Origin: Methylonatrum kenyense
GTDB taxonomy: Bacteria; Pseudomonadota; Gammaproteobacteria; Nitrococcales; Aquisalimonadaceae
NCBI RefSeq assembly: GCF_023195885.1
Contig: NZ_JALPKO010000001.1
Coordinates: 310,001 to 374,000, forward strand
DNA length: 64,000 bases
Direction: 5' to 3'
Of the stretch, positions 1 through 64,000 are shown piece by piece. How positions within the stretch are numbered: position 1 is the stretch's first letter; each line of letters begins with the position of its first letter. A program made the translations under genes and the position numbers. The notes under the pieces are model-generated. The model saw only the letters and a program-made list of their open reading frames with translations. It had not been told where the DNA came from and searched no databases.

Positions 1-629
1 CGGAACCCTTGAACAGAGAGCTGATCGCCGACAAAGCAATAGTCGATGTGAAACGGCTTTTCCGGGTTCTTGGTGTGAAGAAATGTGGGCTGCTGTTCCT
101 CACCGAAGGCGTCGCCAGTATCCGAGTGATAGACGCTACGCATACCCAGCGCGGAACAGGTTTTGACGATATCGGCGAAGTTGTACTGACCGCGGGCCGT
201 ATCCCATTTCAAATTATTGTTGAAATCTCCGACCACCAGACTTGGGCCAGCGCCAAGCCAGTCTGACAGTTCGACGATCACCTCACGGGCATTACCGGTG
301 CGAGCATCGCCGAACTTCTGCGCGCGAAAATTGAAGGCCCAGACGGCCAGGAGCCTGAGATTCAATCCGGGCAGTTCGATGGGCAGGAAATATGTCCAGG
401 CTGGACTTTCCAATCCACAAACCCGTGATTTGCTGTCGCGACAGAGTACGCCCAGGCCCTTCCTCGGATTGTCACCTCGCCAGTGAAAAGTAAATCCCTC
501 GGGGACGTCGAGGTCACGCTCGCATTCCTGGACCACTGCGACGTCGGGCTTGAGTTCCGAAAGCTTCGACAGTTTCCTGCCAAGCTGATTGTTACAGTTC
601 CAACTGATGATTCGGGTCACAGCGTTCAT
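1..629 (-). CDS. Endonuclease/exonuclease/phosphatase family protein, 3' end missing
   Basis: The frame is open from the ATG at 629 to the left edge, giving 209 residues with no stop. It shows EEP-fold (DNase I-like) motifs: ISWNCNNQ near residues 8-15, the metal-binding Glu in VVQECE (residue 35), GDFNNN at 134-139 and HIDYCF at 194-199. The family cleaves phosphodiester or phosphomonoester bonds in nucleic acids or small phosphates; the substrate here is unknown. Its ATG overlaps the stop of the ADP-ribosylglycohydrolase gene (ATGA), so the two are translationally coupled and probably share the promoter at 1440-1471. No signal peptide is seen, so it should be cytoplasmic. Family members usually run 230-260 residues, so only the last few dozen are likely missing. 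Confidence 0.85.
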   Translation of the reverse strand, partial: MNAVTRIISWNCNNQLGRKLSKLSELKPDVAVVQECERDLDVPEGFTFHWRGDNPRKGLGVLCRDSKSRVCGLESPAWTYFLPIELPGLNLRLLAVWAFNFRAQKFGDARTGNAREVIVELSDWLGAGPSLVVGDFNNNLKWDTARGQYNFADIVKTCSALGMRSVYHSDTGDAFGEEQQPTFLHTKNPEKPFHIDYCFVGDQLSVQGF

Positions 630-1408
630 GGCTCGCGCACACCTGCGGCAGCATCTTGGAAGGCATTGAGCTGATCGATGAACGGTATCGGCAGCCTTCG
701 CCGGGCCTCGTTCTCCAGTTTCGCCGGTACACCGCCATACAAGGCCTCGGCGATGCTGCCGGTGATCGCAGCCAGCGTATCAGCGTCACCGTTGATGGCC
801 ACGGCGTTGCGGATGGCATCCTCGAAATCGGTCGAGGCCAGAAAGCAGATCAGGGCCTCGGGGATAGTACCCTGGCAGGTCTCGTTGTAGTGGTAGGTCT
901 CGTAGAGGGTCTGCATGCTGCGGTCGAGATCGTAGCCGAAGTCCTGACCGATGCGCTGGCGGATGGTGTCACGGTCGGCGCCGCGGCGTGCCAGGAAAAT
1001 TGCCAGCGCGGTGGCACGGGCGCCCTTGATGCCCTCCGGATGGTTGTGGGTGACCTCGGCGGTTCGTGTTGCCTCCTCCAGAACCTGCCGCTCGTCGTCG
1101 AAATACCAAGCCACCGGACTTACCCGCATGGCCGAGCCATTGCCGAGACTGTTGTACGGCGACAGGTCCGGCGACTCGCACCATTTCATGAACCGGAGCC
1201 CCCAGGACTGGTGCGGCTCGGCCTGGAAGGCCTTGCGATAGAGCAAGGCATAGGACTCGCCGGTCTGCAGCCCGCGCGCCGTCATCAGCGTGAGCAGCGT
1301 GTCGTCGGTGTAGTGGCTGTCCTGGCGGAACAGTTCGAAATCCTTGTCGGCTACCCGACTGAATTCATACGGCGATCCGATGATATCGCCAACAATGGCT
1401 CCCAGCAT
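626..1408 (-). CDS. ADP-ribosylglycohydrolase (DraG/ARH family)
   Basis: The protein has 260 residues, matching the family's usual length. It carries the ARH metal-binding signatures: TDDT at residues 34-37, GNGSAMR at 90-96, THNHPEG at 120-126 and GDADT at 207-211. All the expected acidic ligands are present, so it should be an active Mg-dependent hydrolase that removes ADP-ribose from a protein, nucleic acid or small molecule. The target cannot be read from the sequence. A GGGGAGG ribosome site lies about 8 bases before the ATG. It is divergent from the phosphatase gene at 1539 and coupled to the EEP gene downstream. Pairing with phosphatases and an EEP enzyme suggests reversal of a nucleotide-based modification, which is inference. 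Confidence 0.9.
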   Translation of the reverse strand: MLGAIVGDIIGSPYEFSRVADKDFELFRQDSHYTDDTLLTLMTARGLQTGESYALLYRKAFQAEPHQSWGLRFMKWCESPDLSPYNSLGNGSAMRVSPVAWYFDDERQVLEEATRTAEVTHNHPEGIKGARATALAIFLARRGADRDTIRQRIGQDFGYDLDRSMQTLYETYHYNETCQGTIPEALICFLASTDFEDAIRNAVAINGDADTLAAITGSIAEALYGGVPAKLENEARRRLPIPFIDQLNAFQDAAAGVREP

Positions 1409-1439
1409 GCAAGGCCTCCCCGATTGCGGTGAAGCGCGC

Positions 1440-1471
1440 AGTCTGCCCGAGGCCCGCGACAGATTACGTCG
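1440..1471 (-). promoter_or_regulatory. Palindromic WYL-type promoter element for the ADP-ribosylglycohydrolase operon
   Basis: Read on the minus strand, the 15-bp element is CGACGT-AAT-CTGTCG (1471-1457). It is followed after 11 bp by the hexamer CAGACT (1445-1440), about 32 bp before the ATG at 1408. It is one of six copies of CGACAG-N3-CTGTCG in the window, each upstream of a gene start. No -35 box is evident at the usual distance. Confidence 0.6.
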
Positions 1472-1481
1472 GATGCCAAAA

Positions 1482-1513
1482 CGACAGGATCTGTCGGCAT
1501 CAACCCATAGGCT
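1482..1513 (+). promoter_or_regulatory. Palindromic WYL-type promoter element for phosphatase gene 1
   Basis: This is the perfect palindrome CGACAG-GAT-CTGTCG (1482-1496). After 11 bp comes TAGGCT (1508-1513) as a likely -10. Transcription would start near 1520, just before the GGAGG ribosome site at 1528-1532 and the ATG at 1539. It sits 10 bp from the oppositely oriented copy at 1457-1471, so the divergent region holds one element per direction. Confidence 0.65.
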
Positions 1514-1538
1514 GCCTCCTCAACCATGGAGGCACACC

Positions 1539-2210
1539 ATGCCAGCAAGAAACCATCGCACCATCCGTACCAGCCAGACCAGTCCCCTTCGCATTGCTGC
1601 CGTCGATACCGCCGATGGCGGCGTCATCGGCATGACCTTTTGTCCGGGCAAGGTTGGCCCCGGACACAACTGCTTCTGGGAACGGGACGTCGCTGAGGAC
1701 CTGGAGGCAATCGCGGCCTGGCAGGCCGACCGGGTGATCACGCTGATGGAAGACCATGAACTGCAGGCCTACCAGGTCGCCGACCTGGGGTACCAGGTGC
1801 GAAAGCGCCTTGGCGACGATGCATGGTTGCACTTACCGATCCGCGACATGGATGTGCCGGACCCGCGGTTCGACGACCATTGGGAAAAGCAAGCGCCACG
1901 GCTTCATGCACTGCTGCGGGACAGCGGCCGCGTGCTTTTGCATTGCCTGGGCGGGCTGGGACGGACCGGCACCATCGCCGCCCGCCTGCTGGTGGAAACC
2001 GGAGTCGCCCCCACTGTTGCGATCCGCCGGGTGCGGCGGGCCCGCTGTGGCGCGATCGAACGAGACGTGCAGGAGACCTATGTCCGCGGCCTGCTGGACT
2101 GCCAGGCTGTCGTCGAGCGCATCAACGACAATCCCCACGCTGCCCGCCGGCTGGCGGACGGCCTGGCACAACTCGACCGACGCCTCTGGTCGAGGCAGGC
2201 GCTTTTCTGA
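1539..2210 (+). CDS. CDKN3-like dual-specificity protein phosphatase (copy 1)
   Basis: This 223-residue protein has the Cys-phosphatase loop HCLGGLGRTGT at about residues 135-145, with catalytic Cys136 and the loop Arg. A general-acid Asp is likely in the DMDVPD stretch. The GMTFCPGK segment near residues 30-37 is typical of the KAP/CDKN3-like branch. It should dephosphorylate a phosphoprotein or small phosphate in the cytoplasm. The frame is open upstream to 1344, but the start at 1539 is chosen because GGAGG precedes it by 6 bases and the upstream part would cross the promoter element. It closely resembles the gene at 7782, but its C-terminus is about 35 residues longer. It converges on the AAA+ gene with only 3 bases between stop codons. 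Confidence 0.88.
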   Translation: MPARNHRTIRTSQTSPLRIAAVDTADGGVIGMTFCPGKVGPGHNCFWERDVAEDLEAIAAWQADRVITLMEDHELQAYQVADLGYQVRKRLGDDAWLHLPIRDMDVPDPRFDDHWEKQAPRLHALLRDSGRVLLHCLGGLGRTGTIAARLLVETGVAPTVAIRRVRRARCGAIERDVQETYVRGLLDCQAVVERINDNPHAARRLADGLAQLDRRLWSRQALF

Positions 2211-2213
2211 ACG

Positions 2214-4314
2214 TCAGACGAAACCAATCATCTGCCGGGGGGCATCGGGCTTGAGCTCCGACTCCCCGGCCAGCCCCTGTACCACTTCCTCCACCGACAA
2301 GGTCACGCCCAGGCGCTGGTGACGCCGGGCGATGGTGGCGAAGTCGCCGGGCGCCAGGTTTTCCAGACGATCCAGTCGCCGGCTCAGGCGTTGGGTCGAA
2401 AGCTCGTCCGGCCTGGTCCAGGCCCAGCGTCTGCAAGAGGTGCAGGAACAAACGCCAGCGGCGGTCCGGTTCCGGGTAGGCGAAAGTTACCTTGGCGTCG
2501 AAACGACGCAGTGCCGCGTGGTCGGTGGCGCTCAGATGATTGGTGGCGCAGAGAAACACGCCCTCGAAGTCCTCCATATTGGTCAGCAGCTCGTTGACCT
2601 GGGTGACTTCCCAGCTGGCGCGAGCGGTCTCGCGGGAGCGCAGCAGGCTGTCGGCCTCGTCCAGGAACAACACGGCACCGGTCTGCTCGGCCTCGCGGAA
2701 CATCGCGCCAATGCGTTGCTCGGTCATGCCGACCAGCGGGCGCAGCAGGTCCGAGGCGCCCTGGCGCATCAGCGGACGGCCGAGGGCCTCGGCGAGGTGT
2801 CGGGCGAATGCGGTCTTGCCGGTGCCCGGGGGCCCATGCAGCAGCAGCGTACCGGCGCCACTGCGTTTGAGTCCGGCCATCAGCCGCGACAACTCCATAT
2901 CGGCCTGCACCAAGTCTAGGGACCACGGCATCGGGCTTGCGGGCCTTTTCGGTAGACCACGTTCGCCCTGCAGTTCCATGTGGCGTGACAGCTGCTCGGT
3001 CATCAGGTCTTCCACGTCGGGACCTTCGGCACCGCCCTGGAGCAGGCCGGTTAGCTGCACCACCTGGCGCAGTTGGGCCGGGGTGACCATCGAAGCCGCA
3101 GCGATGCGCTCGCGCCACGATTCGGACACCGGTGCGTCACCGCAGCACCGGTCCACGATCCGTCGCCGGACCTCCCTGGGCGGATGACCGATCTCCAGCA
3201 GGAACTGGAACCGCCGGCGATGGGCGGCGTCGAGGCCGCGCAAGTCGTTGGCGATCCAGATGGTAGGGAGAGGGTTGGTCTCCAGCCGGTGGTGCAGCCA
3301 GGCCTTGCCGCCGGTGGTGCCGGGACGTCGGAATACCACTCGATCTCCGCCATCGCCGTAGGCATCCTCGATTTCGTCGAAGAGAACCAGCGTAGACTCC
3401 CGATTGGCCAGCACCCCCTGGCAGAGGTGCCAGGCCACCAGACGGTGCCGCGGCGGCAGGGCCTCGCCGGTATCGCTTTCGTGACTGATTTCCTTGAGCT
3501 CCAGGCCGGCCTCCGCCGCGACCAGGCGGGCGAACTCCGTTTTACCAGTGCCCGGCGGACCATAGAGCAACACGTTGACGCCGGACCGCCGCTCGGCGAC
3601 GGCGATCCGCAGCAATGATTGCAGTTGATCGAACGCCGTTCGCAGATGCGGGATGTCATCGGGAGAGATGGTCGGGCGTGCCCCTTCGACGAAAAAGCCA
3701 GCGAAGGCGGCGTCGCTCATCGCACTTGAGCACAGCGCCCGCCGCAGGCCTGGAAGCAACTCAATCGAGATGCGGCCGTGGGGGCCGAAGCGCTCGTCAA
3801 CGCTGACCAGACCCGTCCGCATCAGCGGACTGCGGGGAGAGAGTGCCTGCTCCACGGCCTGCGGATCCGCGCGTAGTACGGCCGCCAGGACCTGCTCGAG
3901 CCGGCCCCGAGAGCCCTGCAGCGCCATGCCCATCGCGTTTTCGAGAGACATGTGGACGGGGAGTTCCAGCAGGAATGTGACGAGTTCCCGCTCCACCGGC
4001 CCGAGACCCAGGCGTTGCACAAGGAAATCGATATTGCGGGCGGTCACCGCATCCGGTGCGATCTTGCGACGCTCCAGTCGGCGGAGTTTTTCCGTCATCT
4101 GTTCCCGCGCCCGTCGGGGCGTCATCAGGCGTTCCGACTTGTCATCCATCGGCAGGCCGCAGATCAAGGCGAGTTCATCGTCCTTGTAGCCGAGACGTCC
4201 GAACAGCTCCCGGTGGCCATTGGCGCGCAGCAGCAGCCGCAGGCACCAGCGCTGGATCATTGGATCGCGTTGGACGGTTTCGTCGAGATAGGGATGCAGA
4301 CGTGGTTTGGGCAT
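2214..4314 (-). CDS. Tandem AAA+ ATPase with an apparent frameshift near the C-terminus
   Basis: A roughly 200-residue helical N-terminus precedes two AAA+ modules. The first has Walker A GPPGTGKT at 252-259 and Walker B LVLFDEIED at 309-317. The second has Walker A GPPGTGKT at 494-501 and Walker B LFLDEADSLL at 549-558. A remodelling role is likely, in which the first module lacks a strict DExD but keeps DE. As written, the frame runs on to 2122 with a Pro/Gly/Arg-rich tail that overlaps the convergent phosphatase gene. Removing one base near 2408 restores a tail containing ELSTQRLSRRLDRLENL and LAPGDFATIARRHQ and ending in PRQMIGFV, with a TGA at 2216-2214. That tail looks like the normal end of this ATPase family. 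It is either a sequencing error or a recent frameshift. Promoter element at 4343-4373. Confidence 0.8.
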
Positions 4315-4342
4315 AAAGGGCTCCTGAGGTTGTCAGAAGCCA

Positions 4343-4373
4343 ATGCTACGGGCCTGTGCGACAAATTCTGTCG
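4343..4373 (-). promoter_or_regulatory. Palindromic WYL-type promoter element for the AAA+ ATPase
   Basis: The minus-strand element is CGACAG-AAT-TTGTCG (4373-4359), followed after 10 bp by TAGCAT (4348-4343). The ATG at 4314 lies about 29 bases downstream of the hexamer, preceded by CAGGAG. Layout matches the other five copies. Confidence 0.6.
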
Positions 4374-4388
4374 GGTCAGCGGTCGCCG

Positions 4389-4502
4389 TCACCGATCATT
4401 GCCACCGAACAGGAAGCGGCACACGGCGCAGAGCAGCGGCCCAAGCACGAGGACCGTAAGGACGCCGAGTCCAAAGCTGATGACGTGATTGAGGATTTCC
4501 AT
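4389..4502 (-). CDS. 37-residue single-span membrane peptide
   Basis: A short frame from ATG 4502 to TGA 4391-4389 encodes a short N-terminus (MEILNHVIS) and one hydrophobic span of about 25 residues (GLGVLTVLVLGPLLCAVC). The end, RFLFGGNDR, is charged. A GGGGAG ribosome site lies 7 bases before the ATG. The bidirectional palindrome at 4545-4559 is well placed as its promoter, with CAGAAT at 4534-4529. It lies between the AAA+ gene and the LRR-like operon. No family is recognised. It could be a small inner-membrane regulator or a toxin-like peptide; the evidence is hydropathy, ribosome site and promoter only. Confidence 0.5.
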   Translation of the reverse strand: MEILNHVISFGLGVLTVLVLGPLLCAVCRFLFGGNDR

Positions 4503-4528
4503 GGACAACTCCCCTGTGTTCACTGCCC

Positions 4529-4576
4529 ATTCTGCGGCGCACTGCGACAGCTCACGTCGCAGAAGCCATGCATGAT
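4529..4576. promoter_or_regulatory. Palindromic WYL-type promoter element, apparently bidirectional
   Basis: CGACAG-CTC-ACGTCG lies at 4545-4559. On the plus strand CATGAT follows after 11 bp (4571-4576), which would put the transcript start near 4583, at the second ATG of the large gene. On the minus strand CAGAAT follows after 10 bp (4534-4529), upstream of the 37-residue peptide gene. Confidence 0.5.
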
Positions 4577-4582
4577 GCGGTT

Positions 4583-6421
4583 ATGACGAAAACCGTGCGA
4601 CTTGAGGGAAACGTTTCACATGGCACATTGCGGTTCACCGTAAACCCCGACGCCCTCGGCGGCAGTGCGGTGCGCAATGCCCCAAAGCGACTGGCCATCA
4701 CCGAACCTCGCCTGCGAGCCCTGGATGTTCGACAGAGTCCGGATCTTCGGCTTCTGGATCTGCAGCATTGCGCTCGTGGGCTGCACCTGAACCTGACAGA
4801 CACACCGAATCTTCGGCATGTCCTCCTTCCACAAAGCGGACCGGGAGCGGTGATTCATCTGGACGCCAGCGAGCACCTACCGAGTCTCACGCTCAGCGGA
4901 CGCATTGCGTCGGTGGACGCGTGTTTCACGCGATGTACCGGGAGACTGCAGGCCTGCGGGCCGGGACTCAATCGCGTCGTGATCGGCCAGCGGCTCGTTG
5001 CAGATGCGGACGCTGCAATCCTGCTGCACGCAACGCCAGCCGACCTGCGAAGCCTGCGGAGAGCAAGACAACTAAAACAGCTGGAGCTGCTTGGCTGTGC
5101 CCTGGGAGGCATCCAGGACTTTGGCAGCCCTCCGGAGCTTCACCGGTTACGGATTTTCGAAGGAACTCCCTGTCAGGTGATCATGGTGCCGCAAGGTTTA
5201 AAGCGTCTTGAGATCGAGGGGTTTGCCGACCTTACGGACATCATCGGTTCCGGCGCCTTCCTGCGGCTACGCGACTGCCGAACCAACAGACTCGACCTGC
5301 AAGATGACTGGCGGCGAGTGCTGGTCGACGGCGGGAACTATGAACGGCTGGAAGCCCAGCATGCGAAGGCGATCGAACTACGCGGCGTTGCCGTGACGGA
5401 TTGCCTGAGGGTTGGCCGGGCCACACGACTCCGAATTTCCGGAGATTATCCGCGGCGGATCGATGGTGGCCGAGTCGATTTCCGAACCGGATCGGATCGA
5501 GCCATCAATCAACTGCTGCATGCCCGTTCCGATGGCCCGCTCGGCGGCGAACGCGAGTTGCACGACTTCTTCGGTCGGGCAGCAAACCGCATGGAATGCC
5601 TGCATCGCCTTTACATGCTGAAGCGGATGATCGGCAAGGCTTCACCGGAACGACTCTGGGAACTTCGCTGTATGACCCACGCCGCGCAGCAGCGCAGCCC
5701 CAGTCAGCCGCGTCCAGCGGTTACGGAGGCGGTTCGCTTCGCAGAAAACGCCTGGCGATGGGATTTTCCGAACGGCTTGGATTACGAAGGCTGGGCCGCA
5801 GACCTGGCACTGGCAGAGGCGATTTGCGACAGCCCCAGCATCGCCGGCATCCTGCAACGACTTGGCAAAGATGGCCAACTGCAGCCTGTCCGGGCACTCG
5901 GGAATCATATCCATGTAAGGACCCAGCAGGGGCAGCTTAATGCCGTGCCACCAACGTTTATTAAAGCCTTTCAGACTGGTCTTGATCTGTTGCTGGAGCG
6001 GTTTGCGCCTGATCCTTCCGAGCCAGTCCGCGCTGCCGACCTGCAGCCCATTCTCAATGCACTTGTCGCGTTGCATCGGCGCCAGCAGGCCAACAAGCTG
6101 AGACAACGGCTCCCTGCCTGGACCGCGGAAGAGGATCAGGTTGCCCTCCTCGATTACCTGGCAGCGCACGGCTTACAGGCGGCTCGGATCGACCTGATCG
6201 CGTTCGCGCAGCAAGCGAGGAATGAGCCGACTAGCCCCCAGATTGGCGAACAAGCATGGCGTGCGGCACTCGCACCGCCACGGAGCGCGGCTTTGGCTAA
6301 CGGGACTCGCACCGCGGGGGCTGGAACCCTCAACAAGGGTAGCCGGAGCGCAAGGTGTCACGTAGCTTCATATTCAGGACGAAAAACGCAGAAAAGACAG
6401 GTGAAAAAAACAAATGACTGA
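4583..6421 (+). CDS. Large leucine-rich, beta-repeat-like protein of unknown function
   Basis: The protein has about 612 residues and no recognised catalytic motif. The first roughly 300 residues alternate short hydrophobic strands with polar turns (for example LRLLDLQHC, LHLNLTDTPNLRHVLL, HLPSLTLSGR, LKQLELLGC, LKRLEIEG), which suggests a degenerate leucine-rich or parallel beta-helix repeat. The C-terminal part is helical and ends in a basic segment. ATGs at 4568 and 4583 are in frame; 4583 is preferred because the inferred -10 at 4571-4576 would make 4568 untranscribed, implying a leaderless message. The stop overlaps the next start (ATGACTGA at 6414-6421), so it leads a three-gene operon. 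A substrate- or ligand-recognition role is conceivable but unsupported. Confidence 0.6.
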   Translation: MTKTVRLEGNVSHGTLRFTVNPDALGGSAVRNAPKRLAITEPRLRALDVRQSPDLRLLDLQHCARGLHLNLTDTPNLRHVLLPQSGPGAVIHLDASEHLPSLTLSGRIASVDACFTRCTGRLQACGPGLNRVVIGQRLVADADAAILLHATPADLRSLRRARQLKQLELLGCALGGIQDFGSPPELHRLRIFEGTPCQVIMVPQGLKRLEIEGFADLTDIIGSGAFLRLRDCRTNRLDLQDDWRRVLVDGGNYERLEAQHAKAIELRGVAVTDCLRVGRATRLRISGDYPRRIDGGRVDFRTGSDRAINQLLHARSDGPLGGERELHDFFGRAANRMECLHRLYMLKRMIGKASPERLWELRCMTHAAQQRSPSQPRPAVTEAVRFAENAWRWDFPNGLDYEGWAADLALAEAICDSPSIAGILQRLGKDGQLQPVRALGNHIHVRTQQGQLNAVPPTFIKAFQTGLDLLLERFAPDPSEPVRAADLQPILNALVALHRRQQANKLRQRLPAWTAEEDQVALLDYLAAHGLQAARIDLIAFAQQARNEPTSPQIGEQAWRAALAPPRSAALANGTRTAGAGTLNKGSRSARCHVASYSGRKTQKRQVKKTND

Positions 6422-7115
6422 AGAAGCTCAAAAACTGAAGAAACTGGTTTGCTCGCTTCGCCAACTGATCCGGGAAAGCGCGCTATCCGCTGAAACAATC
6501 CTGGAAAAAAGGAAGGAGCTCGAAAACATTCACAGTAAGTACAAGTTCGATGAGAAAGCTTACCCTGACCTGAAGCTCAACGGTAAAAGCCCATTCACCG
6601 GAGACGTACAGGTCGACAAAAATGAGCCACCACGCAGCCTGGCGGAGTTTTTCATCTGGAAACAGGGAGCATGGAAAAAATACCAGACGCTCAGGAATTA
6701 TTTCAGCTCTGCGGGCGTCGAAATCTGTGATGACAAGATACGAGATAAAAAGTATATCGTCCACGCCGCATTTGCCAAACATTTGATGGACCCACGCGAA
6801 AACCCGATATTTGACCAGCACGCGCTACGCGCACTGTGGGCCATTGACCCAGGAATCGCGCCTGAAGAGCATGGTGTAATTGCCCATTTCCTTTTCAAAA
6901 AACCCGACAGCGATGAGGAACAATGGAAAGCAAACGGATCGGGAGAGTCCGCAGGAAAGTGTTATACGATTTTCAAGAGGCGCATCGGCAAAATATCGAA
7001 CAAGAACAAGGTCTCACACGGAGAACTCGACAAGCTATTGATGCCTCTCGGAAGGGCCTTGAAGAATTTAACGGAAACTCGTCGAGAGTTTGAATCCCTG
7101 TCAGGTCGCCGTTGA
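6414..7115 (+). CDS. Hypothetical cytoplasmic protein, AT-richer than its neighbours
   Basis: This 233-residue protein begins with a charged helical stretch that may form a coiled coil (residues about 1-45). It continues with a mixed domain containing FFIWKQGAWKKY and ALRALWAIDPGIAPEEHG. Lys and Glu are abundant and the codons are visibly AT-richer than in surrounding genes, suggesting acquisition by transfer. It overlaps the gene before it by 8 bases and its TGA overlaps the next start, so it is the middle gene of the operon at 4583-7702. I recognise no family. Confidence 0.65.
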   Translation: MTEEAQKLKKLVCSLRQLIRESALSAETILEKRKELENIHSKYKFDEKAYPDLKLNGKSPFTGDVQVDKNEPPRSLAEFFIWKQGAWKKYQTLRNYFSSAGVEICDDKIRDKKYIVHAAFAKHLMDPRENPIFDQHALRALWAIDPGIAPEEHGVIAHFLFKKPDSDEEQWKANGSGESAGKCYTIFKRRIGKISNKNKVSHGELDKLLMPLGRALKNLTETRREFESLSGRR

Positions 7116-7702
7116 GCTTGTATAGCACCATTTTGCCGGACGGCAGGCAGGCCGTCTGGCTACCGGATGACGCCGTACCTCTGATCACCGTCATGCGCCC
7201 CGGCAACGGTCCGCCCCAGCCTGCTCATCTGCACCAGACGGATATGCACTGCCAGCTCGGGCTGCAGTGGTTGCGCCTGGAGCACCTGGACGATGCCGGG
7301 ACGGTCATCCGCCACACCATCCCGTGTCCCAATCCGGAGATCGCCCTGAACGCGCTGCTGGACTTTCTGGATGATGGACCAGTCGGGGTCGATTTTGCGG
7401 ACTTGTTTTGTGTTTCCGTGGCCGCCGCCAGCGCAACCCAAAGCCATTTTTTCCACCTGGCCGGTATGAACTGGTCTGGCACCGCGCAGCGAACGCTTGC
7501 CCGGCCGGATCTGAAGGTCGTGCTGTGCGTCCTCTACGTCGACCTTTACGCAATCCCGTTCGTGCCGATTCTGGACGGCCTATACGAGGCACATGCATCC
7601 GCTCCGGGCGATGTCGGGTGCCTGCTTGTGGTTGGGGTACCAGAAAGTCGTCGCGCCGTGCCGCGCGGTACGGACGGCTGCGTGATCTTCGCATGGTCCT
7701 GA
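7112..7702 (+). CDS. Hypothetical protein, third gene of the operon, TTG start
   Basis: The frame starts at TTG 7112, whose last two bases lie in the TGA of the previous gene (TTGA overlap), giving 196 residues. The N-terminal half holds DGRQAVWLPDDAVPLITV and a His-rich HLHQTDMHC segment. The C-terminal half is hydrophobic beta-like sequence (VVLCVLYVDLYAIPFVPIL) and ends with CVIFAWS. No signal peptide or known motif is seen. Tight coupling with the preceding two genes implies joint function. The next gene has its own palindromic promoter at 7722. Confidence 0.55.
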   Translation: MSLYSTILPDGRQAVWLPDDAVPLITVMRPGNGPPQPAHLHQTDMHCQLGLQWLRLEHLDDAGTVIRHTIPCPNPEIALNALLDFLDDGPVGVDFADLFCVSVAAASATQSHFFHLAGMNWSGTAQRTLARPDLKVVLCVLYVDLYAIPFVPILDGLYEAHASAPGDVGCLLVVGVPESRRAVPRGTDGCVIFAWS

Positions 7703-7721
7703 TGCCCTAACCCTCAGGCTA

Positions 7722-7753
7722 CGACAGACCCTGTCGCACGATTGCCCGATACT
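7722..7753 (+). promoter_or_regulatory. Palindromic WYL-type promoter element for phosphatase gene 2
   Basis: The element CGACAG-ACC-CTGTCG is perfect (7722-7736). After 11 bp comes GATACT (7748-7753), 28 bases before the ATG at 7782. The hexamer is identical to that at 21748-21753. Confidence 0.65.
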
Positions 7754-7781
7754 GACGCTCCAACAGCAACTGAGCGTCCCA

Positions 7782-8351
7782 ATGATCTTCAAAAAGTATC
7801 CGGTAATGAGTAGCACCAACAGCCCACTTCGCATCCACGGCGTGGAGACAGCCGAGGGCGGAATCATCGGCATGACCCTGTGCCCGGGGAAGATCGGCCG
7901 GGGTCGCCGTTGTTATTGGAGACGGGATCTGGCTGCGGATCTCGCGGTGATTGCCGACTGGGGTGCAGAACGGATTATCACCCTGATGGAGGACCACGAA
8001 CTCCTCACTTTCCAGGTCAGCGACATCGGCTATCGCACCGAGCGGCACCTTGGGCCCGATGCCTGGTTGCATCTGCCAATCGTGGACATGGATATACCCG
8101 ACCAGCGCTTCGAGCAAGGTTGGAGCGATTGCAGAAAGGGCATTCACCAGGTTCTGGAGCGTGGCGGACGGATTCTGGTGCACTGCCTCGGCGGACTCGG
8201 TCGGACTGGCACGGTCGCCGCCCGAATTCTTGTCGAGACGGGAGTAATGCCGAACGACGCGATCCATCGCGTGCGCAGCGCGCGACCCGGTGCGATCGAA
8301 CGCGAAACCCAAGCGCATTACGTGGACGGTCTGCTCGACCCGAGCGGCTGA
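7782..8351 (+). CDS. CDKN3-like dual-specificity protein phosphatase (copy 2)
   Basis: This 189-residue paralogue of the protein at 1539 shares SPLRI, GIIGMTLCPGKIG, ITLMEDHEL, DAWLHLPI and the catalytic loop HCLGGLGRTGT (Cys near residue 135). It ends soon after the domain, whereas copy 1 has a longer tail. An in-frame ATG at 7806 (MSSTNSPLR) is an alternative start that aligns about as well; neither has a strong ribosome site. It has its own palindromic promoter. Two paralogues bracketing the island suggest duplication, with substrates possibly differing. The expected activity is removal of phosphate from Tyr/Ser/Thr or a small molecule in the cytoplasm. Confidence 0.85.
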   Translation: MIFKKYPVMSSTNSPLRIHGVETAEGGIIGMTLCPGKIGRGRRCYWRRDLAADLAVIADWGAERIITLMEDHELLTFQVSDIGYRTERHLGPDAWLHLPIVDMDIPDQRFEQGWSDCRKGIHQVLERGGRILVHCLGGLGRTGTVAARILVETGVMPNDAIHRVRSARPGAIERETQAHYVDGLLDPSG

Positions 8352-8451
8352 TCGCGCAGATTAGACGAGACGACTATCGGAGCGGCGGGCGGATTCGCGG
8401 ATTCCGACACGACTGTGGATACTGGCGGATGCAGTCAGGGGGCAAGGCGCA

Positions 8452-9090
8452 ATGACCGACGGAACCGTTCAAATCTTCACGTCCAGCGACGGCCAGGCAA
8501 GGCTGGAGGTGACGCTCGACCGTGAGACGGTCTGGCTGAGTCAGGCGCAGATGGGGCAGCTTTTCGGCACTACCTCCGAGAACGTCCTGATGCATCTGCG
8601 AAACGTATTCAATGACGAGGAACTCGCTGAGCAGGCAACTACTAAGGAATTCTTAGTAGTTCGCGAGGAAGGCGCACGAAAGGTCCGACGGCGCATCAAA
8701 CATTACAACCTCGACGCCATTATATCCGTTGGCTATCGAGTCAGTTCCAAACGCGCCACGCAGTTCCGCCAGTGGGCGACCCAGGTCCTTAAGGAGCATT
8801 TGGTCAACGGCTACACGCTCAACCAGCAACGCCTTGCCGAGCGCGGCATCGAGTTTGAACAGGCGGTCAGTCTGCTCAGCCGCACCCTCACCAATCAGGG
8901 CCTTGTTTCCGGTCCGGGCGAAGCGGTTGCCGGCGTAATCAGCGACTATGCCCGCTCCTGGAGCCTGCTGCAGGGCTATGATGAACGAGACCCGCGAGCG
9001 GGACTCCTAACAGCTAACCCGCAAGCGCCGCCAGGCGCTCCCGGTCCGGATCCGCATCGGTTAGTCGCTTCGACCCTCGCGCAACGTTGA
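8452..9090 (+). pseudogene. RhuM-like protein, C-terminally truncated
   Basis: The first roughly 180 residues match the RhuM family: VWLSQAQMGQLFGTTSENV near residue 27, KHYNLDAIISVGYRVSS near 85, FRQWATQVLKEHL and SDYARSWSLLQGYDE. Full-length relatives are typically well over 300 residues, but this frame ends at 212. The last 35 residues are Pro/Ala-rich and do not look like the family. The 3' end was probably lost in a rearrangement at about 8990-9090. RhuM genes are usually found on islands and near restriction or toxin-antitoxin genes, which fits the AbiE pair downstream. Function of the family is poorly defined. Confidence 0.6.
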
Positions 9091-9540
9091 GCTGCATTGC
9101 GGCACACGACTCCACGGCTTTTCTGACCTTATATCCTTATTGATATAAACACCGAATGGACAGATCAAACCTGTCTCGGCAAGCCATCTCTCCGCACGGT
9201 GGGCGCCATCATCGGTGAAGGATCGATCGATGTCATCGCTGCAGGGATCATGTTCTGCCGACGGCCTCACTCATGTCCGCTTTGATGTTCGCTTGGCACG
9301 TCGCGTAACAGACTGTTTCGTCAGCCTTATCGGACACTCCACGAGATCCCCTCCCCTCTTTTATGTCCGCTCCCATGTCCGCTTTTTGCAGGCGGTGAGC
9401 CAGCTTGAGACTTCTCCGACCAGTGTGTTGGTTTATATAAAATTAAAAAAACGGCTTTAAATGCTTTTACTGGAGATGAAAACAAACTCCTGCTGGTTTA
9501 CTATGTCTGTCAAAACAGGATTATATCGCCGCTTTCAACA
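9091..9540. other. Gene-free AT-rich stretch upstream of the AbiE pair
   Basis: No convincing gene. It is distinctly AT-richer than the surroundings, notably TATATAAAATTAAAAAAACG near 9434-9453. The 9-mer ATGTCCGCT occurs three times, at 9273, 9363 and 9375. It probably contains the AbiE promoter and may be a junction of transferred DNA. Confidence 0.4.
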
Positions 9541-10317
9541 ATGAAAATAAACCAATTGTTACGTGAAATCCCATATGGCGCTGTCGTCACGACAGCGTGG
9601 CTGGGTGTCCGTGGCGTAAGTACTGACCAGGCGCGGAAGCTGACCCGTAGCGGCTGGTTACGACGTGTCGGACATGGCGCGTACTGCCGCGCCGGGGACT
9701 CCCTGACCTGGGAAAGCGCCGTTTTTGCCCTGCAGGCATCGTCTGGAAGCAGAGCGGTGCCGATCTGGCCAGGGGGGCAAACCGCGCTGTCGCTGCACGG
9801 GTTCAATCATTACCTGGCGCTGGGGTTCTCTACTCGGCACATCTTCGGCGGCGCAGGAGCGCGCCTACCTCGCTGGTTTCGCCTCGCCGAATGGACTGCT
9901 GAAACCAACCTCCATACCGTCACTGCGCTCCCGGCCGAGCTCCCCGACAGCTTTGCCGACCATGCGCCAGCCAACAAGGGATTCACGCTTCAGATCTCCA
10001 CACCCGAGCGGGCCGTGCTTGAGTGGATCACCGTGGCGCCGGACGAACTACTTTTCGGAAGCGCTCTGGTCGACACGTTTAGCGGTCTCAACACCCTGCG
10101 GCCCCGACGCCTACAGGTGTTTCTGGAAGCATGTCGTTCCGTGCGGACAAAGCGCGCCTTCCTTGTCCTGGCACGACACGCTGGCCACAACTGGTACGGA
10201 CGACTTGATCCGACGCGTCTGGACCTCGGGCAGGGAAAGCGGCAACTCTACCCCGGTGGCAGGCTGGACCGGGAGTTTCAAGTGACAGTCCCCGAGGAGT
10301 TCGCCCGTGGCGTTTGA
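9541..10317 (+). CDS. abiEi: Type IV toxin-antitoxin antitoxin AbiEi
   Basis: The 258-residue protein has the AbiEi layout: an N-terminal winged-helix segment (residues about 15-60, with LTRSGWLRRVGHGAYCRAGD) followed by the antitoxin domain with TALSLHGF and STPERAVLEWI. In this family the N-terminus represses the operon and the C-terminal domain counteracts the toxin. Its stop overlaps the toxin gene by 11 bases. AbiE systems act in abortive infection and plasmid stabilisation. The AT-rich leader fits horizontal acquisition. Confidence 0.88.
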   Translation: MKINQLLREIPYGAVVTTAWLGVRGVSTDQARKLTRSGWLRRVGHGAYCRAGDSLTWESAVFALQASSGSRAVPIWPGGQTALSLHGFNHYLALGFSTRHIFGGAGARLPRWFRLAEWTAETNLHTVTALPAELPDSFADHAPANKGFTLQISTPERAVLEWITVAPDELLFGSALVDTFSGLNTLRPRRLQVFLEACRSVRTKRAFLVLARHAGHNWYGRLDPTRLDLGQGKRQLYPGGRLDREFQVTVPEEFARGV

Positions 10318-11239
10318 CGACCGCTATCACGAGCAGGTGCGGCTCCTGGTCTCTGTCCTGCCCTTTCTGAATGACGAGCCATGTTTCGCCCTGAAGGGCG
10401 GCACAGCCATCAATCTTTTCATGCAGCCATTCCCGCGCCTTTCGATCGATATTGATCTTGTGTATCTGCCGCTGGAATCACGCAATGATGCACTGAAAAA
10501 CAGTCGCCGCGCGCTTGCGCGTTTGGCCGCTGCCGTAACTACCCGTGTGCCGGATGCCAGAGCCGAGTTGCAGGTCAATCGCCCGGATGAACTGCGCGTT
10601 CTGGTGCGCAACAGCCGAGGCCAGATCAAGATCGAAGTATCGCCGGTCATGCGCGGGACGGTGCATCCACCCGAAATCCGTGATGTTGTCGAGGCCGTCG
10701 AAAATCTTTATGGCTTTGCGGCCGTTCAGGTGGTTTCTCTGCCGGATCTTTACGGCGGCAAGCTCTGTGCGGCGCTTGATCGCCAACACCCGCGGGACCT
10801 TTTTGACGTGAGAGGGCTGCTGGATGAGCGTGGCCTGGACCGCTCTGTCTTTGAGGGGTTTCTGGTCTATCTGCTCTGCCATCCAAGACCGATTAACGAA
10901 GTCATCAACCCTCGCTTGAAAGCGATCGATACCGTCTATCGAGAGGAATTCATCGGTATGACGAGGAATGACATACCGTTGTCGGTTCTGGAGAACACGC
11001 GCCTGGAACTGCGGAAGCAGTTAGGCCAGTTCCTCACAGAGATCGACGTCCGCTTCCTGTTATCGTTCAAGCAGGGAAATCCGGACTGGTCCCTTTCTCC
11101 CATTCCCGGCATCGAGCGGTTACCTGCCGTTCGATGGAAGCTTTACAACATAAAGGCAATGCCCAGTGAAAAACGCCGCGAAGGATGGTTTCGACTGCAG
11201 CAAGCACTTGAGGAAACACTGATTCATTCGCGCGCCTGA
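10307..11239 (+). CDS. abiEii: Type IV toxin-antitoxin toxin AbiEii, nucleotidyltransferase
   Basis: The 310-residue protein begins with GTG at 10307, preceded by GAGGAG seven bases upstream and overlapping abiEi. The nucleotidyltransferase signature is seen as FALKGGTAINLF (residues about 27-38) followed by RLSIDIDLVYLP (about 45-56) with its paired Asp residues. DLYGGKLCAALDRQHPRDLFD near 147-167 is the second conserved block of the AbiEii/DUF1814 family. Such toxins transfer nucleotides to tRNA or other targets and arrest growth. All key residues are present, so the pair looks functional. Confidence 0.9.
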   Translation: MAFDDRYHEQVRLLVSVLPFLNDEPCFALKGGTAINLFMQPFPRLSIDIDLVYLPLESRNDALKNSRRALARLAAAVTTRVPDARAELQVNRPDELRVLVRNSRGQIKIEVSPVMRGTVHPPEIRDVVEAVENLYGFAAVQVVSLPDLYGGKLCAALDRQHPRDLFDVRGLLDERGLDRSVFEGFLVYLLCHPRPINEVINPRLKAIDTVYREEFIGMTRNDIPLSVLENTRLELRKQLGQFLTEIDVRFLLSFKQGNPDWSLSPIPGIERLPAVRWKLYNIKAMPSEKRREGWFRLQQALEETLIHSRA

Positions 11240-11261
11240 GCCCTGGGCAGGTTTCGGCTGC

Positions 11262-11333
11262 AGAATGACTGCGCCTTGCCTCGAAAAAATGCCGACTCCA
11301 ACTCAGGGCGCGAATCAATTAAGTGTTTCTTTA
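11262..11333 (-). repeat. MITE-family end fragment
   Basis: About 70 bp corresponding, in reverse orientation, to the left end of the element at 12754-13027 (the GCGCCTTGCCTCG and ATGCCGACTCCAA blocks). It ends in a decayed terminal repeat, AAGTGTTTCTTTAA. The final TAA is the stop codon of the DUF4124 gene. Confidence 0.6.
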
Positions 11334-11852
11334 AAGATCCCCGAACGCCACAACCTTGCCGCTGCGGAACCAGACCACGCGGGGCCAGTCGCCACGGCGG
11401 GCGGTGTAGAAACGCTCGGTGACATTGATGCCCTGGGAGGTGATCTTCTGGCTGTCGGTCCAGCGGACACGGGTGGTGCCGCTGGCGCGCTCGACTTCGG
11501 CGCGGGTCATGCAGCGCATGATGTTGCCGGCGCGTACCGCACGCTCAATCGCCCGGTCGCTGGGGCAGCTGTCCACACCCGGCGCGGTGCGATCGGGCCG
11601 CGGGGCCTGGCCACGCTGGGAGCCGGACGGTTCTGGTTCTGGCGCCGGGGCGACTGCGGGGGCCGCCCGCCTAGGTGGTGGCACAAGCGGAGCCTCGATG
11701 GACCGGTACTGGAGATCCATCGGCTGGCTGTCGTCACCACAGGGCTGCTGGTTGAACAGGGGTTCGCCGGCATCCCCCGTGCATTGATACATCTGCGCGT
11801 GGGCCTGGCCACTCAGCAGGACACCAGCAAGTAACAGGACAAGGCGGATCAT
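11331..11852 (-). CDS. Exported DUF4124-type protein
   Basis: Start chosen at ATG 11852, where MIRLVLLLAGVLLSGQAHA forms a clear signal peptide, giving 173 residues. After cleavage comes MYQCTGDAGEPLFNQQPCG, the typical DUF4124 opening with a Cys pair. A Pro-rich linker and a C-terminal domain with CPSDRAIERAVRAGNIMRC follow. It is probably periplasmic; the family has no established function. It is the last gene of a short set with 12365 and 11876, and its stop codon is formed by the repeat end. Confidence 0.75.
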   Translation of the reverse strand: MIRLVLLLAGVLLSGQAHAQMYQCTGDAGEPLFNQQPCGDDSQPMDLQYRSIEAPLVPPPRRAAPAVAPAPEPEPSGSQRGQAPRPDRTAPGVDSCPSDRAIERAVRAGNIMRCMTRAEVERASGTTRVRWTDSQKITSQGINVTERFYTARRGDWPRVVWFRSGKVVAFGDL

Positions 11853-11875
11853 TTGGGGCCTCCAGAAACGCCCGA

Positions 11876-12355
11876 CTAGCGCAGCAGCGCCCGCGGGCCG
11901 GGGTTCAGCGTGTCCTCGATCTGGACAAGCCGTTGCTGTCCAAGCAGGTCCTGCAGCGGCGACTGCATCCGTTCCCGCGCCTGGGCGGTGAAACGAATGA
12001 AGCCGATGCCGTGCAGGGCGCGGTTCATGGCTTCGTCCACAGGCAGTGGGGCCTCCCGGACGACGGTATTGAGCAGGCACTGCATCAGTTCCCGGGCGTG
12101 GACATGGTCCAGTTGCCGCTCGGCATCGGGCAGCTCGGACCAGTCGCGGTAAGGCGGCGCGCGACGTTGCTGTTCAGTCGCAAGGAAATCGCCATCCCGA
12201 TGGATACCGCCCTGCTCCATTAATTGCTGCAACAGGCCCTCGACGCGGGCGCGGATACGGGAGCCGGTGCGGCTAACGCGCAGATGCCGGCCGGCATGCT
12301 CGATCCGCTTCTGCCGGCCATGCCGGTCCCGTTCGCCGACGCGTAACAGACCCAT
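11876..12355 (-). CDS. Hypothetical protein
   Basis: The 159-residue Arg/Gln-rich protein has no signal peptide and no membrane span. It contains VEGLLQQLMEQGGIHRDGDF and MNRALHGIGFIRFTAQARERM. It lies 9 bases after the lipoprotein gene and 23 bases before the DUF4124 gene, all on the same strand, so it likely belongs to their operon. No family is recognised. Confidence 0.5.
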   Translation of the reverse strand: MGLLRVGERDRHGRQKRIEHAGRHLRVSRTGSRIRARVEGLLQQLMEQGGIHRDGDFLATEQQRRAPPYRDWSELPDAERQLDHVHARELMQCLLNTVVREAPLPVDEAMNRALHGIGFIRFTAQARERMQSPLQDLLGQQRLVQIEDTLNPGPRALLR

Positions 12356-12364
12356 GAACCGGCT

Positions 12365-12592
12365 TCAGTCCCCGCCCGGTGGCTGGTGCGGACTGCGGTA
12401 GCCCGGCTCCACCGTGTATTTCAGCCGACCGTCGCGGTCGCGCACCTCGGTGGTACCGCCGATGCCCTCGGTGGTGTAGCCGATGATGCGGCCGTCGGCA
12501 TCCCGGATCGTGGGCTGGCCGTAGTGCGGCGGCACGGTACCGCAGGCCGCCAGCAGGCAGGCCAGCCCGATTGCTGTCGCGGCCTTGGCCAT
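12365..12592 (-). CDS. Small lipoprotein
   Basis: Start at ATG 12592, directly preceded by GGAGGGGAT. The 75-residue product has the lipoprotein signal MAKAATAIGLACLLAACGT with Cys17 or nearby as the lipidated residue. The mature part, containing TIRDADGRIIGYTTEG and TTEVRDRDGRLKYTVEPGY, looks like two beta hairpins of a DUF-type small lipoprotein. It should be anchored in the outer or inner membrane. It heads the small operon 12592-11331. Confidence 0.65.
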   Translation of the reverse strand: MAKAATAIGLACLLAACGTVPPHYGQPTIRDADGRIIGYTTEGIGGTTEVRDRDGRLKYTVEPGYRSPHQPPGGD

Positions 12593-12645
12593 ATCCCCTC
12601 CTCCCGCTTGGTTTGCAGCGCTCAATATGACGATGCCGTGCGACA

Positions 12646-13414
12646 TCAGGTGTCGCTGGTGGGCAGAAACAGCCGCTGATCCCACCAGACCGGCTCCGCA
12701 GTACGGACCTCGATCTGTTCGAAGTCCGCATGCTCCGGGTTGATGATGACATCAGGGAAACACTGACTTATTCCCACGCCTGCGTTGGAGTCCGCATTTT
12801 TTCCGAGGCAAGGCGCGCTGCGCAGCGCCGCAGTCATTCTGCGGTCAAGCAGCGCAACACAGCATTCGGGAAAAATGCGGCCCAACCCGAAGGGCCCGGC
12901 CGGTTTTGGTCCCTGGCGGTGTTGCGCTACCGGCCCGGTAGCTACGGCTACCGAACCGGCACCGCGCCTTGCCAGATGACCAAAACCGGTCTCGGGCGCG
13001 GGCGCGGGAATAAATCAGTGTTTCCCTAGGTTCGATCCGTGCCACGAATGACGGAACGAACAGCACCGCGGTGCGTTTTTCTGCCGCCCATTGAACACCG
13101 TACTCGCGAGCGGAGCCGCAGTCCGGGGCTGCCCAGTCGGGCAAGTGTTCCGGGCTGACGATCTCGTAATCCAGCCCGTGGGGCAGACTGATCTGAATGA
13201 AGTGTTGATCCGGCGGCATCAGGCCATTGGCGTGGGCGAGCTTTTCCAGCATGGCGGTGGAGTAGTGCTCGCTGGCGTAGATGACCGGTGTGTCGGCGTC
13301 GTTCCAGCAGCCCGGGTAGATGGTCGAGCCCGTGGCATCGAAAATCGAAAACTCCCCGTGGGGATCCCCGATCCGATAGGCCGTTCGGGGTCGATCAAGC
13401 CGTCGTGGGGTCAA
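12646..13414 (-). pseudogene. RES-domain toxin gene interrupted by a MITE
   Basis: The N-terminal part (13414 to about 13028) carries RES features: TAYRIGDPHGEFS, IYASEHYSTAMLEKLAH and the PSFVARIE strand. The frame then enters the MITE. After the element, the same frame resumes at about 12753 with DVIINPEHADFEQI and ends in DQRLFLPTSDT (stop at 12646). That is the expected end of a RES domain (a typical INPxHxDF block). Joined, the two parts give about 165 residues, the normal size. RES toxins degrade or ADP-ribosylate using NAD. The insertion should inactivate the toxin. Its start overlaps the antitoxin stop (ATGA). Confidence 0.8.
12754..13027. mobile_element. 274-bp MITE inserted in the RES toxin gene
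   Basis: The terminal inverted repeats are 27 bp with two mismatches. The left reads AGGGAAACACTGACTTATTC and onward; the right, reversed, reads AGGGAAACACTGATTTATTC and onward. No transposase is encoded. The inside contains an inverted pair (GCCGGTTTTGGT near 12898 and ACCAAAACCGG near 12979) able to fold into a long hairpin. A clear target duplication cannot be seen. Left-end fragments recur at 11262, 25540 and 26477, right-end-like copies at 40430 and 56605, and bare ends at 42837, 45817 and 54590. Confidence 0.75.
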
Positions 13415-13851
13415 GCAGCCGACCCGTATTTCAGCCGGCCCAGTATTTCCACCACAGCTTCCGCGCCGTAGCCCGTCACAATTGCCACATCCAGCGGAAC
13501 GCGCCCATCCAGCATTGGATGAGGCCGGGTAAGGAACGTCCGCGCCATGCCCTCGTCCCTGTAGACGTCGATCGCCATGGCCCAGACCCGCGCGATGCGG
13601 GCTAGGCGTTCGCTCTCGTTTCGGTTCAGTGACTCGCGCTTCCTCCGACGGCGCAGCAGCGTCTGCTTGGGAATGACCAGCGTCGAGAAATCCCGGGAAC
13701 CCGGTGCGACGACCCGGTGGACATGCTCAATGGCGCGCAGCGGCAGGCCGTCTGCAATACGCTGACTGAACGCGAAGCCCGTGTAACCACCACGGATGTC
13801 ATCCAGCCCGAGGACCGCAGCCATCTGCTGGATCTCGCTACCCTGGATCAT
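13411..13851 (-). CDS. Xre/MbcA/ParS-type antitoxin (DUF2384 family)
   Basis: The 146-residue protein precedes and overlaps the RES gene, the standard order for Xre-RES pairs. The N-terminal half contains a putative helix-turn-helix region. The C-terminal half shows the toxin-binding block: NESERLARIARVWAMAIDVY, then ARTFLTRPHPMLDGRVPLDV and GAEAVVEILGRLKYG, which is the MbcA/ParS signature. It normally neutralises the RES toxin and represses the operon. With the toxin split it may persist as an orphan regulator. Confidence 0.85.
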   Translation of the reverse strand: MIQGSEIQQMAAVLGLDDIRGGYTGFAFSQRIADGLPLRAIEHVHRVVAPGSRDFSTLVIPKQTLLRRRRKRESLNRNESERLARIARVWAMAIDVYRDEGMARTFLTRPHPMLDGRVPLDVAIVTGYGAEAVVEILGRLKYGSAA

Positions 13852-13883
13852 CTCATCGCCCCGAATCGCACCCTCTGGTCCGT

Positions 13884-13889
13884 ATTATA
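13884..13889 (-). promoter_or_regulatory. -10 box upstream of the antitoxin gene
   Basis: On the minus strand a perfect TATAAT lies 33 bases before the ATG at 13851, in TTCTATAATACGG. No strong -35 is seen, consistent with a regulated toxin-antitoxin promoter. Confidence 0.45.
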
Positions 13890-13928
13890 GAACCACATGA
13901 TTGCCCTTCTGCACTTCCGGAAAAATCC

Positions 13929-15131
13929 CTAAGCCCGCTCGGTCTCCAACGCCTGTAGCCTCGACCGCAAATAACGAAAACCAATGCGCTCCTGCTCCAG
14001 TCGAAGCCGCTCACCTAAGACGTTGTCTCTCAGGTCCACGTACAGTGACTGCTCCTCCGCGGTGAGCTGGCTGAGTTCCCCGGTAACGCGTTTTTCCTTG
14101 TCCTCGCATCCCCATAACGCGCGATGTGTATTGAGGGTCATTCGGTCCATCAGCAGCGAGCGAGCCTGCGGTATTTGGGTTCGCAGCCGGTGGAGCATGT
14201 CGAAGCCGTAGGTATCGATATCCCCCGAGTAATAAACTTCCACGTCCTGAAGCCAGTCCACCCGCGCCAGCCGCTTCAGCCCGTACCCCAGGCCGAAGAT
14301 AACCAGACTGTCCGGGTGCGCTGGGAAGACTAGGCCATTGATCTCATTCTCGGTGATGAAGACCCGGCGTACCGGCAGCCGCAGCGCCGCGAACTGATTG
14401 ATGGGGACGGACAGATCGCTCATTCCCTGAACGTAAAGCGCCGGGTCCAATAGCCGGAAACGCACCAGCGCCGGTTTTTCCCGCAGACCGTAGCGCCGCT
14501 CGAAGCCACGGGCGCCGGTAGCCGCTGGGTCGATGGCGGCCTCTGGGAGCACGGCGTCCAGCAATTCCACGAACAACTTTCGCCTGGCTTCAATAAACTT
14601 GGTATCGACCCCTTGGATGTCCAATTGCCGAAGGTAAATGCCGGGCCGGGGATGGGCGCGGAACCAGTCCAGTACCGCCAGCACCCGAAGCCAGGCTTCG
14701 GCCTCGGCCAGCACCTGCAGGGGCCGTCGCGCCAGCCAATCGGTCAGTTGCGGGAAGCGGCGCAAGGTCTCGTTGGCCAGGGCCTGGAAGCGCTCCGCCT
14801 CCTGCGTCTTGCCAATCAGGCGCAGGCCATCTGCCTCGCTGGGCACCATGGCACCGTCCGGCAGGTCGTTGGCCCCGTGCACCCGGTGGTTCACCCGTCG
14901 CCAGGTGATCTCGTAGCCGTAACCCCGGGCCTCCCGGCTTCCCGCCTGCAGTTGTTGCACCCAGGCCCGCACGGCGGCGAAGTCGCCGGCAAGGTCGCGC
15001 GAGCCGGGCCGTCGCAACCGTAGCCGGTGGGGAAACAACGCCTCCCCCCGCACCGTCGCGGCCAGCCAGTCGCCCCGCTCCCACAGGCTCAGCAACTGCC
15101 CGCGCAATTCATCGTGGGTGGTCCAGCTCAT
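13929..15131 (-). CDS. jetD: Wadjet protein JetD, TOPRIM-type nuclease
   Basis: The 400-residue protein has an N-terminal DUF3322-like arm domain and a C-terminal DUF2220 TOPRIM-like domain. The acidic residues are visible in TENEING (about 260-266) and SGDIDTYGF (about 302-310). In characterised Wadjet systems JetD cuts small closed-circular plasmid DNA after extrusion by the JetABC motor. The ATG overlaps the jetC stop (ATGA). All likely catalytic residues are kept, so the system looks complete. Confidence 0.92.
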
Positions 15132-18100
15132 GGGGCGATCCGTTGCCGGGCAGCCTTCTCGGCCTGGTATTCCTCGATGGTGAGGTTGCGCAGCATCGAC
15201 TCCCGCCCTTCCACGTTGTGTACAAAGCCGACGCTGGCCACAAACGGCTCGATGATGTGGATCTTCTGCAGCGGCGTGACGACCAGCAGTTGCAGGTTGA
15301 GCCGACGGAACAGTTCAAGCCCGTAGCGGGCGGATTCGTCCGAGCCACGGCCGAAGGCCTCGTCGATCACCACGAAGCGGAACGACCGCGAGCGGGTCTC
15401 GCCCCATTCCAGCCCGAACTGGTAGGCGAGGCTCGCCGCCAGCACGGTATAGGCGAGCTTTTCCTTCTGCCCGCCGGACTTGCCGCCGGAGTCGGTGTAG
15501 TGCTCATACTCGCTGTCGTCCTCGCGCCAGCGCTCGGAGGCCGAAAACACGAACCAGTTGCGCACGTCGGTCACCTTGCGGGTCCAGCGCCGGTCCAGCT
15601 CCGTGGTGCCGTCACGGCCGCGAAAGCGCTCGATGATGGCCTTTACCTGCAGGAACTTGGCCTCGGAGTACTGATCGCCGTCAGAGCCGGTGACCGCGCC
15701 TTCCGTGCAGGCGCGCAGGCTCTGCTGGAAATCGCGGATTTCCGGGTCGGTCGCGGTTTCCGCCAGCAGGGTGATGTAGCGGTTGTCGTTGTAGTCGATC
15801 TCGCGCAGGGAGCGGTTGATGGTGCCGATGCGCTCGACAATGGCCTGGCGCTCGCGATGCAGGCGGCTCTGGAACGCCGCCACCTCGCGGATGGTGTTTT
15901 CGTTCAGCAGTTCCTTGAAGCGGGCCTCGAAGCGGGGCAGATCATCGGCCTGGAGCTGATCCAGCATGGTACGGTAGTCGCCGGCCGACTCGATGCTGAC
16001 ATCCACCTCCTGGCTGTCCAGCGGCCAGGCATCCTGGTAGCGGCGCATGGCGTCGATGATGCGGTCGCGCAGGTCCTTCAGGCGGCGGTCGACGGCGTCG
16101 ATAGCGCGCTGCAGCCAGTCCCGCATGTCCTTTTCCCGGTTGTCGCAGGACTCCACCGTGAGGGTGTGCTCGCCCAGGGCCTTGTCGCGCATCACGGCGA
16201 GGCGGGGGAAGTAGCGCTGTTGCGCCGTCTCGGGTGTTGCCGCCAGCAGGGTGCGGCAGTCCTGCTGCTGCGCCTCGGCCTGCTCCCGCTTCAGCTCGAC
16301 GGTGCTGCGCTGGCCGTAGGCGTCACGCTCCTCGGTCTCCGTGGCGGCAATCGCGTCTTCCAGTTCGCGCAGTTGCCCCTCCAGCGCCCGCAGCACGTCG
16401 GACCCCTCGGCCAGTTCCCGGTATTCCCGGTTCAGGGCCTCGATGTCCGCCGCCAGCAGCCGCCAGTCCAGGGCCTGAAAATCCCGGAACAGGGACAGCT
16501 CCTGGATGCTGTCGCGGCGGGTGTCCTGATCGCGCTGTTCCTGCTGCCACTGGCTGATGCGCCCGGCGATGTCGTGCATGCGCCGGGCGATGCCCTCGGC
16601 ATACGCTTCAAGGGCAGCGATCTTGGCCTCGTTACTCCAGCCGAGCACATAGCGCGCACGGTCGTCGATGCGGTGGCGGTCGTCCTTCTCGTGGCGACCG
16701 CCGCCGGCCTTGATCTGCCCGGCGCGGGTAATGGCGCGCTTCTCCCGGCGGAACTGCTGCAAATCGGTGCAGCAGGCATAGTCGAAGCGGCGAGCGAGCT
16801 CCTGCTCCAGCCAGCCGTAGAAGGCTGACTCCGGACGCACCGCCAGCTTGCGCACCAGCGATTGCGGCTGCAGTTGCGGCGGCGGGGCGTCGCGGGCTTC
16901 GCGCACCCGGTAGTACACTAGGCGGCCGCGCAGGTGGGTGCGGTCGACCCACTCGGCCACCCGGGCGTAGTGGTCGTCGGGCACCAGCAGCGACAGGCCG
17001 ACGTTGTGCAGCACCCGCTCGATGGCGCCTTCCCAGTCGCGCTCATCATCCCGCACCTGCAGCAGCTCACCGACGAAAGGCACCGCCTCGGCGGGGACAT
17101 CCAGCGCCTGGCAGAGCGCCTCGCGGATGGCGAGCATGGCCGCGGGAATGTTCGACCGGCGGCCGCGAAGGGACTCCAGCTCGGTCTCCAGTTCTTGATG
17201 ACGGCCCTTCTGCTGGTGCAGATCCACGCTGGCTTCGGTAATGAGACTCTGCAGCTCGCCACGCGCCGCCTCAGTGGCCTCGCGGGCCCGGCCGAGGGCC
17301 TCGCGATTGGCCTGGAATGCGTCAACGCTGGTTGCGTCGGGCAGGTCCAGACCATGAGCCAGCGCCCGGTAGCGCTCGGCCTGGGCCCGTCGCTCGGCCT
17401 TTTCCCGCTCCTTGCGCTCGCGCTCGGCCTTGATGCGTTCGAGCCGGTCGCCGCCGTTGTCGGCAATGGCCTGCTTCAATTCGTCGCGTTGGGCGCGTTG
17501 CTCGGTGAGCCGGGCGCTCAGGCCCTGGATGCGCTGCTGCAGGCGTTCATGTTCATCACGCAGATTGTCCAGCCGCCGCGCCAGCAGTTCGCTCTTTAAC
17601 AGGGCAAACCAGGGCCGCAGGGCCTCGCGGCAGTGGCGTAGCTCGTCGGCGCGGCTGGCCCGCTGGTCGTGCTCGTCGGCGTCGCGCACCAGGGGCGCAA
17701 GCTGTTCCACCTGCGCCTTCGCCTTCAGCACGGCCTCGTGGGCCCGGTTGAGGTCATCGAAGTGGCGGATCAGCCCGTCGATGCGCTCCTCCACCGGGAA
17801 GGCCTCCAGCATGTGACCGCGCACGAACTCGGTGAGATTGCCTACCGACTTCATCGACACCGTCTGGTTGAACAGCTCCAGCGCCTGGTCGTTGTCGATA
17901 CCGAAGCGGCGTCGGAAAGCGCCACCGTAGGGGGGAAAGGTGTCATGCAATTCCACGTGGGGCAGCTCACGCAGGCGTTTGCGCAGGGTGGCGAGATCGC
18001 TGCCGAAGTTGGCGAAGTGCTCGGCGATGTTCAATTCGCGGTCCGCCACCAGGAAAAACCGCGCCGGCTGCCCCTGGGCATCCTTCACCCAGAACACCTG

Positions 18101-18505
18101 CGCCAGGGTGACATCCTGGGCGAAGCCTTCGTTGTGGAAGTGCCCGAGTATGACGGAATAGCTGCTGTGGTCGCGCAGCCCCACGGGCTTGCTGGCAAGC
18201 CCCGTATCGCTGCGCTCGGACTTGTAATAGCCCAGCACGTAGGAGCGCAGGCTGCGCTCCCTGGCCTCGGCACCGGCGGCCTTGTTGTAGGTGATGCGCT
18301 GGGCCGGCACCAGCAGCGTGGTAACGGCATCCACCAAGGTGGACTTGCCCGAGCCGATGTCGCCGGTGAGCAGGCAGTTGTCGCCCCCGGGCCGCAGCGA
18401 CCAGACACGGTTGTGAAACGTGCCCCAGTTGTACACCTCGAGGCGATCCAGGCGAAAGCCGGTGCGCTCGTCGGAGGCGGCGAATTCCAGCCCTTGCAGG
18501 TCCAT
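15128..18505 (-). CDS. jetC: Wadjet SMC-like ATPase JetC
   Basis: The 1125-residue SMC/MukB-like protein has Walker [10 protein letters not shown] at 48-56. Long charged coiled-coil arms (about 240-480 and 640-900, for example [20 protein letters not shown]) flank a hinge-like middle. Near the C-terminus are the signature [13 protein letters not shown] and Walker [18 protein letters not shown]. It is the motor that extrudes DNA loops with JetA (kleisin) and JetB (KITE). Length is typical. It starts 2 bases after jetB. Confidence 0.93.
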
Positions 18506-18507
18506 GC

Positions 18508-19101
18508 TCAGCCCTCCGCCCCGGTGGCGCTGTCAGCGTGCTCGCGGTAGTCCGCCAGGCGCTGGTCGAACTCAGCCAGCCACTGGGCATCGACATAGCC
18601 CTTGATGATACGGCGGACCTCGTAGTGGTTGTCCTGCCCGCGCAGGCGGCGCAGGAAGCCGAGCTCGACCACCTTGTTGATGTCGGCGTGCACCCGATCC
18701 ACCAGCTTGGCCTCGTTGGCGCCGGCGGGCAGAAAGACACGGATCAGCTCCACGATCTGCTCCCGCGACAGGATCAGCCGCGGATCACCGCCGCCGGCAT
18801 CGTGCTCCACCAGCTTCTTGCGCAGCAGGGCCAGCAGCAGGCTGACGGGGTAGCTGAGCTGCCGGCGCGGCACCAGCCGGGGCAGCTCCGGCTCGCCCTC
18901 CGCGGGCGCGCGCTGACGCAGGCAGGCATGGCCCTCGGCCTCGTCCAGCAGCAGCTCCAGCCCCAACACGGCCACGTGATCCCGCACCCGGGCCTGGTGG
19001 TCGTGTAGCACCTGCCAGTAGCGGGGGTTCTGGTCCTTGTACAGCACACCCTTGAACAGGGTGATCAGCATGGCGGAGAACGCGCCTTCCTCTTCACTCA
19101 T
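18508..19101 (-). CDS. jetB: Wadjet KITE-like subunit JetB (DUF4194)
   Basis: Start at ATG 19101 ([20 protein letters not shown]), 4 bases after the jetA stop, giving 197 residues. The frame is open further upstream but only in antisense-like sequence over jetA. DUF4194 features include [12 protein letters not shown], a winged-helix-like [20 protein letters not shown] segment, and an acidic middle. In Wadjet and Mks systems this subunit binds the kleisin JetA and helps load DNA. Confidence 0.9.
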
Positions 19102-19105
19102 GGGC

Positions 19106-20542
19106 TCAACGACTGAATATGACCCGGGGTAGCGTGGCGCTGCGGGGAACGCCCTGGCGATCGTGCCAGTATACGGTCTGCTGGTCGCTTTCATCGATGA
19201 CGCTGCGATGGTCGTCCGCCGCCAGGGCGAGATAGGCCACCAGCTCGGCCAGCCCCTGCTCCAGCGGATGCTGTTCAAGCAACCCGCTCAGACTCACCTG
19301 CTCGCGGGTCTGCAAGGCCTGGCGGATGCGCGCCTGCAGCAGGGCGCGATCCACAAAGGCCTGCTCGAACAGCGCACCGGCGTCGCCGTCGGCCTCGCCC
19401 TCCTCCAGCACCTGCTGGGCGATGTGCGGCGTCATCGGCGGGCTGTAGAGCGGCCGCTCCATGGGCAGTTCCACCCGGGGCGCGGGCTCATCAAGACGCA
19501 TGGCCAGATCCCGGGGTGGTGATTCCCGAAGCGCCAGCGCATGCTGCTCCAGGTCGCGGATCAGGCCCATGATGCGGCGGTTCTCAAGCCAGGCCTGGTC
19601 GTCGATATAGCGGCGCAACTGCTCCGAGAGCCGCGCCACCACCCGCTGTGTGTGTTCACCGGCGGCCAGCCAATCGTAGTGGATACGGCCCAGGGCCGGG
19701 TCGGGGTCGAGTTCGGCCACCGGGGCCAGGGCCAGGGTGCGCGCCAGCAACTCGCTCAGCTCCTCCTGCCGGGAGGGAGACATGAGCAAATCCCAGAAGG
19801 CGCGGAAGCTGCGGCCCTGGTCGGAGTCGGCAATGCGGTCATGCTCGCCGAACACCTGGTCGAGCACATCGCCCTTGCCGCCCTCCCAGGTGGCCACCTG
19901 CTCGCGCACCTGGCGGTCCAGCCTGCGGAAATTCGCCTCCACCTGGCGGAAGTCGCCCAACAGCCCGCGCGCCGTGTCGGCCATCTGCAGAAAACGCTCG
20001 CGCAGACGGGTGGGGTCCATCAGGTTCAGATGGCCGGCGCGCACATCCTCGATCTCGCGCTCGATGGCTTCGCGCCGGGTTTCCAGGTCGCGCAGACGGG
20101 CTTCCGGGTCGGTCTCGGCGCCGTCCACGATCTGTTGCAGCAAATCGAACACCAGCGTGAGGCGCGATTCGGCGCCAATGAAGTGGGGCTGCTCAAGCCC
20201 GGTCAACCAACGGATGGCCTGCTCGGTGGCGGGGGTGAGATCGAAGTGGGGCTCGTCGCTGTGCTGCGGATAATACTTACGCAACCAACCGCGCTCGTTA
20301 GCGGCCCAGTCCGCTAGGTATTCGCAGGCAGCGCGCGGGAAAACAGCCGCATCTACCTGAATCCGCAAGGTGTAGAGGTAATCTTCCAGCGCGTTTTCGA
20401 GTTCTGACGCGGGGAGGGCACGTGCGTTCGGTTTGACAAAGCAACGGTGGAAAAACGCAATAATCATCGGGGCATTGTCAGCTTGTAATAGCCGCCAACC
20501 CGGATGCAACCGACGTAAACTTTGGAGGCTCTTAAACTCCAT
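19106..20542 (-). CDS. jetA: Wadjet kleisin-like subunit JetA (DUF3375)
   Basis: Start at ATG 20542 (MEFKSLQSLRRLHPGWRLLQ), with AGG 7-9 bases upstream, giving 478 residues. It matches DUF3375: the N-terminal LHPGWRLLQADNAPMIIAFF, a helical middle with RETREAIEREIED-like charged helices, and the C-terminal RSVIDESDQQTVYW and LPRVIFSR. It links the two heads of JetC. The gene order jetA-jetB-jetC-jetD is that of type I Wadjet. It lies 63 bases after the WYL gene. Confidence 0.92.
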   Translation of the reverse strand: MEFKSLQSLRRLHPGWRLLQADNAPMIIAFFHRCFVKPNARALPASELENALEDYLYTLRIQVDAAVFPRAACEYLADWAANERGWLRKYYPQHSDEPHFDLTPATEQAIRWLTGLEQPHFIGAESRLTLVFDLLQQIVDGAETDPEARLRDLETRREAIEREIEDVRAGHLNLMDPTRLRERFLQMADTARGLLGDFRQVEANFRRLDRQVREQVATWEGGKGDVLDQVFGEHDRIADSDQGRSFRAFWDLLMSPSRQEELSELLARTLALAPVAELDPDPALGRIHYDWLAAGEHTQRVVARLSEQLRRYIDDQAWLENRRIMGLIRDLEQHALALRESPPRDLAMRLDEPAPRVELPMERPLYSPPMTPHIAQQVLEEGEADGDAGALFEQAFVDRALLQARIRQALQTREQVSLSGLLEQHPLEQGLAELVAYLALAADDHRSVIDESDQQTVYWHDRQGVPRSATLPRVIFSR

Positions 20543-20605
20543 AAAACCTGCCCGATTTACCCTGCAGTCGTTGAATGTGCTGCCACAAACCACCAATAAA
20601 TATAG

Positions 20606-21598
20606 TCAGCCGTTATAGCGAGCCGCCGCCTGCGTCAGGGTGTCCGCCACCCACTGCCGGAGTGCGGCGGGCTCCAGCACCTCAACCTGCTCACCGAAAC
20701 CGAGCAGCCACCAGCCGAGCTGATTGGTGTGCAGCAGGCGGGCCGAGATCTGCACCCAGCCATCGCCATCCGGTTCGATGCGCTGATCCTCGCTCAGCGG
20801 CGATTCGGCCAGGTGTTTGGCCGGCTCGGCGGCCATGCGGATGCGGAGCTGGATGGGGCCCTCGGGAAAATCCAGCGGCTGCTGCTCGAGGTAGTCCCCG
20901 GCCGAAAATCCGGGCAATGGGGTCAGCGGAGTGTCCAGTAACTCGGGATTGCGCATGCGGTGCAGCACCAGATGCAGCACATCGTCATAGTCCTCCAGCG
21001 TCGCCAAGAGGTAGATCACCCCTTCGCGAAGCACGACGGCCCGCGGACTGACCAGCCGGCGGTGCCAACCGTGGTCACTGCGGCGCTGATAATCGACGCG
21101 GAACTGCCGTTCGCGCAATAAGGCCTCGTAGACAACGGCCAGCACCTCCTGGGGGACCTCCGGCGCAAGCAGGCGTTGACCGCGATGCTGGACATGAACC
21201 TTCTCCGGCCAGCCGGCCACCACGGCCGGGGCCTCGCTCAACACACGGGCTGCCTGATCGAAATGCGGTTGCAAGGCCTCCAGCGTACTCGGCGCCATCA
21301 ACGGCGTCAGAAACCGCCTGGCCAGCGAGAAGCTGAGCGCCGTCTGCGGATCCATGCCGGGAATGTCCATGACCGAGGCGTCCTCGGACCAGCACCAGCC
21401 ATATGGTCGATTGCGCTCGTCCGAGCGCAGCGGAAAGAGCGAACCGGAAAGTTTCTGCAAATCCCGCTGGATGGTGCGCTCGGTGACCTCGTAGCCCTGG
21501 GCGTTCAACCGGCTCGCGAGGTCCTGGACGCTGATCTTGCGCGGCGCCCGGGGGATCAACTGCAGCATCGTCCAGTGACGCAGCATGGTGTCAGCCAT
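20606..21598 (-). CDS. WYL-domain transcriptional regulator
   Basis: The 330-residue protein has an N-terminal HTH (LASRLNAQGYEVTERTIQRD, about 27-46), then a WYL domain around 150-240 (FRVDYQRRSDHGWHRRLVSP and a WYL-like VIYLLATL), and a C-terminal WCX-type extension. WYL regulators sense ligands such as single-stranded DNA or nucleotides and often control phage-defence genes. It lies upstream of jetA on the same strand and probably co-transcribes with jetABCD. The palindrome at 21723-21737 is in its upstream region and is shared with five other sites near 1-8 kb, so I infer it is the regulator of that set. Confidence 0.88.
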   Translation of the reverse strand: MADTMLRHWTMLQLIPRAPRKISVQDLASRLNAQGYEVTERTIQRDLQKLSGSLFPLRSDERNRPYGWCWSEDASVMDIPGMDPQTALSFSLARRFLTPLMAPSTLEALQPHFDQAARVLSEAPAVVAGWPEKVHVQHRGQRLLAPEVPQEVLAVVYEALLRERQFRVDYQRRSDHGWHRRLVSPRAVVLREGVIYLLATLEDYDDVLHLVLHRMRNPELLDTPLTPLPGFSAGDYLEQQPLDFPEGPIQLRIRMAAEPAKHLAESPLSEDQRIEPDGDGWVQISARLLHTNQLGWWLLGFGEQVEVLEPAALRQWVADTLTQAAARYNG

Positions 21599-21705
21599 AA
21601 TCAGGTGTCCTGCCTGTTGCCTGTCGTGCCTCCCCGCAGCCTGCCGGCTCGTAACGGCGAAAACCAGTCCAAGGACGCTCAGCCAGGGCTAAGCGACTGC
21701 CTGAC

Positions 21706-21753
21706 ACCATCAGGTGTGGCTGCGACAGACCCCGTCGCGACACCGGGGATACT
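21706..21753. promoter_or_regulatory. Palindromic WYL-type promoter element between the WYL gene and the Cys-rich gene
   Basis: CGACAG-ACC-CCGTCG lies at 21723-21737. On the plus strand GATACT follows after 10 bp (21748-21753), before the GGGAGG ribosome site and the ATG at 21774. On the minus strand GATGGT follows after 11 bp (21711-21706), 108 bases before the WYL start, so autoregulation is possible. Confidence 0.6.
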
Positions 21754-21773
21754 GGTAGCAGGGAGGTAACGCC

Positions 21774-22388
21774 ATGTCCGAACCATCATCGTCATCAAGA
21801 CGATCCGGAATTTCTGCTCGGGACTCGTTCCGGGACGTTCCATACGCCTTGCTGGTGCTGACCCTATTGCTGTGGAACGGGTCAGCTTTTGGCGGATCGC
21901 CAGAACATGTGGCCAACTCGCCTGGCACGTCCCCGGCGGTGGAACACTCGTCGGAAACCCTGCTGGTCACGGGCGGACGGTGCTACAGCAACGTGGAATG
22001 CGGCGGTGGCGTGTGCCGGTCGGGGCAATGCACGACGGCGGGCGGGCGCTGTTATTCCAACGCAGAATGTGCGGGTGGCACCTGTCGCAGCGGTGTCTGC
22101 ACCAGTGCCGGTGGCCGTTGCTACAGCAATAGCGAATGCCCGGGCGGCATCTGCCGTTCCGGTAGCTGCACCACGGCCGGCGCCCGCTGCTATTCGGACA
22201 GCGAATGCGCCGGCGGACGCTGCCGGTCCGGGCAATGCACAACCGCTGGCGGTCCATGCTACGCCAACAGCGAATGCGGCGGCGGCGTCTGCCGCAGCGG
22301 CCAATGCACGACGGCGGGCGGTAGGTGCTATGCGGACGCGGAGTGCCCGAACGGCCGCTGCCGCTCGGGACGTTGCACGTCTCGTTGA
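21774..22388 (+). CDS. Exported cysteine-rich repeat protein
   Basis: The 204-residue protein has a signal or anchor segment (YALLVLTLLLWNGSAFG, about 24-40). A 26-residue linker leads to six tandem 23-residue repeats of form GGRCYSNxECxGGxCRSGxC plus TTA, each with four Cys. The 24 Cys are spaced C-x5-C-x4-C-x4-C, and no other domain is present. The repeats probably form small disulfide or metal-bound modules in the periplasm or outside the cell, similar in spacing to Dickkopf-like or EB-type Cys modules; that comparison is loose. The ATG is preceded by GGGAGG, and the palindromic promoter is 36 bases upstream. Its place in the regulon is unexplained. Confidence 0.7.
   Translation: MSEPSSSSRRSGISARDSFRDVPYALLVLTLLLWNGSAFGGSPEHVANSPGTSPAVEHSSETLLVTGGRCYSNVECGGGVCRSGQCTTAGGRCYSNAECAGGTCRSGVCTSAGGRCYSNSECPGGICRSGSCTTAGARCYSDSECAGGRCRSGQCTTAGGPCYANSECGGGVCRSGQCTTAGGRCYADAECPNGRCRSGRCTSR
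21972..22385 (+). repeat. Six tandem 69-bp coding repeats
   Basis: Each unit encodes one 23-residue four-Cys module. Units diverge mainly at the third codon position and in the variable residues around the Cys, indicating selection on the protein. Confidence 0.85.
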
Positions 22389-22469
22389 CCGCCTCCCCGG
22401 ACGCTGCACAATCCGTTAGGTCTCAACGCAGGACTCAGAGCCCCGTCGATACCGACGCCCACCGCGGAT

Positions 22470-22712
22470 TCAGCGCATCACAAAAAGCACCAGCCCCGGC
22501 ACCAGGTTCAACAGAAAGATGCCTAGCTTGTAGCCCGCCATGCTGCCGTAATGGATGGCGTCGAATTGTGAGCGGCTCAGTGCGAACCATCGACCGTGGA
22601 ATCTGAACATCCAGTCATGGGCCAGGGCAAAGATCAGAAACCACCAAAGCAGCACGCCGTAATTGACCAGTGCACTCCAAAGCAACAGATCGCGCAGGAC
22701 TTCGGCGGTCAT
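22470..22712 (-). CDS. DUF6868-like small membrane protein
   Basis: The 80-residue protein has two hydrophobic spans: LLWSALVNYGVLLWWFLIFA (about 10-29) and YGSMAGYKLGIFLLNLVPGL (about 55-74). The charged DWMFRFHGRWF linker lies between them. This matches small DUF6868-type inner-membrane proteins. It stands alone, convergent with the Cys-rich gene; function unknown. Confidence 0.7.
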   Translation of the reverse strand: MTAEVLRDLLLWSALVNYGVLLWWFLIFALAHDWMFRFHGRWFALSRSQFDAIHYGSMAGYKLGIFLLNLVPGLVLFVMR

Positions 22713-22776
22713 GGTTTTCCTCCTCTTGCGCGTTCCGGAAGTGTTATCCAGCGTAGCGAAGCCGAGACGCTACCGC

Positions 22777-23856
22777 TCAGGCGGCAGCGGGGCCGCTATC
22801 ACTGCGCGGGGTGTCGGCAGCGGGCGGGCGAAACATGCGCCGGTAGTCACGCGGAGCGACGCCGGTGCGGCGCCGGAACAACTGACGGAAGAACGAGGCA
22901 TCCTCGTAGCCGACGGCGGCACTGATGGCATCGACCGCCATCGACGATTGCTCCAGCAACTCCTTGGCACGCTCGACACGCAGGTCCTGCAGGCGGCCGG
23001 TGAGGCTGCTTCCGGTGGCGGCCCGGAAGCGGCGCTTGAGGGTTCGCACGGGAATACCCGCGTCGCGGACCGCGGTGGCCAACACCTCCGGCTCCGCATG
23101 GTGGGCTTGCAGGAAATCCTCGACGCGGCGAATCACGGCATCACCATGAGGGCTGTGCCGCACTAGCGGGGTGTATGGCAGTTGGCCCTCGTCATGCCAT
23201 TTCAGGAGATAGACCTTGGCAATGCGCAGGGCCTCGGCCGGGCTGATGTGTCGGGCGATGATGTGCAAGGCCAGGTCATGCCAGGACGTGGTGCCACCGG
23301 CGGTGACAACCCGTCCCGCCGGATCGGCGAATGCCAGGCTGGGCTCGGGGCGAAAACGGATGCGCGGATACTGCTGGCGAAACAGGTCCGCATAGCCCCA
23401 GTGCGAGGTGGCGTCACAGCCATCGAGCAGACCCGTTTCCGCCAGCAGAATGGCGCCGGAACAGGCCGAGTACAGGTGGGCGCCGCGACGGTGGCTACGG
23501 CGCAGCCAGTCAACGATTTCCGGGTGGCGTCCGGTCAGGGATGCGTCGGGTTCGAGCCAGACCTCCGGGACGATGATGAGATCGGCGACCGGGTCATCAC
23601 GCACGCTGGCGCTGGGCCGCACCGGAATGTCGTTGCCGCAGGCAAAAGGCTCCAGCGACGTTGCGACGATGCCGGGCCGAAGCACCGCGGGCCGTGGTTG
23701 CTCGCGCAGCAATGTCTGCCAGAGGCCGCCGGCAGCCGACAACACATCAAGCAACCCGTACAGGGCCGAGCCGGCAGTCTCGGGAACGGCTACCAGCAGG
23801 ACCCGCAGGGCGCGACCCGACTGCTGGGGCATGGCATCGCCCTCATTTCGTGGCAC
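22777..23856 (-). CDS. GlxA-type AraC family transcriptional regulator
   Basis: Up to 359 residues; an ATG at 23832 (MPQQSGRALRVLL) is an alternative start. The N-terminal DJ-1/PfpI-like amidotransferase domain includes the nucleophile-elbow-like YSACSGAILLAETGLL near residues 131-146. The C-terminal AraC domain has two HTHs, with RAKELLEQSSMAVDAISAAV and YEDASFFRQLFRRRTGVAP. This layout is that of GlxA/ArgR-like regulators that respond to small metabolites. It is divergent from the OsmC gene at 23977, which it may control (inference). Confidence 0.9.
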   Translation of the reverse strand: MPRNEGDAMPQQSGRALRVLLVAVPETAGSALYGLLDVLSAAGGLWQTLLREQPRPAVLRPGIVATSLEPFACGNDIPVRPSASVRDDPVADLIIVPEVWLEPDASLTGRHPEIVDWLRRSHRRGAHLYSACSGAILLAETGLLDGCDATSHWGYADLFRQQYPRIRFRPEPSLAFADPAGRVVTAGGTTSWHDLALHIIARHISPAEALRIAKVYLLKWHDEGQLPYTPLVRHSPHGDAVIRRVEDFLQAHHAEPEVLATAVRDAGIPVRTLKRRFRAATGSSLTGRLQDLRVERAKELLEQSSMAVDAISAAVGYEDASFFRQLFRRRTGVAPRDYRRMFRPPAADTPRSDSGPAAA

Positions 23857-23976
23857 GAAGGCCCCGTTTGCGGCCCCTGCGCCGCTTACCCGCCCCGGCG
23901 CACGGGCCTAACGTGATCCCTGTCATCCAGACGAAACCGCGCGGATGACCCTGGAAACCAGCCGAGGATCACGACC

Positions 23977-24549
23977 ATGAACACCCAGACTGAAGCAGTC
24001 GCAACCACCAACCATGTCAACGGCGTCGACGTCATGGCGCTCAGCGACACCATCCAGGCCGTCCGGCAGGATCCGGGGCTCGCCGAGTTCCGCTTCCGGG
24101 CCAGCAACCGCTGGATCGACTGCGGCCACAACCGCTCCACCGTCCAGGCCTTCCACGGCTGCCGGCAGGAAGACGGCAGTCGGGACGGACCATTCGTGCT
24201 GGACGCCGACGAACCGGCCGTCCTGCTTGGCAAGGACAATGGCGCCAACCCGGTCGAGTACGTCCTGCACGCCCTCGCCGCCTGCCTGACCACAAGTATC
24301 GTCTATCACGCCGCCGCGCGCGGGATCGCGATTCGGGGCGTGGAGTCCCGCCTGGAGGGGGAGCTGGACCTACAGGGATTTCTGGGGCTGTCGGATACGG
24401 TGCGGCCGGGTTACCGGAAGGTCCGGGTCGACATGCGTGTCGCCAGTGACGCACCGGCCGACACCCTGCGCGAGCTGGCCCGCTTCTCGCCGGTGTACGA
24501 CATCGTGTCGAAATCGGTTCCGGTGGAGCTGACCGTGTCCTGCGAATGA
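23977..24549 (+). CDS. OsmC family peroxiredoxin-like protein
   Basis: The 190-residue OsmC/Ohr-fold protein has the conserved LGKDNGANPVEYVLHALAAC segment with the Cys in AACLTTSIVYHAA (about 111). A second Cys is in the C-terminal SCE but is not the usual one. The SPVYDIVSKSVPVEL block near the end is typical. OsmC proteins reduce organic hydroperoxides or detoxify small thiol-reactive compounds. The divergent regulator at 22777 may control it. Confidence 0.85.
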   Translation: MNTQTEAVATTNHVNGVDVMALSDTIQAVRQDPGLAEFRFRASNRWIDCGHNRSTVQAFHGCRQEDGSRDGPFVLDADEPAVLLGKDNGANPVEYVLHALAACLTTSIVYHAAARGIAIRGVESRLEGELDLQGFLGLSDTVRPGYRKVRVDMRVASDAPADTLRELARFSPVYDIVSKSVPVELTVSCE

Positions 24550-24665
24550 GCAGTGCGAAGGAGAAACGGCCGCTGGTACCCGTGGATCGGGTACCGGCGG
24601 CCAAGCTTCCAGGCCCATTATTCGTTACGCTGATTACCGTCATAGACCGTGCCGGGCGGAATCAT

Positions 24666-25319
24666 ATGTGCGGACGCTACGCGCTTCATTCGGCGACAGA
24701 GGCCATCGCCGCAGCCATGGGGATGAAGCCCCCTACTGCCGATGACGCGCCGCGCTACAACATTCCTCCGGGCACCCGCCCCCCGAACGTCAACTGCCGC
24801 TCTGGTAAGCGCGCCATCGAGCATTTCCTTTGGGGTTTCAGGCCGGGCTGGGCGAACGACGATGCACCGCGGCCGATCAATGCGCGGGCCGAAAAGGTCG
24901 CCGAGAGCCCCTATTTTCGGAGCGCCTTCGCCAGGCACCGCTGCCTGGTACCGGCGAACGGCTGGTTCGAGTGGAAACGCGACGGAACGACCAAAATCCC
25001 GTATTACCTGGGCCACCGGGAAGGCGTCCTGCTGTTCTTTGCCGGGCTTTTCGACCCGGGTGGCGAGGAGGCAGGGCCCTCGTTCGCCATCATCACCCAT
25101 GCCGCGGCAGATGCCTTCAAGCCGATTCATGACCGGATGCCGCTGGTACTCGACCCCGCTTCCCGGGACGCCTGGCTGGACCCCGACCTGAACGACCGCG
25201 TGGCAATCCGGAAGGCGGTCCGCCCCCTGGACCCGGCGACCCTGTACGCCTATCCGGTCAGCAGTGCCGTGAACAAGCCGGCAAACGATTACGAGGAGTT
25301 GCTGGAACCGATCGGATGA
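24666..25319 (+). CDS. SOS-response-associated peptidase YedK/HMCES-like (SRAP)
   Basis: The start is placed at ATG 24666 so that the catalytic Cys2 (MCGRYALH) becomes N-terminal after Met removal, as the family requires. The product has 217 residues. Other SRAP motifs are present: RYNIPPG, FRPGW, INARAEKVAE, CLVPANGWFEWK and HDRMPL with the catalytic His. It crosslinks covalently to abasic sites in single-stranded DNA. The frame is open upstream to 24546, overlapping osmC, but that part has no family similarity. Confidence 0.92.
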   Translation: MCGRYALHSATEAIAAAMGMKPPTADDAPRYNIPPGTRPPNVNCRSGKRAIEHFLWGFRPGWANDDAPRPINARAEKVAESPYFRSAFARHRCLVPANGWFEWKRDGTTKIPYYLGHREGVLLFFAGLFDPGGEEAGPSFAIITHAAADAFKPIHDRMPLVLDPASRDAWLDPDLNDRVAIRKAVRPLDPATLYAYPVSSAVNKPANDYEELLEPIG

Positions 25320-25602
25320 GGCAGGGCTGATCGCGCGCGCGACCTTTCAAGCGTAGCGGACCCGCGCGGCGTGATCTGGTGGCAGGACAAGGCAGGTTTC
25401 CGGACAAGGACGGTGTTCGTGCGGACCAGGGTAGAGGTGGGCATTGGTGGTGGCGGTGACCGCGAGCCTGTTGCCGCGATCGTGACGAATCACACCGCGT
25501 GCATTCGCTGCGCTTAATACACCCTACGGGTCGTGTTCGGCGCGCCTTGCCTCGGGGGAAATGCGGACGCCGACGCGAGCGTGCGAATAAATCAGTGTTT
25601 AC
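25320..25602. other. Gene-free stretch with repeat debris
   Basis: No gene is seen. It contains a block ATCACACCGCGTGCATTCGC (25490-25509) that continues as TGCGCTTAATACACCCTACG and is very similar to 40353-40394. The MITE fragment at 25540-25606 follows. Confidence 0.45.
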
Positions 25603-25606
25603 CTAA
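25540..25606 (-). repeat. MITE-family left-end fragment
   Basis: It begins GCGCGCCTTGCCTCG and ends AATAAATCAGTGTTTACCTAA, matching the reverse of 12754-12820. The terminal CTA is the reversed TAG stop of the lipoprotein gene. Confidence 0.65.
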
Positions 25607-26394
25607 CGCTGGAACACCAGCGGGAACGCAATCCGTCCGACGGATGGCGACTGGCCCTCGAGCACGGTGACGAGCTGTTCCCGGCCCAGGGTGTCATCAA
25701 GGAAGGCGATTCCCTGGTAGACACCGCCGTTGCGCTCGCGGCGACTGCCGCGGCAGTCGAAATACTCCAGTTCGATGTCATAGAGATTGACCTGGCGGTC
25801 CGGCACGCGAAGGCGGCCGAATGCGGTGCAGCCCGTCTCGGGGCTTTGCAGGAACATGTCGCCGGCGGAGTCGATGCTCAGTACCGCGGCCTCGCCGGTT
25901 ACCAGGTCGTCGTACAGGCCACTGGCCCGGCCACGGGATGCGCGACGGAGGTAGACCTCCGGTTCGTAGTCCACCAGCCAGCCGCCGGACAGGCGGCGGC
26001 CGTCGTCCAGATTGACGCGGTAATCGCCATCGAGCCGGGTGCTCTGCCGCCGCACCAGAAGATCGACACGCCCTTCGCCGCGTGCGCTGCCGTCATCCAC
26101 GAACACCCGGCTGGTGACGCCGCCGGTGTCGCGGTCATTGCGAAAAACGCCGGTGAAACTGGTGTCGTCGGCCAGGCGGTAGAAAAAGTAACGCCCATCC
26201 GGTGCGACGAGGCCCTCGACGCTGAAGCGGCTGCCACCCGCCGTGATTTCGCCGCTGTAATAGCCCTCGATGTCCGCAACGCTGCGACTGCCACCGCCGG
26301 AGGAACCGCTACTTCCACTGCTGTTACAGCCGGCCAGCGCCATTACGGCCAGCCCCAGCAACACAGCCTTACCCCACCAAACCCCTGTCGTCAT
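25603..26394 (-). CDS. Hypothetical lipoprotein
   Basis: Start at ATG 26394, preceded by GGAGAGG; 263 residues. The signal GKAVLLGLAVMALAGC has a lipobox LAGC near residue 23. A Gly/Ser-rich linker follows, then a beta-rich domain with EGYYSGEIT, DGRYFFYRLADDTSFTG and YDIELEYFDC, suggesting a beta-barrel or lipocalin-like fold. Function unknown. Its TAG stop comes from the repeat terminus. Confidence 0.7.
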   Translation of the reverse strand: MTTGVWWGKAVLLGLAVMALAGCNSSGSSGSSGGGSRSVADIEGYYSGEITAGGSRFSVEGLVAPDGRYFFYRLADDTSFTGVFRNDRDTGGVTSRVFVDDGSARGEGRVDLLVRRQSTRLDGDYRVNLDDGRRLSGGWLVDYEPEVYLRRASRGRASGLYDDLVTGEAAVLSIDSAGDMFLQSPETGCTAFGRLRVPDRQVNLYDIELEYFDCRGSRRERNGGVYQGIAFLDDTLGREQLVTVLEGQSPSVGRIAFPLVFQR

Positions 26395-26476
26395 GACACC
26401 CTCTCCCCTGGAACCGCTGGCTGGCATGGTTCAGGTGATAACAGGCGGCGACTGAATACCCCCTGAATACGGCACA

Positions 26477-26542
26477 GCGCGCCTTGCCTCGGAAAAAATG
26501 CGGACTCCAACGCAGACGCGGGAATAAATCAGCGTTTCCTTA
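26477..26542 (-). repeat. MITE-family left-end fragment
   Basis: It has the GCGCGCCTTGCCTCGGAAAA and ATGCGGACTCCAACGCAG blocks and ends in AATAAATCAGCGTTTCCTTA. It lies between the lipoprotein and MBL genes. Confidence 0.65.
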
Positions 26543-26611
26543 AGTCGCTCGAGAATCGGGTAGGCTGCGAGGAGAGATAGCGACAACAACAAAGGACAGG
26601 GGGCACTGGAC

Positions 26612-28012
26612 ATGGCGACTCTCGAGTTTCTGGGTGCGGTGGGCGAAGTCACCGGCTCGCGGTATCGCATCCGGCTTGACGACGAAGCGGGCGAGATCCT
26701 GCTGGAATGCGGTCTGCACCAGGGTGGTCCGGGGGCCGACAAGGCCAATCGTGAATCGCTGGCCGGTCTGGCGAAGGGCCTGTCGGCAGTGGTGCTGTCC
26801 CACGGCCATCTGGACCACGCCGGCTTGCTGCCGAAACTGGTCCGTGATGGTTACCGCGGGCCCATTCATTGCACGCGGGGCACGCAGGCACTGCTTGAAA
26901 TCATGCTCAGCGACGCGGCAACGGTCATGGACCGGGACACCGCCTGGCAGAACCGGCGCCGTGGTAACAAGGCCGACCGCGTGGAGCCGGTCTACGACAT
27001 GGACGACGTGGTCCGGACACTGCAACAGTGCGTGGGCCACGGCTATGGCAAGCCGGTGGAGCTTCCTGGCGGCGTGCGGCTGGTCTTTCGCGATGCCGGC
27101 CATATCCTGGGCTCGGCCTCGGTGGACCTGGCCATTCCTTCCGGCGGGCGCGACTGCCGGCTGGTCTTCTCCGGCGACCTGGGCAATCCCGATTCCGTGT
27201 TGATGCGCGAGCCGGAAACGTTGCGCGATGCGGACGTGGTATTGATGGAAAGCACCTACGGAGACCGGGATCACAGGCCGGCGGACGAGACCCTGAAAGA
27301 GTTCCAGCAGGTCCTGGAGGACGCGCAGGAGGCCGGCGGCAATGTGCTGATCCCGGCGTTTGCGGTAGGCCGGACACAGGAGATCCTGTATCACCTGAGC
27401 CGGCTCTATCATGCCGGCAAGCTCCCGCAGCAACGGATTTTCCTGGACAGCCCGATGGCCATCCGGGTGACGGAATTGTATGCCGAGTGGCGGGACCTGC
27501 TGGACGAGGATGATCTGAAAATCCTGCACGAACTTGCAGACGGTGATCCTGCGCGCTACCTGCCCGGCCTGCGCCGCACGAAGACCGTGGAGGAGTCCCA
27601 GGCCATCAGCCGGGTGAAAGGCGGAGCGATCATTATCGCCGGCGCCGGCATGTGCAGCGGCGGACGCATCCTGCATCACCTGCACGAACAACTCGGCAAA
27701 CGCGCCACGCGGGTGGTGATCGTCGGCTTTCAGGCCGAGGGGACTCTTGGCCGGCAACTGGTCGACGGCGCGGAGTCAGTGCGCATCCTCGGCGACACCA
27801 TCGACGTGCGCGCCAGCATTCACACCATCGGCGGCTTCTCGGCACATGCCGGACAATCCCAGCTGCTGGCCTGGGTCGGCGCCTTCCGCGACCGCCCCCG
27901 TGTCTACCTGGTGCACGGCGAACCGGGTGCACAGGCTGCCCTGCAAGCAAAGCTGGCAGCGTCAGAAATCGATGCCCGGATCCCGGAACCTGGCGAAAGC
28001 ATCATGCTGTGA
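26612..28012 (+). CDS. MBL-fold beta-CASP RNA-processing-type hydrolase
   Basis: The 466-residue protein has the metallo-beta-lactamase motif SHGHLDHAG (about 63-71), a later metal His in DAGHILGSA, Asp in VFSGDLGN, then the beta-CASP domain and the C-terminal IGGFSAHAGQ and VYLVHGE blocks. These mark the CPSF73/RNase J-like branch common in gammaproteobacteria. It should cleave RNA in the cytoplasm, with zinc as cofactor. It is monocistronic. Confidence 0.9.
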   Translation: MATLEFLGAVGEVTGSRYRIRLDDEAGEILLECGLHQGGPGADKANRESLAGLAKGLSAVVLSHGHLDHAGLLPKLVRDGYRGPIHCTRGTQALLEIMLSDAATVMDRDTAWQNRRRGNKADRVEPVYDMDDVVRTLQQCVGHGYGKPVELPGGVRLVFRDAGHILGSASVDLAIPSGGRDCRLVFSGDLGNPDSVLMREPETLRDADVVLMESTYGDRDHRPADETLKEFQQVLEDAQEAGGNVLIPAFAVGRTQEILYHLSRLYHAGKLPQQRIFLDSPMAIRVTELYAEWRDLLDEDDLKILHELADGDPARYLPGLRRTKTVEESQAISRVKGGAIIIAGAGMCSGGRILHHLHEQLGKRATRVVIVGFQAEGTLGRQLVDGAESVRILGDTIDVRASIHTIGGFSAHAGQSQLLAWVGAFRDRPRVYLVHGEPGAQAALQAKLAASEIDARIPEPGESIML

Positions 28013-28224
28013 CGCCCATCGATCCCGGCCCTTGTGCCCACGGCCTCTGTAACAATCTGGCACATGAGGCATATACACACGGCTCAGGGCCGCAGGCGAA
28101 AATGCTTCAAGGAGCCGGAGAACCACATTGATTTCCTGTTAAAACAGAAACCTAAACGACGCCTACCTTGGGCTGGCATTACTCCTGCATAGTATCCAGG
28201 CACATTTCGACGCGTGGAGGAGCC

Positions 28225-28401
28225 ATGAGCTTCGCTAAGCTTCGGTTGATTCTCATGACCCTGATCGTGGGTCTGGCATTTTCCATCGGCTCCGCCGGCA
28301 TGGCCGTCGCCGACGAGCATGGCGGTGAGGACTATGAAGATGGTGGTCACCCCACCGAAGCCGATGAAGATGAGCGGGAACGCGGCGGCGCTGACAAGTA
28401 A
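28225..28401 (+). CDS. Small acidic exported protein (paralogue of 43509)
   Basis: Start at ATG 28225 with GGAGG six bases upstream; 58 residues. The signal peptide MSFAKLRLILMTLIVGLAFS, then IGSAGMAVA, is followed by a short, very acidic mature part with DEHGGEDYEDGGHPTEADED. The gene at 43509 has the same layout and motif (SAGMA, DYEDGxHPxEAD). It has a strong terminator 26 bases after the stop, so it is a deliberate monocistronic unit. His plus Asp/Glu content may bind metal or calcium (inference). No family is recognised. Confidence 0.6.
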   Translation: MSFAKLRLILMTLIVGLAFSIGSAGMAVADEHGGEDYEDGGHPTEADEDERERGGADK

Positions 28402-28426
28402 CAGCGACGTCGTCCCGGAGTCATTG

Positions 28427-28460
28427 CGGGCCGCCGGACACTGTCCGGCGGCCCGTTTTT
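28427..28460 (+). terminator. Rho-independent terminator
   Basis: A near-perfect 12-bp GC stem (CGGGCCGCCGGA and TCCGGCGGCCCG) with a short loop is followed by TTTTT. It serves the small acidic gene. Confidence 0.85.
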
Positions 28461-28604
28461 GTTGCCGCCGCCGTGACCCCGGCCACATTCCCCGGCGCGA
28501 CGGTTGCTACACTGTTACACATTCCGAAGCGATAGAGTTGTAGGTGCGGCGCCTCATGCCGGGAGGGAACGGCCAAGGGATGGCCGGACCAGCCCGACGA
28601 AGAA

Positions 28605-30296
28605 TTGGGCGGCCAGCAATCGATCCCAGGGAGCCCATTGCCAGTGACGCGGCGAAATGCGAGTGGCCAGACCCAAGTAGCAGACCTGCCGTACCGAGGA
28701 TTCCGCCACTGGCTGCGCGAGTTGAATTCACGCTGCAACCGGCCGCTGGCCTACGGTCTGCTGACCGCTCTCGCCTACCTGATCCTGTCCCTGCTCTGGA
28801 TCACGCTGTCCGACAGGATTCTGTTCGCGACCGACCTCAGCGCCGACGAGATGCGGCGCCTTTCCATGCTCAAGGGCTGGGGCTTCGTCACCGTCATGGC
28901 GGTGATCGTGGGTGCGCTTGTCTACGTGCTCCAATCCCGCTATGCGGAATTGCAGGACGCAATCCGCAACTCCTCCCATGATCTTGTTACCGGAACCGGC
29001 AACCGGCGGGCTGCGATGGACAATCTCGATTGGGCCATGCAGCAGAGCCAGACCAACGGACAGCAGTTTGCGGTGCTGATGGTCGATGTCCGCCAGTTGC
29101 ATCGGGTCAACGCCTCGCTTGGTCGTTCCGGCGGCGACCAGGCCCTGCTGGAGATCGCACGGCGCCTGCAGGAAGGCTTGCGCAAACAGGACATGCTGGC
29201 CCGCCTGGAGAGCGACAAATTCCTGATCGTGATGCCGCCGCAAACGGACACGGCACGGGCCTACGGCACAGCAATGAGCCTGAGCACCCGGTTCGAGCGG
29301 CCGATTCGCGTGCACGGCGTCGAGGTGGCGGTGCAGATCGCAACCAGCGTCGTGGTAGGGCCCGGCGATCATGCCGACGCCGGCGAACTGCTGGATGCCG
29401 CGGAAGCCGCGCTGCTCCACGTCAAGAAGAAGGGGTTTCAATCCGGTGGTGAGGCACAGGCCGCGCTGGTATCAAGCCGCGATGCACTGCAGTTCGAATC
29501 CGAACTGCGGCTGGCGGCTGGGAAGGATGAATTCCGGCTCCACCTGCAGCCCCAGTTCAGCCTGCGGGATGGCAGCCTGATTGGTGCAGAGGCCCTGGTG
29601 CGTTGGCAACACCCTTACCTCGGGCTGCTACCGCCGGGGAAATTCATCCCCATCGCCGAGGCCGCCGGATTCATTCCCGACATCACCGCCGCAGTCATAC
29701 AGAACGCCTGCCGGATGCAACGAGAGTTGGCAGACGCGGCGCTGCCCGAGCTGAATCTGTCGATCAATTTCTCGGCAGTCGATCTTGCGATGACCGAGAG
29801 CCTTGAGCGCCTTCGCATGGCGATGCAGAAGGCCGGGATTCCTGGCAGTCAACTTAGCGTCGAAATCACCGAATCCGGGCTGATGCGCGACCCCGCCATG
29901 GCCCAGCGGGTGTTGACAAGGTTGCGAGCCATGGGTGTGCAGGCAGCGATTGATGACTTCGGTACCGGCCATTCCTCGCTCAACTATCTAAACCGATTCC
30001 CAGTGGATCTGCTGAAAGTGGATCGAAGTTTCGTCTCCGGCGTCAGCGATGACGAACGTGGTATTGCCCTGCTGCGGGCGATCAATGACATGGCCCACGC
30101 CATGGGGCTGCAGACCCTGGCAGAGGGTGTCGAGACCACGGCCGATCATGCACTGTTGGCCGAACTGGGCTTCGATTCCGCCCAGGGCTTTCTCTACAGT
30201 CCACCGCTGCCGCTGGACGAGTTCCTCGAGCAGCATCTTGACCCGGAAACCAGGCGCTGGATCAGCTACCCCGGGGCAGCCGCGAGCCGTCCTTGA
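28605..30296 (+). CDS. Membrane protein with degenerate GGDEF and intact EAL domain
   Basis: About 563 residues from TTG 28605. GTG 28644, with GGGAG upstream, may be the real start. Two transmembrane spans lie near residues 45-65 (AYGLLTALAYLILSLLWITL) and 90-110. The GGDEF domain has lost its motif (LARLESDKFLIVM, so ESDKF) and is likely inactive as a cyclase. The EAL domain is intact: GAEALVRWQHP, and DDFGTGHSSLNYL with LLKVDRSFV. A c-di-GMP phosphodiesterase is likely. It is followed by the lipoprotein-transporter-AKR group. Confidence 0.88.
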   Translation: MGGQQSIPGSPLPVTRRNASGQTQVADLPYRGFRHWLRELNSRCNRPLAYGLLTALAYLILSLLWITLSDRILFATDLSADEMRRLSMLKGWGFVTVMAVIVGALVYVLQSRYAELQDAIRNSSHDLVTGTGNRRAAMDNLDWAMQQSQTNGQQFAVLMVDVRQLHRVNASLGRSGGDQALLEIARRLQEGLRKQDMLARLESDKFLIVMPPQTDTARAYGTAMSLSTRFERPIRVHGVEVAVQIATSVVVGPGDHADAGELLDAAEAALLHVKKKGFQSGGEAQAALVSSRDALQFESELRLAAGKDEFRLHLQPQFSLRDGSLIGAEALVRWQHPYLGLLPPGKFIPIAEAAGFIPDITAAVIQNACRMQRELADAALPELNLSINFSAVDLAMTESLERLRMAMQKAGIPGSQLSVEITESGLMRDPAMAQRVLTRLRAMGVQAAIDDFGTGHSSLNYLNRFPVDLLKVDRSFVSGVSDDERGIALLRAINDMAHAMGLQTLAEGVETTADHALLAELGFDSAQGFLYSPPLPLDEFLEQHLDPETRRWISYPGAAASRP

Positions 30297-30316
30297 TCGA
30301 CTACGGTCCAAACCGA

Positions 30317-30928
30317 ATGAGCACGCACCGCCGATTCCAGATCCTCCTGCTTGCAGGCAGCATGCTTGGCGTTACCGCCTGCGACACCGACCCGACGGAT
30401 GCCAGCGGCGCAGCCGAGGTGCAGGTGGAAGCGGAGCGGATCATCGATGCGGATGGTGCAACGGTTCTCGACATCGACCAGTTACCCGCACAGATCGCCG
30501 CCGACGAGAAGAACCGATTCGGCGCCTCGGACCGATTCACCGACGCCAGCCTGAGCCCCGATGGCAACTGGCTGGCCGTGACCAGCAGTGGAGCGGCACA
30601 CGGCGGCGGCTGGCTGGTATCCCTGGATGACGAAACCATCTACCCCGCCGCTTTCCAGTACGGCGGCAGCGTCAGCACCGGCCCCTGGGATGATTCCGGC
30701 CGTTTCGCCGTATTCCTGCGGCATACGCCGGCTTCCGGCCATATGCTTGTCCTCGCCGACACCGAGGCCCCCGGCGAAGACGCGGCAAGCACGGGCATCA
30801 CGCCGCTGGACACCGAAGCGAGTACCAGCGTGGAGATCGGGGAATGGCAGGATGCCGCCCTCCGTGTCCTGGTGGACGGCGACTGCCGGCTGGTGAAGCC
30901 GATCGACGGCTCCATCGAGCGCTGTTAA
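30317..30928 (+). CDS. Lipoprotein of unknown function
   Basis: Start at ATG 30317 (MSTHRRFQILLLAGSMLGVT), giving 203 residues. The lipobox GVTAC places the lipidated Cys near residue 22. The mature protein is acidic and has a WD40/TolB-like strand pattern (DASLSPDGNWLAVTSS, DDSGRFAVFLRH). It lies immediately before the transporter gene, whose ATG follows its TAA, so the two are co-transcribed. Confidence 0.65.
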   Translation: MSTHRRFQILLLAGSMLGVTACDTDPTDASGAAEVQVEAERIIDADGATVLDIDQLPAQIAADEKNRFGASDRFTDASLSPDGNWLAVTSSGAAHGGGWLVSLDDETIYPAAFQYGGSVSTGPWDDSGRFAVFLRHTPASGHMLVLADTEAPGEDAASTGITPLDTEASTSVEIGEWQDAALRVLVDGDCRLVKPIDGSIERC

Positions 30929-32272
30929 ATGTCGGATCGACTGCAGCAGTATTTCAACGTCCGTCGGGAGGAACTCCTTCCGGTGCTGCTGGCGGCGCTG
31001 TTCTTCTTCTCCGTGCTGACGGCGCTCATGGTGCTGCGGCCCGCGCGCGAGGCGCTGGGCATGCAGAGCGGCATCGAGACCGTACGCTGGCTGTTCATGG
31101 GCACGGCCGTGATCACGCTGCTGGTCAATCCGGTGTTCGGGCTGCTGGTCAGCCGCTTGCCGCGACTGGCCTTCATCTCCGCCACCTATCTCTTCTTCGC
31201 CCTGAGTCTTGTGGTGTTCTACCTGGTCATGGTGTTCGCGCCGGAAGCCATCGGCGTGACCAGTGGCCAGGTGTTCTATGTCTGGTTCAGCGTCTTCAAC
31301 CTGTTCGTCACGATGGTGTTCTGGGCGCTGATGGCGGACCGTTTCTCGCTGGAACAGAGCAAGCGGTTCTTTGCCCTGATCGCGGTGGGCGGCACTTGTG
31401 GCGCGATCTTCGGACCCTGGCTGGCAAGCTTGCTGGCGGAACCGCTGGGTACCGCCGCCCTTCTGCTGGTCGCGGTAGCGTTCCTGGTGCTCGCCCTGCT
31501 TGCCGCCTGGCTGCTCGCCTGGCTGCAGCCCCAACGGCGAGCCGATCGCGAGGATGACCCGGAGGCGCCGCCCGCCGTGGACGAACACGCCCGAATCGGC
31601 GGCAGCGCCTGGCAAGGCTTCCGCGCCGTGTTCCAGTCGCGCTATCTGATGGGGATCGCCGCCTACGTGGTCATTCTTGCGATCATGGCCACCTTCATCT
31701 ACTTCACCCGGCTGCAGATGGTGGCCGCGCTGGGCGAGGACACGGACATGCGGACAACGGTTTTTGCCCGCATCGACCTGATCACGCAGATAACAACGCT
31801 GGTGCTGCAGGCCTTTATCGCCGGGCACCTGATGAAGCGCCTGGGCGTGGCATTCACGCTGGCTCTGCTGCCGATCACCGTCACGCTGGGCTTCCTCGGT
31901 CTGGCGATCGTTGGCTCACTGGCTGCGCTGATCGTCTTCGAGGCGGCATTCCGGGCCGTGCAGCGGGCACTGATGCGGCCGGCGCGGGAAACGCTTTACA
32001 CGGTCACCAGCCGCGAGGACAAATACAAGTCCAAGGCCTTCATCGACACCTTCGTCTATCGTTCCGGTGATGTCGTGGGCGCGCAGACGGAAGGCCTGCT
32101 GGGTCGGCTCGGCATGGGCCTGGCGGGCATCGCCAGCGTCGCGATTCCGCTGGCTCTGGTCTGGGCAGCACTCGGAATCTGGCTTGGCCGGGCCCAGCAA
32201 CGTCTGGCCAATCAGGCAACGCCGCACCCGGTCCACGAATTCCGCGAAACCACTCCGAGGACAAGCACATGA
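30929..32272 (+). CDS. Npt1/Npt2-like nucleotide transporter family protein (MFS fold)
   Basis: This 447-residue integral membrane protein has about 12 hydrophobic spans. It begins FNVRREELLPVLLAALFFFS and has an RPAREALGM motif and, near residue 350, RPARETLYTVTSREDKYKSK. This matches the bacterial ATP/ADP-translocase-like (NTT/Npt) group found in free-living proteobacteria, where the substrate is unknown. It overlaps the downstream AKR gene by 4 bases. The pairing suggests import or export of a compound handled by the reductase. Confidence 0.7.
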   Translation: MSDRLQQYFNVRREELLPVLLAALFFFSVLTALMVLRPAREALGMQSGIETVRWLFMGTAVITLLVNPVFGLLVSRLPRLAFISATYLFFALSLVVFYLVMVFAPEAIGVTSGQVFYVWFSVFNLFVTMVFWALMADRFSLEQSKRFFALIAVGGTCGAIFGPWLASLLAEPLGTAALLLVAVAFLVLALLAAWLLAWLQPQRRADREDDPEAPPAVDEHARIGGSAWQGFRAVFQSRYLMGIAAYVVILAIMATFIYFTRLQMVAALGEDTDMRTTVFARIDLITQITTLVLQAFIAGHLMKRLGVAFTLALLPITVTLGFLGLAIVGSLAALIVFEAAFRAVQRALMRPARETLYTVTSREDKYKSKAFIDTFVYRSGDVVGAQTEGLLGRLGMGLAGIASVAIPLALVWAALGIWLGRAQQRLANQATPHPVHEFRETTPRTST

Positions 32273-33219
32273 TATCCCGTCGCGACTATCTCAAGCTCAT
32301 GGCGGCAGCCGGCGTGGCGTTGACCGTCAAGCCGTCGCTGCTGCTCGGCACCAACGGTGATCGACAGCTCGACCTGATCACGCGGGCGATTCCCGCCTCC
32401 GGCGAGCGCATTCCGGCAATCGGCCTGGGCAGTTCGGCGACCTTTTCGGCCACTGCGGGGAGCGATGAGGCCGAGGCGCTCGGCGAGGTGCTGCGCACCC
32501 TGGTCGATAATGGCGGCACCGTATTCGATACCGCGCCAAGCTACGGCGCCTCGGAAGAGGTGGCCGGCGACCTGGCCCAGGCCATGGACCTGGAAGAAAC
32601 ACTGTTCTGGGCGACCAAGGTGAACGTGGCCGGGCGTAATGGCGGCAGTGCCGACCCTGACGCCGCGCGGACGCAGATCGAAACGTCGTTCGAACGGATC
32701 GGCAAGGATCCGATCGACCTGATCCAGGTACATAACCTGGGCGACGTACCGACCCAGTTCGGGATCCTGAAGGACCTGAAGGCGCAGGGACGGGTGCGTT
32801 ACATCGGCGTCACCACCACCTTCCCGCGGCAATACGAAGAGCTGGAAGAGGTCATGAAGCGCGAACCGCTGGACTTCATCGGCATCGATTACGCGGTCGA
32901 CAACCTGACCATGGAGGAACGGATCCTGCCGCTGGCCGAGGACCGTGGCATCGCGGTACTGGTGTATGCGCCGTTCGGCCGCACCCGCCTCTGGGACCGG
33001 GTCAGCGGGCACGATGTACCGGACTGGGCGGCGGAATTCGATGCCCATTCCTGGGCCCAGTTCTTCCTCAAGTTCGTGCTCTCGCACCCCGTGGTGACTG
33101 CCGCCACCCCGGCCACCAGTCGCGCCCGCCACATGCTGGACAATATGGGTGCGGCCCTGGGAGGCCTGCCCGACGACGAGATGCGACGCCGGATGATCGC
33201 CCATATCGAGCGCCTGTAG
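32269..33219 (+). CDS. Aldo/keto reductase with Tat-type signal
   Basis: The 316-residue protein opens with MISRRDYLKLMAAAGVALTV, a twin-arginine signal, unusual for this mostly cytoplasmic family. The barrel follows with IPAIGLGSS, FDTAPSYG (catalytic Asp and Tyr), ATKVN, and IQVHNLGD. A soluble NADPH-binding barrel in the periplasm would need cofactor loading before export, which Tat allows. It overlaps the transporter gene (ATGA). Confidence 0.85.
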   Translation: MISRRDYLKLMAAAGVALTVKPSLLLGTNGDRQLDLITRAIPASGERIPAIGLGSSATFSATAGSDEAEALGEVLRTLVDNGGTVFDTAPSYGASEEVAGDLAQAMDLEETLFWATKVNVAGRNGGSADPDAARTQIETSFERIGKDPIDLIQVHNLGDVPTQFGILKDLKAQGRVRYIGVTTTFPRQYEELEEVMKREPLDFIGIDYAVDNLTMEERILPLAEDRGIAVLVYAPFGRTRLWDRVSGHDVPDWAAEFDAHSWAQFFLKFVLSHPVVTAATPATSRARHMLDNMGAALGGLPDDEMRRRMIAHIERL

Positions 33220-33231
33220 GAACCACGGTAG

Positions 33232-34215
33232 TCAAGGGCCATGCGACCGCCGTGCGGTCCCGGCGGATCGAATCAAACGCCGGGGCACCCAGCGCACGAA
33301 CAGGCTCATGGCCAGCAGTTCCACCAGGGACTGCAGCACGATGACAAGTGCTGCAGCCTCCCAGCCCGCCGGCAGGGCCAGCGCCAGCGGCAGGACCACG
33401 AAGGAGTTACGGGTGGCGAAACTGAAGGCCAGTGTGCGGCCTGGCTCTGCCGGTAAGCGGAACGCCCGGGCCAGCAGCTTGCCAAGGAAGACCCCGGCAA
33501 CCGCAAACGCCGCGAACAGCAAGGCCGGCAACCAAAGCGTGCCGAGCATGCCCAGCACGGCCGGCGACTGCGAGGCGGCGATGGAGAAGACGACCAGGGC
33601 CAGCAGCGGCACGGGAAACAACGCCAGCGTGGAAAGCAGCACCTGGCCGCTGCCGCCGCCGGCTATCCGGCGTTGCAACAGCACCGCCAGCAACAGCGGC
33701 AGCCCGATCAGCAGCACCAGGGCGGTCAGGAGGGGCCGGACCACCACCGGATCGACCACCACATCGCCGAGAAAAAGCCAGAGGTAGAACGGCAGTGCAG
33801 CCAGTTGCAGCAACAGGATCAGCGGCGTGACCGCCACCGCCCGCGCTGCATCACCACGCCCCAGGTGGGTGAAGCTGATGAACCAGTCGGTGCACGGCAC
33901 CAGAAGCACCAGCAGGATACCCAGCCTGACTGCCGGCTCCAGTGGCAGGATCAGCAGGACCGAGCCAACCAGCAGGGGCAGGATCAGAAAGTTGCCAAGG
34001 CATAGCGCGGTGATGAAACGCGTGTCGCAGGCAGCCCCGCGCAGCCGCACCAGGGGTATCTGGGTAAAGGTCGCAAACAGCAGCAGTGCCAGCAATGGCC
34101 AGACAGAGACATCCAGGAGCGCTGCCGCATCCGGCGAGCCCGCTCCGAAACCAAGGCCAGCAAGTACCGCAAGGAGGTAAATCCAGACTTGATGCCGTTC
34201 CAACTGCGCATGCAT
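33232..34215 (-). CDS. SBF/ACR3-type transporter (bile acid:Na+ symporter superfamily)
   Basis: Start at ATG 34215 (MHAQLERHQVWIYLLAVLAG), giving 327 residues with about ten spans. Features resembling arsenite/ACR3-like members are VPCTDWFISFTHLGRGD and the late SFATRNSFVVLPLAL. No arsR, arsC or other ars gene is nearby, so arsenite is only one possibility. It lies beside the diguanylate cyclase gene on the same strand, 31 bases apart. Confidence 0.75.
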   Translation of the reverse strand: MHAQLERHQVWIYLLAVLAGLGFGAGSPDAAALLDVSVWPLLALLLFATFTQIPLVRLRGAACDTRFITALCLGNFLILPLLVGSVLLILPLEPAVRLGILLVLLVPCTDWFISFTHLGRGDAARAVAVTPLILLLQLAALPFYLWLFLGDVVVDPVVVRPLLTALVLLIGLPLLLAVLLQRRIAGGGSGQVLLSTLALFPVPLLALVVFSIAASQSPAVLGMLGTLWLPALLFAAFAVAGVFLGKLLARAFRLPAEPGRTLAFSFATRNSFVVLPLALALPAGWEAAALVIVLQSLVELLAMSLFVRWVPRRLIRSAGTARRSHGP

Positions 34216-34246
34216 TGCTGTCACGCCACGGACCGGATACCGGAGT

Positions 34247-35197
34247 TCAGGCTGCCGGCCGGTTTTCCGCCACGACAACGCGGTTTCGCCCCTGGCGCTT
34301 GGCACTGTAGAGCTGGCGATCCACGGCCTCCAGCAACACCGTTTGAGTCTGGCCCTCAGCCGGCACCATGCTGCAAACGCCAACGCTGACGGTCAGAAAC
34401 CCTTCTGGACTGCCGGAATGCGGGATCTCCGCCGACCGCACCAGTTGACGGCAGCGATCCGCGATGACGCGGGCCGCCTCGGCGTCGGTCTCGGGCAGCA
34501 CCAGAATGAACTCCTCACCGCCGATCCGGGCCAGCAAATCCCGCGGTCTGCGCGACACCTTGCCGAGTTCGGAGGCGACCCGACGCAGACAGTCATCCCC
34601 GGCGGGATGCCCCATCAGGTCGTTGAAATCCTTGAAATGGTCGAGATCAAGCATGACGATCGCCAGCGGCGTTCCACTGCGCATGGCACTGGCCCATTCC
34701 CGCTCGAGGACATTGTCGAAATGGCGTCGGTTCGCGACGCCCGTCAGACCGTCCTGATAGGACAGTGCCTCAAGCTCCAGTTTAAGACGCAGCAGCTCGT
34801 CCTCGCGGGCCTTGCGCTCGCTGATGTCGAACATGAAACCGACCAAGGCTTCCACCTCGCCATCCCGACGCACAACATGCACCACGTCACGAATCCAGAC
34901 GTAGTCTCCGTCGCGGGTCAAGGCCCGGTAATCGGCCTCGTGGTCGATGCCGCAGCGGGACTGACTGACGCAATAGTTGACCACGCGGTCGCGATCCTCC
35001 GGGTGCATGCGCTCCACCCAGTCATCGATGCTCTGCCAGCTGTCGGGCGTCCAGCCCAGTAGATCCTCGATCTGTGGACCGATATAGCTGAACCGCATGG
35101 TCTCCCAATCGATGCGCCACGGTATCGCTCTGGTTGACTCCAGCAGCGTCTTGTAGACAGCGGCGTCCGGTTCCATGCCGTGCACTTGCCGGTTCAT
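34247..35197 (-). CDS. PAS-GGDEF diguanylate cyclase
   Basis: Start chosen at ATG 35197 (MNRQVHGMEPD); 316 residues. A PAS/PAC domain (residues about 25-135, with IEDLLGWTPDSWQSIDDWVE and GFMFDISERKA) leads through a short helix to a GGDEF domain with intact ARIGGEEFILVLP near 233. No membrane span is seen, so it is a cytoplasmic sensor. It makes c-di-GMP. Confidence 0.9.
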   Translation of the reverse strand: MNRQVHGMEPDAAVYKTLLESTRAIPWRIDWETMRFSYIGPQIEDLLGWTPDSWQSIDDWVERMHPEDRDRVVNYCVSQSRCGIDHEADYRALTRDGDYVWIRDVVHVVRRDGEVEALVGFMFDISERKAREDELLRLKLELEALSYQDGLTGVANRRHFDNVLEREWASAMRSGTPLAIVMLDLDHFKDFNDLMGHPAGDDCLRRVASELGKVSRRPRDLLARIGGEEFILVLPETDAEAARVIADRCRQLVRSAEIPHSGSPEGFLTVSVGVCSMVPAEGQTQTVLLEAVDRQLYSAKRQGRNRVVVAENRPAA

Positions 35198-35462
35198 CTT
35201 CAGTTCCACTCCACACTCGGCCGATTCACACCAGGAATCGTACACCCATGGCATTCGGGGAAGGCCACGACCAGTTCACGATCTTCGGGTCATCCGTTGC
35301 TCCATGCAGCGACGCCCGAAGCATGGGCGTCTATGCTGCCTGAGGCCGTCCAAAATTTTCGATGGCCAAACGCGACTTTGAAGCGATATCAAAGCACGCC
35401 TCCGCGAACGATCCTCTGCCGCGCCGACCGGCACGCAAAACAACAGAGAAGGAACGCCGCAA

Positions 35463-36923
35463 ATGGATATCGATACGCCGACGCTACTGACCTTCGGTGC
35501 CTACCTGATTGCCATGCTGGCCTTCGGCTTTGTGGCCTACCGCATCACCACCGACCTGTCCGACTACATCCTCGGGGGTCGCAGCCTCGGCCCTGGCGTC
35601 ACGGCACTCAGCGCCGGTGCCTCGGACATGAGCGGCTGGCTGCTGCTGGGCCTGCCAGGTGCCGTGTATGCGGCCGGCCTGGGTGAGCTGTGGATTGGCG
35701 TGGGCCTGGTTGCCGGCGCCTGGCTCAACTGGCTGTTCGTCGCGCGAAGGCTGCGCCGGTTCACGGCATTGGCCGACGATGCGCTGACCATTCCGGATTA
35801 CCTGGAGCATCGGTTTGGCGATACCTCGCGGGCGCTGCGCACGATCTCGGCCCTGGTGATCCTGATCTTCTTCACACTCTATATTTCGGCCGGCCTGGTC
35901 GGCGGCGGACTGCTGTTCCAGAGCACGTTCGGCATGGACTACACCACGGCCATGCTGATCGGCGCCGTCGTCATCATTTCCTACACATTCCTGGGCGGTT
36001 TCCTGGCGGTCAGCTGGACCGACTTTTTCCAGGGCATTCTGATGTTTGCCACACTGCTTGTCGTGCCGATGATGGCGGTGGTCATCGTCGGCGGCCTCGG
36101 TGAGGTGGGTGACGAGGTGCATGCCATCGACCCCAGCTACAGCACCTTGCTGGAGGGCATGACGGTGCTGGGCATGATCTCGCTGCTGGCCTGGGGCCTC
36201 GGTTACTTCGGCCAGCCGCACATCCTGGCCCGGTTCATGGCAATCCGTTCCGAAAATGACGTGCCGCGGGCAATGACCATCGGCATGACCTGGATGATAC
36301 TGGCCCTGGTCGGTGCAGTGGCCACCGGTTACATCGGTATCGCCTTCTTCGCCGATGCGCCGCTGGACGACGGCGAAACCGTCTTGATCATGCTGATCCA
36401 GGCGCTGTTCAACCCCTGGGTGGCGGGCATTCTGCTGGCCGCGATCCTCGCTGCCATCATGAGCACCATCGACTCCCAGTTGCTGGTGTCCTCCAGCTCG
36501 CTGACCAACGATTTCTACAAGGGCATGCTGCGCCCCGATGCCACGGAAAGCGAACTGGTCTGGGTCACCCGCGGCGCGGTTATCCTGGTGGCGGTACTGG
36601 CCACCCTGCTGGCGCTGGACCCGGATGCCGGCGTACTGCAACTGGTGGCCTACGCCTGGGCAGGCTTCGGTGCCGCCTTCGGCCCGGTGATCATCTTGTC
36701 GCTGTTCTGGCGCCGCATGACCCGCATCGGGGCCCTGGGCGGCATGGTTGTCGGTGCGGTCACGGTCATTGTCTGGGAGCAGTTCGACGGCGGTCTGTTC
36801 GATCTCTACGAGATCGTGCCCGGATTCGTCTTCTGCACGGTCGCCGTGGTCATCGGCAGTCTGCTGGACAAGGCACCGGGTGAGCGCGTGACCCGATCAT
36901 TCGATGTTCAGGGAGACGCATGA
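35463..36923 (+). CDS. putP: Sodium/proline symporter PutP
   Basis: The 486-residue protein of the SSS family has about 13 spans and PutP features such as GGRSLGPGVTALSAGASDMS, then GWLLLGLPG. The latter half includes STIDSQLLVSSSSLTNDFYK. It imports proline with Na+. The start has GAAGGA upstream. It overlaps putA (ATGA), forming the proline-use operon. Confidence 0.95.
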   Translation: MDIDTPTLLTFGAYLIAMLAFGFVAYRITTDLSDYILGGRSLGPGVTALSAGASDMSGWLLLGLPGAVYAAGLGELWIGVGLVAGAWLNWLFVARRLRRFTALADDALTIPDYLEHRFGDTSRALRTISALVILIFFTLYISAGLVGGGLLFQSTFGMDYTTAMLIGAVVIISYTFLGGFLAVSWTDFFQGILMFATLLVVPMMAVVIVGGLGEVGDEVHAIDPSYSTLLEGMTVLGMISLLAWGLGYFGQPHILARFMAIRSENDVPRAMTIGMTWMILALVGAVATGYIGIAFFADAPLDDGETVLIMLIQALFNPWVAGILLAAILAAIMSTIDSQLLVSSSSLTNDFYKGMLRPDATESELVWVTRGAVILVAVLATLLALDPDAGVLQLVAYAWAGFGAAFGPVIILSLFWRRMTRIGALGGMVVGAVTVIVWEQFDGGLFDLYEIVPGFVFCTVAVVIGSLLDKAPGERVTRSFDVQGDA

Positions 36924-39900
36924 TGCTGTTCAACAAACCGGCCGCCCCGAGTCCGCTGCGCAAGGCCCTGCGCGAAGCCTATCGCTGCGATGAAGCCGAG
37001 CTGGTACAGCGGCTCGCGGATCTGGCGGATGTGGGCGAACCGCGCCGCTCCCGCATCGGCGAGGCCGCCACCGCCCTGGTCCACGCCGTGCGCAGCGAGC
37101 GCGTCTCCTACGGCGGCGTGGATGCGCTGCTGCACGAATACGACCTGTCCAGCAAGGAAGGCGTGGTGCTGATGTGCCTGGCCGAGGCGTTGATGCGGGT
37201 GCCGGACGCCGACACCGCCGACCGCCTGATCCAGGACAAGATCAGCAGTGGCGACTGGGGTTCGCACCTCGGGCGCAGCGAGTCGTTGTTCGTCAACGCG
37301 TCCACCTGGGGCCTGATGCTGACCGGCCGTGTGGTCAAGGTCGGTGAGCCTGGCGCGCGAACGCTGAGCCGGGTGATGAAACGTCTGGTTCAACGCAGCG
37401 GCGAACCGGTGATCCGCCAGGCGATCCGTCAGGCGATGCGCATCATGGGCCGGCAGTTCGTCATCGGCCGCACCATTGACGAGGCCCTGAAACGGGCCCG
37501 CGAAGACGTCGAACAAGGCTACACCCATTCCTTCGACATGCTCGGCGAGGCGGCCCGAACCCAGGCCGACGCCGACCGTTACTACGCGTCCTACCAGAAC
37601 GCGATCCATGCCATCGGCACGGCCAGCAAGGGCAAGGACGAACTCGCCTCGCCGGGGATCTCGGTCAAGCTCTCGGCGCTGCATCCACGCTACGAGTTTG
37701 CGCAGCAGGCCGAATGCCATCCGGTCCTGGTGCAGCGGCTCACGGCGCTGGCGGTCGAGGCGCGACAGGCGGGCATCGGCCTGTGCGTCGATGCCGAGGA
37801 AGCCAACCGGCTCGATATCTCGCTGGACATTATCGAAGCCGTGTCGGCCAGCGATGAACTGCAGGGCTGGAACGGCTTCGGCCTGGCGATCCAGGCCTAC
37901 CAGAAACGCTGCATCGATCTGGTGGACTGGCTGGCCGACATGGCGCGGCGCCACAAGCGCGTACTGATGGTGCGACTGGTCAAGGGCGCCTACTGGGATA
38001 CCGAGGTCAAGGACAGCCAGGAGGGCGGCTACCGTGACTATCCGGTGTTCACGCGCAAGGTGAATACCGATGTCTCCTACCTGGCTTGCGCCCGCCGCCT
38101 GCTGGAAGCCCAGGACTGCATCTATCCGCAGTTTGCGACCCACAATGCGCACAGCGTTGCCTGGGTACGGGAGATTGCCGGGGACGCGCGTTACGAGTTC
38201 CAGCGCCTGCATGGCATGGGCGAGGCCCTTTACGACACGGTCACCCGGCCGGGTGGCGGCTCGGTGCCGTGCCGTATCTATGCGCCGGTGGGCAGCCACG
38301 AGGAACTGCTGCCCTACCTGGTGCGGCGGCTGCTGGAGAACGGTGCCAACACCTCCTTCGTCAATCGCATTCAGGACGAGAAGCTGCCAATTGAGGAAAT
38401 GATTGCCGATCCGGTGCTGCAGATCCGCCAGCTCTCCGGCATCCGGCACCCGCGCATCCCGCTGCCGGCAGACCTGTACGGGCCGGACCGGAAGAATTCG
38501 GCGGGAATCGATCTCAGTGACACCCTTGAATTGGAATCCCTGCGCCGCGCCATGGAGAAGGCCCTGGAATCCGGCTGGCATGCCGCACCGTTGATTGAAG
38601 GCAAGACCATGCGCGGCGCGCCGCGCACCGTCAGCGACCCAGCGGATCGCCGGCGCGAGGTCGGCTCGGCGATCTGGGCCACCCCCGAACAGGTCAAGCT
38701 GGCCCTGACCGTGGCCCGCAAGGCCGCACCGCGCTGGGATGCCACCCCTGCCGAAGAACGGGCGGCCTGCCTGGACCGCATGGCCAATCTGATGGAAGCC
38801 AACATGGCCGAGTTGATGGCGCTGTGCGTGCGCGAGGCCGGCAAGGGCATTCCGGACGCCGTGGCGGAGGTGCGCGAGGCGGTGGACTTCTGTCGCTATT
38901 ACGCAAACCGTGCGCGGGCGGATTTCGCGGGACCGATGGCCCTGCCCGGCCCCACCGGCGAGCGCAACGAAATCCGGCTGCAGGGCCGCGGCGTGTTCGT
39001 CTGCATCAGCCCGTGGAACTTCCCGCTGGCGATTTTCTGCGGCGAGGTCACCGCGGCCCTGGCCGCGGGCAACGCGGTGCTGGCCAAACCGGCCGAACAG
39101 ACCACCCTGATCGGCTTCCGCGCCGTGCAACTGCTGCACGAGGCGGGTATCCCGACCGATGTCCTGCAACTGCTGCCCGGCGACGGCGCGGTCGGGGCGG
39201 CCCTGGTGGAGAGCGAATCCATCGACGGCGTCGCCTTCACCGGATCGGTGGAAACCGCGCGGCGCATCAACCAGACGCTGGCCCGGCGCGACGGGCCGAT
39301 CATCCCGCTGATCGCCGAGACCGGCGGCCAGAATGCGATGATCGCCGACTCCACGGCGCTGCCTGAGCAGCTGGTGGTCGACGTGATTGCCTCCGCCTTC
39401 CAGAGTGCCGGCCAGCGTTGCTCGGCCCAGCGCGTGCTCTACCTGCAGGAGGAGGTCGCCGACCACACGCTGGAGATGCTGGCCGGCGCCATGGATGATC
39501 TGGTGGTCGACGATCCGGCCTGGCTGGCCACCGATGTCGGGCCGGTCATCGACGCCGACGCGCAGGCCATGCTGCAACGGCATATCGACGGCATGCGCAA
39601 GCGCGCGAAACGCGTCATTGCCGAGGCCAGGCTCGGGCCGAACACCGGGCACGGCACCTTCGTCGCGCCGATCGCCTTCGAGATCGGCGGCATCAATGAG
39701 CTGGAACAGGAGGTCTTCGGCCCGGTACTGCATGTCGTGCGCTACAAGGCGAAGGACATCGACGGCGTGATCGAGGCCATCAATGCCACCGGCTTCGGCC
39801 TGACCCTGGGCATTCACACCCGCATCGATTCGCTGGCCGAGTACATCGCCCACCGTGTGCATGTTGGCAACTGCTACGTCAACCGCAACCAGATCGGGGC

Positions 39901-40072
39901 CGTGGTGGGCGTGCAACCGTTCGGCGGCGAGGGCCTGTCCGGCACCGGCCCGAAGGCCGGCGGACCGCGCTACCTGCACCGCTTTGCCAGCGAACGCGTG
40001 CTGACCATCGACACCACCGCCGCCGGCGGCAATGCCTCACTGTTCGCGATGACTGAAGACGAGGAGAGCTGA
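36920..40072 (+). CDS. putA: Bifunctional proline dehydrogenase / glutamate semialdehyde dehydrogenase PutA
   Basis: The 1050-residue PutA has no N-terminal ribbon-helix-helix repressor domain, so it is the bifunctional rather than the trifunctional type. The PRODH barrel spans about 120-470 (LMVRLVKGAYWDTEVKDSQ and related FAD/proline residues). The P5CDH domain spans about 540-1020 with the general base in ETGGQNAMI and nucleophile Cys in SAGQRCSAQR. It oxidises proline to glutamate with substrate channelling. Regulation must come from elsewhere. Confidence 0.95.
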   Translation: MMLFNKPAAPSPLRKALREAYRCDEAELVQRLADLADVGEPRRSRIGEAATALVHAVRSERVSYGGVDALLHEYDLSSKEGVVLMCLAEALMRVPDADTADRLIQDKISSGDWGSHLGRSESLFVNASTWGLMLTGRVVKVGEPGARTLSRVMKRLVQRSGEPVIRQAIRQAMRIMGRQFVIGRTIDEALKRAREDVEQGYTHSFDMLGEAARTQADADRYYASYQNAIHAIGTASKGKDELASPGISVKLSALHPRYEFAQQAECHPVLVQRLTALAVEARQAGIGLCVDAEEANRLDISLDIIEAVSASDELQGWNGFGLAIQAYQKRCIDLVDWLADMARRHKRVLMVRLVKGAYWDTEVKDSQEGGYRDYPVFTRKVNTDVSYLACARRLLEAQDCIYPQFATHNAHSVAWVREIAGDARYEFQRLHGMGEALYDTVTRPGGGSVPCRIYAPVGSHEELLPYLVRRLLENGANTSFVNRIQDEKLPIEEMIADPVLQIRQLSGIRHPRIPLPADLYGPDRKNSAGIDLSDTLELESLRRAMEKALESGWHAAPLIEGKTMRGAPRTVSDPADRRREVGSAIWATPEQVKLALTVARKAAPRWDATPAEERAACLDRMANLMEANMAELMALCVREAGKGIPDAVAEVREAVDFCRYYANRARADFAGPMALPGPTGERNEIRLQGRGVFVCISPWNFPLAIFCGEVTAALAAGNAVLAKPAEQTTLIGFRAVQLLHEAGIPTDVLQLLPGDGAVGAALVESESIDGVAFTGSVETARRINQTLARRDGPIIPLIAETGGQNAMIADSTALPEQLVVDVIASAFQSAGQRCSAQRVLYLQEEVADHTLEMLAGAMDDLVVDDPAWLATDVGPVIDADAQAMLQRHIDGMRKRAKRVIAEARLGPNTGHGTFVAPIAFEIGGINELEQEVFGPVLHVVRYKAKDIDGVIEAINATGFGLTLGIHTRIDSLAEYIAHRVHVGNCYVNRNQIGAVVGVQPFGGEGLSGTGPKAGGPRYLHRFASERVLTIDTTAAGGNASLFAMTEDEES

Positions 40073-40571
40073 CGCGCCAGTAGGCTCGGACCCCGTGTTG
40101 CCTTCGATCCGGTCGAGGGCGACAGGCATTCCACTCCGGAAACGCGATGCACCCGTCCGTGGGCGCTCGACGGCCGCTTCCCTGCGGCCGACGTTCCTCC
40201 ATGGAATGCCTGTCACCCCGACCTCGCGCTTGGTCGAACCGGAGACGTTGTTCCCATCTTCAGTGTCAGGCAGACCGGTGCAGCAGGTCCTCCCAGAAAA
40301 AGTAAGGCAACGGGAAACCCAGGCAGACCGGCCGGCCAGGCCAGTTCGATAACGGATCACACCGCGCGGGTCCGCTGCGCTTGACCCGCCCTACGCCTCA
40401 GGCTAGAAGCAGGTTGCCGTGGGTCGGGGGGCTGCCGAACCGGCACCGCGCCGTGCCAGATGACCAAAACCGGACGCGCTCGATGGATGCGTTCACGGCG
40501 GTCCCGCGACTGCGTCTGCCGCCCTCGGGCTCGGAGCCCCAACGCACGACACCTGTGGCGAACCACCGCCA
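40073..40571. other. Gene-free stretch with repeats
   Basis: No credible gene is seen. It contains the block GGATCACACCGCGCGGGTCC (40351-40370), continued by GCTGCGCTTGACCCGCCCTA and close to that at 25488. A MITE-internal fragment, CCGAACCGGCACCGCG and onward to ACCAAAACCGG, lies near 40430-40470. Confidence 0.5.
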
Positions 40572-40727
40572 TCAGCGACCAACCAGCAGGAGACCGCCGG
40601 CTGCGATAGCGAGAATCGCCATCAGGGTGCCTAAGCCGTCAAAGCTCAGACCGACCAGAGTCGTAAGCCCGTGCAGGATCAGCCAGATGGCCAGCAACAG
40701 CAGCCCTGCACTCTGGATTCGGCGCAT
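40572..40727 (-). CDS. 51-residue small membrane protein
   Basis: The frame runs from ATG 40727 to TGA 40574-40572. It encodes an N-terminal MRRIQSAG and two hydrophobic spans (LLLLAIWLILHGLTTLVGL and LGTLMAILAIAAGGLLLVG). Its ATG overlaps the stop of the upstream gene by one base (TGATG), indicating coupling. No family recognised. Confidence 0.55.
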   Translation of the reverse strand: MRRIQSAGLLLLAIWLILHGLTTLVGLSFDGLGTLMAILAIAAGGLLLVGR

Positions 40728-41020
40728 CAGTCAGCCTCCATGCCCGCGTGGCCGCGGCGGCGGTTGACGGCGCGCACAACCGTCCAGGTAATGGACACCG
40801 CAGCAACCGGCCAGGCGGCCCAGCGGAGCGCCTGATCGACCGCCATGCCGTTGGCTAGCTGCGCTTCCGGCCAAAACAGGCGCACGAGCATGGCAGCACT
40901 GAGCACGGAAAAAGTCACCACCAGCGCCAGGTAATAGGGTTGCCGGCGCTTCAGCCCGAGTATCGCGAAGACGACCAGATGGATCAGGAATATCGGCAGC
41001 AGGACGCCTGTTATCAACAT
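40727..41020 (-). CDS. Small membrane protein
   Basis: Start at ATG 41020 (MLITGVLLPIFLIHLVVFAI), giving 97 residues and three predicted spans, ending in a charged RAVNRRRGHAGMEAD tail. It is coupled to the 51-residue membrane protein downstream. Function unknown. Confidence 0.6.
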   Translation of the reverse strand: MLITGVLLPIFLIHLVVFAILGLKRRQPYYLALVVTFSVLSAAMLVRLFWPEAQLANGMAVDQALRWAAWPVAAVSITWTVVRAVNRRRGHAGMEAD

Positions 41021-41106
41021 GCTGAGATCCTGTACGGATGAACGAAGCCGGGCAGTGTACCGGACGCGGCCCACGGTGGTCAGCGACGAACGGACCAGCG
41101 CATCGT

Positions 41107-41976
41107 TCAGTCTGCAACGGCGCCATACTTGCCGGAACGGAAATCGGCGAAGGCCTGTTCGATTTCCTCGCGGCTGTTCATCACGAACGGACCGTAGCCG
41201 GCCACCGGCTCGTCCAGCGGCTCGCCGCTGAGCAGCAGCAGACTGGCTTCGGAATTCGCCTCGACGCGCAGCCCCTCGCCTTCCGCCGGCAGCGCGGCGA
41301 CGGCGCCCTTGCGCAGGGCTTCGCGTTGGTTGAGCTGCACGGTGCCGTCGAGCACCACCAGCAGGGTGTTGTGCCCTTCCGGGGCGGGCAGGTCCACCGC
41401 GGCTCCGGCGCGCAGGCGCACATCCCAGACATTCATCGGGCTGAATGTGCTGGCCGGGCCCTGGTTTTCCAGGTACTGACCGGCAATGACGCGCAGTCGG
41501 CCGGCGTCATCCGGTAATGCGACATCAGGGATTTCGCTGGTCAGCAGCGTCTGGTAGGCCGCCGGTGCCGATTTGTCACGGGCCGGCAGGTTGACCCAGA
41601 GCTGCGCCATTTCCAGGGTGCCGCCCTTGGCGGTGAAATTCCGCGAGTGGAATTCCTCGTGCACGATGCCGGCGCCGGCGGTCATCCACTGCACATCACC
41701 CGGACCGATGCGGCCGCCGGCGCCGGTGGAATCGCGATGTTCCAGCTCGCCCTGGTAGACGATGGTGACGGTTTCGAAGCCACGGTGCGGATGCTGCCCC
41801 ACGCCGCGGGGCCGGTCAGCGGGCGGAAAGTGGACGGGACCGGCATGATCCAGCATCAGGAACGGACTGATCCGCGCCGCGCCCATGCGGTCATAGGACA
41901 ACAATGACCGGACCGGGAATCCGTCACCGACCCAGTGTCCGGCGGGTGCACCGTACACTGCCTGAATCGCTTTCAT
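41107..41976 (-). CDS. Pirin family protein
   Basis: Start at ATG 41976 (MKAIQAVYGAP), with another in-frame ATG two codons upstream. The 289-residue protein has the pirin cupin motif PHRGFETVTIVYQGE with metal His/Glu ligands, and GDVQWMTAGAGIVHEE, then the C-terminal cupin. Some pirins have quercetinase activity. It stands beside a short-chain dehydrogenase on the same strand. Confidence 0.9.
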   Translation of the reverse strand: MKAIQAVYGAPAGHWVGDGFPVRSLLSYDRMGAARISPFLMLDHAGPVHFPPADRPRGVGQHPHRGFETVTIVYQGELEHRDSTGAGGRIGPGDVQWMTAGAGIVHEEFHSRNFTAKGGTLEMAQLWVNLPARDKSAPAAYQTLLTSEIPDVALPDDAGRLRVIAGQYLENQGPASTFSPMNVWDVRLRAGAAVDLPAPEGHNTLLVVLDGTVQLNQREALRKGAVAALPAEGEGLRVEANSEASLLLLSGEPLDEPVAGYGPFVMNSREEIEQAFADFRSGKYGAVAD

Positions 41977-42046
41977 GGCCACCTCGGATATTTATTTGGG
42001 TTCAAAGATGTTGGGGCGAACGCACGGAAAACTACCCTGGCACGGA

Positions 42047-42793
42047 TCAACGGCCACCAGCGACATCGAGCGATGCACCGGACACATAGGAGGCAGCGTC
42101 CGACAGTAACCAGAGGATGGCCTCGGCCACCTCCTCCGGCATGCCCAACCGGCCCACCGGGATCCGCTCGCGCACCTGTTGACGGCGGTCGGCCACGCCG
42201 GAGGCATTGTGCAGATCCGTGTCGATAAAACCCGGGCGTACCGTATTGACCCTGATCCCCTCCTCGGCGACTTCCAGGGCCAGGCCCCGGGTCAGCGCCT
42301 CCAGCGCCGCCTTGGATGCCGCGTAGTCCACATATTCGTGCGCGGAGCCGTGCCTGGCGGCGCCCGAGGACACATTGACGATGGCGCCGCCGGGACCACC
42401 ATGCCGCGTCGACAATCGGCGGATGGCAGCACCGGCGCAGAGAAAAGCGCTGGTTACATTGGTCGCGAACATGCGCTGCAGCCGCGCCTCGGTCATGTTC
42501 TCGACCCGGCGAATCCGATCAATTACACCCGCATTGTTGACCAGCGCCGAAAGCGGGCCGAGCGCCTGCTCGCAGACATCGAACAGCCGCCGCACCGATA
42601 CCTCGCTGGAGACATCCGCCTGCGCCGCGACGGCCTGTCCGCCAGCCTCCACAATCTCCTGCACGAGCCGGTTCGCACTCTCCGCATCCACTCGATAATT
42701 CACGCACACCGCGTAACCACGCGATGCGGCAAGCCGCGCCGTGGCAGCACCGATACCGCGGCCACCACCGGTGATCAGCAGGACTGGATTCAT
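42047..42793 (-). CDS. Short-chain dehydrogenase/reductase
   Basis: Start at ATG 42793 (MNPVLLITGGGRGIGA); 248 residues. Classical SDR motifs are present: GGGRGIGA cofactor loop, NNAG near 88, catalytic Ser in VNVSSGAA, and YVDYAASK with Tyr and Lys. A YxxxK variant with one extra residue is not seen. NAD(P)-dependent oxidoreduction of an unknown substrate is expected. Confidence 0.9.
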   Translation of the reverse strand: MNPVLLITGGGRGIGAATARLAASRGYAVCVNYRVDAESANRLVQEIVEAGGQAVAAQADVSSEVSVRRLFDVCEQALGPLSALVNNAGVIDRIRRVENMTEARLQRMFATNVTSAFLCAGAAIRRLSTRHGGPGGAIVNVSSGAARHGSAHEYVDYAASKAALEALTRGLALEVAEEGIRVNTVRPGFIDTDLHNASGVADRRQQVRERIPVGRLGMPEEVAEAILWLLSDAASYVSGASLDVAGGR

Positions 42794-42836
42794 CGACGGT
42801 CCCTCGGTCAATACGAAACCGCAGTGCAGGAGCGGG

Positions 42837-42868
42837 CGCAGGCGTGCGAATAGATGAGTGCTTCCCTA
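42837..42868 (-). repeat. MITE-family terminus
   Basis: The end GCGTGCGAATAGATGAGTGC, then TTCCCTA, resembles the MITE terminal repeat. It supplies the TAG stop of the CBS-domain gene. Confidence 0.55.
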
Positions 42869-43273
42869 ATCTGCCAGTTGGTGATTTTTCATCATCGCAC
42901 GCAACACCTGGGTGCGGGACAGGGTGCCGACCAGGCGGCCGGTATCATCCAGCACCGGGTAGACCTTGGGCTTCTGGTGGAGCATGTGTTCGGCGATGTC
43001 CACGACCGCATCGCCTGGCTGCGCAGTGACCAGATCGCGGCGCATGACGTCCTCGACCTTCGGCGCGCCCTCGGCGTGATAGTTGGAGACCAGCAGGGCC
43101 TTCAGACAGTCCTGTTCGGAAACAAAACCCACCACGTGTCCGGCCGTATCGATCACCGGCAAGCCGGTCAGATGGTGGCCGACCAGGGACTCGACCACAT
43201 CATCCAGCCCCGTCCCCAGCGTAATCGCAAATGGGTGCCGGGCCATGACATCGCGTACCAACAGGCTGCTCAT
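42866..43273 (-). CDS. CBS-domain pair protein
   Basis: Start at ATG 43273 (MSSLLVRDVMARHPFAI); 135 residues making two CBS motifs: GLPVIDTAGHVVGFVSEQD and VYPVLDDTGRLVGTLSRTQ. CBS pairs bind adenosine nucleotides and act as energy sensors. No attached effector domain. The last codons meet the repeat end. Confidence 0.88.
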   Translation of the reverse strand: MSSLLVRDVMARHPFAITLGTGLDDVVESLVGHHLTGLPVIDTAGHVVGFVSEQDCLKALLVSNYHAEGAPKVEDVMRRDLVTAQPGDAVVDIAEHMLHQKPKVYPVLDDTGRLVGTLSRTQVLRAMMKNHQLAD

Positions 43274-43508
43274 CGTTCCCCCGTCGCGAGTAGCTACGCC
43301 GCACACCCCAACTATAGACGGCCGCACCCGAGCGGCTTCCGGAACATCGGCAGAAGGCCGGTGCAGATCGATCCACTGGACCGGTAGCAATCGTCGACGG
43401 GGGGAGTTGAACTTCGTTCGCTGCATCGCAACGTCGTGCACCAGGCGCCGGTCGGGCGTGGCAACACGCGCGGCGGCTACCGGACATTTCGAAACCAGGA
43501 GGTATTTC

Positions 43509-43715
43509 ATGACCTGGATGACATTGCGCAATGCACTGATGACCTTTCTCGTTGCATTCGGTCTGACCGCCGGCTCCGCCGGCATGGCCATCGCCGAACA
43601 TCACGGCGACGAGAAGGATCCGGACTACGAGGACGGTGCGCATCCGAGCGAAGCGGATGACTACGAGAAGGACCCTGCCAACCCGCAGGGCTATGGCGAC
43701 CGGGCTGCCGAATAA
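43509..43715 (+). CDS. Small acidic exported protein (paralogue of 28225)
   Basis: Start at ATG 43509 with AGGAGG upstream; 68 residues. Signal peptide MTWMTLRNALMTFLVAFGLT, then AGSAGMAIA, is followed by EHHGDEKDPDYEDGAHPSEA, the same motif order as at 28225, with a longer tail. It has its own terminator. The pair suggests a small family of exported acidic peptides with a conserved role, possibly metal or cation binding (inference). Confidence 0.6.
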   Translation: MTWMTLRNALMTFLVAFGLTAGSAGMAIAEHHGDEKDPDYEDGAHPSEADDYEKDPANPQGYGDRAAE

Positions 43716-43743
43716 CCCGGTGACCACCCATTTTGTAATCAGG

Positions 43744-43775
43744 CGCGGGCCCGGTTTACCGGTCCCGCGTTTTTT
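43744..43775 (+). terminator. Rho-independent terminator
   Basis: A 12-bp stem (CGCGGGCCCGGT with ACCGGTCCCGCG, one mismatch) and a two-base loop precede TTTTTT. Confidence 0.85.
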
Positions 43776-43826
43776 CTGCTACGCAATCAAGCAAACCGGT
43801 GGTAGCCTGCGAGGCGCGCTACGGCG

Positions 43827-44600
43827 ATGGCCGTGGCACCTTCCGCAACGAAACAACACGTATTGGTCATGCTCCGTGTGACGACACGCTATTGCCGAAC
43901 GATACTCGTGGTCGCCGCCCTGCTTGGCCTCGCCCCCAGCGGCCATTCGCTTGCAGCCGACGAGGTGTCGATAGACACCATGGAGCAGCGCATCCAGCCC
44001 TGCATGGCCTGCCATGCGGAAAAGGGCATCGACCTGCAGGCTGGCTTCGTTCCCAGTCTGCACGGCAAACCGGCCGGCTATCTGTTCAATCAGTTGATGA
44101 ACTACCGGGATGGACGGCGGGACCATCGCGCCATGGAGTACATGGTGCGCAACCTGTCACCGGATTATCTGCGGGAGATCGCCGAATACTTTGCCGGCCT
44201 GGAGGGTGAATACCCGGAACCGGCCGCGGAGCCGTCCAGTGCGGCAATGCGGGATCGCGCCGATGCGCTGATTACCCGCGGCGATCCCGAGCGTGATGTG
44301 CCGGCCTGCATTGCCTGCCATGGCGCGCGCCTGACCGGCGCGGAACCGAATACGCCGAGCCTGCTGGCTCTGCCCAGCCATTACGTGGCGGCACAGATGA
44401 CGTCCTGGCGCTCCGGTCAGCGGCAGGCGGCCGAGCCGGACTGCATGCACACGATCGCCGAACGCCTGAGCTCGGAAGACATTTATGCGCTGGCCCGCGC
44501 GCTTGCCGCGCAGGATGTGCCGTCGAATCGAGAGCCCGAATCCGAACCGCTTGGCGATCTGCCGATGGATTGCGGCAGTGTGCCGATGCCGGAGTCCTGA
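43827..44600 (+). CDS. Dihaem cytochrome c (c4-like)
   Basis: Up to 257 residues; ATG 43869 (MLRVTTRYCRTILVVAALLG) may be the real start, as it opens directly with the signal peptide. Two haem sites are present, CMACH near residue 60 and CIACH near 155. Each is followed by class I cytochrome c features, including MNYRDGRRDHRAM and MTSWRSGQRQ, typical of c4-type electron carriers. It ends 1 base before the next cytochrome gene, with which it forms an operon, likely feeding a periplasmic dehydrogenase or oxidase. Confidence 0.88.
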   Translation: MAVAPSATKQHVLVMLRVTTRYCRTILVVAALLGLAPSGHSLAADEVSIDTMEQRIQPCMACHAEKGIDLQAGFVPSLHGKPAGYLFNQLMNYRDGRRDHRAMEYMVRNLSPDYLREIAEYFAGLEGEYPEPAAEPSSAAMRDRADALITRGDPERDVPACIACHGARLTGAEPNTPSLLALPSHYVAAQMTSWRSGQRQAAEPDCMHTIAERLSSEDIYALARALAAQDVPSNREPESEPLGDLPMDCGSVPMPES

Positions 44601-44601
44601 G

Positions 44602-45819
44602 ATGCCGTTTCGTCACCTTGCCACCAGCCTGCTGGGGCTGGCCGCCCTGCTGCTACCGATGGCAGGCACCGCCGAAACCGATGCCGAAGTGATTGCAGAG
44701 GGCAAGTACCTGGCCCGCGCCGCCAACTGCATGGGCTGCCATACCGCCCGCGGCGGCGAGGACTTCGCCGGCGGTCACCGCCTGGGGACCGATTTCGGTA
44801 CCTTCTTCACGCCGAATATCACACCGGACGCGGACACCGGTATCGGCGACTGGACCCGGCAGGAGTTTCGCAAGGCCATGCGCCACGGCCGTCGGCCGGA
44901 CGGCTCGGCGCTCTACCCGGCCTGCCCCTATACCAGCTTTACCCGGATGAACGACGAGAAAATCGACGCGATCCACGCCTACCTCGCCTCGCTGCCGGCG
45001 GTACGGAACGAAATCCGCGAACACAGTCTGAGCTTTCCGGCCTCGGCCCGACCGCTGCAGCGTGCCTGGCAGCGTCTCTACTTCGATGCCGGTGAATTCG
45101 AGGCCGACCCGGAGCGCAGTGACACCTGGAACCGCGGCGCTTTCCTGGTGCGCGGTCCGGCACACTGCATGGCCTGCCATGCCGACCGCGACCGCTTCGG
45201 CTCTGCCCGAACCGAAAGCCCCCGTGGCGGCCACGTGCAGGGCTGGTATGCACCATCCCTGTATTCCAGCCGGGAAGCCGGCTTGCAGGACTGGCCCGAG
45301 GAGGATGCCGTTACCCTGCTGCGCGTCGGCAAATCGGACGGCGGGGTGGTGACCGGCCCGATGGCGGATGTGGTGTACGACAGCCTGCAGCACCTGGGCG
45401 AGGACGACATCCGGGCCATGGTGCATTACCTCCAATCACTGCCGGACCGCGATCCCGAGCCGGCGCGGCACCAGCCCGGCATGACGCAACAGCGTTACGA
45501 TGGCATGCTCAGTCGGGGCAGCGAGATCTACGAGAACCGCTGCATGGACTGCCATGGCCGTTCAGGCGAAGGAAGCGAGGCCGCCGGAGCGCTGGCGGGC
45601 AACCGCGCGGTCATGCTGAACGACCCCACCAACGTCATTCAGGTGATCCGCCGCGGCGGCTATGCGCCAAGCACTGCCGGCAACCGGCGGCCCTTCGGCA
45701 TGCCGCCGTTTCCGGATCTGAACGATGCCGATATCGCTGCGGTGGCCACCTACATCCGGCGCAGCTGGGGCAACGAAGCGAGCCCGGTATCACGATCCAC
45801 AGTGGAACGCAGCCGTTAG
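44602..45819 (+). CDS. Trihaem cytochrome c (alcohol/aldose dehydrogenase subunit-like)
   Basis: Start at ATG 44602, one base after the previous stop; 405 residues. Signal peptide LATSLLGLAALLLPMAGTAE, then three haem sites: CMGCH (about 43-47), CMACH (about 190-194) and CMDCH (about 315-319). GTFFTPNITPDADTGIGDWT is typical of the cytochrome subunit of membrane dehydrogenases. No catalytic flavo- or quinoprotein is adjacent. The PQQ sugar dehydrogenase at 48512 is a candidate partner, but katG intervenes. The TAG stop belongs to a MITE terminus. Confidence 0.88.
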   Translation: MPFRHLATSLLGLAALLLPMAGTAETDAEVIAEGKYLARAANCMGCHTARGGEDFAGGHRLGTDFGTFFTPNITPDADTGIGDWTRQEFRKAMRHGRRPDGSALYPACPYTSFTRMNDEKIDAIHAYLASLPAVRNEIREHSLSFPASARPLQRAWQRLYFDAGEFEADPERSDTWNRGAFLVRGPAHCMACHADRDRFGSARTESPRGGHVQGWYAPSLYSSREAGLQDWPEEDAVTLLRVGKSDGGVVTGPMADVVYDSLQHLGEDDIRAMVHYLQSLPDRDPEPARHQPGMTQQRYDGMLSRGSEIYENRCMDCHGRSGEGSEAAGALAGNRAVMLNDPTNVIQVIRRGGYAPSTAGNRRPFGMPPFPDLNDADIAAVATYIRRSWGNEASPVSRSTVERSR

Positions 45820-48368
<2,549 letters not shown>

Positions 48369-48403
48369 TCCGTCCGCTGACATGACCGTGCCGTAGGCGC
48401 CAA

Positions 48404-48437
48404 GGCCGCTCCCGGTTCCCGGGTGCGGCCTTTTTTT
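48404..48437 (+). terminator. Rho-independent terminator after katG
   Basis: Stem GGCCGC-T-CCCGG pairs with CCGGG-T-GCGGCC around a short loop, followed by TTTTTTT. Confidence 0.85.
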
Positions 48438-48511
48438 CGCCGGCCCTTTCACCCTCGGTGGTCCTGTGGTGAGTTATAAATCCCCGTAAAGACACAGCAA
48501 GGGAGACCCGG

Positions 48512-49675
48512 ATGCCCCGTCGCAGATACCTGGCCGGTCGCGGCCTGGCCCTGATCCTGGCCGCGACCGGCCTGCCGGCCGGCGAAATCGTCGCCGAACA
48601 GAAGACGCAGTACGCCTCCATCCAGGTGGTGAAACTCCAGGGCGGCCTGCAGCACCCCTGGGGCCTGAGCTTCCTGCCCGATGGCCGCAAGCTGATTACC
48701 GAACGTACCGGCGGCATGTCGATCATCGACGACGGCGAGCTGATTCCGGTCGACGGCCTGCCGGACCTCGATGTCTATGCCGAAGATGCCTACACCGAGG
48801 GCGGCCTGCTGGACGTTGCCGTGCATCCGGAGTTCGAGGATAACGGCTGGATCTATTTCAGCCGTTCACGACTGGCCGATGGCGAGGATCTGGACACGGT
48901 GCCGGTGCTGCTGCGGGCGCGGCTGGACGGAAACTCCCTGACCGACATGGAGGAGATCTTCGTCTCCAACGCACCGAATTATCCGGGCCGGCATTACGGC
49001 GGCCGGATCGCCTTCCTGGATGATGGCACCCTGCTGATGAGCATCGGCGACCGCGGCAGCTACCCGCCACGGGCGCAGAAAACCTGGGATCACTCCGGCA
49101 GCATCATCCGCCTGCATGCTGACGGCAGCGTGCCGGACGACAACCCGTTCCTTAACCAGGACCGCACTGAGCCGGAACTCTTCAGTATCGGTCACCGCAA
49201 TATCCAGGGGCTGATCCAGGTCCCGGCCACCGGCGAAATCTGGTCCACCGAACACGGGCCCCGCGGCGGCGATGAACTGAACCTGATCGAGCCGGGCAGG
49301 AACTATGGCTGGCCGATAGCAACGCTGGGTCGGGCCTATCTGACCGAAGAGGAATTCCCGGATTCCGAGACCCGGCATCGCGAGGGCATGGTGGACCCGA
49401 AGCTGGAGTTCATGGGTACGATGGCACCGTCCGGACTCACCGTGGTCAGCGGCGACACGTTCCCCGAATGGGAGGGGAATCTGCTGGCCGGCGCGCTGGC
49501 TGGTCAGCGTATCTGGCGGCTGGTGATCGAGGACCAGGCCGTGGTGCACAGCGAGGAGCTCCTGCTCCACGAGATCGGTCGCATTCGCGTCGTTCAGCAG
49601 GGCCCGGATGGCAAGCTCTACGTGCTGACCGACCACGAATCGGACGGCGGCTTGTATCGTATCGAGCCGAAATGA
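48512..49675 (+). CDS. PQQ-dependent aldose sugar dehydrogenase (YliI/Asd-like)
   Basis: The 387-residue protein has a signal peptide (GRGLALILAATGLPAGEIVA) and a six-bladed propeller. The family's motifs are LQHPWGLSFLPDGR near 44, GGLLDVAVHPEFEDNGWIYF, HYGGRIAFLDDG, SIGHRNIQGL and WSTEHGPRGGDELN with PQQ- and Ca-ligand residues. It oxidises aldoses in the periplasm. No PQQ synthesis genes are in the window. Confidence 0.9.
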   Translation: MPRRRYLAGRGLALILAATGLPAGEIVAEQKTQYASIQVVKLQGGLQHPWGLSFLPDGRKLITERTGGMSIIDDGELIPVDGLPDLDVYAEDAYTEGGLLDVAVHPEFEDNGWIYFSRSRLADGEDLDTVPVLLRARLDGNSLTDMEEIFVSNAPNYPGRHYGGRIAFLDDGTLLMSIGDRGSYPPRAQKTWDHSGSIIRLHADGSVPDDNPFLNQDRTEPELFSIGHRNIQGLIQVPATGEIWSTEHGPRGGDELNLIEPGRNYGWPIATLGRAYLTEEEFPDSETRHREGMVDPKLEFMGTMAPSGLTVVSGDTFPEWEGNLLAGALAGQRIWRLVIEDQAVVHSEELLLHEIGRIRVVQQGPDGKLYVLTDHESDGGLYRIEPK

Positions 49676-49703
49676 GGAAACGGCAAGCAGGAAATCCGAA
49701 CCG

Positions 49704-50891
49704 ATGAGCAACAACCATGACGTAATCATTGTCGGCGGCGGCATGGTCGGCGCGAGTCTGGCCGCCGCGCTGGGTCAGGCCAACCTCCGGGTTGCGGTGA
49801 TCGAGAACGGCGACGCGCCCGAGGCCGTTGCCGCCGAAGCCGAATTCGGGCTGCGCATTTCCTCGCTGAACCTGGCGGCGGTACGGCTGCTTGAAGATAT
49901 CCGCGCCTGGCCGCTGATCCCGGATGCGCGCCGCTGCCGGTTCCGCCGCATCGAGGCCTGGGACGAACATGACAGCCGCGGCATCACCTTTGACGCCGAT
50001 GCGCTGGACCTGCCCGAATTCGGCTATTTCGTCGAGAACCGGCTGCTTTGCCATGCCGTCTGGCAACGGCTGAAGGCGCTGCCCGCGGTGACGCTCCATA
50101 CCCGGACGGCTCCGCAGGCCTTGCGGCACAACGGCGACCAAGCCGAACTGGAACTGGCATCGGGCAAGACACTGACGGCCAGTCTGGTCGTCGGCGCCGA
50201 TGGCGCCAGCTCGACCATCCGGGATCTGGCCCGGATCACCACCGTCGACCACGGCTATCAGCAACGCGCCCTGATCATCAATGTCGCAACCCGCCTGCCG
50301 CAGCAGGACGTCAGCTGGCAGCGATTTACGCCGGACGGTCCGCAGGCCATGCTGCCGCTTCCGGGCCACCGGGCCTCGCTGGTCTGGTACGGCAATCCGG
50401 AACGCACCCGCGAACGGGAACAGCTCGACGACGAGACCCTGAGGGACACCATCGACAGGGAATTCCCGACACGGCTTGGCGGCGTCGAGGCGGTCCTGGG
50501 TCGTGCCAGCTTTCCGATCCGGCGTCGCCACGCGCGGCAATACAGCACGGATCGCACGGTCCTGGTCGGGGACGCCGCTCACGTTATCCATCCGCTTGCC
50601 GGCCAGGGACTCAACCTGGGCCTGCAGGATGCAGCCACCCTGGCCAGTGAACTGATCGCCACCACCACCCGCAGCGGCGATCCCGGCGAGCGGCAGGTCC
50701 TGGCGCGCTACGCACGGCGCCGCCGGCCCCAGGTGCTGGCCATGATCGCCGCCACCGAGGGTTTCCACCATTTGTTCACAGGCCCCGCGCCACTGCGCAT
50801 GGTGGGCAATGCCGCCCTCGGTCTGGCCAACCGCGTCACGCCGGGAAAACGGCTGATGATGCGCATCGCACTGGGGCTGTCTCCGGGGTAA
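49704..50891 (+). CDS. UbiH/UbiF/VisC/COQ6 family FAD-dependent hydroxylase
   Basis: The 395-residue flavoprotein has the FAD motifs VIIVGGGMVGASLAAALG (about 8-25), VVGADGASSTIRD and VLVGDAAHVIHPLAGQGLN. The family adds hydroxyl groups in ubiquinone synthesis; UbiF, UbiH or UbiI cannot be separated by eye. Its TAA stop is followed by GGAAACACGGA, a decayed MITE-like end. Confidence 0.88.
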   Translation: MSNNHDVIIVGGGMVGASLAAALGQANLRVAVIENGDAPEAVAAEAEFGLRISSLNLAAVRLLEDIRAWPLIPDARRCRFRRIEAWDEHDSRGITFDADALDLPEFGYFVENRLLCHAVWQRLKALPAVTLHTRTAPQALRHNGDQAELELASGKTLTASLVVGADGASSTIRDLARITTVDHGYQQRALIINVATRLPQQDVSWQRFTPDGPQAMLPLPGHRASLVWYGNPERTREREQLDDETLRDTIDREFPTRLGGVEAVLGRASFPIRRRHARQYSTDRTVLVGDAAHVIHPLAGQGLNLGLQDAATLASELIATTTRSGDPGERQVLARYARRRRPQVLAMIAATEGFHHLFTGPAPLRMVGNAALGLANRVTPGKRLMMRIALGLSPG

Positions 50892-50948
50892 GGAAACACG
50901 GACCAATGTCGAAATCCCTTACATTTCCCGGGAACACCATTCATAAAC

Positions 50949-50970
50949 GTTAGGATGAATTCATCCTAAC
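50949..50970. promoter_or_regulatory. Perfect 22-bp palindrome upstream of the HbpS-like gene
   Basis: The left half is GTTAGGATGAA and the right half is its exact reverse complement. It lies in an AT-rich leader 119 bases before the ATG at 51089 and is unrelated to the CGACAG elements. A dimeric repressor or activator site is plausible. Confidence 0.5.
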
Positions 50971-51088
50971 TTTCAAAAACCATTAGCTAATCTCAACGCT
51001 GGCTCTTTAATTGCAATTCCTCCTCTTTCCGCGGAAAACCGCGGTGCGTTTGGTCACAACGGCTTCACGCAACAGAGGGGGAATACTC

Positions 51089-51874
51089 ATGGCCAGGACA
51101 GGTTTAATTACACTCGGCATCAGCATTATCGCAGCGGCATTTTCCGGCACTGCCCTCGCCCAATCGCAAGGCGGTGGCAGTGGAGCCGCCTGTCAGGGTC
51201 TGCCGAATCACTCCACGCTCAACGCGGCGTTGGCCGACGCGGTCGCCGCCGAGAGCAGCGGCCTCGATTTCGACATGTGGGCGACTGTCGTGAACCGCGA
51301 CGGAATCGTCTGCGCCGTGGCCTTCTCGGGCGGTGATCGCGGTGCGCAATGGCCGGGCAGCCGGGTCATTTCCGCTCAAAAGGCCAATACGGCCAATGCC
51401 TTCGGCCTGGATCGCCTGGCTCTGTCAACAGCCAATCTGTACTCGGCCGTGCAACCGGGCGGCAGTCTCTACGGACTGCAGCACAGCAATCCCGTGGACG
51501 TCCTGATTGCCTACATGGGGAATTCCCGCAATTACGGGCAATCCAACGACCCGATGGTTGGCGGCAAGATCGGGGGCGTAAACGTCTTCGGCGGAGGCCT
51601 GGGTCTGTATCGGGAAGGAAGTATTGTTGGCGGTGTTGGCGTCAGTGGCGATACGTCTTGCGCGGACCATATGGTTGCCTGGCGATTGAGAAACAACCTG
51701 GGACTCGACCAGCTTGGCACGACCGGCGGTGTGAGCGGCGACCCCGAGCGGCCGGATAACATTATCTATGACATCATGAATGGAACCAGTGCCGGCGGGT
51801 TCGGACACCCTGAATGCCTGAACACAGATCTAAACGTGACCGGCCTCCCGCCTGTCAATTCGGACCCGGATTGA
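51089..51874 (+). CDS. Exported GlcG/HbpS-like haem-binding family protein
   Basis: Start at ATG 51089 with AGAGGGGG upstream; 261 residues. Signal peptide LGISIIAAAFSGTALA is followed by the HbpS/GlcG fold: LNAALADAVAAESSGLDFDM, then VVNRDGIVCAVAFSGGDRG, SRVISAQKANTANAF and GGKIGGVNVFGGGLGLY. Family members bind haem or cobalamin precursors or respond to redox stress. The frame also opens upstream, but that lacks a signal peptide. A bidirectional terminator follows. Confidence 0.82.
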   Translation: MARTGLITLGISIIAAAFSGTALAQSQGGGSGAACQGLPNHSTLNAALADAVAAESSGLDFDMWATVVNRDGIVCAVAFSGGDRGAQWPGSRVISAQKANTANAFGLDRLALSTANLYSAVQPGGSLYGLQHSNPVDVLIAYMGNSRNYGQSNDPMVGGKIGGVNVFGGGLGLYREGSIVGGVGVSGDTSCADHMVAWRLRNNLGLDQLGTTGGVSGDPERPDNIIYDIMNGTSAGGFGHPECLNTDLNVTGLPPVNSDPD

Positions 51875-51914
51875 CGCGCACGCAATAGCCGGGATGCACC
51901 GATCGAACTGGAGC

Positions 51915-51956
51915 GGAAAAAACGGGCCGCCGAATGCGAATCGGCGACCCGTTTTT
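51915..51956. terminator. Bidirectional rho-independent terminator
   Basis: AAAAAACGGG-C-CGCCGA pairs with TCGGCG-A-CCCGTTTTT around a short loop. A-rich and T-rich ends on both sides allow use from either strand, between the convergent genes at 51089 and 52091. Confidence 0.8.
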
Positions 51957-52090
51957 CATCTTAACCCAACCCGCTGCATCTATCCGTCGACCAAAGAACC
52001 ACGTCGGCTCATCTGCATCCGGCGTTGCTTGTGACGTGCCCTGGAGCCCTACTGCTGGTCGACGGCATGGTTTACGGCGTCAGCACCGGG

Positions 52091-52621
52091 CTACCCCGCC
52101 TTGCGTGATTGGCCGTCACCGCGCCGCACAGTCGGGCTGGACGTATCCGATTCCGGCTTGGTCGAGCCGTCGGCGGACGGCATGGCACCGTCGCCGATAG
52201 CCTGTTCCATGCCGCTCAGCACCTTCATCAGGGCGGGCATGGTACCGTTCTCGAGCCCACGCACACCGTCAAACCACTGCTCCCAGAGACTCGCACGAAC
52301 ATCGATCATCGTTGACAGGGTTTCATTCAACTGTTCGGCCGTCCGCTGAAGTTCCGGCGGCGCCGTCTTCATGTCCGAGGTCAGCTTGCAGCAGCCTTCC
52401 ACCCACCGCTTCTGCAGAAGCAGGCTATCCTGCACCATCGTGTGCGCCATCCTCAGTCCCTGCTGGAACGTGCGGTCGAATTCCTTTGCCGCCTCGTTGG
52501 GATTCAACTCCGCATTGTCGCCGCCCTGTCGCCAGATTCCCCACAGCTTCTCCATCGACCGGTTCATGCTGGTAAATAACGGGAAAGGCGCCTCGAGCGG
52601 CGTATTTGTCGCTGTCTTCAT
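52091..52621 (-). CDS. Phasin-like protein
   Basis: Start at ATG 52621 (MKTATNTPLEAPFPLFTSMN); 176 residues, almost all helical. FDRTFQQGLRMAHTMVQDSL and NETLSTMIDVRASLWEQWFDG resemble phasin/polyhydroxyalkanoate granule proteins. No PHA synthase is nearby. It is divergent from the Crp/Fnr gene. Confidence 0.55.
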   Translation of the reverse strand: MKTATNTPLEAPFPLFTSMNRSMEKLWGIWRQGGDNAELNPNEAAKEFDRTFQQGLRMAHTMVQDSLLLQKRWVEGCCKLTSDMKTAPPELQRTAEQLNETLSTMIDVRASLWEQWFDGVRGLENGTMPALMKVLSGMEQAIGDGAMPSADGSTKPESDTSSPTVRRGDGQSRKAG

Positions 52622-52871
52622 CGTATTCTGCCTCGATACAAAAAATCGATGTGTGAAATTGCTTCCGCATCCCACCCCTGGCGGCCTGTGCGGCCACCCA
52701 ATCTTGTTATCGAACCAACCTTGCTATCGAACGGCCAATGTCCGGCTTTCGGATGGCAACGTCTGTTCGCCAAGCCACATACGCGCGATGTCGACCATAC
52801 TTGTGTAATAACACCACCGGCCCAGCCGTCACGGTGGCCGACCCTGACAACACGGCACAGGGATGTGGGCA

Positions 52872-53594
52872 ATGACGTCAGCCACCGATGACCCGCGCAG
52901 AAACCTGCTGTTCCGCAATCTGCCGGACGACGTCCGGCATCGCCTGCGACCGAAACTGGAGCGGGTGGATCTGGCTCTCGGCAGCGTCCTGCATGAGCAG
53001 GGTGTGCGGATGGAACATGTCTACTTCCCGATCAGCGCCATCGTCTCCAAGCTGTATGTCACGCGCAGCGGTGCCTCGGCCGAAATCGCAATCGTCGGCA
53101 ATGACGGCCTCGTCGGAGTCGCCCTGTACATGGGCGGCGAGACGACAACCAACCGGGCAGTCGTGCAGAGCGCCGGCCTGGCCTATCGCCTTGCGGGCCA
53201 TTTGCTGAAGAAGGAATTCAGCCGCTCGACGCCCGTCCAGCGCCTGCTACTGCGTTACACGCAGGCTCTGCTGACCCAAATGGCCCAGACCGCGGTCTGT
53301 AATCGCCACCACACGGTACGCCAACAACTCTGCCGGTGGCTGTTGATGAGCACCGACCTGCTGTCCGGGGAGGAGTTGTGCATGACCCATGAATTGATCG
53401 CGAACATGCTGGGCGTGCGCCGCGAGGGTGTGACCGAGGCCGCGGGCCGTTTGCAGGCGCTGGGGCTGATCCGCTACCGTCGGGGCCGTATCACGATCCT
53501 TGATCGGCTGGGCCTGGAAGCCGTCTGCTGCGAATGCTACGAGGTGGTTAAACGGGAATGCGAGCGCCTGGTACCGGACCCTGGCCTGGACTAA
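52872..53594 (+). CDS. Crp/Fnr family transcriptional regulator
   Basis: Start at ATG 52872 (ATG 52863 also in frame); about 240 residues. The cyclic-nucleotide-binding domain has VDLALGSVLHEQGVRMEHVY and IVGNDGLVGVALYMGG. The winged helix contains MTHELIANMLGVRREGVTEAA. No Fnr-type N-terminal Cys cluster is seen, so it is not an iron-sulfur sensor. The C-terminal CCECYEVVKREC is notably Cys-rich. Confidence 0.88.
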   Translation: MTSATDDPRRNLLFRNLPDDVRHRLRPKLERVDLALGSVLHEQGVRMEHVYFPISAIVSKLYVTRSGASAEIAIVGNDGLVGVALYMGGETTTNRAVVQSAGLAYRLAGHLLKKEFSRSTPVQRLLLRYTQALLTQMAQTAVCNRHHTVRQQLCRWLLMSTDLLSGEELCMTHELIANMLGVRREGVTEAAGRLQALGLIRYRRGRITILDRLGLEAVCCECYEVVKRECERLVPDPGLD

Positions 53595-53630
53595 CCCGAT
53601 TGGCTGACACCTCGCGCTCCAGGAGCCCTG

Positions 53631-54575
53631 ATGAGCACGCTCTACCCTGCCACTGATCCTCGGCGCAGCGGCCATCTCGATGTCGGCGACGGCCATGCCG
53701 TCTACTGGGAAGAATCAGGCACACCGGATGGCGTGCCGGTTGTGTTCGTTCATGGTGGTCCCGGCAGTGGCTGCAGCCCGGACAGCCGTCGCTACTTTGA
53801 TCCGGATCGCTACCGCGTTGTGCTGTTCGATCAACGCGGTGCCGGCAAATCACGGCCCGAGGCCGAGATCCGGCATAACGACTCAGCGCGCCTGGTCGCC
53901 GACATGGAGCAACTGCGCGCGCATCTTGGTATCGAGCGCTGGCTACTGTTCGGCGGCTCCTGGGGCACGACCCTGGCATTGCTCTATGCGCAGGCGCATC
54001 CGGAACGCAGCCGGGGCCTGATTCTGCGCGGTGTCTTCCTGGGGCGCCCGCAGGATATTGACTGGTTCTACCGCGATGGCACGCGACGCGTCTACCCGGA
54101 GTACTGGCAGGCCCTTGCCGTACTGTTTGCGGAAGCCGATCTGCAGGACCTGCCGCTTGCCTGCCACCGCATTATCAACGGACCGGATAGCGAACTGGCA
54201 AGGCGCGCCGCGCTGGCGTGGAGCCGTTACGAAGGTGCCTGCGCAACCCTGAATCCGGATCCCGCCTACCTTCGTGGCTTCCTGGACCCGGATCAGGCCT
54301 GGCGCTTCGCCCGGATCTGCGCACACTACATGGCCAACCGCCTGTTCCTGACCGACAACCAGATCCTCGACCATGCCGACCGCCTCCGCGACCTGCCAGG
54401 CGTCATCATCCATGGTCGTTACGACATGATCTGCGCCCCGGACCAGGCCCTGACGTTGCACCAGGCCTGGCCCCGATCCGAACTGCAGTGGATCGACAAT
54501 GCCGGCCATTCCGCCAGCGAACCCGGTATCCGCGAGGCCCTCGTCGCAGCGGCCGACACCTTCGCCTCGGAATAA
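53631..54575 (+). CDS. pip: Proline iminopeptidase
   Basis: The 314-residue alpha/beta hydrolase has oxyanion loop VFVHGGPGSGCSPD, nucleophile elbow GGSWGTTLAL (Ser near 111) and late DMICAPDQAL and NAGHSASE with Asp and His. DQRGAGKSRP is characteristic. It removes N-terminal proline from peptides, which could feed the PutP/PutA pathway. Start ATG with AGGAG upstream. Confidence 0.92.
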   Translation: MSTLYPATDPRRSGHLDVGDGHAVYWEESGTPDGVPVVFVHGGPGSGCSPDSRRYFDPDRYRVVLFDQRGAGKSRPEAEIRHNDSARLVADMEQLRAHLGIERWLLFGGSWGTTLALLYAQAHPERSRGLILRGVFLGRPQDIDWFYRDGTRRVYPEYWQALAVLFAEADLQDLPLACHRIINGPDSELARRAALAWSRYEGACATLNPDPAYLRGFLDPDQAWRFARICAHYMANRLFLTDNQILDHADRLRDLPGVIIHGRYDMICAPDQALTLHQAWPRSELQWIDNAGHSASEPGIREALVAAADTFASE

Positions 54576-54589
54576 CCCCTAATCCCCGG

Positions 54590-54618
54590 TCCCGCGGGAG
54601 TGAATCAGTGTTGCCCTA
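54590..54618 (-). repeat. MITE-family terminus at a stop codon
   Basis: CGCGGGAGTGAATCAGTGTT, then GCCCTA, resembles the terminal repeat. The CTA is the reversed TAG of the CAP-domain gene. Confidence 0.6.
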
Positions 54619-55137
54619 ATCGGCAGGGGCAACCAGGATCAGCGTCCAGAATGGGGTGCCGTCCTCGGCATGGGCCACGGCGGCACCATAGGCCTCGAAC
54701 TCGGGCGTCATCAGGTTTCTGCAGTGTCCCGAGCTTGCCAGCCAGGATGTAATTGCGGCCTGCGCGTCGGGTTGTCCGGCGGCGACGTTTTCGGCCCAGG
54801 CCCTGGCACTCACCCCAGCCGCTGCGATCCGATCCGACAGGTCCTCGCCCCGGCTGCCGGTGTGACCCAACTCGCCTGAATCTGCCATATCACGGCTGTG
54901 CTGCCTGGCGGCCTCGTCCAGCGCGTCATCGCTGACCAATGCCGGTGCCGCGTCAAATGCCTCACTACCGCATCGCCGGGGACTGCGTCGGGCATCATTC
55001 AACAAGGATTCCCAGACGGCCTCCTCTGCCTGAGGTGCAGGGGCGCTGGTATGCCGATCGATCGGCGCCACGCCCCCTGCCGCACATCCGACCAGACTAA
55101 CCAAAGCGAGGCCGAGCAACCACCGACAAACCATCAC
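54616..55137 (-). CDS. CAP/SCP-like domain lipoprotein
   Basis: The 173-residue protein has signal MMVCRWLLGLALVSLVGCAA with lipobox LVGC. The CAP domain follows: ALDEAARQHSRDMADSGELG with HTGSRGEDLSDRI, AENVAAGQPDAQ and SGHCRNLMTPEFEAYG. It is a secreted or outer-membrane-anchored protein whose bacterial function is uncertain. Its start overlaps the gene upstream (ATGA). Confidence 0.88.
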   Translation of the reverse strand: MMVCRWLLGLALVSLVGCAAGGVAPIDRHTSAPAPQAEEAVWESLLNDARRSPRRCGSEAFDAAPALVSDDALDEAARQHSRDMADSGELGHTGSRGEDLSDRIAAAGVSARAWAENVAAGQPDAQAAITSWLASSGHCRNLMTPEFEAYGAAVAHAEDGTPFWTLILVAPAD

Positions 55138-55637
55138 GGAACGTTCCGCTGCGCGCTGACCGGTACTGCATCGACCTCTGTAACCCGACGCCGCATCGGA
55201 TCGTAGACGCAGCGGTACATCTGCCGGGTCATGGTGCCGTCGCGATCACGAAACTCGATCTGATCACCGGCGAAACTGATAGTGGCGGCGAAGCGATCGT
55301 GCCAGGAGCGTGCATCAAAGCGTGAGTAGACGAGCCCATCGGTCCAGTTGAAACCGTGCTCGGCGAGTTCCTGCACGGCGCGGGAGCAGTGCTTTGCGGC
55401 CGCCATGTCATGCCGGCGCAACCAGCAGCGCAAGGAACGACGGCAACTCTCCTCGGCCTCGGCAGCCTCGTCGCGGGGTCGGGCATTCGGTTCACCGATA
55501 GGCTCGCAGTAAATCCCGGCCGGTTTCTCCAGTAACAGGATCTGTTCTCCGTGTTCGGTATCACAGAGCCACGCTGCGGATGCCGGCGAGGCCCAGAAAC
55601 AGAAAAACATGATGATCAGGGAAAATGCGGGTCGCAT
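55134..55637 (-). CDS. Hypothetical exported protein
   Basis: Start at ATG 55637 (MRPAFSLIIMFFCFWASPASA), an alternative ATG lying 15 bases upstream; 167 residues. After the signal peptide come many Cys (CDTEHGEQ, YCEPIGEPN, SCRRSLRCWLRRHD, YRCVYDPMRRR), likely in disulfides. Coupled to the CAP-domain gene downstream. No family recognised. Confidence 0.6.
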   Translation of the reverse strand: MRPAFSLIIMFFCFWASPASAAWLCDTEHGEQILLLEKPAGIYCEPIGEPNARPRDEAAEAEESCRRSLRCWLRRHDMAAAKHCSRAVQELAEHGFNWTDGLVYSRFDARSWHDRFAATISFAGDQIEFRDRDGTMTRQMYRCVYDPMRRRVTEVDAVPVSAQRNVP

Positions 55638-55714
55638 GACACCTCCGACCAATGCGTTCGGGAGCAGATTATGCGCTTTTTATGCGGCGCATCACTGACC
55701 GGATGACACCCGCC

Positions 55715-56557
55715 TCACGAAGAGCGACGGATAAAGGGCATGCTTGCCGAACCAACTGCAACCGGCTCGAGCATCAACCGCGATGCCGTCGCCGCATCGG
55801 CCGCGAGTTGTTCAAACCCCGGAAAAATCTGTTGCTGGATACTGTGATAGATGCCGCGCAAGGCCTCCTGCATCTCAAGCACGACCTGCCTTTGGTCCGT
55901 ATAGTACGCTGCCCGTTGCCCGTGATAGTCCACGAACTCGCCAACGCGAAAGAAGCGAAATCCTGAAACCGACAGTAACCGGACCAGGCGCGGTTCCATC
56001 ATCGCAAACACATGGTGTCGACCTGCCATGCCGACCATGGCCGTAGCGGCAAGGAACAGTGACAGGCCGATAACAGGTGCTGTTCGCAACATCTCGTCGG
56101 TAGGCACCAGGCCATGGATATTTCCCATCTCCGATCGACCCTCCCCCTGGCGGCGGCGAAACACCCGCGATACGGCCAGGCGAGAGATCTCGCAGATGCT
56201 CTGCCTGGGCAACCGGGCGGGATGCAAGTGGCGGTGACTCAGGCTCTCGACGCAATGACGCTCCAGGGGAAGGGCATCGAGCGAACCGGACGAATCCATC
56301 ACCGGCAACACCATTCGTACGCAGCCCGCCACCTGACCCGATCCCCGGTGCTCAAGCAGACAATGAACCGAGCTGCTGTCGAAGCAATCCGTTTCCAGGC
56401 CGCCGCAGCAGTCCTCTTCCTTCTCGAACCGGAATTCCTGACAGTAAACCTGGTAACGCAAGGCGAACGCCTTCTGCAAATCGCTTCGACTCAAGGCGAG
56501 AGTGAACCGGAAATGCCGATCCACCTGCGTCAAGACATCCATCAGATGTTCCTTCAT
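55715..56557 (-). CDS. PEP-CTERM/exosortase system-associated acyltransferase
   Basis: The 280-residue protein has the GNAT-related, autoinducer-synthase-like fold of this family: FALRYQVYCQEFRFEKEED near residues 32-50, then HCLLEHRGSGQVAGCVRMVL, and ICEISRLAVSRVFRRRQGEG. In genomes with exosortase it accompanies PEP-CTERM export, although no exosortase or PEP-CTERM protein is visible here. An ATG at 56542 is an alternative start. Confidence 0.8.
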   Translation of the reverse strand: MKEHLMDVLTQVDRHFRFTLALSRSDLQKAFALRYQVYCQEFRFEKEEDCCGGLETDCFDSSSVHCLLEHRGSGQVAGCVRMVLPVMDSSGSLDALPLERHCVESLSHRHLHPARLPRQSICEISRLAVSRVFRRRQGEGRSEMGNIHGLVPTDEMLRTAPVIGLSLFLAATAMVGMAGRHHVFAMMEPRLVRLLSVSGFRFFRVGEFVDYHGQRAAYYTDQRQVVLEMQEALRGIYHSIQQQIFPGFEQLAADAATASRLMLEPVAVGSASMPFIRRSS

Positions 56558-56953
56558 TGACTGACGCCCTTGGAAAAGAAAGATTTATTCGCGCGCTTGC
56601 CCAAGACCCCGACCGCTTTTGGCCCCTGACAGCCTTGCGGCACCTGCCCGCTAGCGACGGCTACCGAATCGGTACCGTCCCTTGCCAGATGACTAGATCC
56701 GGTGTCGAACGCTAAGGCGGGAATAAACCAGTGTTTCCCTTCGTGTTCCATTTTATTTTTCGCCGAGTCGTTGCCCGCGCACTTTCACCGGCAAAGCGTG
56801 ATAAAAAACGTCGACGTGGGTTGCGCACTTCCACGTAGTAATCCGGTGCTTTTCGAGCGTTCCATCAGCCTCTGGATCGTTTCGTGACATGGATCACGTT
56901 TCCGTCGATACGGTACAACGATACCCGCGCCGCGGAAGGGTGCCCGGTGCGTC
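56558..56953. other. Gene-free stretch with a MITE-family copy
   Basis: No gene is supported. A MITE right-end copy occupies about 56605-56739; the remaining 200 bp show nothing I can name. Confidence 0.5.
56605..56739 (+). repeat. MITE-family right-end copy
   Basis: It matches the right half of 12754-13027: GACCGCTTTTGGCCCC, then GCTAGCGACGGCTACCGAAT, then TGCCAGATGAC, ending GGGAATAAACCAGTGTTTCC. Confidence 0.65.
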
Positions 56954-59815
56954 CTATCCGCGTCCGGCCATTATTTCCTTGACCGGCAACGGACGACCAA
57001 GATGGTAACCCTGCGCGTAATCGACACCATATTCCCGCAGAAACGGAAGAATCCCCTCGTCATCAACGAATTCGGCAACGGTTTTCTTGCCAAAACCCGC
57101 GGCGATATCCGCAATTGCACGGACGATAAGACGGTTTTCGACACTGTGGGGGAGATTTCGAATGAAGGAGCCGTCAATCTTTATGTATTCAGCCGGTAAT
57201 TGCCCCAGATAATGGAAGCTGCTGAAGCCGACGCCGAAATCGTCCAGGGCAAAGTGGCAGCCGAGATCACGAATGACCTCCATCAAGCCTCGGGCAGTGG
57301 CGAAGTCAGTCACCGCCGCGGTCTCTGTGACTTCCAGTACCAGACGACTCGGATCCGCACCGGAGGCATTGAATTCCGCCTCCAGAAAGGCAGGCAATCG
57401 GGTATCGCGAAGCGATTGGGCCGACAGGTTTACTGACACCTTCAAACCGTCCTCCTGCAGATCCCTCAGCAAGCGAAGACTTGCACGAAGCACCCAGCGA
57501 TCAAGATCCACGATCTGACCGCTACGTTCCGCGACCGGGACGAACGCCGAGGGCGGCACCAGATTGCCGTCCTCGCCGTGCATGCGGACCAGCATCTCGT
57601 AGTGACTGGTGCTGCCATCGGTAATCTGCACGATTGGCTGCCCCATCAACTCGAATCGATCATTCTTCTGGGCGTCACGAATCCTGTCGATCCAGTACAC
57701 GCGGCGACTCAGCTCTTCGCGTGGCCCGGTCGAGGTGGAGAGCAGGTGCCAGCATTCGGCACCGGTTTCCTTGGCCTTGTACATGGCCAGGTCCGCGCTT
57801 GCCATGAGGTCGGCCGGGTCGGTGCCATGCCGGGGGTAGAGTGCGATCCCGATACTGGCAACGGCACGATGACGCCGTCCGCCTGCCGAGAAGTTAATGC
57901 CCTCGAGCACGCGGGCGATACGCGCGGCCACCGATTCGGCTTCCTCGGCACTGGCATTCTGCAGCAGCACCGCAAATTCGTCGCCTCCCAGACGGGCGAC
58001 GAGACCCTCGCCACCCAGTTCCTCGTCCAGCCGTTCAGCCACCAGGCGCAGAAGCTGATCACCCGAGTGGTGGCCGCTCAGTTCGTTGACGTCCCGGAAC
58101 TGATCAAGATCCATGAACAGCATGGCGCCATGACCACCATCGGCCAGCACCTGCTGAAGGCGGGTCTGAAAATATCGCCTGTTGTAGAGATCGGTCAGTG
58201 GATCACGATTGGCAAGCCAGGCGAGCCGATCCTCGGCCCGCTTTCGGTCCGTGATGTCGAGGCCGACGCTGATCAGCGCGCCATCCTCTTCGTCCTGCCT
58301 GGAAATCGGCGCGTGATACCAGGCGATCGTGCGCTGCTCCCCGCCGGCGTCCGTCATCACCCCCTCCTCCTGGGGCGGCCGGCGGCCGTTCGTCTCCGGA
58401 CGATCCGCCTGTTGCGGCAGAAACGTTTCGATGAAAGACCTGCCGAGCAATCGGGAGCCCGCGATTCCGGTCATCTCACCGGCATGCTGATTCACCAGGC
58501 TGATTCGTCCGCTCCGGTTCTGGGTAACGATGATGACCCGTGCCGTATCCAGCAGGCTGTTGACGAAATCGCGCTCGCGGGCGAGCTCGCGCACCCGTGC
58601 CGCGAGCTCGGTGCTACTGGCCCGCAGCGAGCCCTCCAGGCCCTCCAACTGATTGGCAAGATCGATCGCCGAACGATCAAGAACGTCGATCTCGTCCTGC
58701 AGGCCCTCGACAGGTGCGCCGATTGTCTCGCGCACCTGATGAAAGCCGCCGCGCGCCAGGACAGGGAGCACATCTGCCAAGCGCCGCAGGCGAGCCATTG
58801 GCATCCACAGAATCCCCAGCAGCAGCGACTCGGCGGCCAGCCATCCGAAAAGCCCCACCAGTAGGATCGTCCTGGTATCGGAACGGATCGCATTGACCTC
58901 CTCGGTGATGTCGGACACCAGGACCATATAGGCGGGATTGCCGGCGATCGGATTATCGCCCAGCGGCAGGGCAGCCAATTCCACATGGCGCCCCTCGAAC
59001 TCCAGCTGCAGGCGCGAGTCCGCCAGTTCTTCCGAATCCACGCGGGAGGCGGCAGCTTCCAGCACCGGAAGTGTTTCCGACTGCCTGGTCGCGAGCCGCA
59101 CCGTCGCATCCCAGTCCGCCAGGTAGCGGCCCGAATCCTCCTCGGTGCGCCGATTATCGCCGGCAACCAGCAGTGAGACGTCGCTACCGGAAACCTGCTG
59201 CACATGGCGGGCAACATCCGCCAGCGAGCGCGACATCACGATGGCGCCGACAACGGACCCCTCCGCCAACACCGGCACCGCCACATACTGGCGGCAATCG
59301 TCCACGCACAACAGGGACGTCACCGGCATGTCACCCGCTGCAACGGACTGCGCCCAGCCCGCAAACGGTGCGTCATCGGGTCTGCCCAGCGGCTGCCCCC
59401 AGGCCGCCAGCTCCTCGCCATCGGATGTCAGGATGCGAACCTCATCGACGCCGGCATCAAGTTGCATCATCGGCCAGTGGGATTCGAAGCCCTGCTGCAC
59501 ATGCTCGGCATCCCCCTGATATAGCGGGCCGCCGATCTCCGCTGCAGAGACCGCCATGTCCGCGAGCCGACGCAGATCATCCGCGGATTGCTCCAGCGTC
59601 CGCGCGAGCTCACGCAGCTGACGCTCATGCATCAGATCCCGGGTCTGGTCGAACTGGGTGGTCAGGTTTTGATGACTGATAAAAGCGAACAGGCCAGCCA
59701 TCCCCAGCAGGAGCAGACTGGTGAGCGCAATGGCCCGCCACTTAAGGCTCAGCACGCGGCCACGAAACAGACGCCGCAGGGGGAAGGTCGGGGGCAGGCG
59801 AGGGTCTTGATCCAT
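56954..59815 (-). CDS. Membrane sensor with PAS, GGDEF and EAL domains
   Basis: Start at ATG 59815 (MDQDPRLPPTFPLRRLF); GTG 59824 is also in frame. The 953-residue protein has two spans (near residues 30-45 and 335-350) around a large periplasmic CHASE-like domain. A PAS domain follows, then GGDEF with intact RLGGDEFAVLLQN, then EAL with EML in place of EAL (HYEMLVRMHG), DDFGVGFSSFHYL and YIKIDGSFI. It can probably make c-di-GMP; phosphodiesterase activity is likely but not certain. It lies 12 bases after the porin gene, in an operon with a PstS-like protein. Confidence 0.9.
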   Translation of the reverse strand: MDQDPRLPPTFPLRRLFRGRVLSLKWRAIALTSLLLLGMAGLFAFISHQNLTTQFDQTRDLMHERQLRELARTLEQSADDLRRLADMAVSAAEIGGPLYQGDAEHVQQGFESHWPMMQLDAGVDEVRILTSDGEELAAWGQPLGRPDDAPFAGWAQSVAAGDMPVTSLLCVDDCRQYVAVPVLAEGSVVGAIVMSRSLADVARHVQQVSGSDVSLLVAGDNRRTEEDSGRYLADWDATVRLATRQSETLPVLEAAASRVDSEELADSRLQLEFEGRHVELAALPLGDNPIAGNPAYMVLVSDITEEVNAIRSDTRTILLVGLFGWLAAESLLLGILWMPMARLRRLADVLPVLARGGFHQVRETIGAPVEGLQDEIDVLDRSAIDLANQLEGLEGSLRASSTELAARVRELARERDFVNSLLDTARVIIVTQNRSGRISLVNQHAGEMTGIAGSRLLGRSFIETFLPQQADRPETNGRRPPQEEGVMTDAGGEQRTIAWYHAPISRQDEEDGALISVGLDITDRKRAEDRLAWLANRDPLTDLYNRRYFQTRLQQVLADGGHGAMLFMDLDQFRDVNELSGHHSGDQLLRLVAERLDEELGGEGLVARLGGDEFAVLLQNASAEEAESVAARIARVLEGINFSAGGRRHRAVASIGIALYPRHGTDPADLMASADLAMYKAKETGAECWHLLSTSTGPREELSRRVYWIDRIRDAQKNDRFELMGQPIVQITDGSTSHYEMLVRMHGEDGNLVPPSAFVPVAERSGQIVDLDRWVLRASLRLLRDLQEDGLKVSVNLSAQSLRDTRLPAFLEAEFNASGADPSRLVLEVTETAAVTDFATARGLMEVIRDLGCHFALDDFGVGFSSFHYLGQLPAEYIKIDGSFIRNLPHSVENRLIVRAIADIAAGFGKKTVAEFVDDEGILPFLREYGVDYAQGYHLGRPLPVKEIMAGRG

Positions 59816-59827
59816 ACGTCCCACCGC

Positions 59828-61039
59828 CTAGAAACGCAGCGACGTCTGCAGCAGGAACATGTTCCAGCGCCGTGATGTGTCACCCGGGTCCGGATTGTCT
59901 CTTCCCGGCAGCCAGCCCGTACCGTCCACATGATGGTATTCGCCGGCAACCATGATTTGCGGATGCAGGCGCCACTGCAAACCGAACGTCAGGTCCCGCG
60001 CGAAACGGGAATGCGACGGCCCGAGACCGTCGGCTTCAAAGTCCCGCCCCCTGCGGTCATTACGATCCAGATACAGTACATCGTAACGGAGCAGCCACTG
60101 CCAATCGGTCAGGAATCGCCGCGAATACTGGACGTACCAGCTCTCCCCGGTGATGTCGAAATTGGCAGGCTCGAAGTCGAGTCCCTGCAGCGACGATTCC
60201 CGCAGCGCGAACTCGGAGGTGAGGCTCCAGTTCTCCTCGTTGTACTGCAGGGAGAGGATCCAGGGCTGGAAGCGAAAATCGGCATCGCCCGGGCCACTGC
60301 TGCCGGAATCGAAACGGGCGCGGACGCGGGCAGCGCTGAACGCCGCAAGAAAACGTCCACCATCGTGTTCGTAAAGTAACTGGCCGATGACCGAAGTTCG
60401 GCCGTCGAGGGAGCCGGGCTGCTCGTCGAGCCGCAACGCATTCTCGAGATCCTCGTTGGTCTGCGGCCGACCCACCCCGACCTGCGCGCGCACGGTGCCG
60501 GAGGCAATTCTCTCTTCCCCGTAAACCGTCAGGCCATCGGACGCCAGGCCAAGCGAGCGGGTGCGATCGAAATAAATGGACTGCGGGAGCAGGATGCTTG
60601 GCCGCGTAAAGGACATGTCACGGGTCTGGTTATAGAACCCGAAGGGATTCTTGAAGCGCCCTGCCTGAACGCCGACGCTGCGCCGCTGGCTGTTAAAGAT
60701 CTGGTAGTCAACAACCCCATGGTCGAGTTTTGGCCGTGCGTCGCGACCATCGCTTCCTGCGCGACGACCAAGCACCTGAGCGGAGATCAGCAGCCGCTCC
60801 CTCGGCCGAATGGAGGCGTTCACGCCGACCTCGGTAAATTGGAGGCTACCGCCACCCGAACTGCTGGAACCGAAAAAGTTGTTCCTGTCCGTGACGACCA
60901 GTCCCTGGGTAACGAAGCCCTGAAACTGCAGGGTGTCGAGCACGTCCTGAGCAGCCGCCGGGCTTGCCGCGAAAGACATCAGCGACAGTAATCCGCCCAG
61001 AACCCTAGGGGTCCAGCGTGATGATGCGAACGCGCTCAT
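59828..61039 (-). CDS. Outer-membrane porin-like protein
   Basis: Start at ATG 61039 with AAGGAG upstream; 403 residues. Signal peptide (VLGGLLSLMSFAASPAAAQ) precedes a beta-rich sequence with many alternating aromatic strands. It ends with LLQTSLRF, the terminal Phe expected for outer-membrane barrels. QAGRFKNPFGFYNQTRD is typical of OprP/OprO-like porins. It is between the PstS-like gene (35-base overlap) and the c-di-GMP gene. Confidence 0.82.
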   Translation of the reverse strand: MSAFASSRWTPRVLGGLLSLMSFAASPAAAQDVLDTLQFQGFVTQGLVVTDRNNFFGSSSSGGGSLQFTEVGVNASIRPRERLLISAQVLGRRAGSDGRDARPKLDHGVVDYQIFNSQRRSVGVQAGRFKNPFGFYNQTRDMSFTRPSILLPQSIYFDRTRSLGLASDGLTVYGEERIASGTVRAQVGVGRPQTNEDLENALRLDEQPGSLDGRTSVIGQLLYEHDGGRFLAAFSAARVRARFDSGSSGPGDADFRFQPWILSLQYNEENWSLTSEFALRESSLQGLDFEPANFDITGESWYVQYSRRFLTDWQWLLRYDVLYLDRNDRRGRDFEADGLGPSHSRFARDLTFGLQWRLHPQIMVAGEYHHVDGTGWLPGRDNPDPGDTSRRWNMFLLQTSLRF

Positions 61040-61568
61040 CGACCGCTCCTTGTTCCATGTAACCGACCCCGCCCGGGGTCGCTGCGACTTGTTCCAGCAT
61101 CTGGCCAGGTGTCTGTACGCGCTCCGGCGCCTGCCCGGTGCCCGAGAAAACGATGCGATCCCAGGAGAGCTGCAATTGATGAGGAACGATCTCAAGCCGT
61201 TCCTTGACGAACCGGCCGTGCACCGGATGGGAGTTGGGCAGAACGAAGACCCGCGCGGCGGTTCCATCCGGCCAGGTCCGTTGCCGCATGCCGAAGATGG
61301 CCCGCGCCACGTTGCGCGGAAGCTGATCGACGGTCACACCCGGGTGGGCAATCATGACGACGCTGTCATCAGCATCGGCGGCCAACAGAACCGGGGAAAG
61401 CAGACACAGCGCGAGCGCGATAACCAGATCCCGAAGCCGGTTGGGTCCAGGCAGGGTTCTGCAGGAGGGAATTCGGATCCAGCGAGCCACGGAGCGCCGT
61501 AAACCGGCCAGTGCAAGCAGCATCCTGGCACACCGTTCGAGTCGGCCATCATCAAATGGCCTCCTCAT
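61005..61568 (-). CDS. Small PstS-like periplasmic substrate-binding protein
   Basis: The start is uncertain: ATG 61568 (MRRPFDDGRLER) or 61523 (MLLALAGLRRS). The hydrophobic stretch LRDLVIALALCLLSPVLLAA is a signal or anchor. The mature part, with VVMIAHPGVTVDQLPRNVAR, then IFGMRQRTWPDGTAARVFVL and ATPGGVGYMEQGAVDERVRI, resembles the one-domain phosphate-binding-like proteins found next to porins. Its end overlaps the porin start by 35 bases, so they are co-transcribed. Confidence 0.65.
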   Translation of the reverse strand: MRRPFDDGRLERCARMLLALAGLRRSVARWIRIPSCRTLPGPNRLRDLVIALALCLLSPVLLAADADDSVVMIAHPGVTVDQLPRNVARAIFGMRQRTWPDGTAARVFVLPNSHPVHGRFVKERLEIVPHQLQLSWDRIVFSGTGQAPERVQTPGQMLEQVAATPGGVGYMEQGAVDERVRIITLDP

Positions 61569-61961
61569 CGGCAGTCCCGCCCGCTGCCGGGAGTCATGCG
61601 CGTCACGGATGCCTTCACCGCTTCCGCCATGACCAAACTCCACGCGTGGTAGTGTCTCCCGTATCCATCGCAGGCCCTTGTTATTTTCCCTGGGGACACA
61701 CAACCGGAGCAACGATCTTCTGATGCTGTTCCGCGGTGCCCGGTATACGTGCCGTCCTGGTTATTCGCGTCAATACGGATCCGCAGACGCCCGACGCCTC
61801 CGGCACACTACAGTGAGGTTAGCGCCTCGGAACGGCACAAACCGTGCGCCGTATCGCAGTAACACGGGTCCAGCAGGTGGAACAGCCTGCACAGGCACCG
61901 GCCGGCGGCAAGCAAAAGGGTCTGCTCCGAGCCGCTCGTCGGCACGGAGCATCGCCACAAG
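61569..61961. other. Gene-free stretch
   Basis: The stretch between the PstS-like gene start and the end of the TPR gene has no supported gene, promoter or repeat that I can identify. Confidence 0.35.
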
Positions 61962-63500
61962 CTAACGGCTGGCGGTTTCTTCCCGGGCGGCTTCCATGCC
62001 GGCAAGCGTGTTGCGGCGACCAGGCCAAATTCCGTCCGAGGACTGATAAGCCTCCAGGGCCTCCTCGGGCCGGTCCAGCAACAACAACAGATCCCCCAGG
62101 GCCTCATACGGCGGGTACAATGCACCCGGTGTAATCGGATCCTTTTCCACCGTGGCTTCCAGTTCTGCGGCATCCTGCATCAAGGAGACCGCCTGCTCGG
62201 CATCACCGGCGGCATGCTGCATCCAGCCGGCAAGAATCAATCGGTCCACCTCGATGTAGGTGGCAAAACGGTCCTCGCCCTCGTCGCGGGCACGTTCGCG
62301 CAGCGTTGCCAGGCGCTGCTCGGCTTCGTCCGCCAGTTCCTGCTCACCCGTGTGCATGGCGCCCAGGCCGCGTGCATACCAGGTCATGCCCTGCGGCCAG
62401 TGAAACTGTTCCCAGGCAAGGTAATCCGGCGACCGGGCCATCAGATCCCGAGCGGCGGCCCAGTCGCGCTGCTCCACGGCCAGCCTTGCCGGCATGGCAG
62501 CAAGATGGAAGGCACTGGCAAAACCCGCTTGATGCCGCTCCACCGCTATTGCTTCACGGTAGGCCGCCAAGGCCTCCTCCACGTCGCCCTGCTGGAGATA
62601 ACCGTAGACCAGGTAATCCATGGCATGTATGTAATGGAAGGACACCGCGCCATTCACATCATGCTCGATCGCCACGTCGGCGGACCGCCGATTCCAGTGG
62701 ATCACTTCATCCCAAGCGCCCAGGCGGACGTAGATATGCGACGGCATGTGCAGGGCGTGTGGCACGTTGGGGGCGATATCGGCGTAGGACTCCACCATCG
62801 CCAGGGCGTTTTCAGCGCGGCCATCCGCATCCGTCGCGTGAATCGCGTAATGCACCGCGCCGGGATGCGCGTTTTCCTGCTGCCAGACGTTCCGCAGCAC
62901 AGTCTCCGCTTCGTCGTGCAACCGGTTGCGCGTCTCAGTGTCCGCAGCCATTGCCAGGGCAAGGCGGGACAAACCGTAAAGCGAGGCGACATCCAGATCA
63001 TCGGGATGCGCGGCATAGGCCGCGGCCATGCCGTCCGCCCAGGCTGCCATGCGGTCGCGATAGCCGAGCCCGGCGTCGTCCTCGAAGAACGCAGCGACCG
63101 GGTCGATCAGCGCGAGCTCCCGGGCATCTCCCGGATCGGCCTCGCGGGCGCGCTCGATGGCCTGCCGCCCCGCCTCAAGGGTCTCCTGGTCCGGCCGACC
63201 GGGCCAGAGCGGCTGGAACCAGGTGGCGGCCACGCCCCAGTGCCCCATGGCGCAGGCCGGATCCGTCTCGGCCAGGTCCCGGAAAAGGCCGCGGGCCTGT
63301 TCGTACATCATGTGATGCTTGAATGCGAGAGCGCGGTCGAAGGCCCGGGCTGACGCCTCCTCGCAATCTGGCTGGAACGTGACCACGCCGACCGACTCAT
63401 CGTCCTTTACGTGCCCGGCCTCGGCGTGATCGTGCATTGCCCCGGCCGGGCTCACCAGTATCAGGGCAGCAAGGGTGCCGGAAATCAGCCGTAAATTCAT
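61962..63500 (-). CDS. Exported TPR protein
   Basis: The 512-residue protein has signal peptide MNLRLISGTLAALILVSPAG, then AMHDHAEAGH. Repeated helix pairs follow, with TPR-like patterns such as AFDRALAFKHHMMYEQARGL, ALAMVESYADIAPNVPHALH, YGYLQQGDVEEALAAYREAI and ALGDLLLLLDRPEEALEAYQ. HMPSHIYVRLG is characteristic of a widespread secreted TPR family. Probably periplasmic scaffolding; partner unknown. Confidence 0.85.
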   Translation of the reverse strand: MNLRLISGTLAALILVSPAGAMHDHAEAGHVKDDESVGVVTFQPDCEEASARAFDRALAFKHHMMYEQARGLFRDLAETDPACAMGHWGVAATWFQPLWPGRPDQETLEAGRQAIERAREADPGDARELALIDPVAAFFEDDAGLGYRDRMAAWADGMAAAYAAHPDDLDVASLYGLSRLALAMAADTETRNRLHDEAETVLRNVWQQENAHPGAVHYAIHATDADGRAENALAMVESYADIAPNVPHALHMPSHIYVRLGAWDEVIHWNRRSADVAIEHDVNGAVSFHYIHAMDYLVYGYLQQGDVEEALAAYREAIAVERHQAGFASAFHLAAMPARLAVEQRDWAAARDLMARSPDYLAWEQFHWPQGMTWYARGLGAMHTGEQELADEAEQRLATLRERARDEGEDRFATYIEVDRLILAGWMQHAAGDAEQAVSLMQDAAELEATVEKDPITPGALYPPYEALGDLLLLLDRPEEALEAYQSSDGIWPGRRNTLAGMEAAREETASR

Positions 63501-63583
63501 CGCTCACACCTCCCCCCGTGCATCGCCGCGACGGCGGTCCGCACATCAAACCCGGGGCTACAAAGGCATTGCGATGCAGCCCC

Positions 63584-64000
63584 CTATTCGCCGCGAATTG
63601 CAGTCACATCGAAACGCAATTCCACGGCCAAGGTGTCATCGGGGTCTGGCTCGTCACGCATGCTTTCCACGCGCTGCAACGTTCCCGTGAAGTGACCGCT
63701 TACCACCGCGGTGTCACCGTCCTCCTCCACCGCATCCAGGTTCCAGTCACTCTCGCCAGCGCTGGTATACATCGGGAACATGCCGTCTTCCGGGAAATAG
63801 CTCACTTCCAGGCCACCTACCGGCTCGCCGTCGATCAGCGTGATGGTCACGGCAATGGTGCCCTGCATCGCGAAGCTCTCCTCGGCATGTCCCTGCACCG
63901 AGATGCCGAGCATGCCGGGCATGTGCTCGCTGAACTCGGCCGTGGACCGGCCGTCCGCCTTGAGGATGTGCCACTGCCGCTCCTCGCCATCGATGCTGCC
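63584..64000 (-). CDS. Hypothetical protein, 5' end missing
   Basis: The frame runs open from the right edge to a stop at 63584, giving about 138 residues. The visible part begins GSIDGEERQWHILKADGRST, and later has GLEVSYFPEDGMFPMY and DTLAVELRFDVTAIRGE. It is beta-rich and acidic, with no recognised family. The start and any signal peptide are outside the window. Same strand as the TPR gene, 83 bases apart. Confidence 0.6.
   Translation of the reverse strand, partial: GSIDGEERQWHILKADGRSTAEFSEHMPGMLGISVQGHAEESFAMQGTIAVTITLIDGEPVGGLEVSYFPEDGMFPMYTSAGESDWNLDAVEEDGDTAVVSGHFTGTLQRVESMRDEPDPDDTLAVELRFDVTAIRGE

What the first reader, a model, noticed from the sequence alone, without database searches (positions are those of the whole stretch)
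21774..22388. Exported protein of six four-Cys 23-residue repeats under the shared promoter
Twenty-four cysteines in strict register (C-x5-C-x4-C-x4-C) are unusual for bacteria, and the promoter element ties it to the regulon. It might be an extracellular binding module, toxin-like protein or metal sink.
Basis: partly seen in the sequence, partly recalled or inferred. Interest (0 to 1): 0.6.

Follow-up and report, generated by a model that had tools for sequence, protein, structure and literature searches.

The report
Exported six-repeat cysteine protein, WYL promoter
A soda-lake gammaproteobacterium carries a small exported protein built from six copies of a four-cysteine, 23-residue module of a known myxobacterial repeat family, and its promoter carries the same operator as a neighbouring phage-defence island, most likely read by the WYL-domain regulator encoded next door.

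Summary
Window 21774-22388 (+) encodes 204 aa: an N-terminal export signal, a linker, and six 23-residue repeats whose 24 cysteines are spaced x5-x4-x4 (x6 between repeats) without exception. The repeats belong to a known NCBIfam family, TIGR04201 (Myxo_Cys_RPT, 42.5 bits, cut-off 25), founded on the Myxococcus outer-membrane-exchange receptor TraA. Close repeat-only relatives (71-81% identity) occur in myxobacterial metagenome bins and one other gammaproteobacterial bin. The 'shared promoter' is real: a CGAC-N7-GTCG palindrome 10-11 nt upstream of a NATNNT -10 box, nine times in the genome, seven of them in a 29-kb defence island. It matches the published site of the ssDNA-activated WYL activator DriD. 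The only WYL gene found in this genome is the divergent neighbour (20606-21598, heading the Wadjet jetABCD genes), and its best solved relatives are DriD. Palindrome and -10 box are conserved in a congener, but there the Cys-rich gene is absent; two other congeners have the gene, interrupted, without a WYL gene. Best reading: an exported, disulfide-clamped structural or binding protein, switched on with the island by the WYL regulator. What it binds is unknown.

The parts
21774..22388 (+). CDS of the exported six-repeat Cys-rich protein (204 aa)
21774..21893 (+). export signal, residues 1-40 (hydrophobic stretch 22-40, cleavage-like AFG/G)
   Evidence: sequence and hydropathy; no predictor run
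21894..21971 (+). linker between signal and first repeat (residues 41-66)
21972..22040 (+). repeat 1 GGRCYSNVECGGGVCRSGQCTTA
22041..22109 (+). repeat 2 GGRCYSNAECAGGTCRSGVCTSA
22110..22178 (+). repeat 3 GGRCYSNSECPGGICRSGSCTTA
22179..22247 (+). repeat 4 GARCYSDSECAGGRCRSGQCTTA
22248..22316 (+). repeat 5 GGPCYANSECGGGVCRSGQCTTA
22317..22385 (+). repeat 6 GGRCYADAECPNGRCRSGRCTSR
21761..21766 (+). Shine-Dalgarno-like GGGAGG
   Evidence: sequence
21723..21737 (.). operator palindrome CGAC-AGACCCC-GTCG
   Evidence: conserved in congener G001
21748..21753 (+). -10 box GATACT, 10 nt after the palindrome, reading towards the Cys-rich gene
21706..21711 (-). possible -10 GATGGT reading towards the WYL-jet genes (not conserved in G001)
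20606..21598 (-). WYL/WCX-domain HTH regulator, only WYL gene found in the genome, best solved relatives DriD
13929..20596 (-). Wadjet type I jetABCD downstream of the WYL gene
7722..7736 (.). same operator with GATACT, before a DSP phosphatase-like gene (7782-8351 +)
12641..12655 (.). same operator before a small lipoprotein-like ORF (12365-12685 -)
4359..4373 (.). same operator before an AAA ATPase gene (2122-4314 -)
4545..4559 (.). same operator (CGAC-N7-GTCG) before ORF 4568-6421 +
1457..1496 (.). two operators (1457-1471 and 1482-1496) between an ADP-ribosylglycohydrolase gene (626-1408 -) and a DSP phosphatase-like gene (ATG at 1539 +)

Best explanation
It is a Sec-type exported protein made only of TIGR04201-type repeats. 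Each 23-residue repeat is most likely an autonomous two-disulfide mini-module (a short helical turn plus a beta-hairpin, probably bonded C1-C3 and C2-C4), so six of them form a rigid, protease-resistant string outside the cytoplasm that works as a surface or periplasmic spacer or binding scaffold, as the same repeats appear to do in myxobacterial TraA. In this strain its transcription is governed by the divergently encoded DriD-like WYL regulator through the CGAC-N7-GTCG operator over the -35 region, so it would be made together with the neighbouring defence island, plausibly when the regulator senses ssDNA. Shown: family membership, register, purifying selection between repeats, presence and conservation of the operator and -10 box. 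Inferred: export, disulfide pairing, WYL binding, induction by DNA damage, structural or binding role.
For: TIGR04201 42.5 bits against a cut-off of 25, six stretches. Repeat-only relatives with hydrophobic N-termini, 71-81% identical, in myxobacterial bins and one gammaproteobacterial bin; one has a weak, sub-cut-off MYXO-CTERM surface-sorting tail (14.7 bits, cut-off 20). TraA, the founding TIGR04201 protein, is a cell-surface receptor and two of its repeats are dispensable (PMC3325183; PMC6626042). AlphaFold with nine sequences: the same turn plus hairpin in every repeat, mean pLDDT 69. dN well below dS. DsbB present. Promoter: the composite motif CGAC-N7-GTCG-N10/11-NATNNT occurs 9 times in the genome against 2 for the reversed control, 7 of the 9 in C1:302989-331753; 5 in the window against 0.14 expected. 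The only WYL match in the genome is the divergent neighbour, and its best solved hits are DriD. DriD's published site is ATACGAC(X)7GTCGTAT, overlapping the -35 at a fixed distance from the -10, and DriD activates the operon divergent from its own gene (PMC12340889). Of 24 WYL homologues in relatives, 7 have the palindrome within 350 bp upstream, about 0.2 expected. Palindrome plus GATACT are conserved in G001 while the surrounding bases diverge.
Against: No ligand, anchor or partner identified. In congener G001 the operator and WYL gene are conserved but the Cys-rich gene is absent. In G002 and G003 the gene exists but with in-frame stops or a frameshift, no WYL homologue at the cut-off used, and no operator upstream in G003 (G002's copy lies at a contig end), so the regulatory link is not conserved. 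Myxobacterial relatives lack the operator. The structure model is of middling confidence and has no significant fold match. Disulfide pairing is untested.
Confidence: 0.45

Rival explanations
1. Passenger: the WYL-controlled divergent promoter existed before, and the Cys-rich gene merely came to lie behind it; it is expressed with the regulon but has no role in defence or damage response, and is being lost in the genus.
For: G001 keeps promoter and WYL without the gene; G002 and G003 copies are broken and lie elsewhere; no conserved neighbours among relatives.
Against: In this strain the ORF is intact, with strong purifying selection between repeats, a good Shine-Dalgarno and a well-placed -10. 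The stops in G002 and G003 could be assembly errors in draft bins.
Confidence: 0.3
2. Secreted knottin-like antimicrobial or toxin: the repeats act on other cells, whole or cut into single modules, released when the regulator is triggered, as bacteriocins are by DNA damage.
For: The cysteine framework C-x5-C-x4-C-x4-C is the same as that of the antimicrobial peptide LEAP-2 (2l1q), E 0.054, not significant; Foldseek's weak hits are small venom knottins with E above 5; one relative (L033) exceeds the cut-off of Pfam Toxin_29; an operator linked to stress.
Against: No immunity gene, peptidase or transporter beside it. Repeats are only mildly basic and Gly-rich. All fold matches are non-significant. 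The protein itself scores below the Toxin_29 and EB cut-offs.
Confidence: 0.1
3. Metal or thiol sink in the envelope.
For: 24 cysteines in 138 residues.
Against: No CxxC or CxC and no His in the repeats; an even number of Cys per module, predicted export and a DsbB-type oxidation pathway favour disulfides.
Confidence: 0.05

Closest known systems
TIGR04201 Myxo_Cys_RPT repeats, e.g. TraA of Myxococcus xanthus
   Same: 22-23 residue Cys repeat in tandem in exported proteins; model matched above cut-off in six stretches
   Different: TraA adds a PA14 recognition domain and a MYXO-CTERM anchor (PMC3325183), and its family has three invariant and two marginal Cys; this protein is repeats only, in a gammaproteobacterium, with four invariant Cys per repeat
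Repeat-only Cys proteins of Polyangia/Myxococcales bins (L028-L031, L033-L035) and gammaproteobacterial bin L032
   Same: same repeat GGxCYSDSECxGGxCRSGxCTTA, 5-7 copies, 71-81% identity
   Different: no WYL operator upstream; two carry a Pro-rich tail ending in a membrane anchor-like segment
EB module (PF01683), DUF7107 and Toxin_29 of animals
   Same: similar Cys framework; relative L032 passes the EB and DUF7107 cut-offs and L033 passes that of Toxin_29
   Different: the window protein scores below the EB cut-off (21.5 against 24.3) and the Toxin_29 cut-off
Cystine-stabilised beta-sheet mini-modules (Min-23 from EETI-II; LEAP-2)
   Same: 23 residues and two disulfides suffice for an autonomous fold (Min-23, PMC6259850); LEAP-2 has the same Cys spacing
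   Different: no significant sequence or fold match; pairing in this protein is untested
DriD regulon of Caulobacter crescentus
   Same: CGAC-N7-GTCG over the -35 with fixed distance to a weak -10, divergent promoter at the WYL gene (PMC12340889)
   Different: here the likely targets are a defence island, recC and this Cys-rich gene; the WYL protein is only distantly similar to DriD (E 2.8e-6)

Membership tests
TIGR04201 Myxo_Cys_RPT | NCBIfam model score at or above the curated cut-off of 25 bits | tested here: met
   42.5 bits, six stretches; relatives 34-56 bits
TIGR04201 Myxo_Cys_RPT | exported protein | tested here: inconclusive
   hydrophobic N-terminal stretch and cleavage-like site here and in relatives; no predictor or experiment
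TraA-type OM exchange receptor | PA14 domain and MYXO-CTERM tail | tested here: not met
   no such domain in Pfam or NCBIfam scans
EB module PF01683 | Pfam gathering score 24.3 | tested here: not met
   21.5 bits
Knottin / inhibitor cystine knot | three knotted disulfides (six Cys) per module | tested here: not met
   four Cys per module; at most the two-disulfide core
Metallothionein-like | CxC / CxxC metal clusters | tested here: not met
   none present
DriD-type WYL operon | CGAC-N7-GTCG overlapping the -35 at fixed distance from the -10 | tested here: met
   published site in PMC12340889
DriD-type WYL operon | HTH-WYL-WCX regulator present | tested here: met
   WYL and WCX above Pfam cut-offs, HTH_11 just below
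DriD-type WYL operon | ssDNA-dependent activation | not testable with these tools
   needs a binding or reporter assay

The most novel reading that the evidence does not exclude
A damage-sensing WYL activator switches on, together with Wadjet, RecBCD and other island genes, an exported disulfide-rich repeat protein that shields or decorates the cell surface, making envelope change an inducible arm of a phage-defence island.
Probability: 0.08. Interest if true: 0.75.

Novelty: new member of a known kind. Interest (0 to 1): 0.4.

Why it matters
The protein itself extends a myxobacterial surface-repeat family into alkaliphilic gammaproteobacteria. The promoter is the more useful part: it gives a testable operator and regulator for a whole defence island, with recC outside it, pointing to SOS-independent, WYL-based co-regulation of DNA repair, phage defence and an envelope protein.

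Tried and rejected
Raoultella plasmid hit: the annotated gene there reads a DNA tandem repeat in another frame and does not have the cysteine pattern. Phage records and viral contigs: no relative. TIGR04201 search of genomes: the tool's first look misses so short a model, even in the own genome where the protein scores 42.5 bits, so no absence is inferred. Selenocysteine at the TGA in the G002 copy: SelB stays below its cut-off in the window genome and all three congeners, so read as a stop. Single-sequence AlphaFold: pLDDT 55, not used. Fold searches with the better model gave nothing significant. The loose composite operator across relatives barely separates genomes with and without the WYL gene (my tally: 43 sites against 14 control, versus 33 against 21); only the strict form does (9 sites in 12 WYL-bearing genomes, 0 in 13 without, counted by eye). 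The operator-like site in G003 contig 162 lies inside coding sequence.

Full report
What is there. Window 21774-22388 (+) is a 204-residue ORF with a Shine-Dalgarno, a hydrophobic N-terminal stretch (residues 22-40), a 26-residue linker and six 23-residue repeats of consensus GGRCYSNSECxGGxCRSGxCTTA. The cysteine spacing is perfectly regular, 6-5-5-7, through all 24 cysteines. The DNA repeats are 69 nt apart and only 62-73% identical to the reference copy, while the proteins are much more alike; any two repeats differ by 5-12 synonymous codons, with dN 0.17-0.46 against dS 0.6 to saturation. This is an old array kept by selection, not a recent slippage product. It occurs once in the 2.95-Mb genome.

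What it is. NCBIfam TIGR04201 (Myxo_Cys_RPT) matches at 42.5 bits, cut-off 25. That family was made for the repeats of TraA, the Myxococcus cell-surface receptor for outer-membrane exchange (PMC3325183), in which two repeats are dispensable (PMC6626042). A scan of 84,980 species found ten loci. Seven are from myxobacterial or deltaproteobacterial bins and one from a gammaproteobacterial bin, encoding repeat-only proteins at 71-81% identity with 5-7 repeats in the complete copies; the other two appear, from their contig lengths and sequence, to be the congener copies already found. Two of the myxobacterial ones end in a Pro-rich, membrane-anchor-like tail; one gives a weak MYXO-CTERM match below cut-off. 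Neighbouring genes are not conserved.

Structure. AlphaFold with nine sequences predicts in every repeat a short helical turn before the second cysteine and a hairpin at CRSGxC (pLDDT 69); no significant fold match was found. The four-Cys framework equals that of LEAP-2 (E 0.054, not significant), and 23 residues with two disulfides are known to be enough for a cystine-stabilised beta-sheet unit (Min-23, PMC6259850). I infer two disulfides per repeat, C1-C3 and C2-C4; the pairing is a guess from these frameworks, not a result. Lack of CxxC, CxC and His and the presence of DsbB argue against a metal sink.

The promoter. Upstream lies CGACAGACCCCGTCG (21723-21737) and, 10 nt later, GATACT. The composite CGAC-N7-GTCG-N10/11-NATNNT occurs nine times in the genome against two for the reversed control, seven of the nine in C1:302989-331753; in the window five against 0.14 in shuffles with 10-12 nt spacing. 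The strict palindrome CGACA-N5-TGTCG has 12 genomic sites, seven of them in C1:302989-322641; among the rest is one 50 nt upstream of recC and several inside coding sequence. Genes behind the island sites include AAA ATPases, a vWA/metallopeptidase-like protein, DSP phosphatase-like proteins, an ADP-ribosylglycohydrolase and a GIY-YIG protein; Wadjet jetABCD and ZacBC lie in the same island.

The likely regulator. Divergent from the Cys-rich gene and ahead of jetABCD is an HTH-WYL-WCX protein (20606-21598), the only WYL match found in the genome. Its best solved relatives are the WYL proteins of entries 7tzv, 7u02, 9cu3, 9pfq and 8tp8; 7tzv is named as DriD in PMC12340889, the others I take to be DriD from general knowledge. 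DriD is activated by ssDNA, binds ATACGAC(X)7GTCGTAT overlapping poor -35 elements at a fixed distance from the -10, and activates the operon divergent from its own gene (PMC12340889). Eight of 25 WYL loci examined (seven of 24 without the window's own) have the palindrome in the 350 bp upstream, with about 0.2 expected. In congener G001 (WYL 88% identical over the 146 residues present) the palindrome and GATACT on the Cys-gene side are conserved inside otherwise diverged sequence, while the opposite -10-like box is not. This fits a DriD-like divergent promoter.

Limits. The link between this gene and the regulon is seen in one strain. G001 has the promoter but another gene there. G002 and G003 have the gene, interrupted, with no WYL homologue at the cut-off used. 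It may be a passenger. Its ligand and anchor are unknown, and export rests on the look of the N-terminus.

Verdict. Real, and a new member of a known repeat family; the regulatory setting is the more interesting part. Interest 0.4.

Noticed in passing
C1:302989-331753 (window start to 21753, and L019): A 29-kb defence island with at least nine CGAC-N7-GTCG operators in front of diverse genes, probably one WYL-controlled regulon; worth its own study.
   Followed up: partly
L020:3914-3928: The same strict palindrome lies 50 nt upstream of the recC start codon, about 36 kb away from the island.
   Followed up: partly
L019:1697-7988: ZacB and ZacC (PADLOC) homologues upstream of the island.
   Followed up: no
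window 4568-6421 and L019:11221-12957: Two similar-looking proteins of about 600 aa without any Pfam match, each behind an operator of the regulon.
   Followed up: no
window 4545-4583: The -10 of the operator at 4545 overlaps the first ATG at 4568; a start at 4583 would give a nearly leaderless transcript.
   Followed up: no
L025:1501-1866: The congener G002 copy has TGA at a cysteine codon; SelB is not found above cut-off, so probably a broken gene or an assembly error.
   Followed up: yes
G028: A same-order genome with a WYL homologue has five strict composite operator sites, suggesting a comparable regulon there.
   Followed up: no
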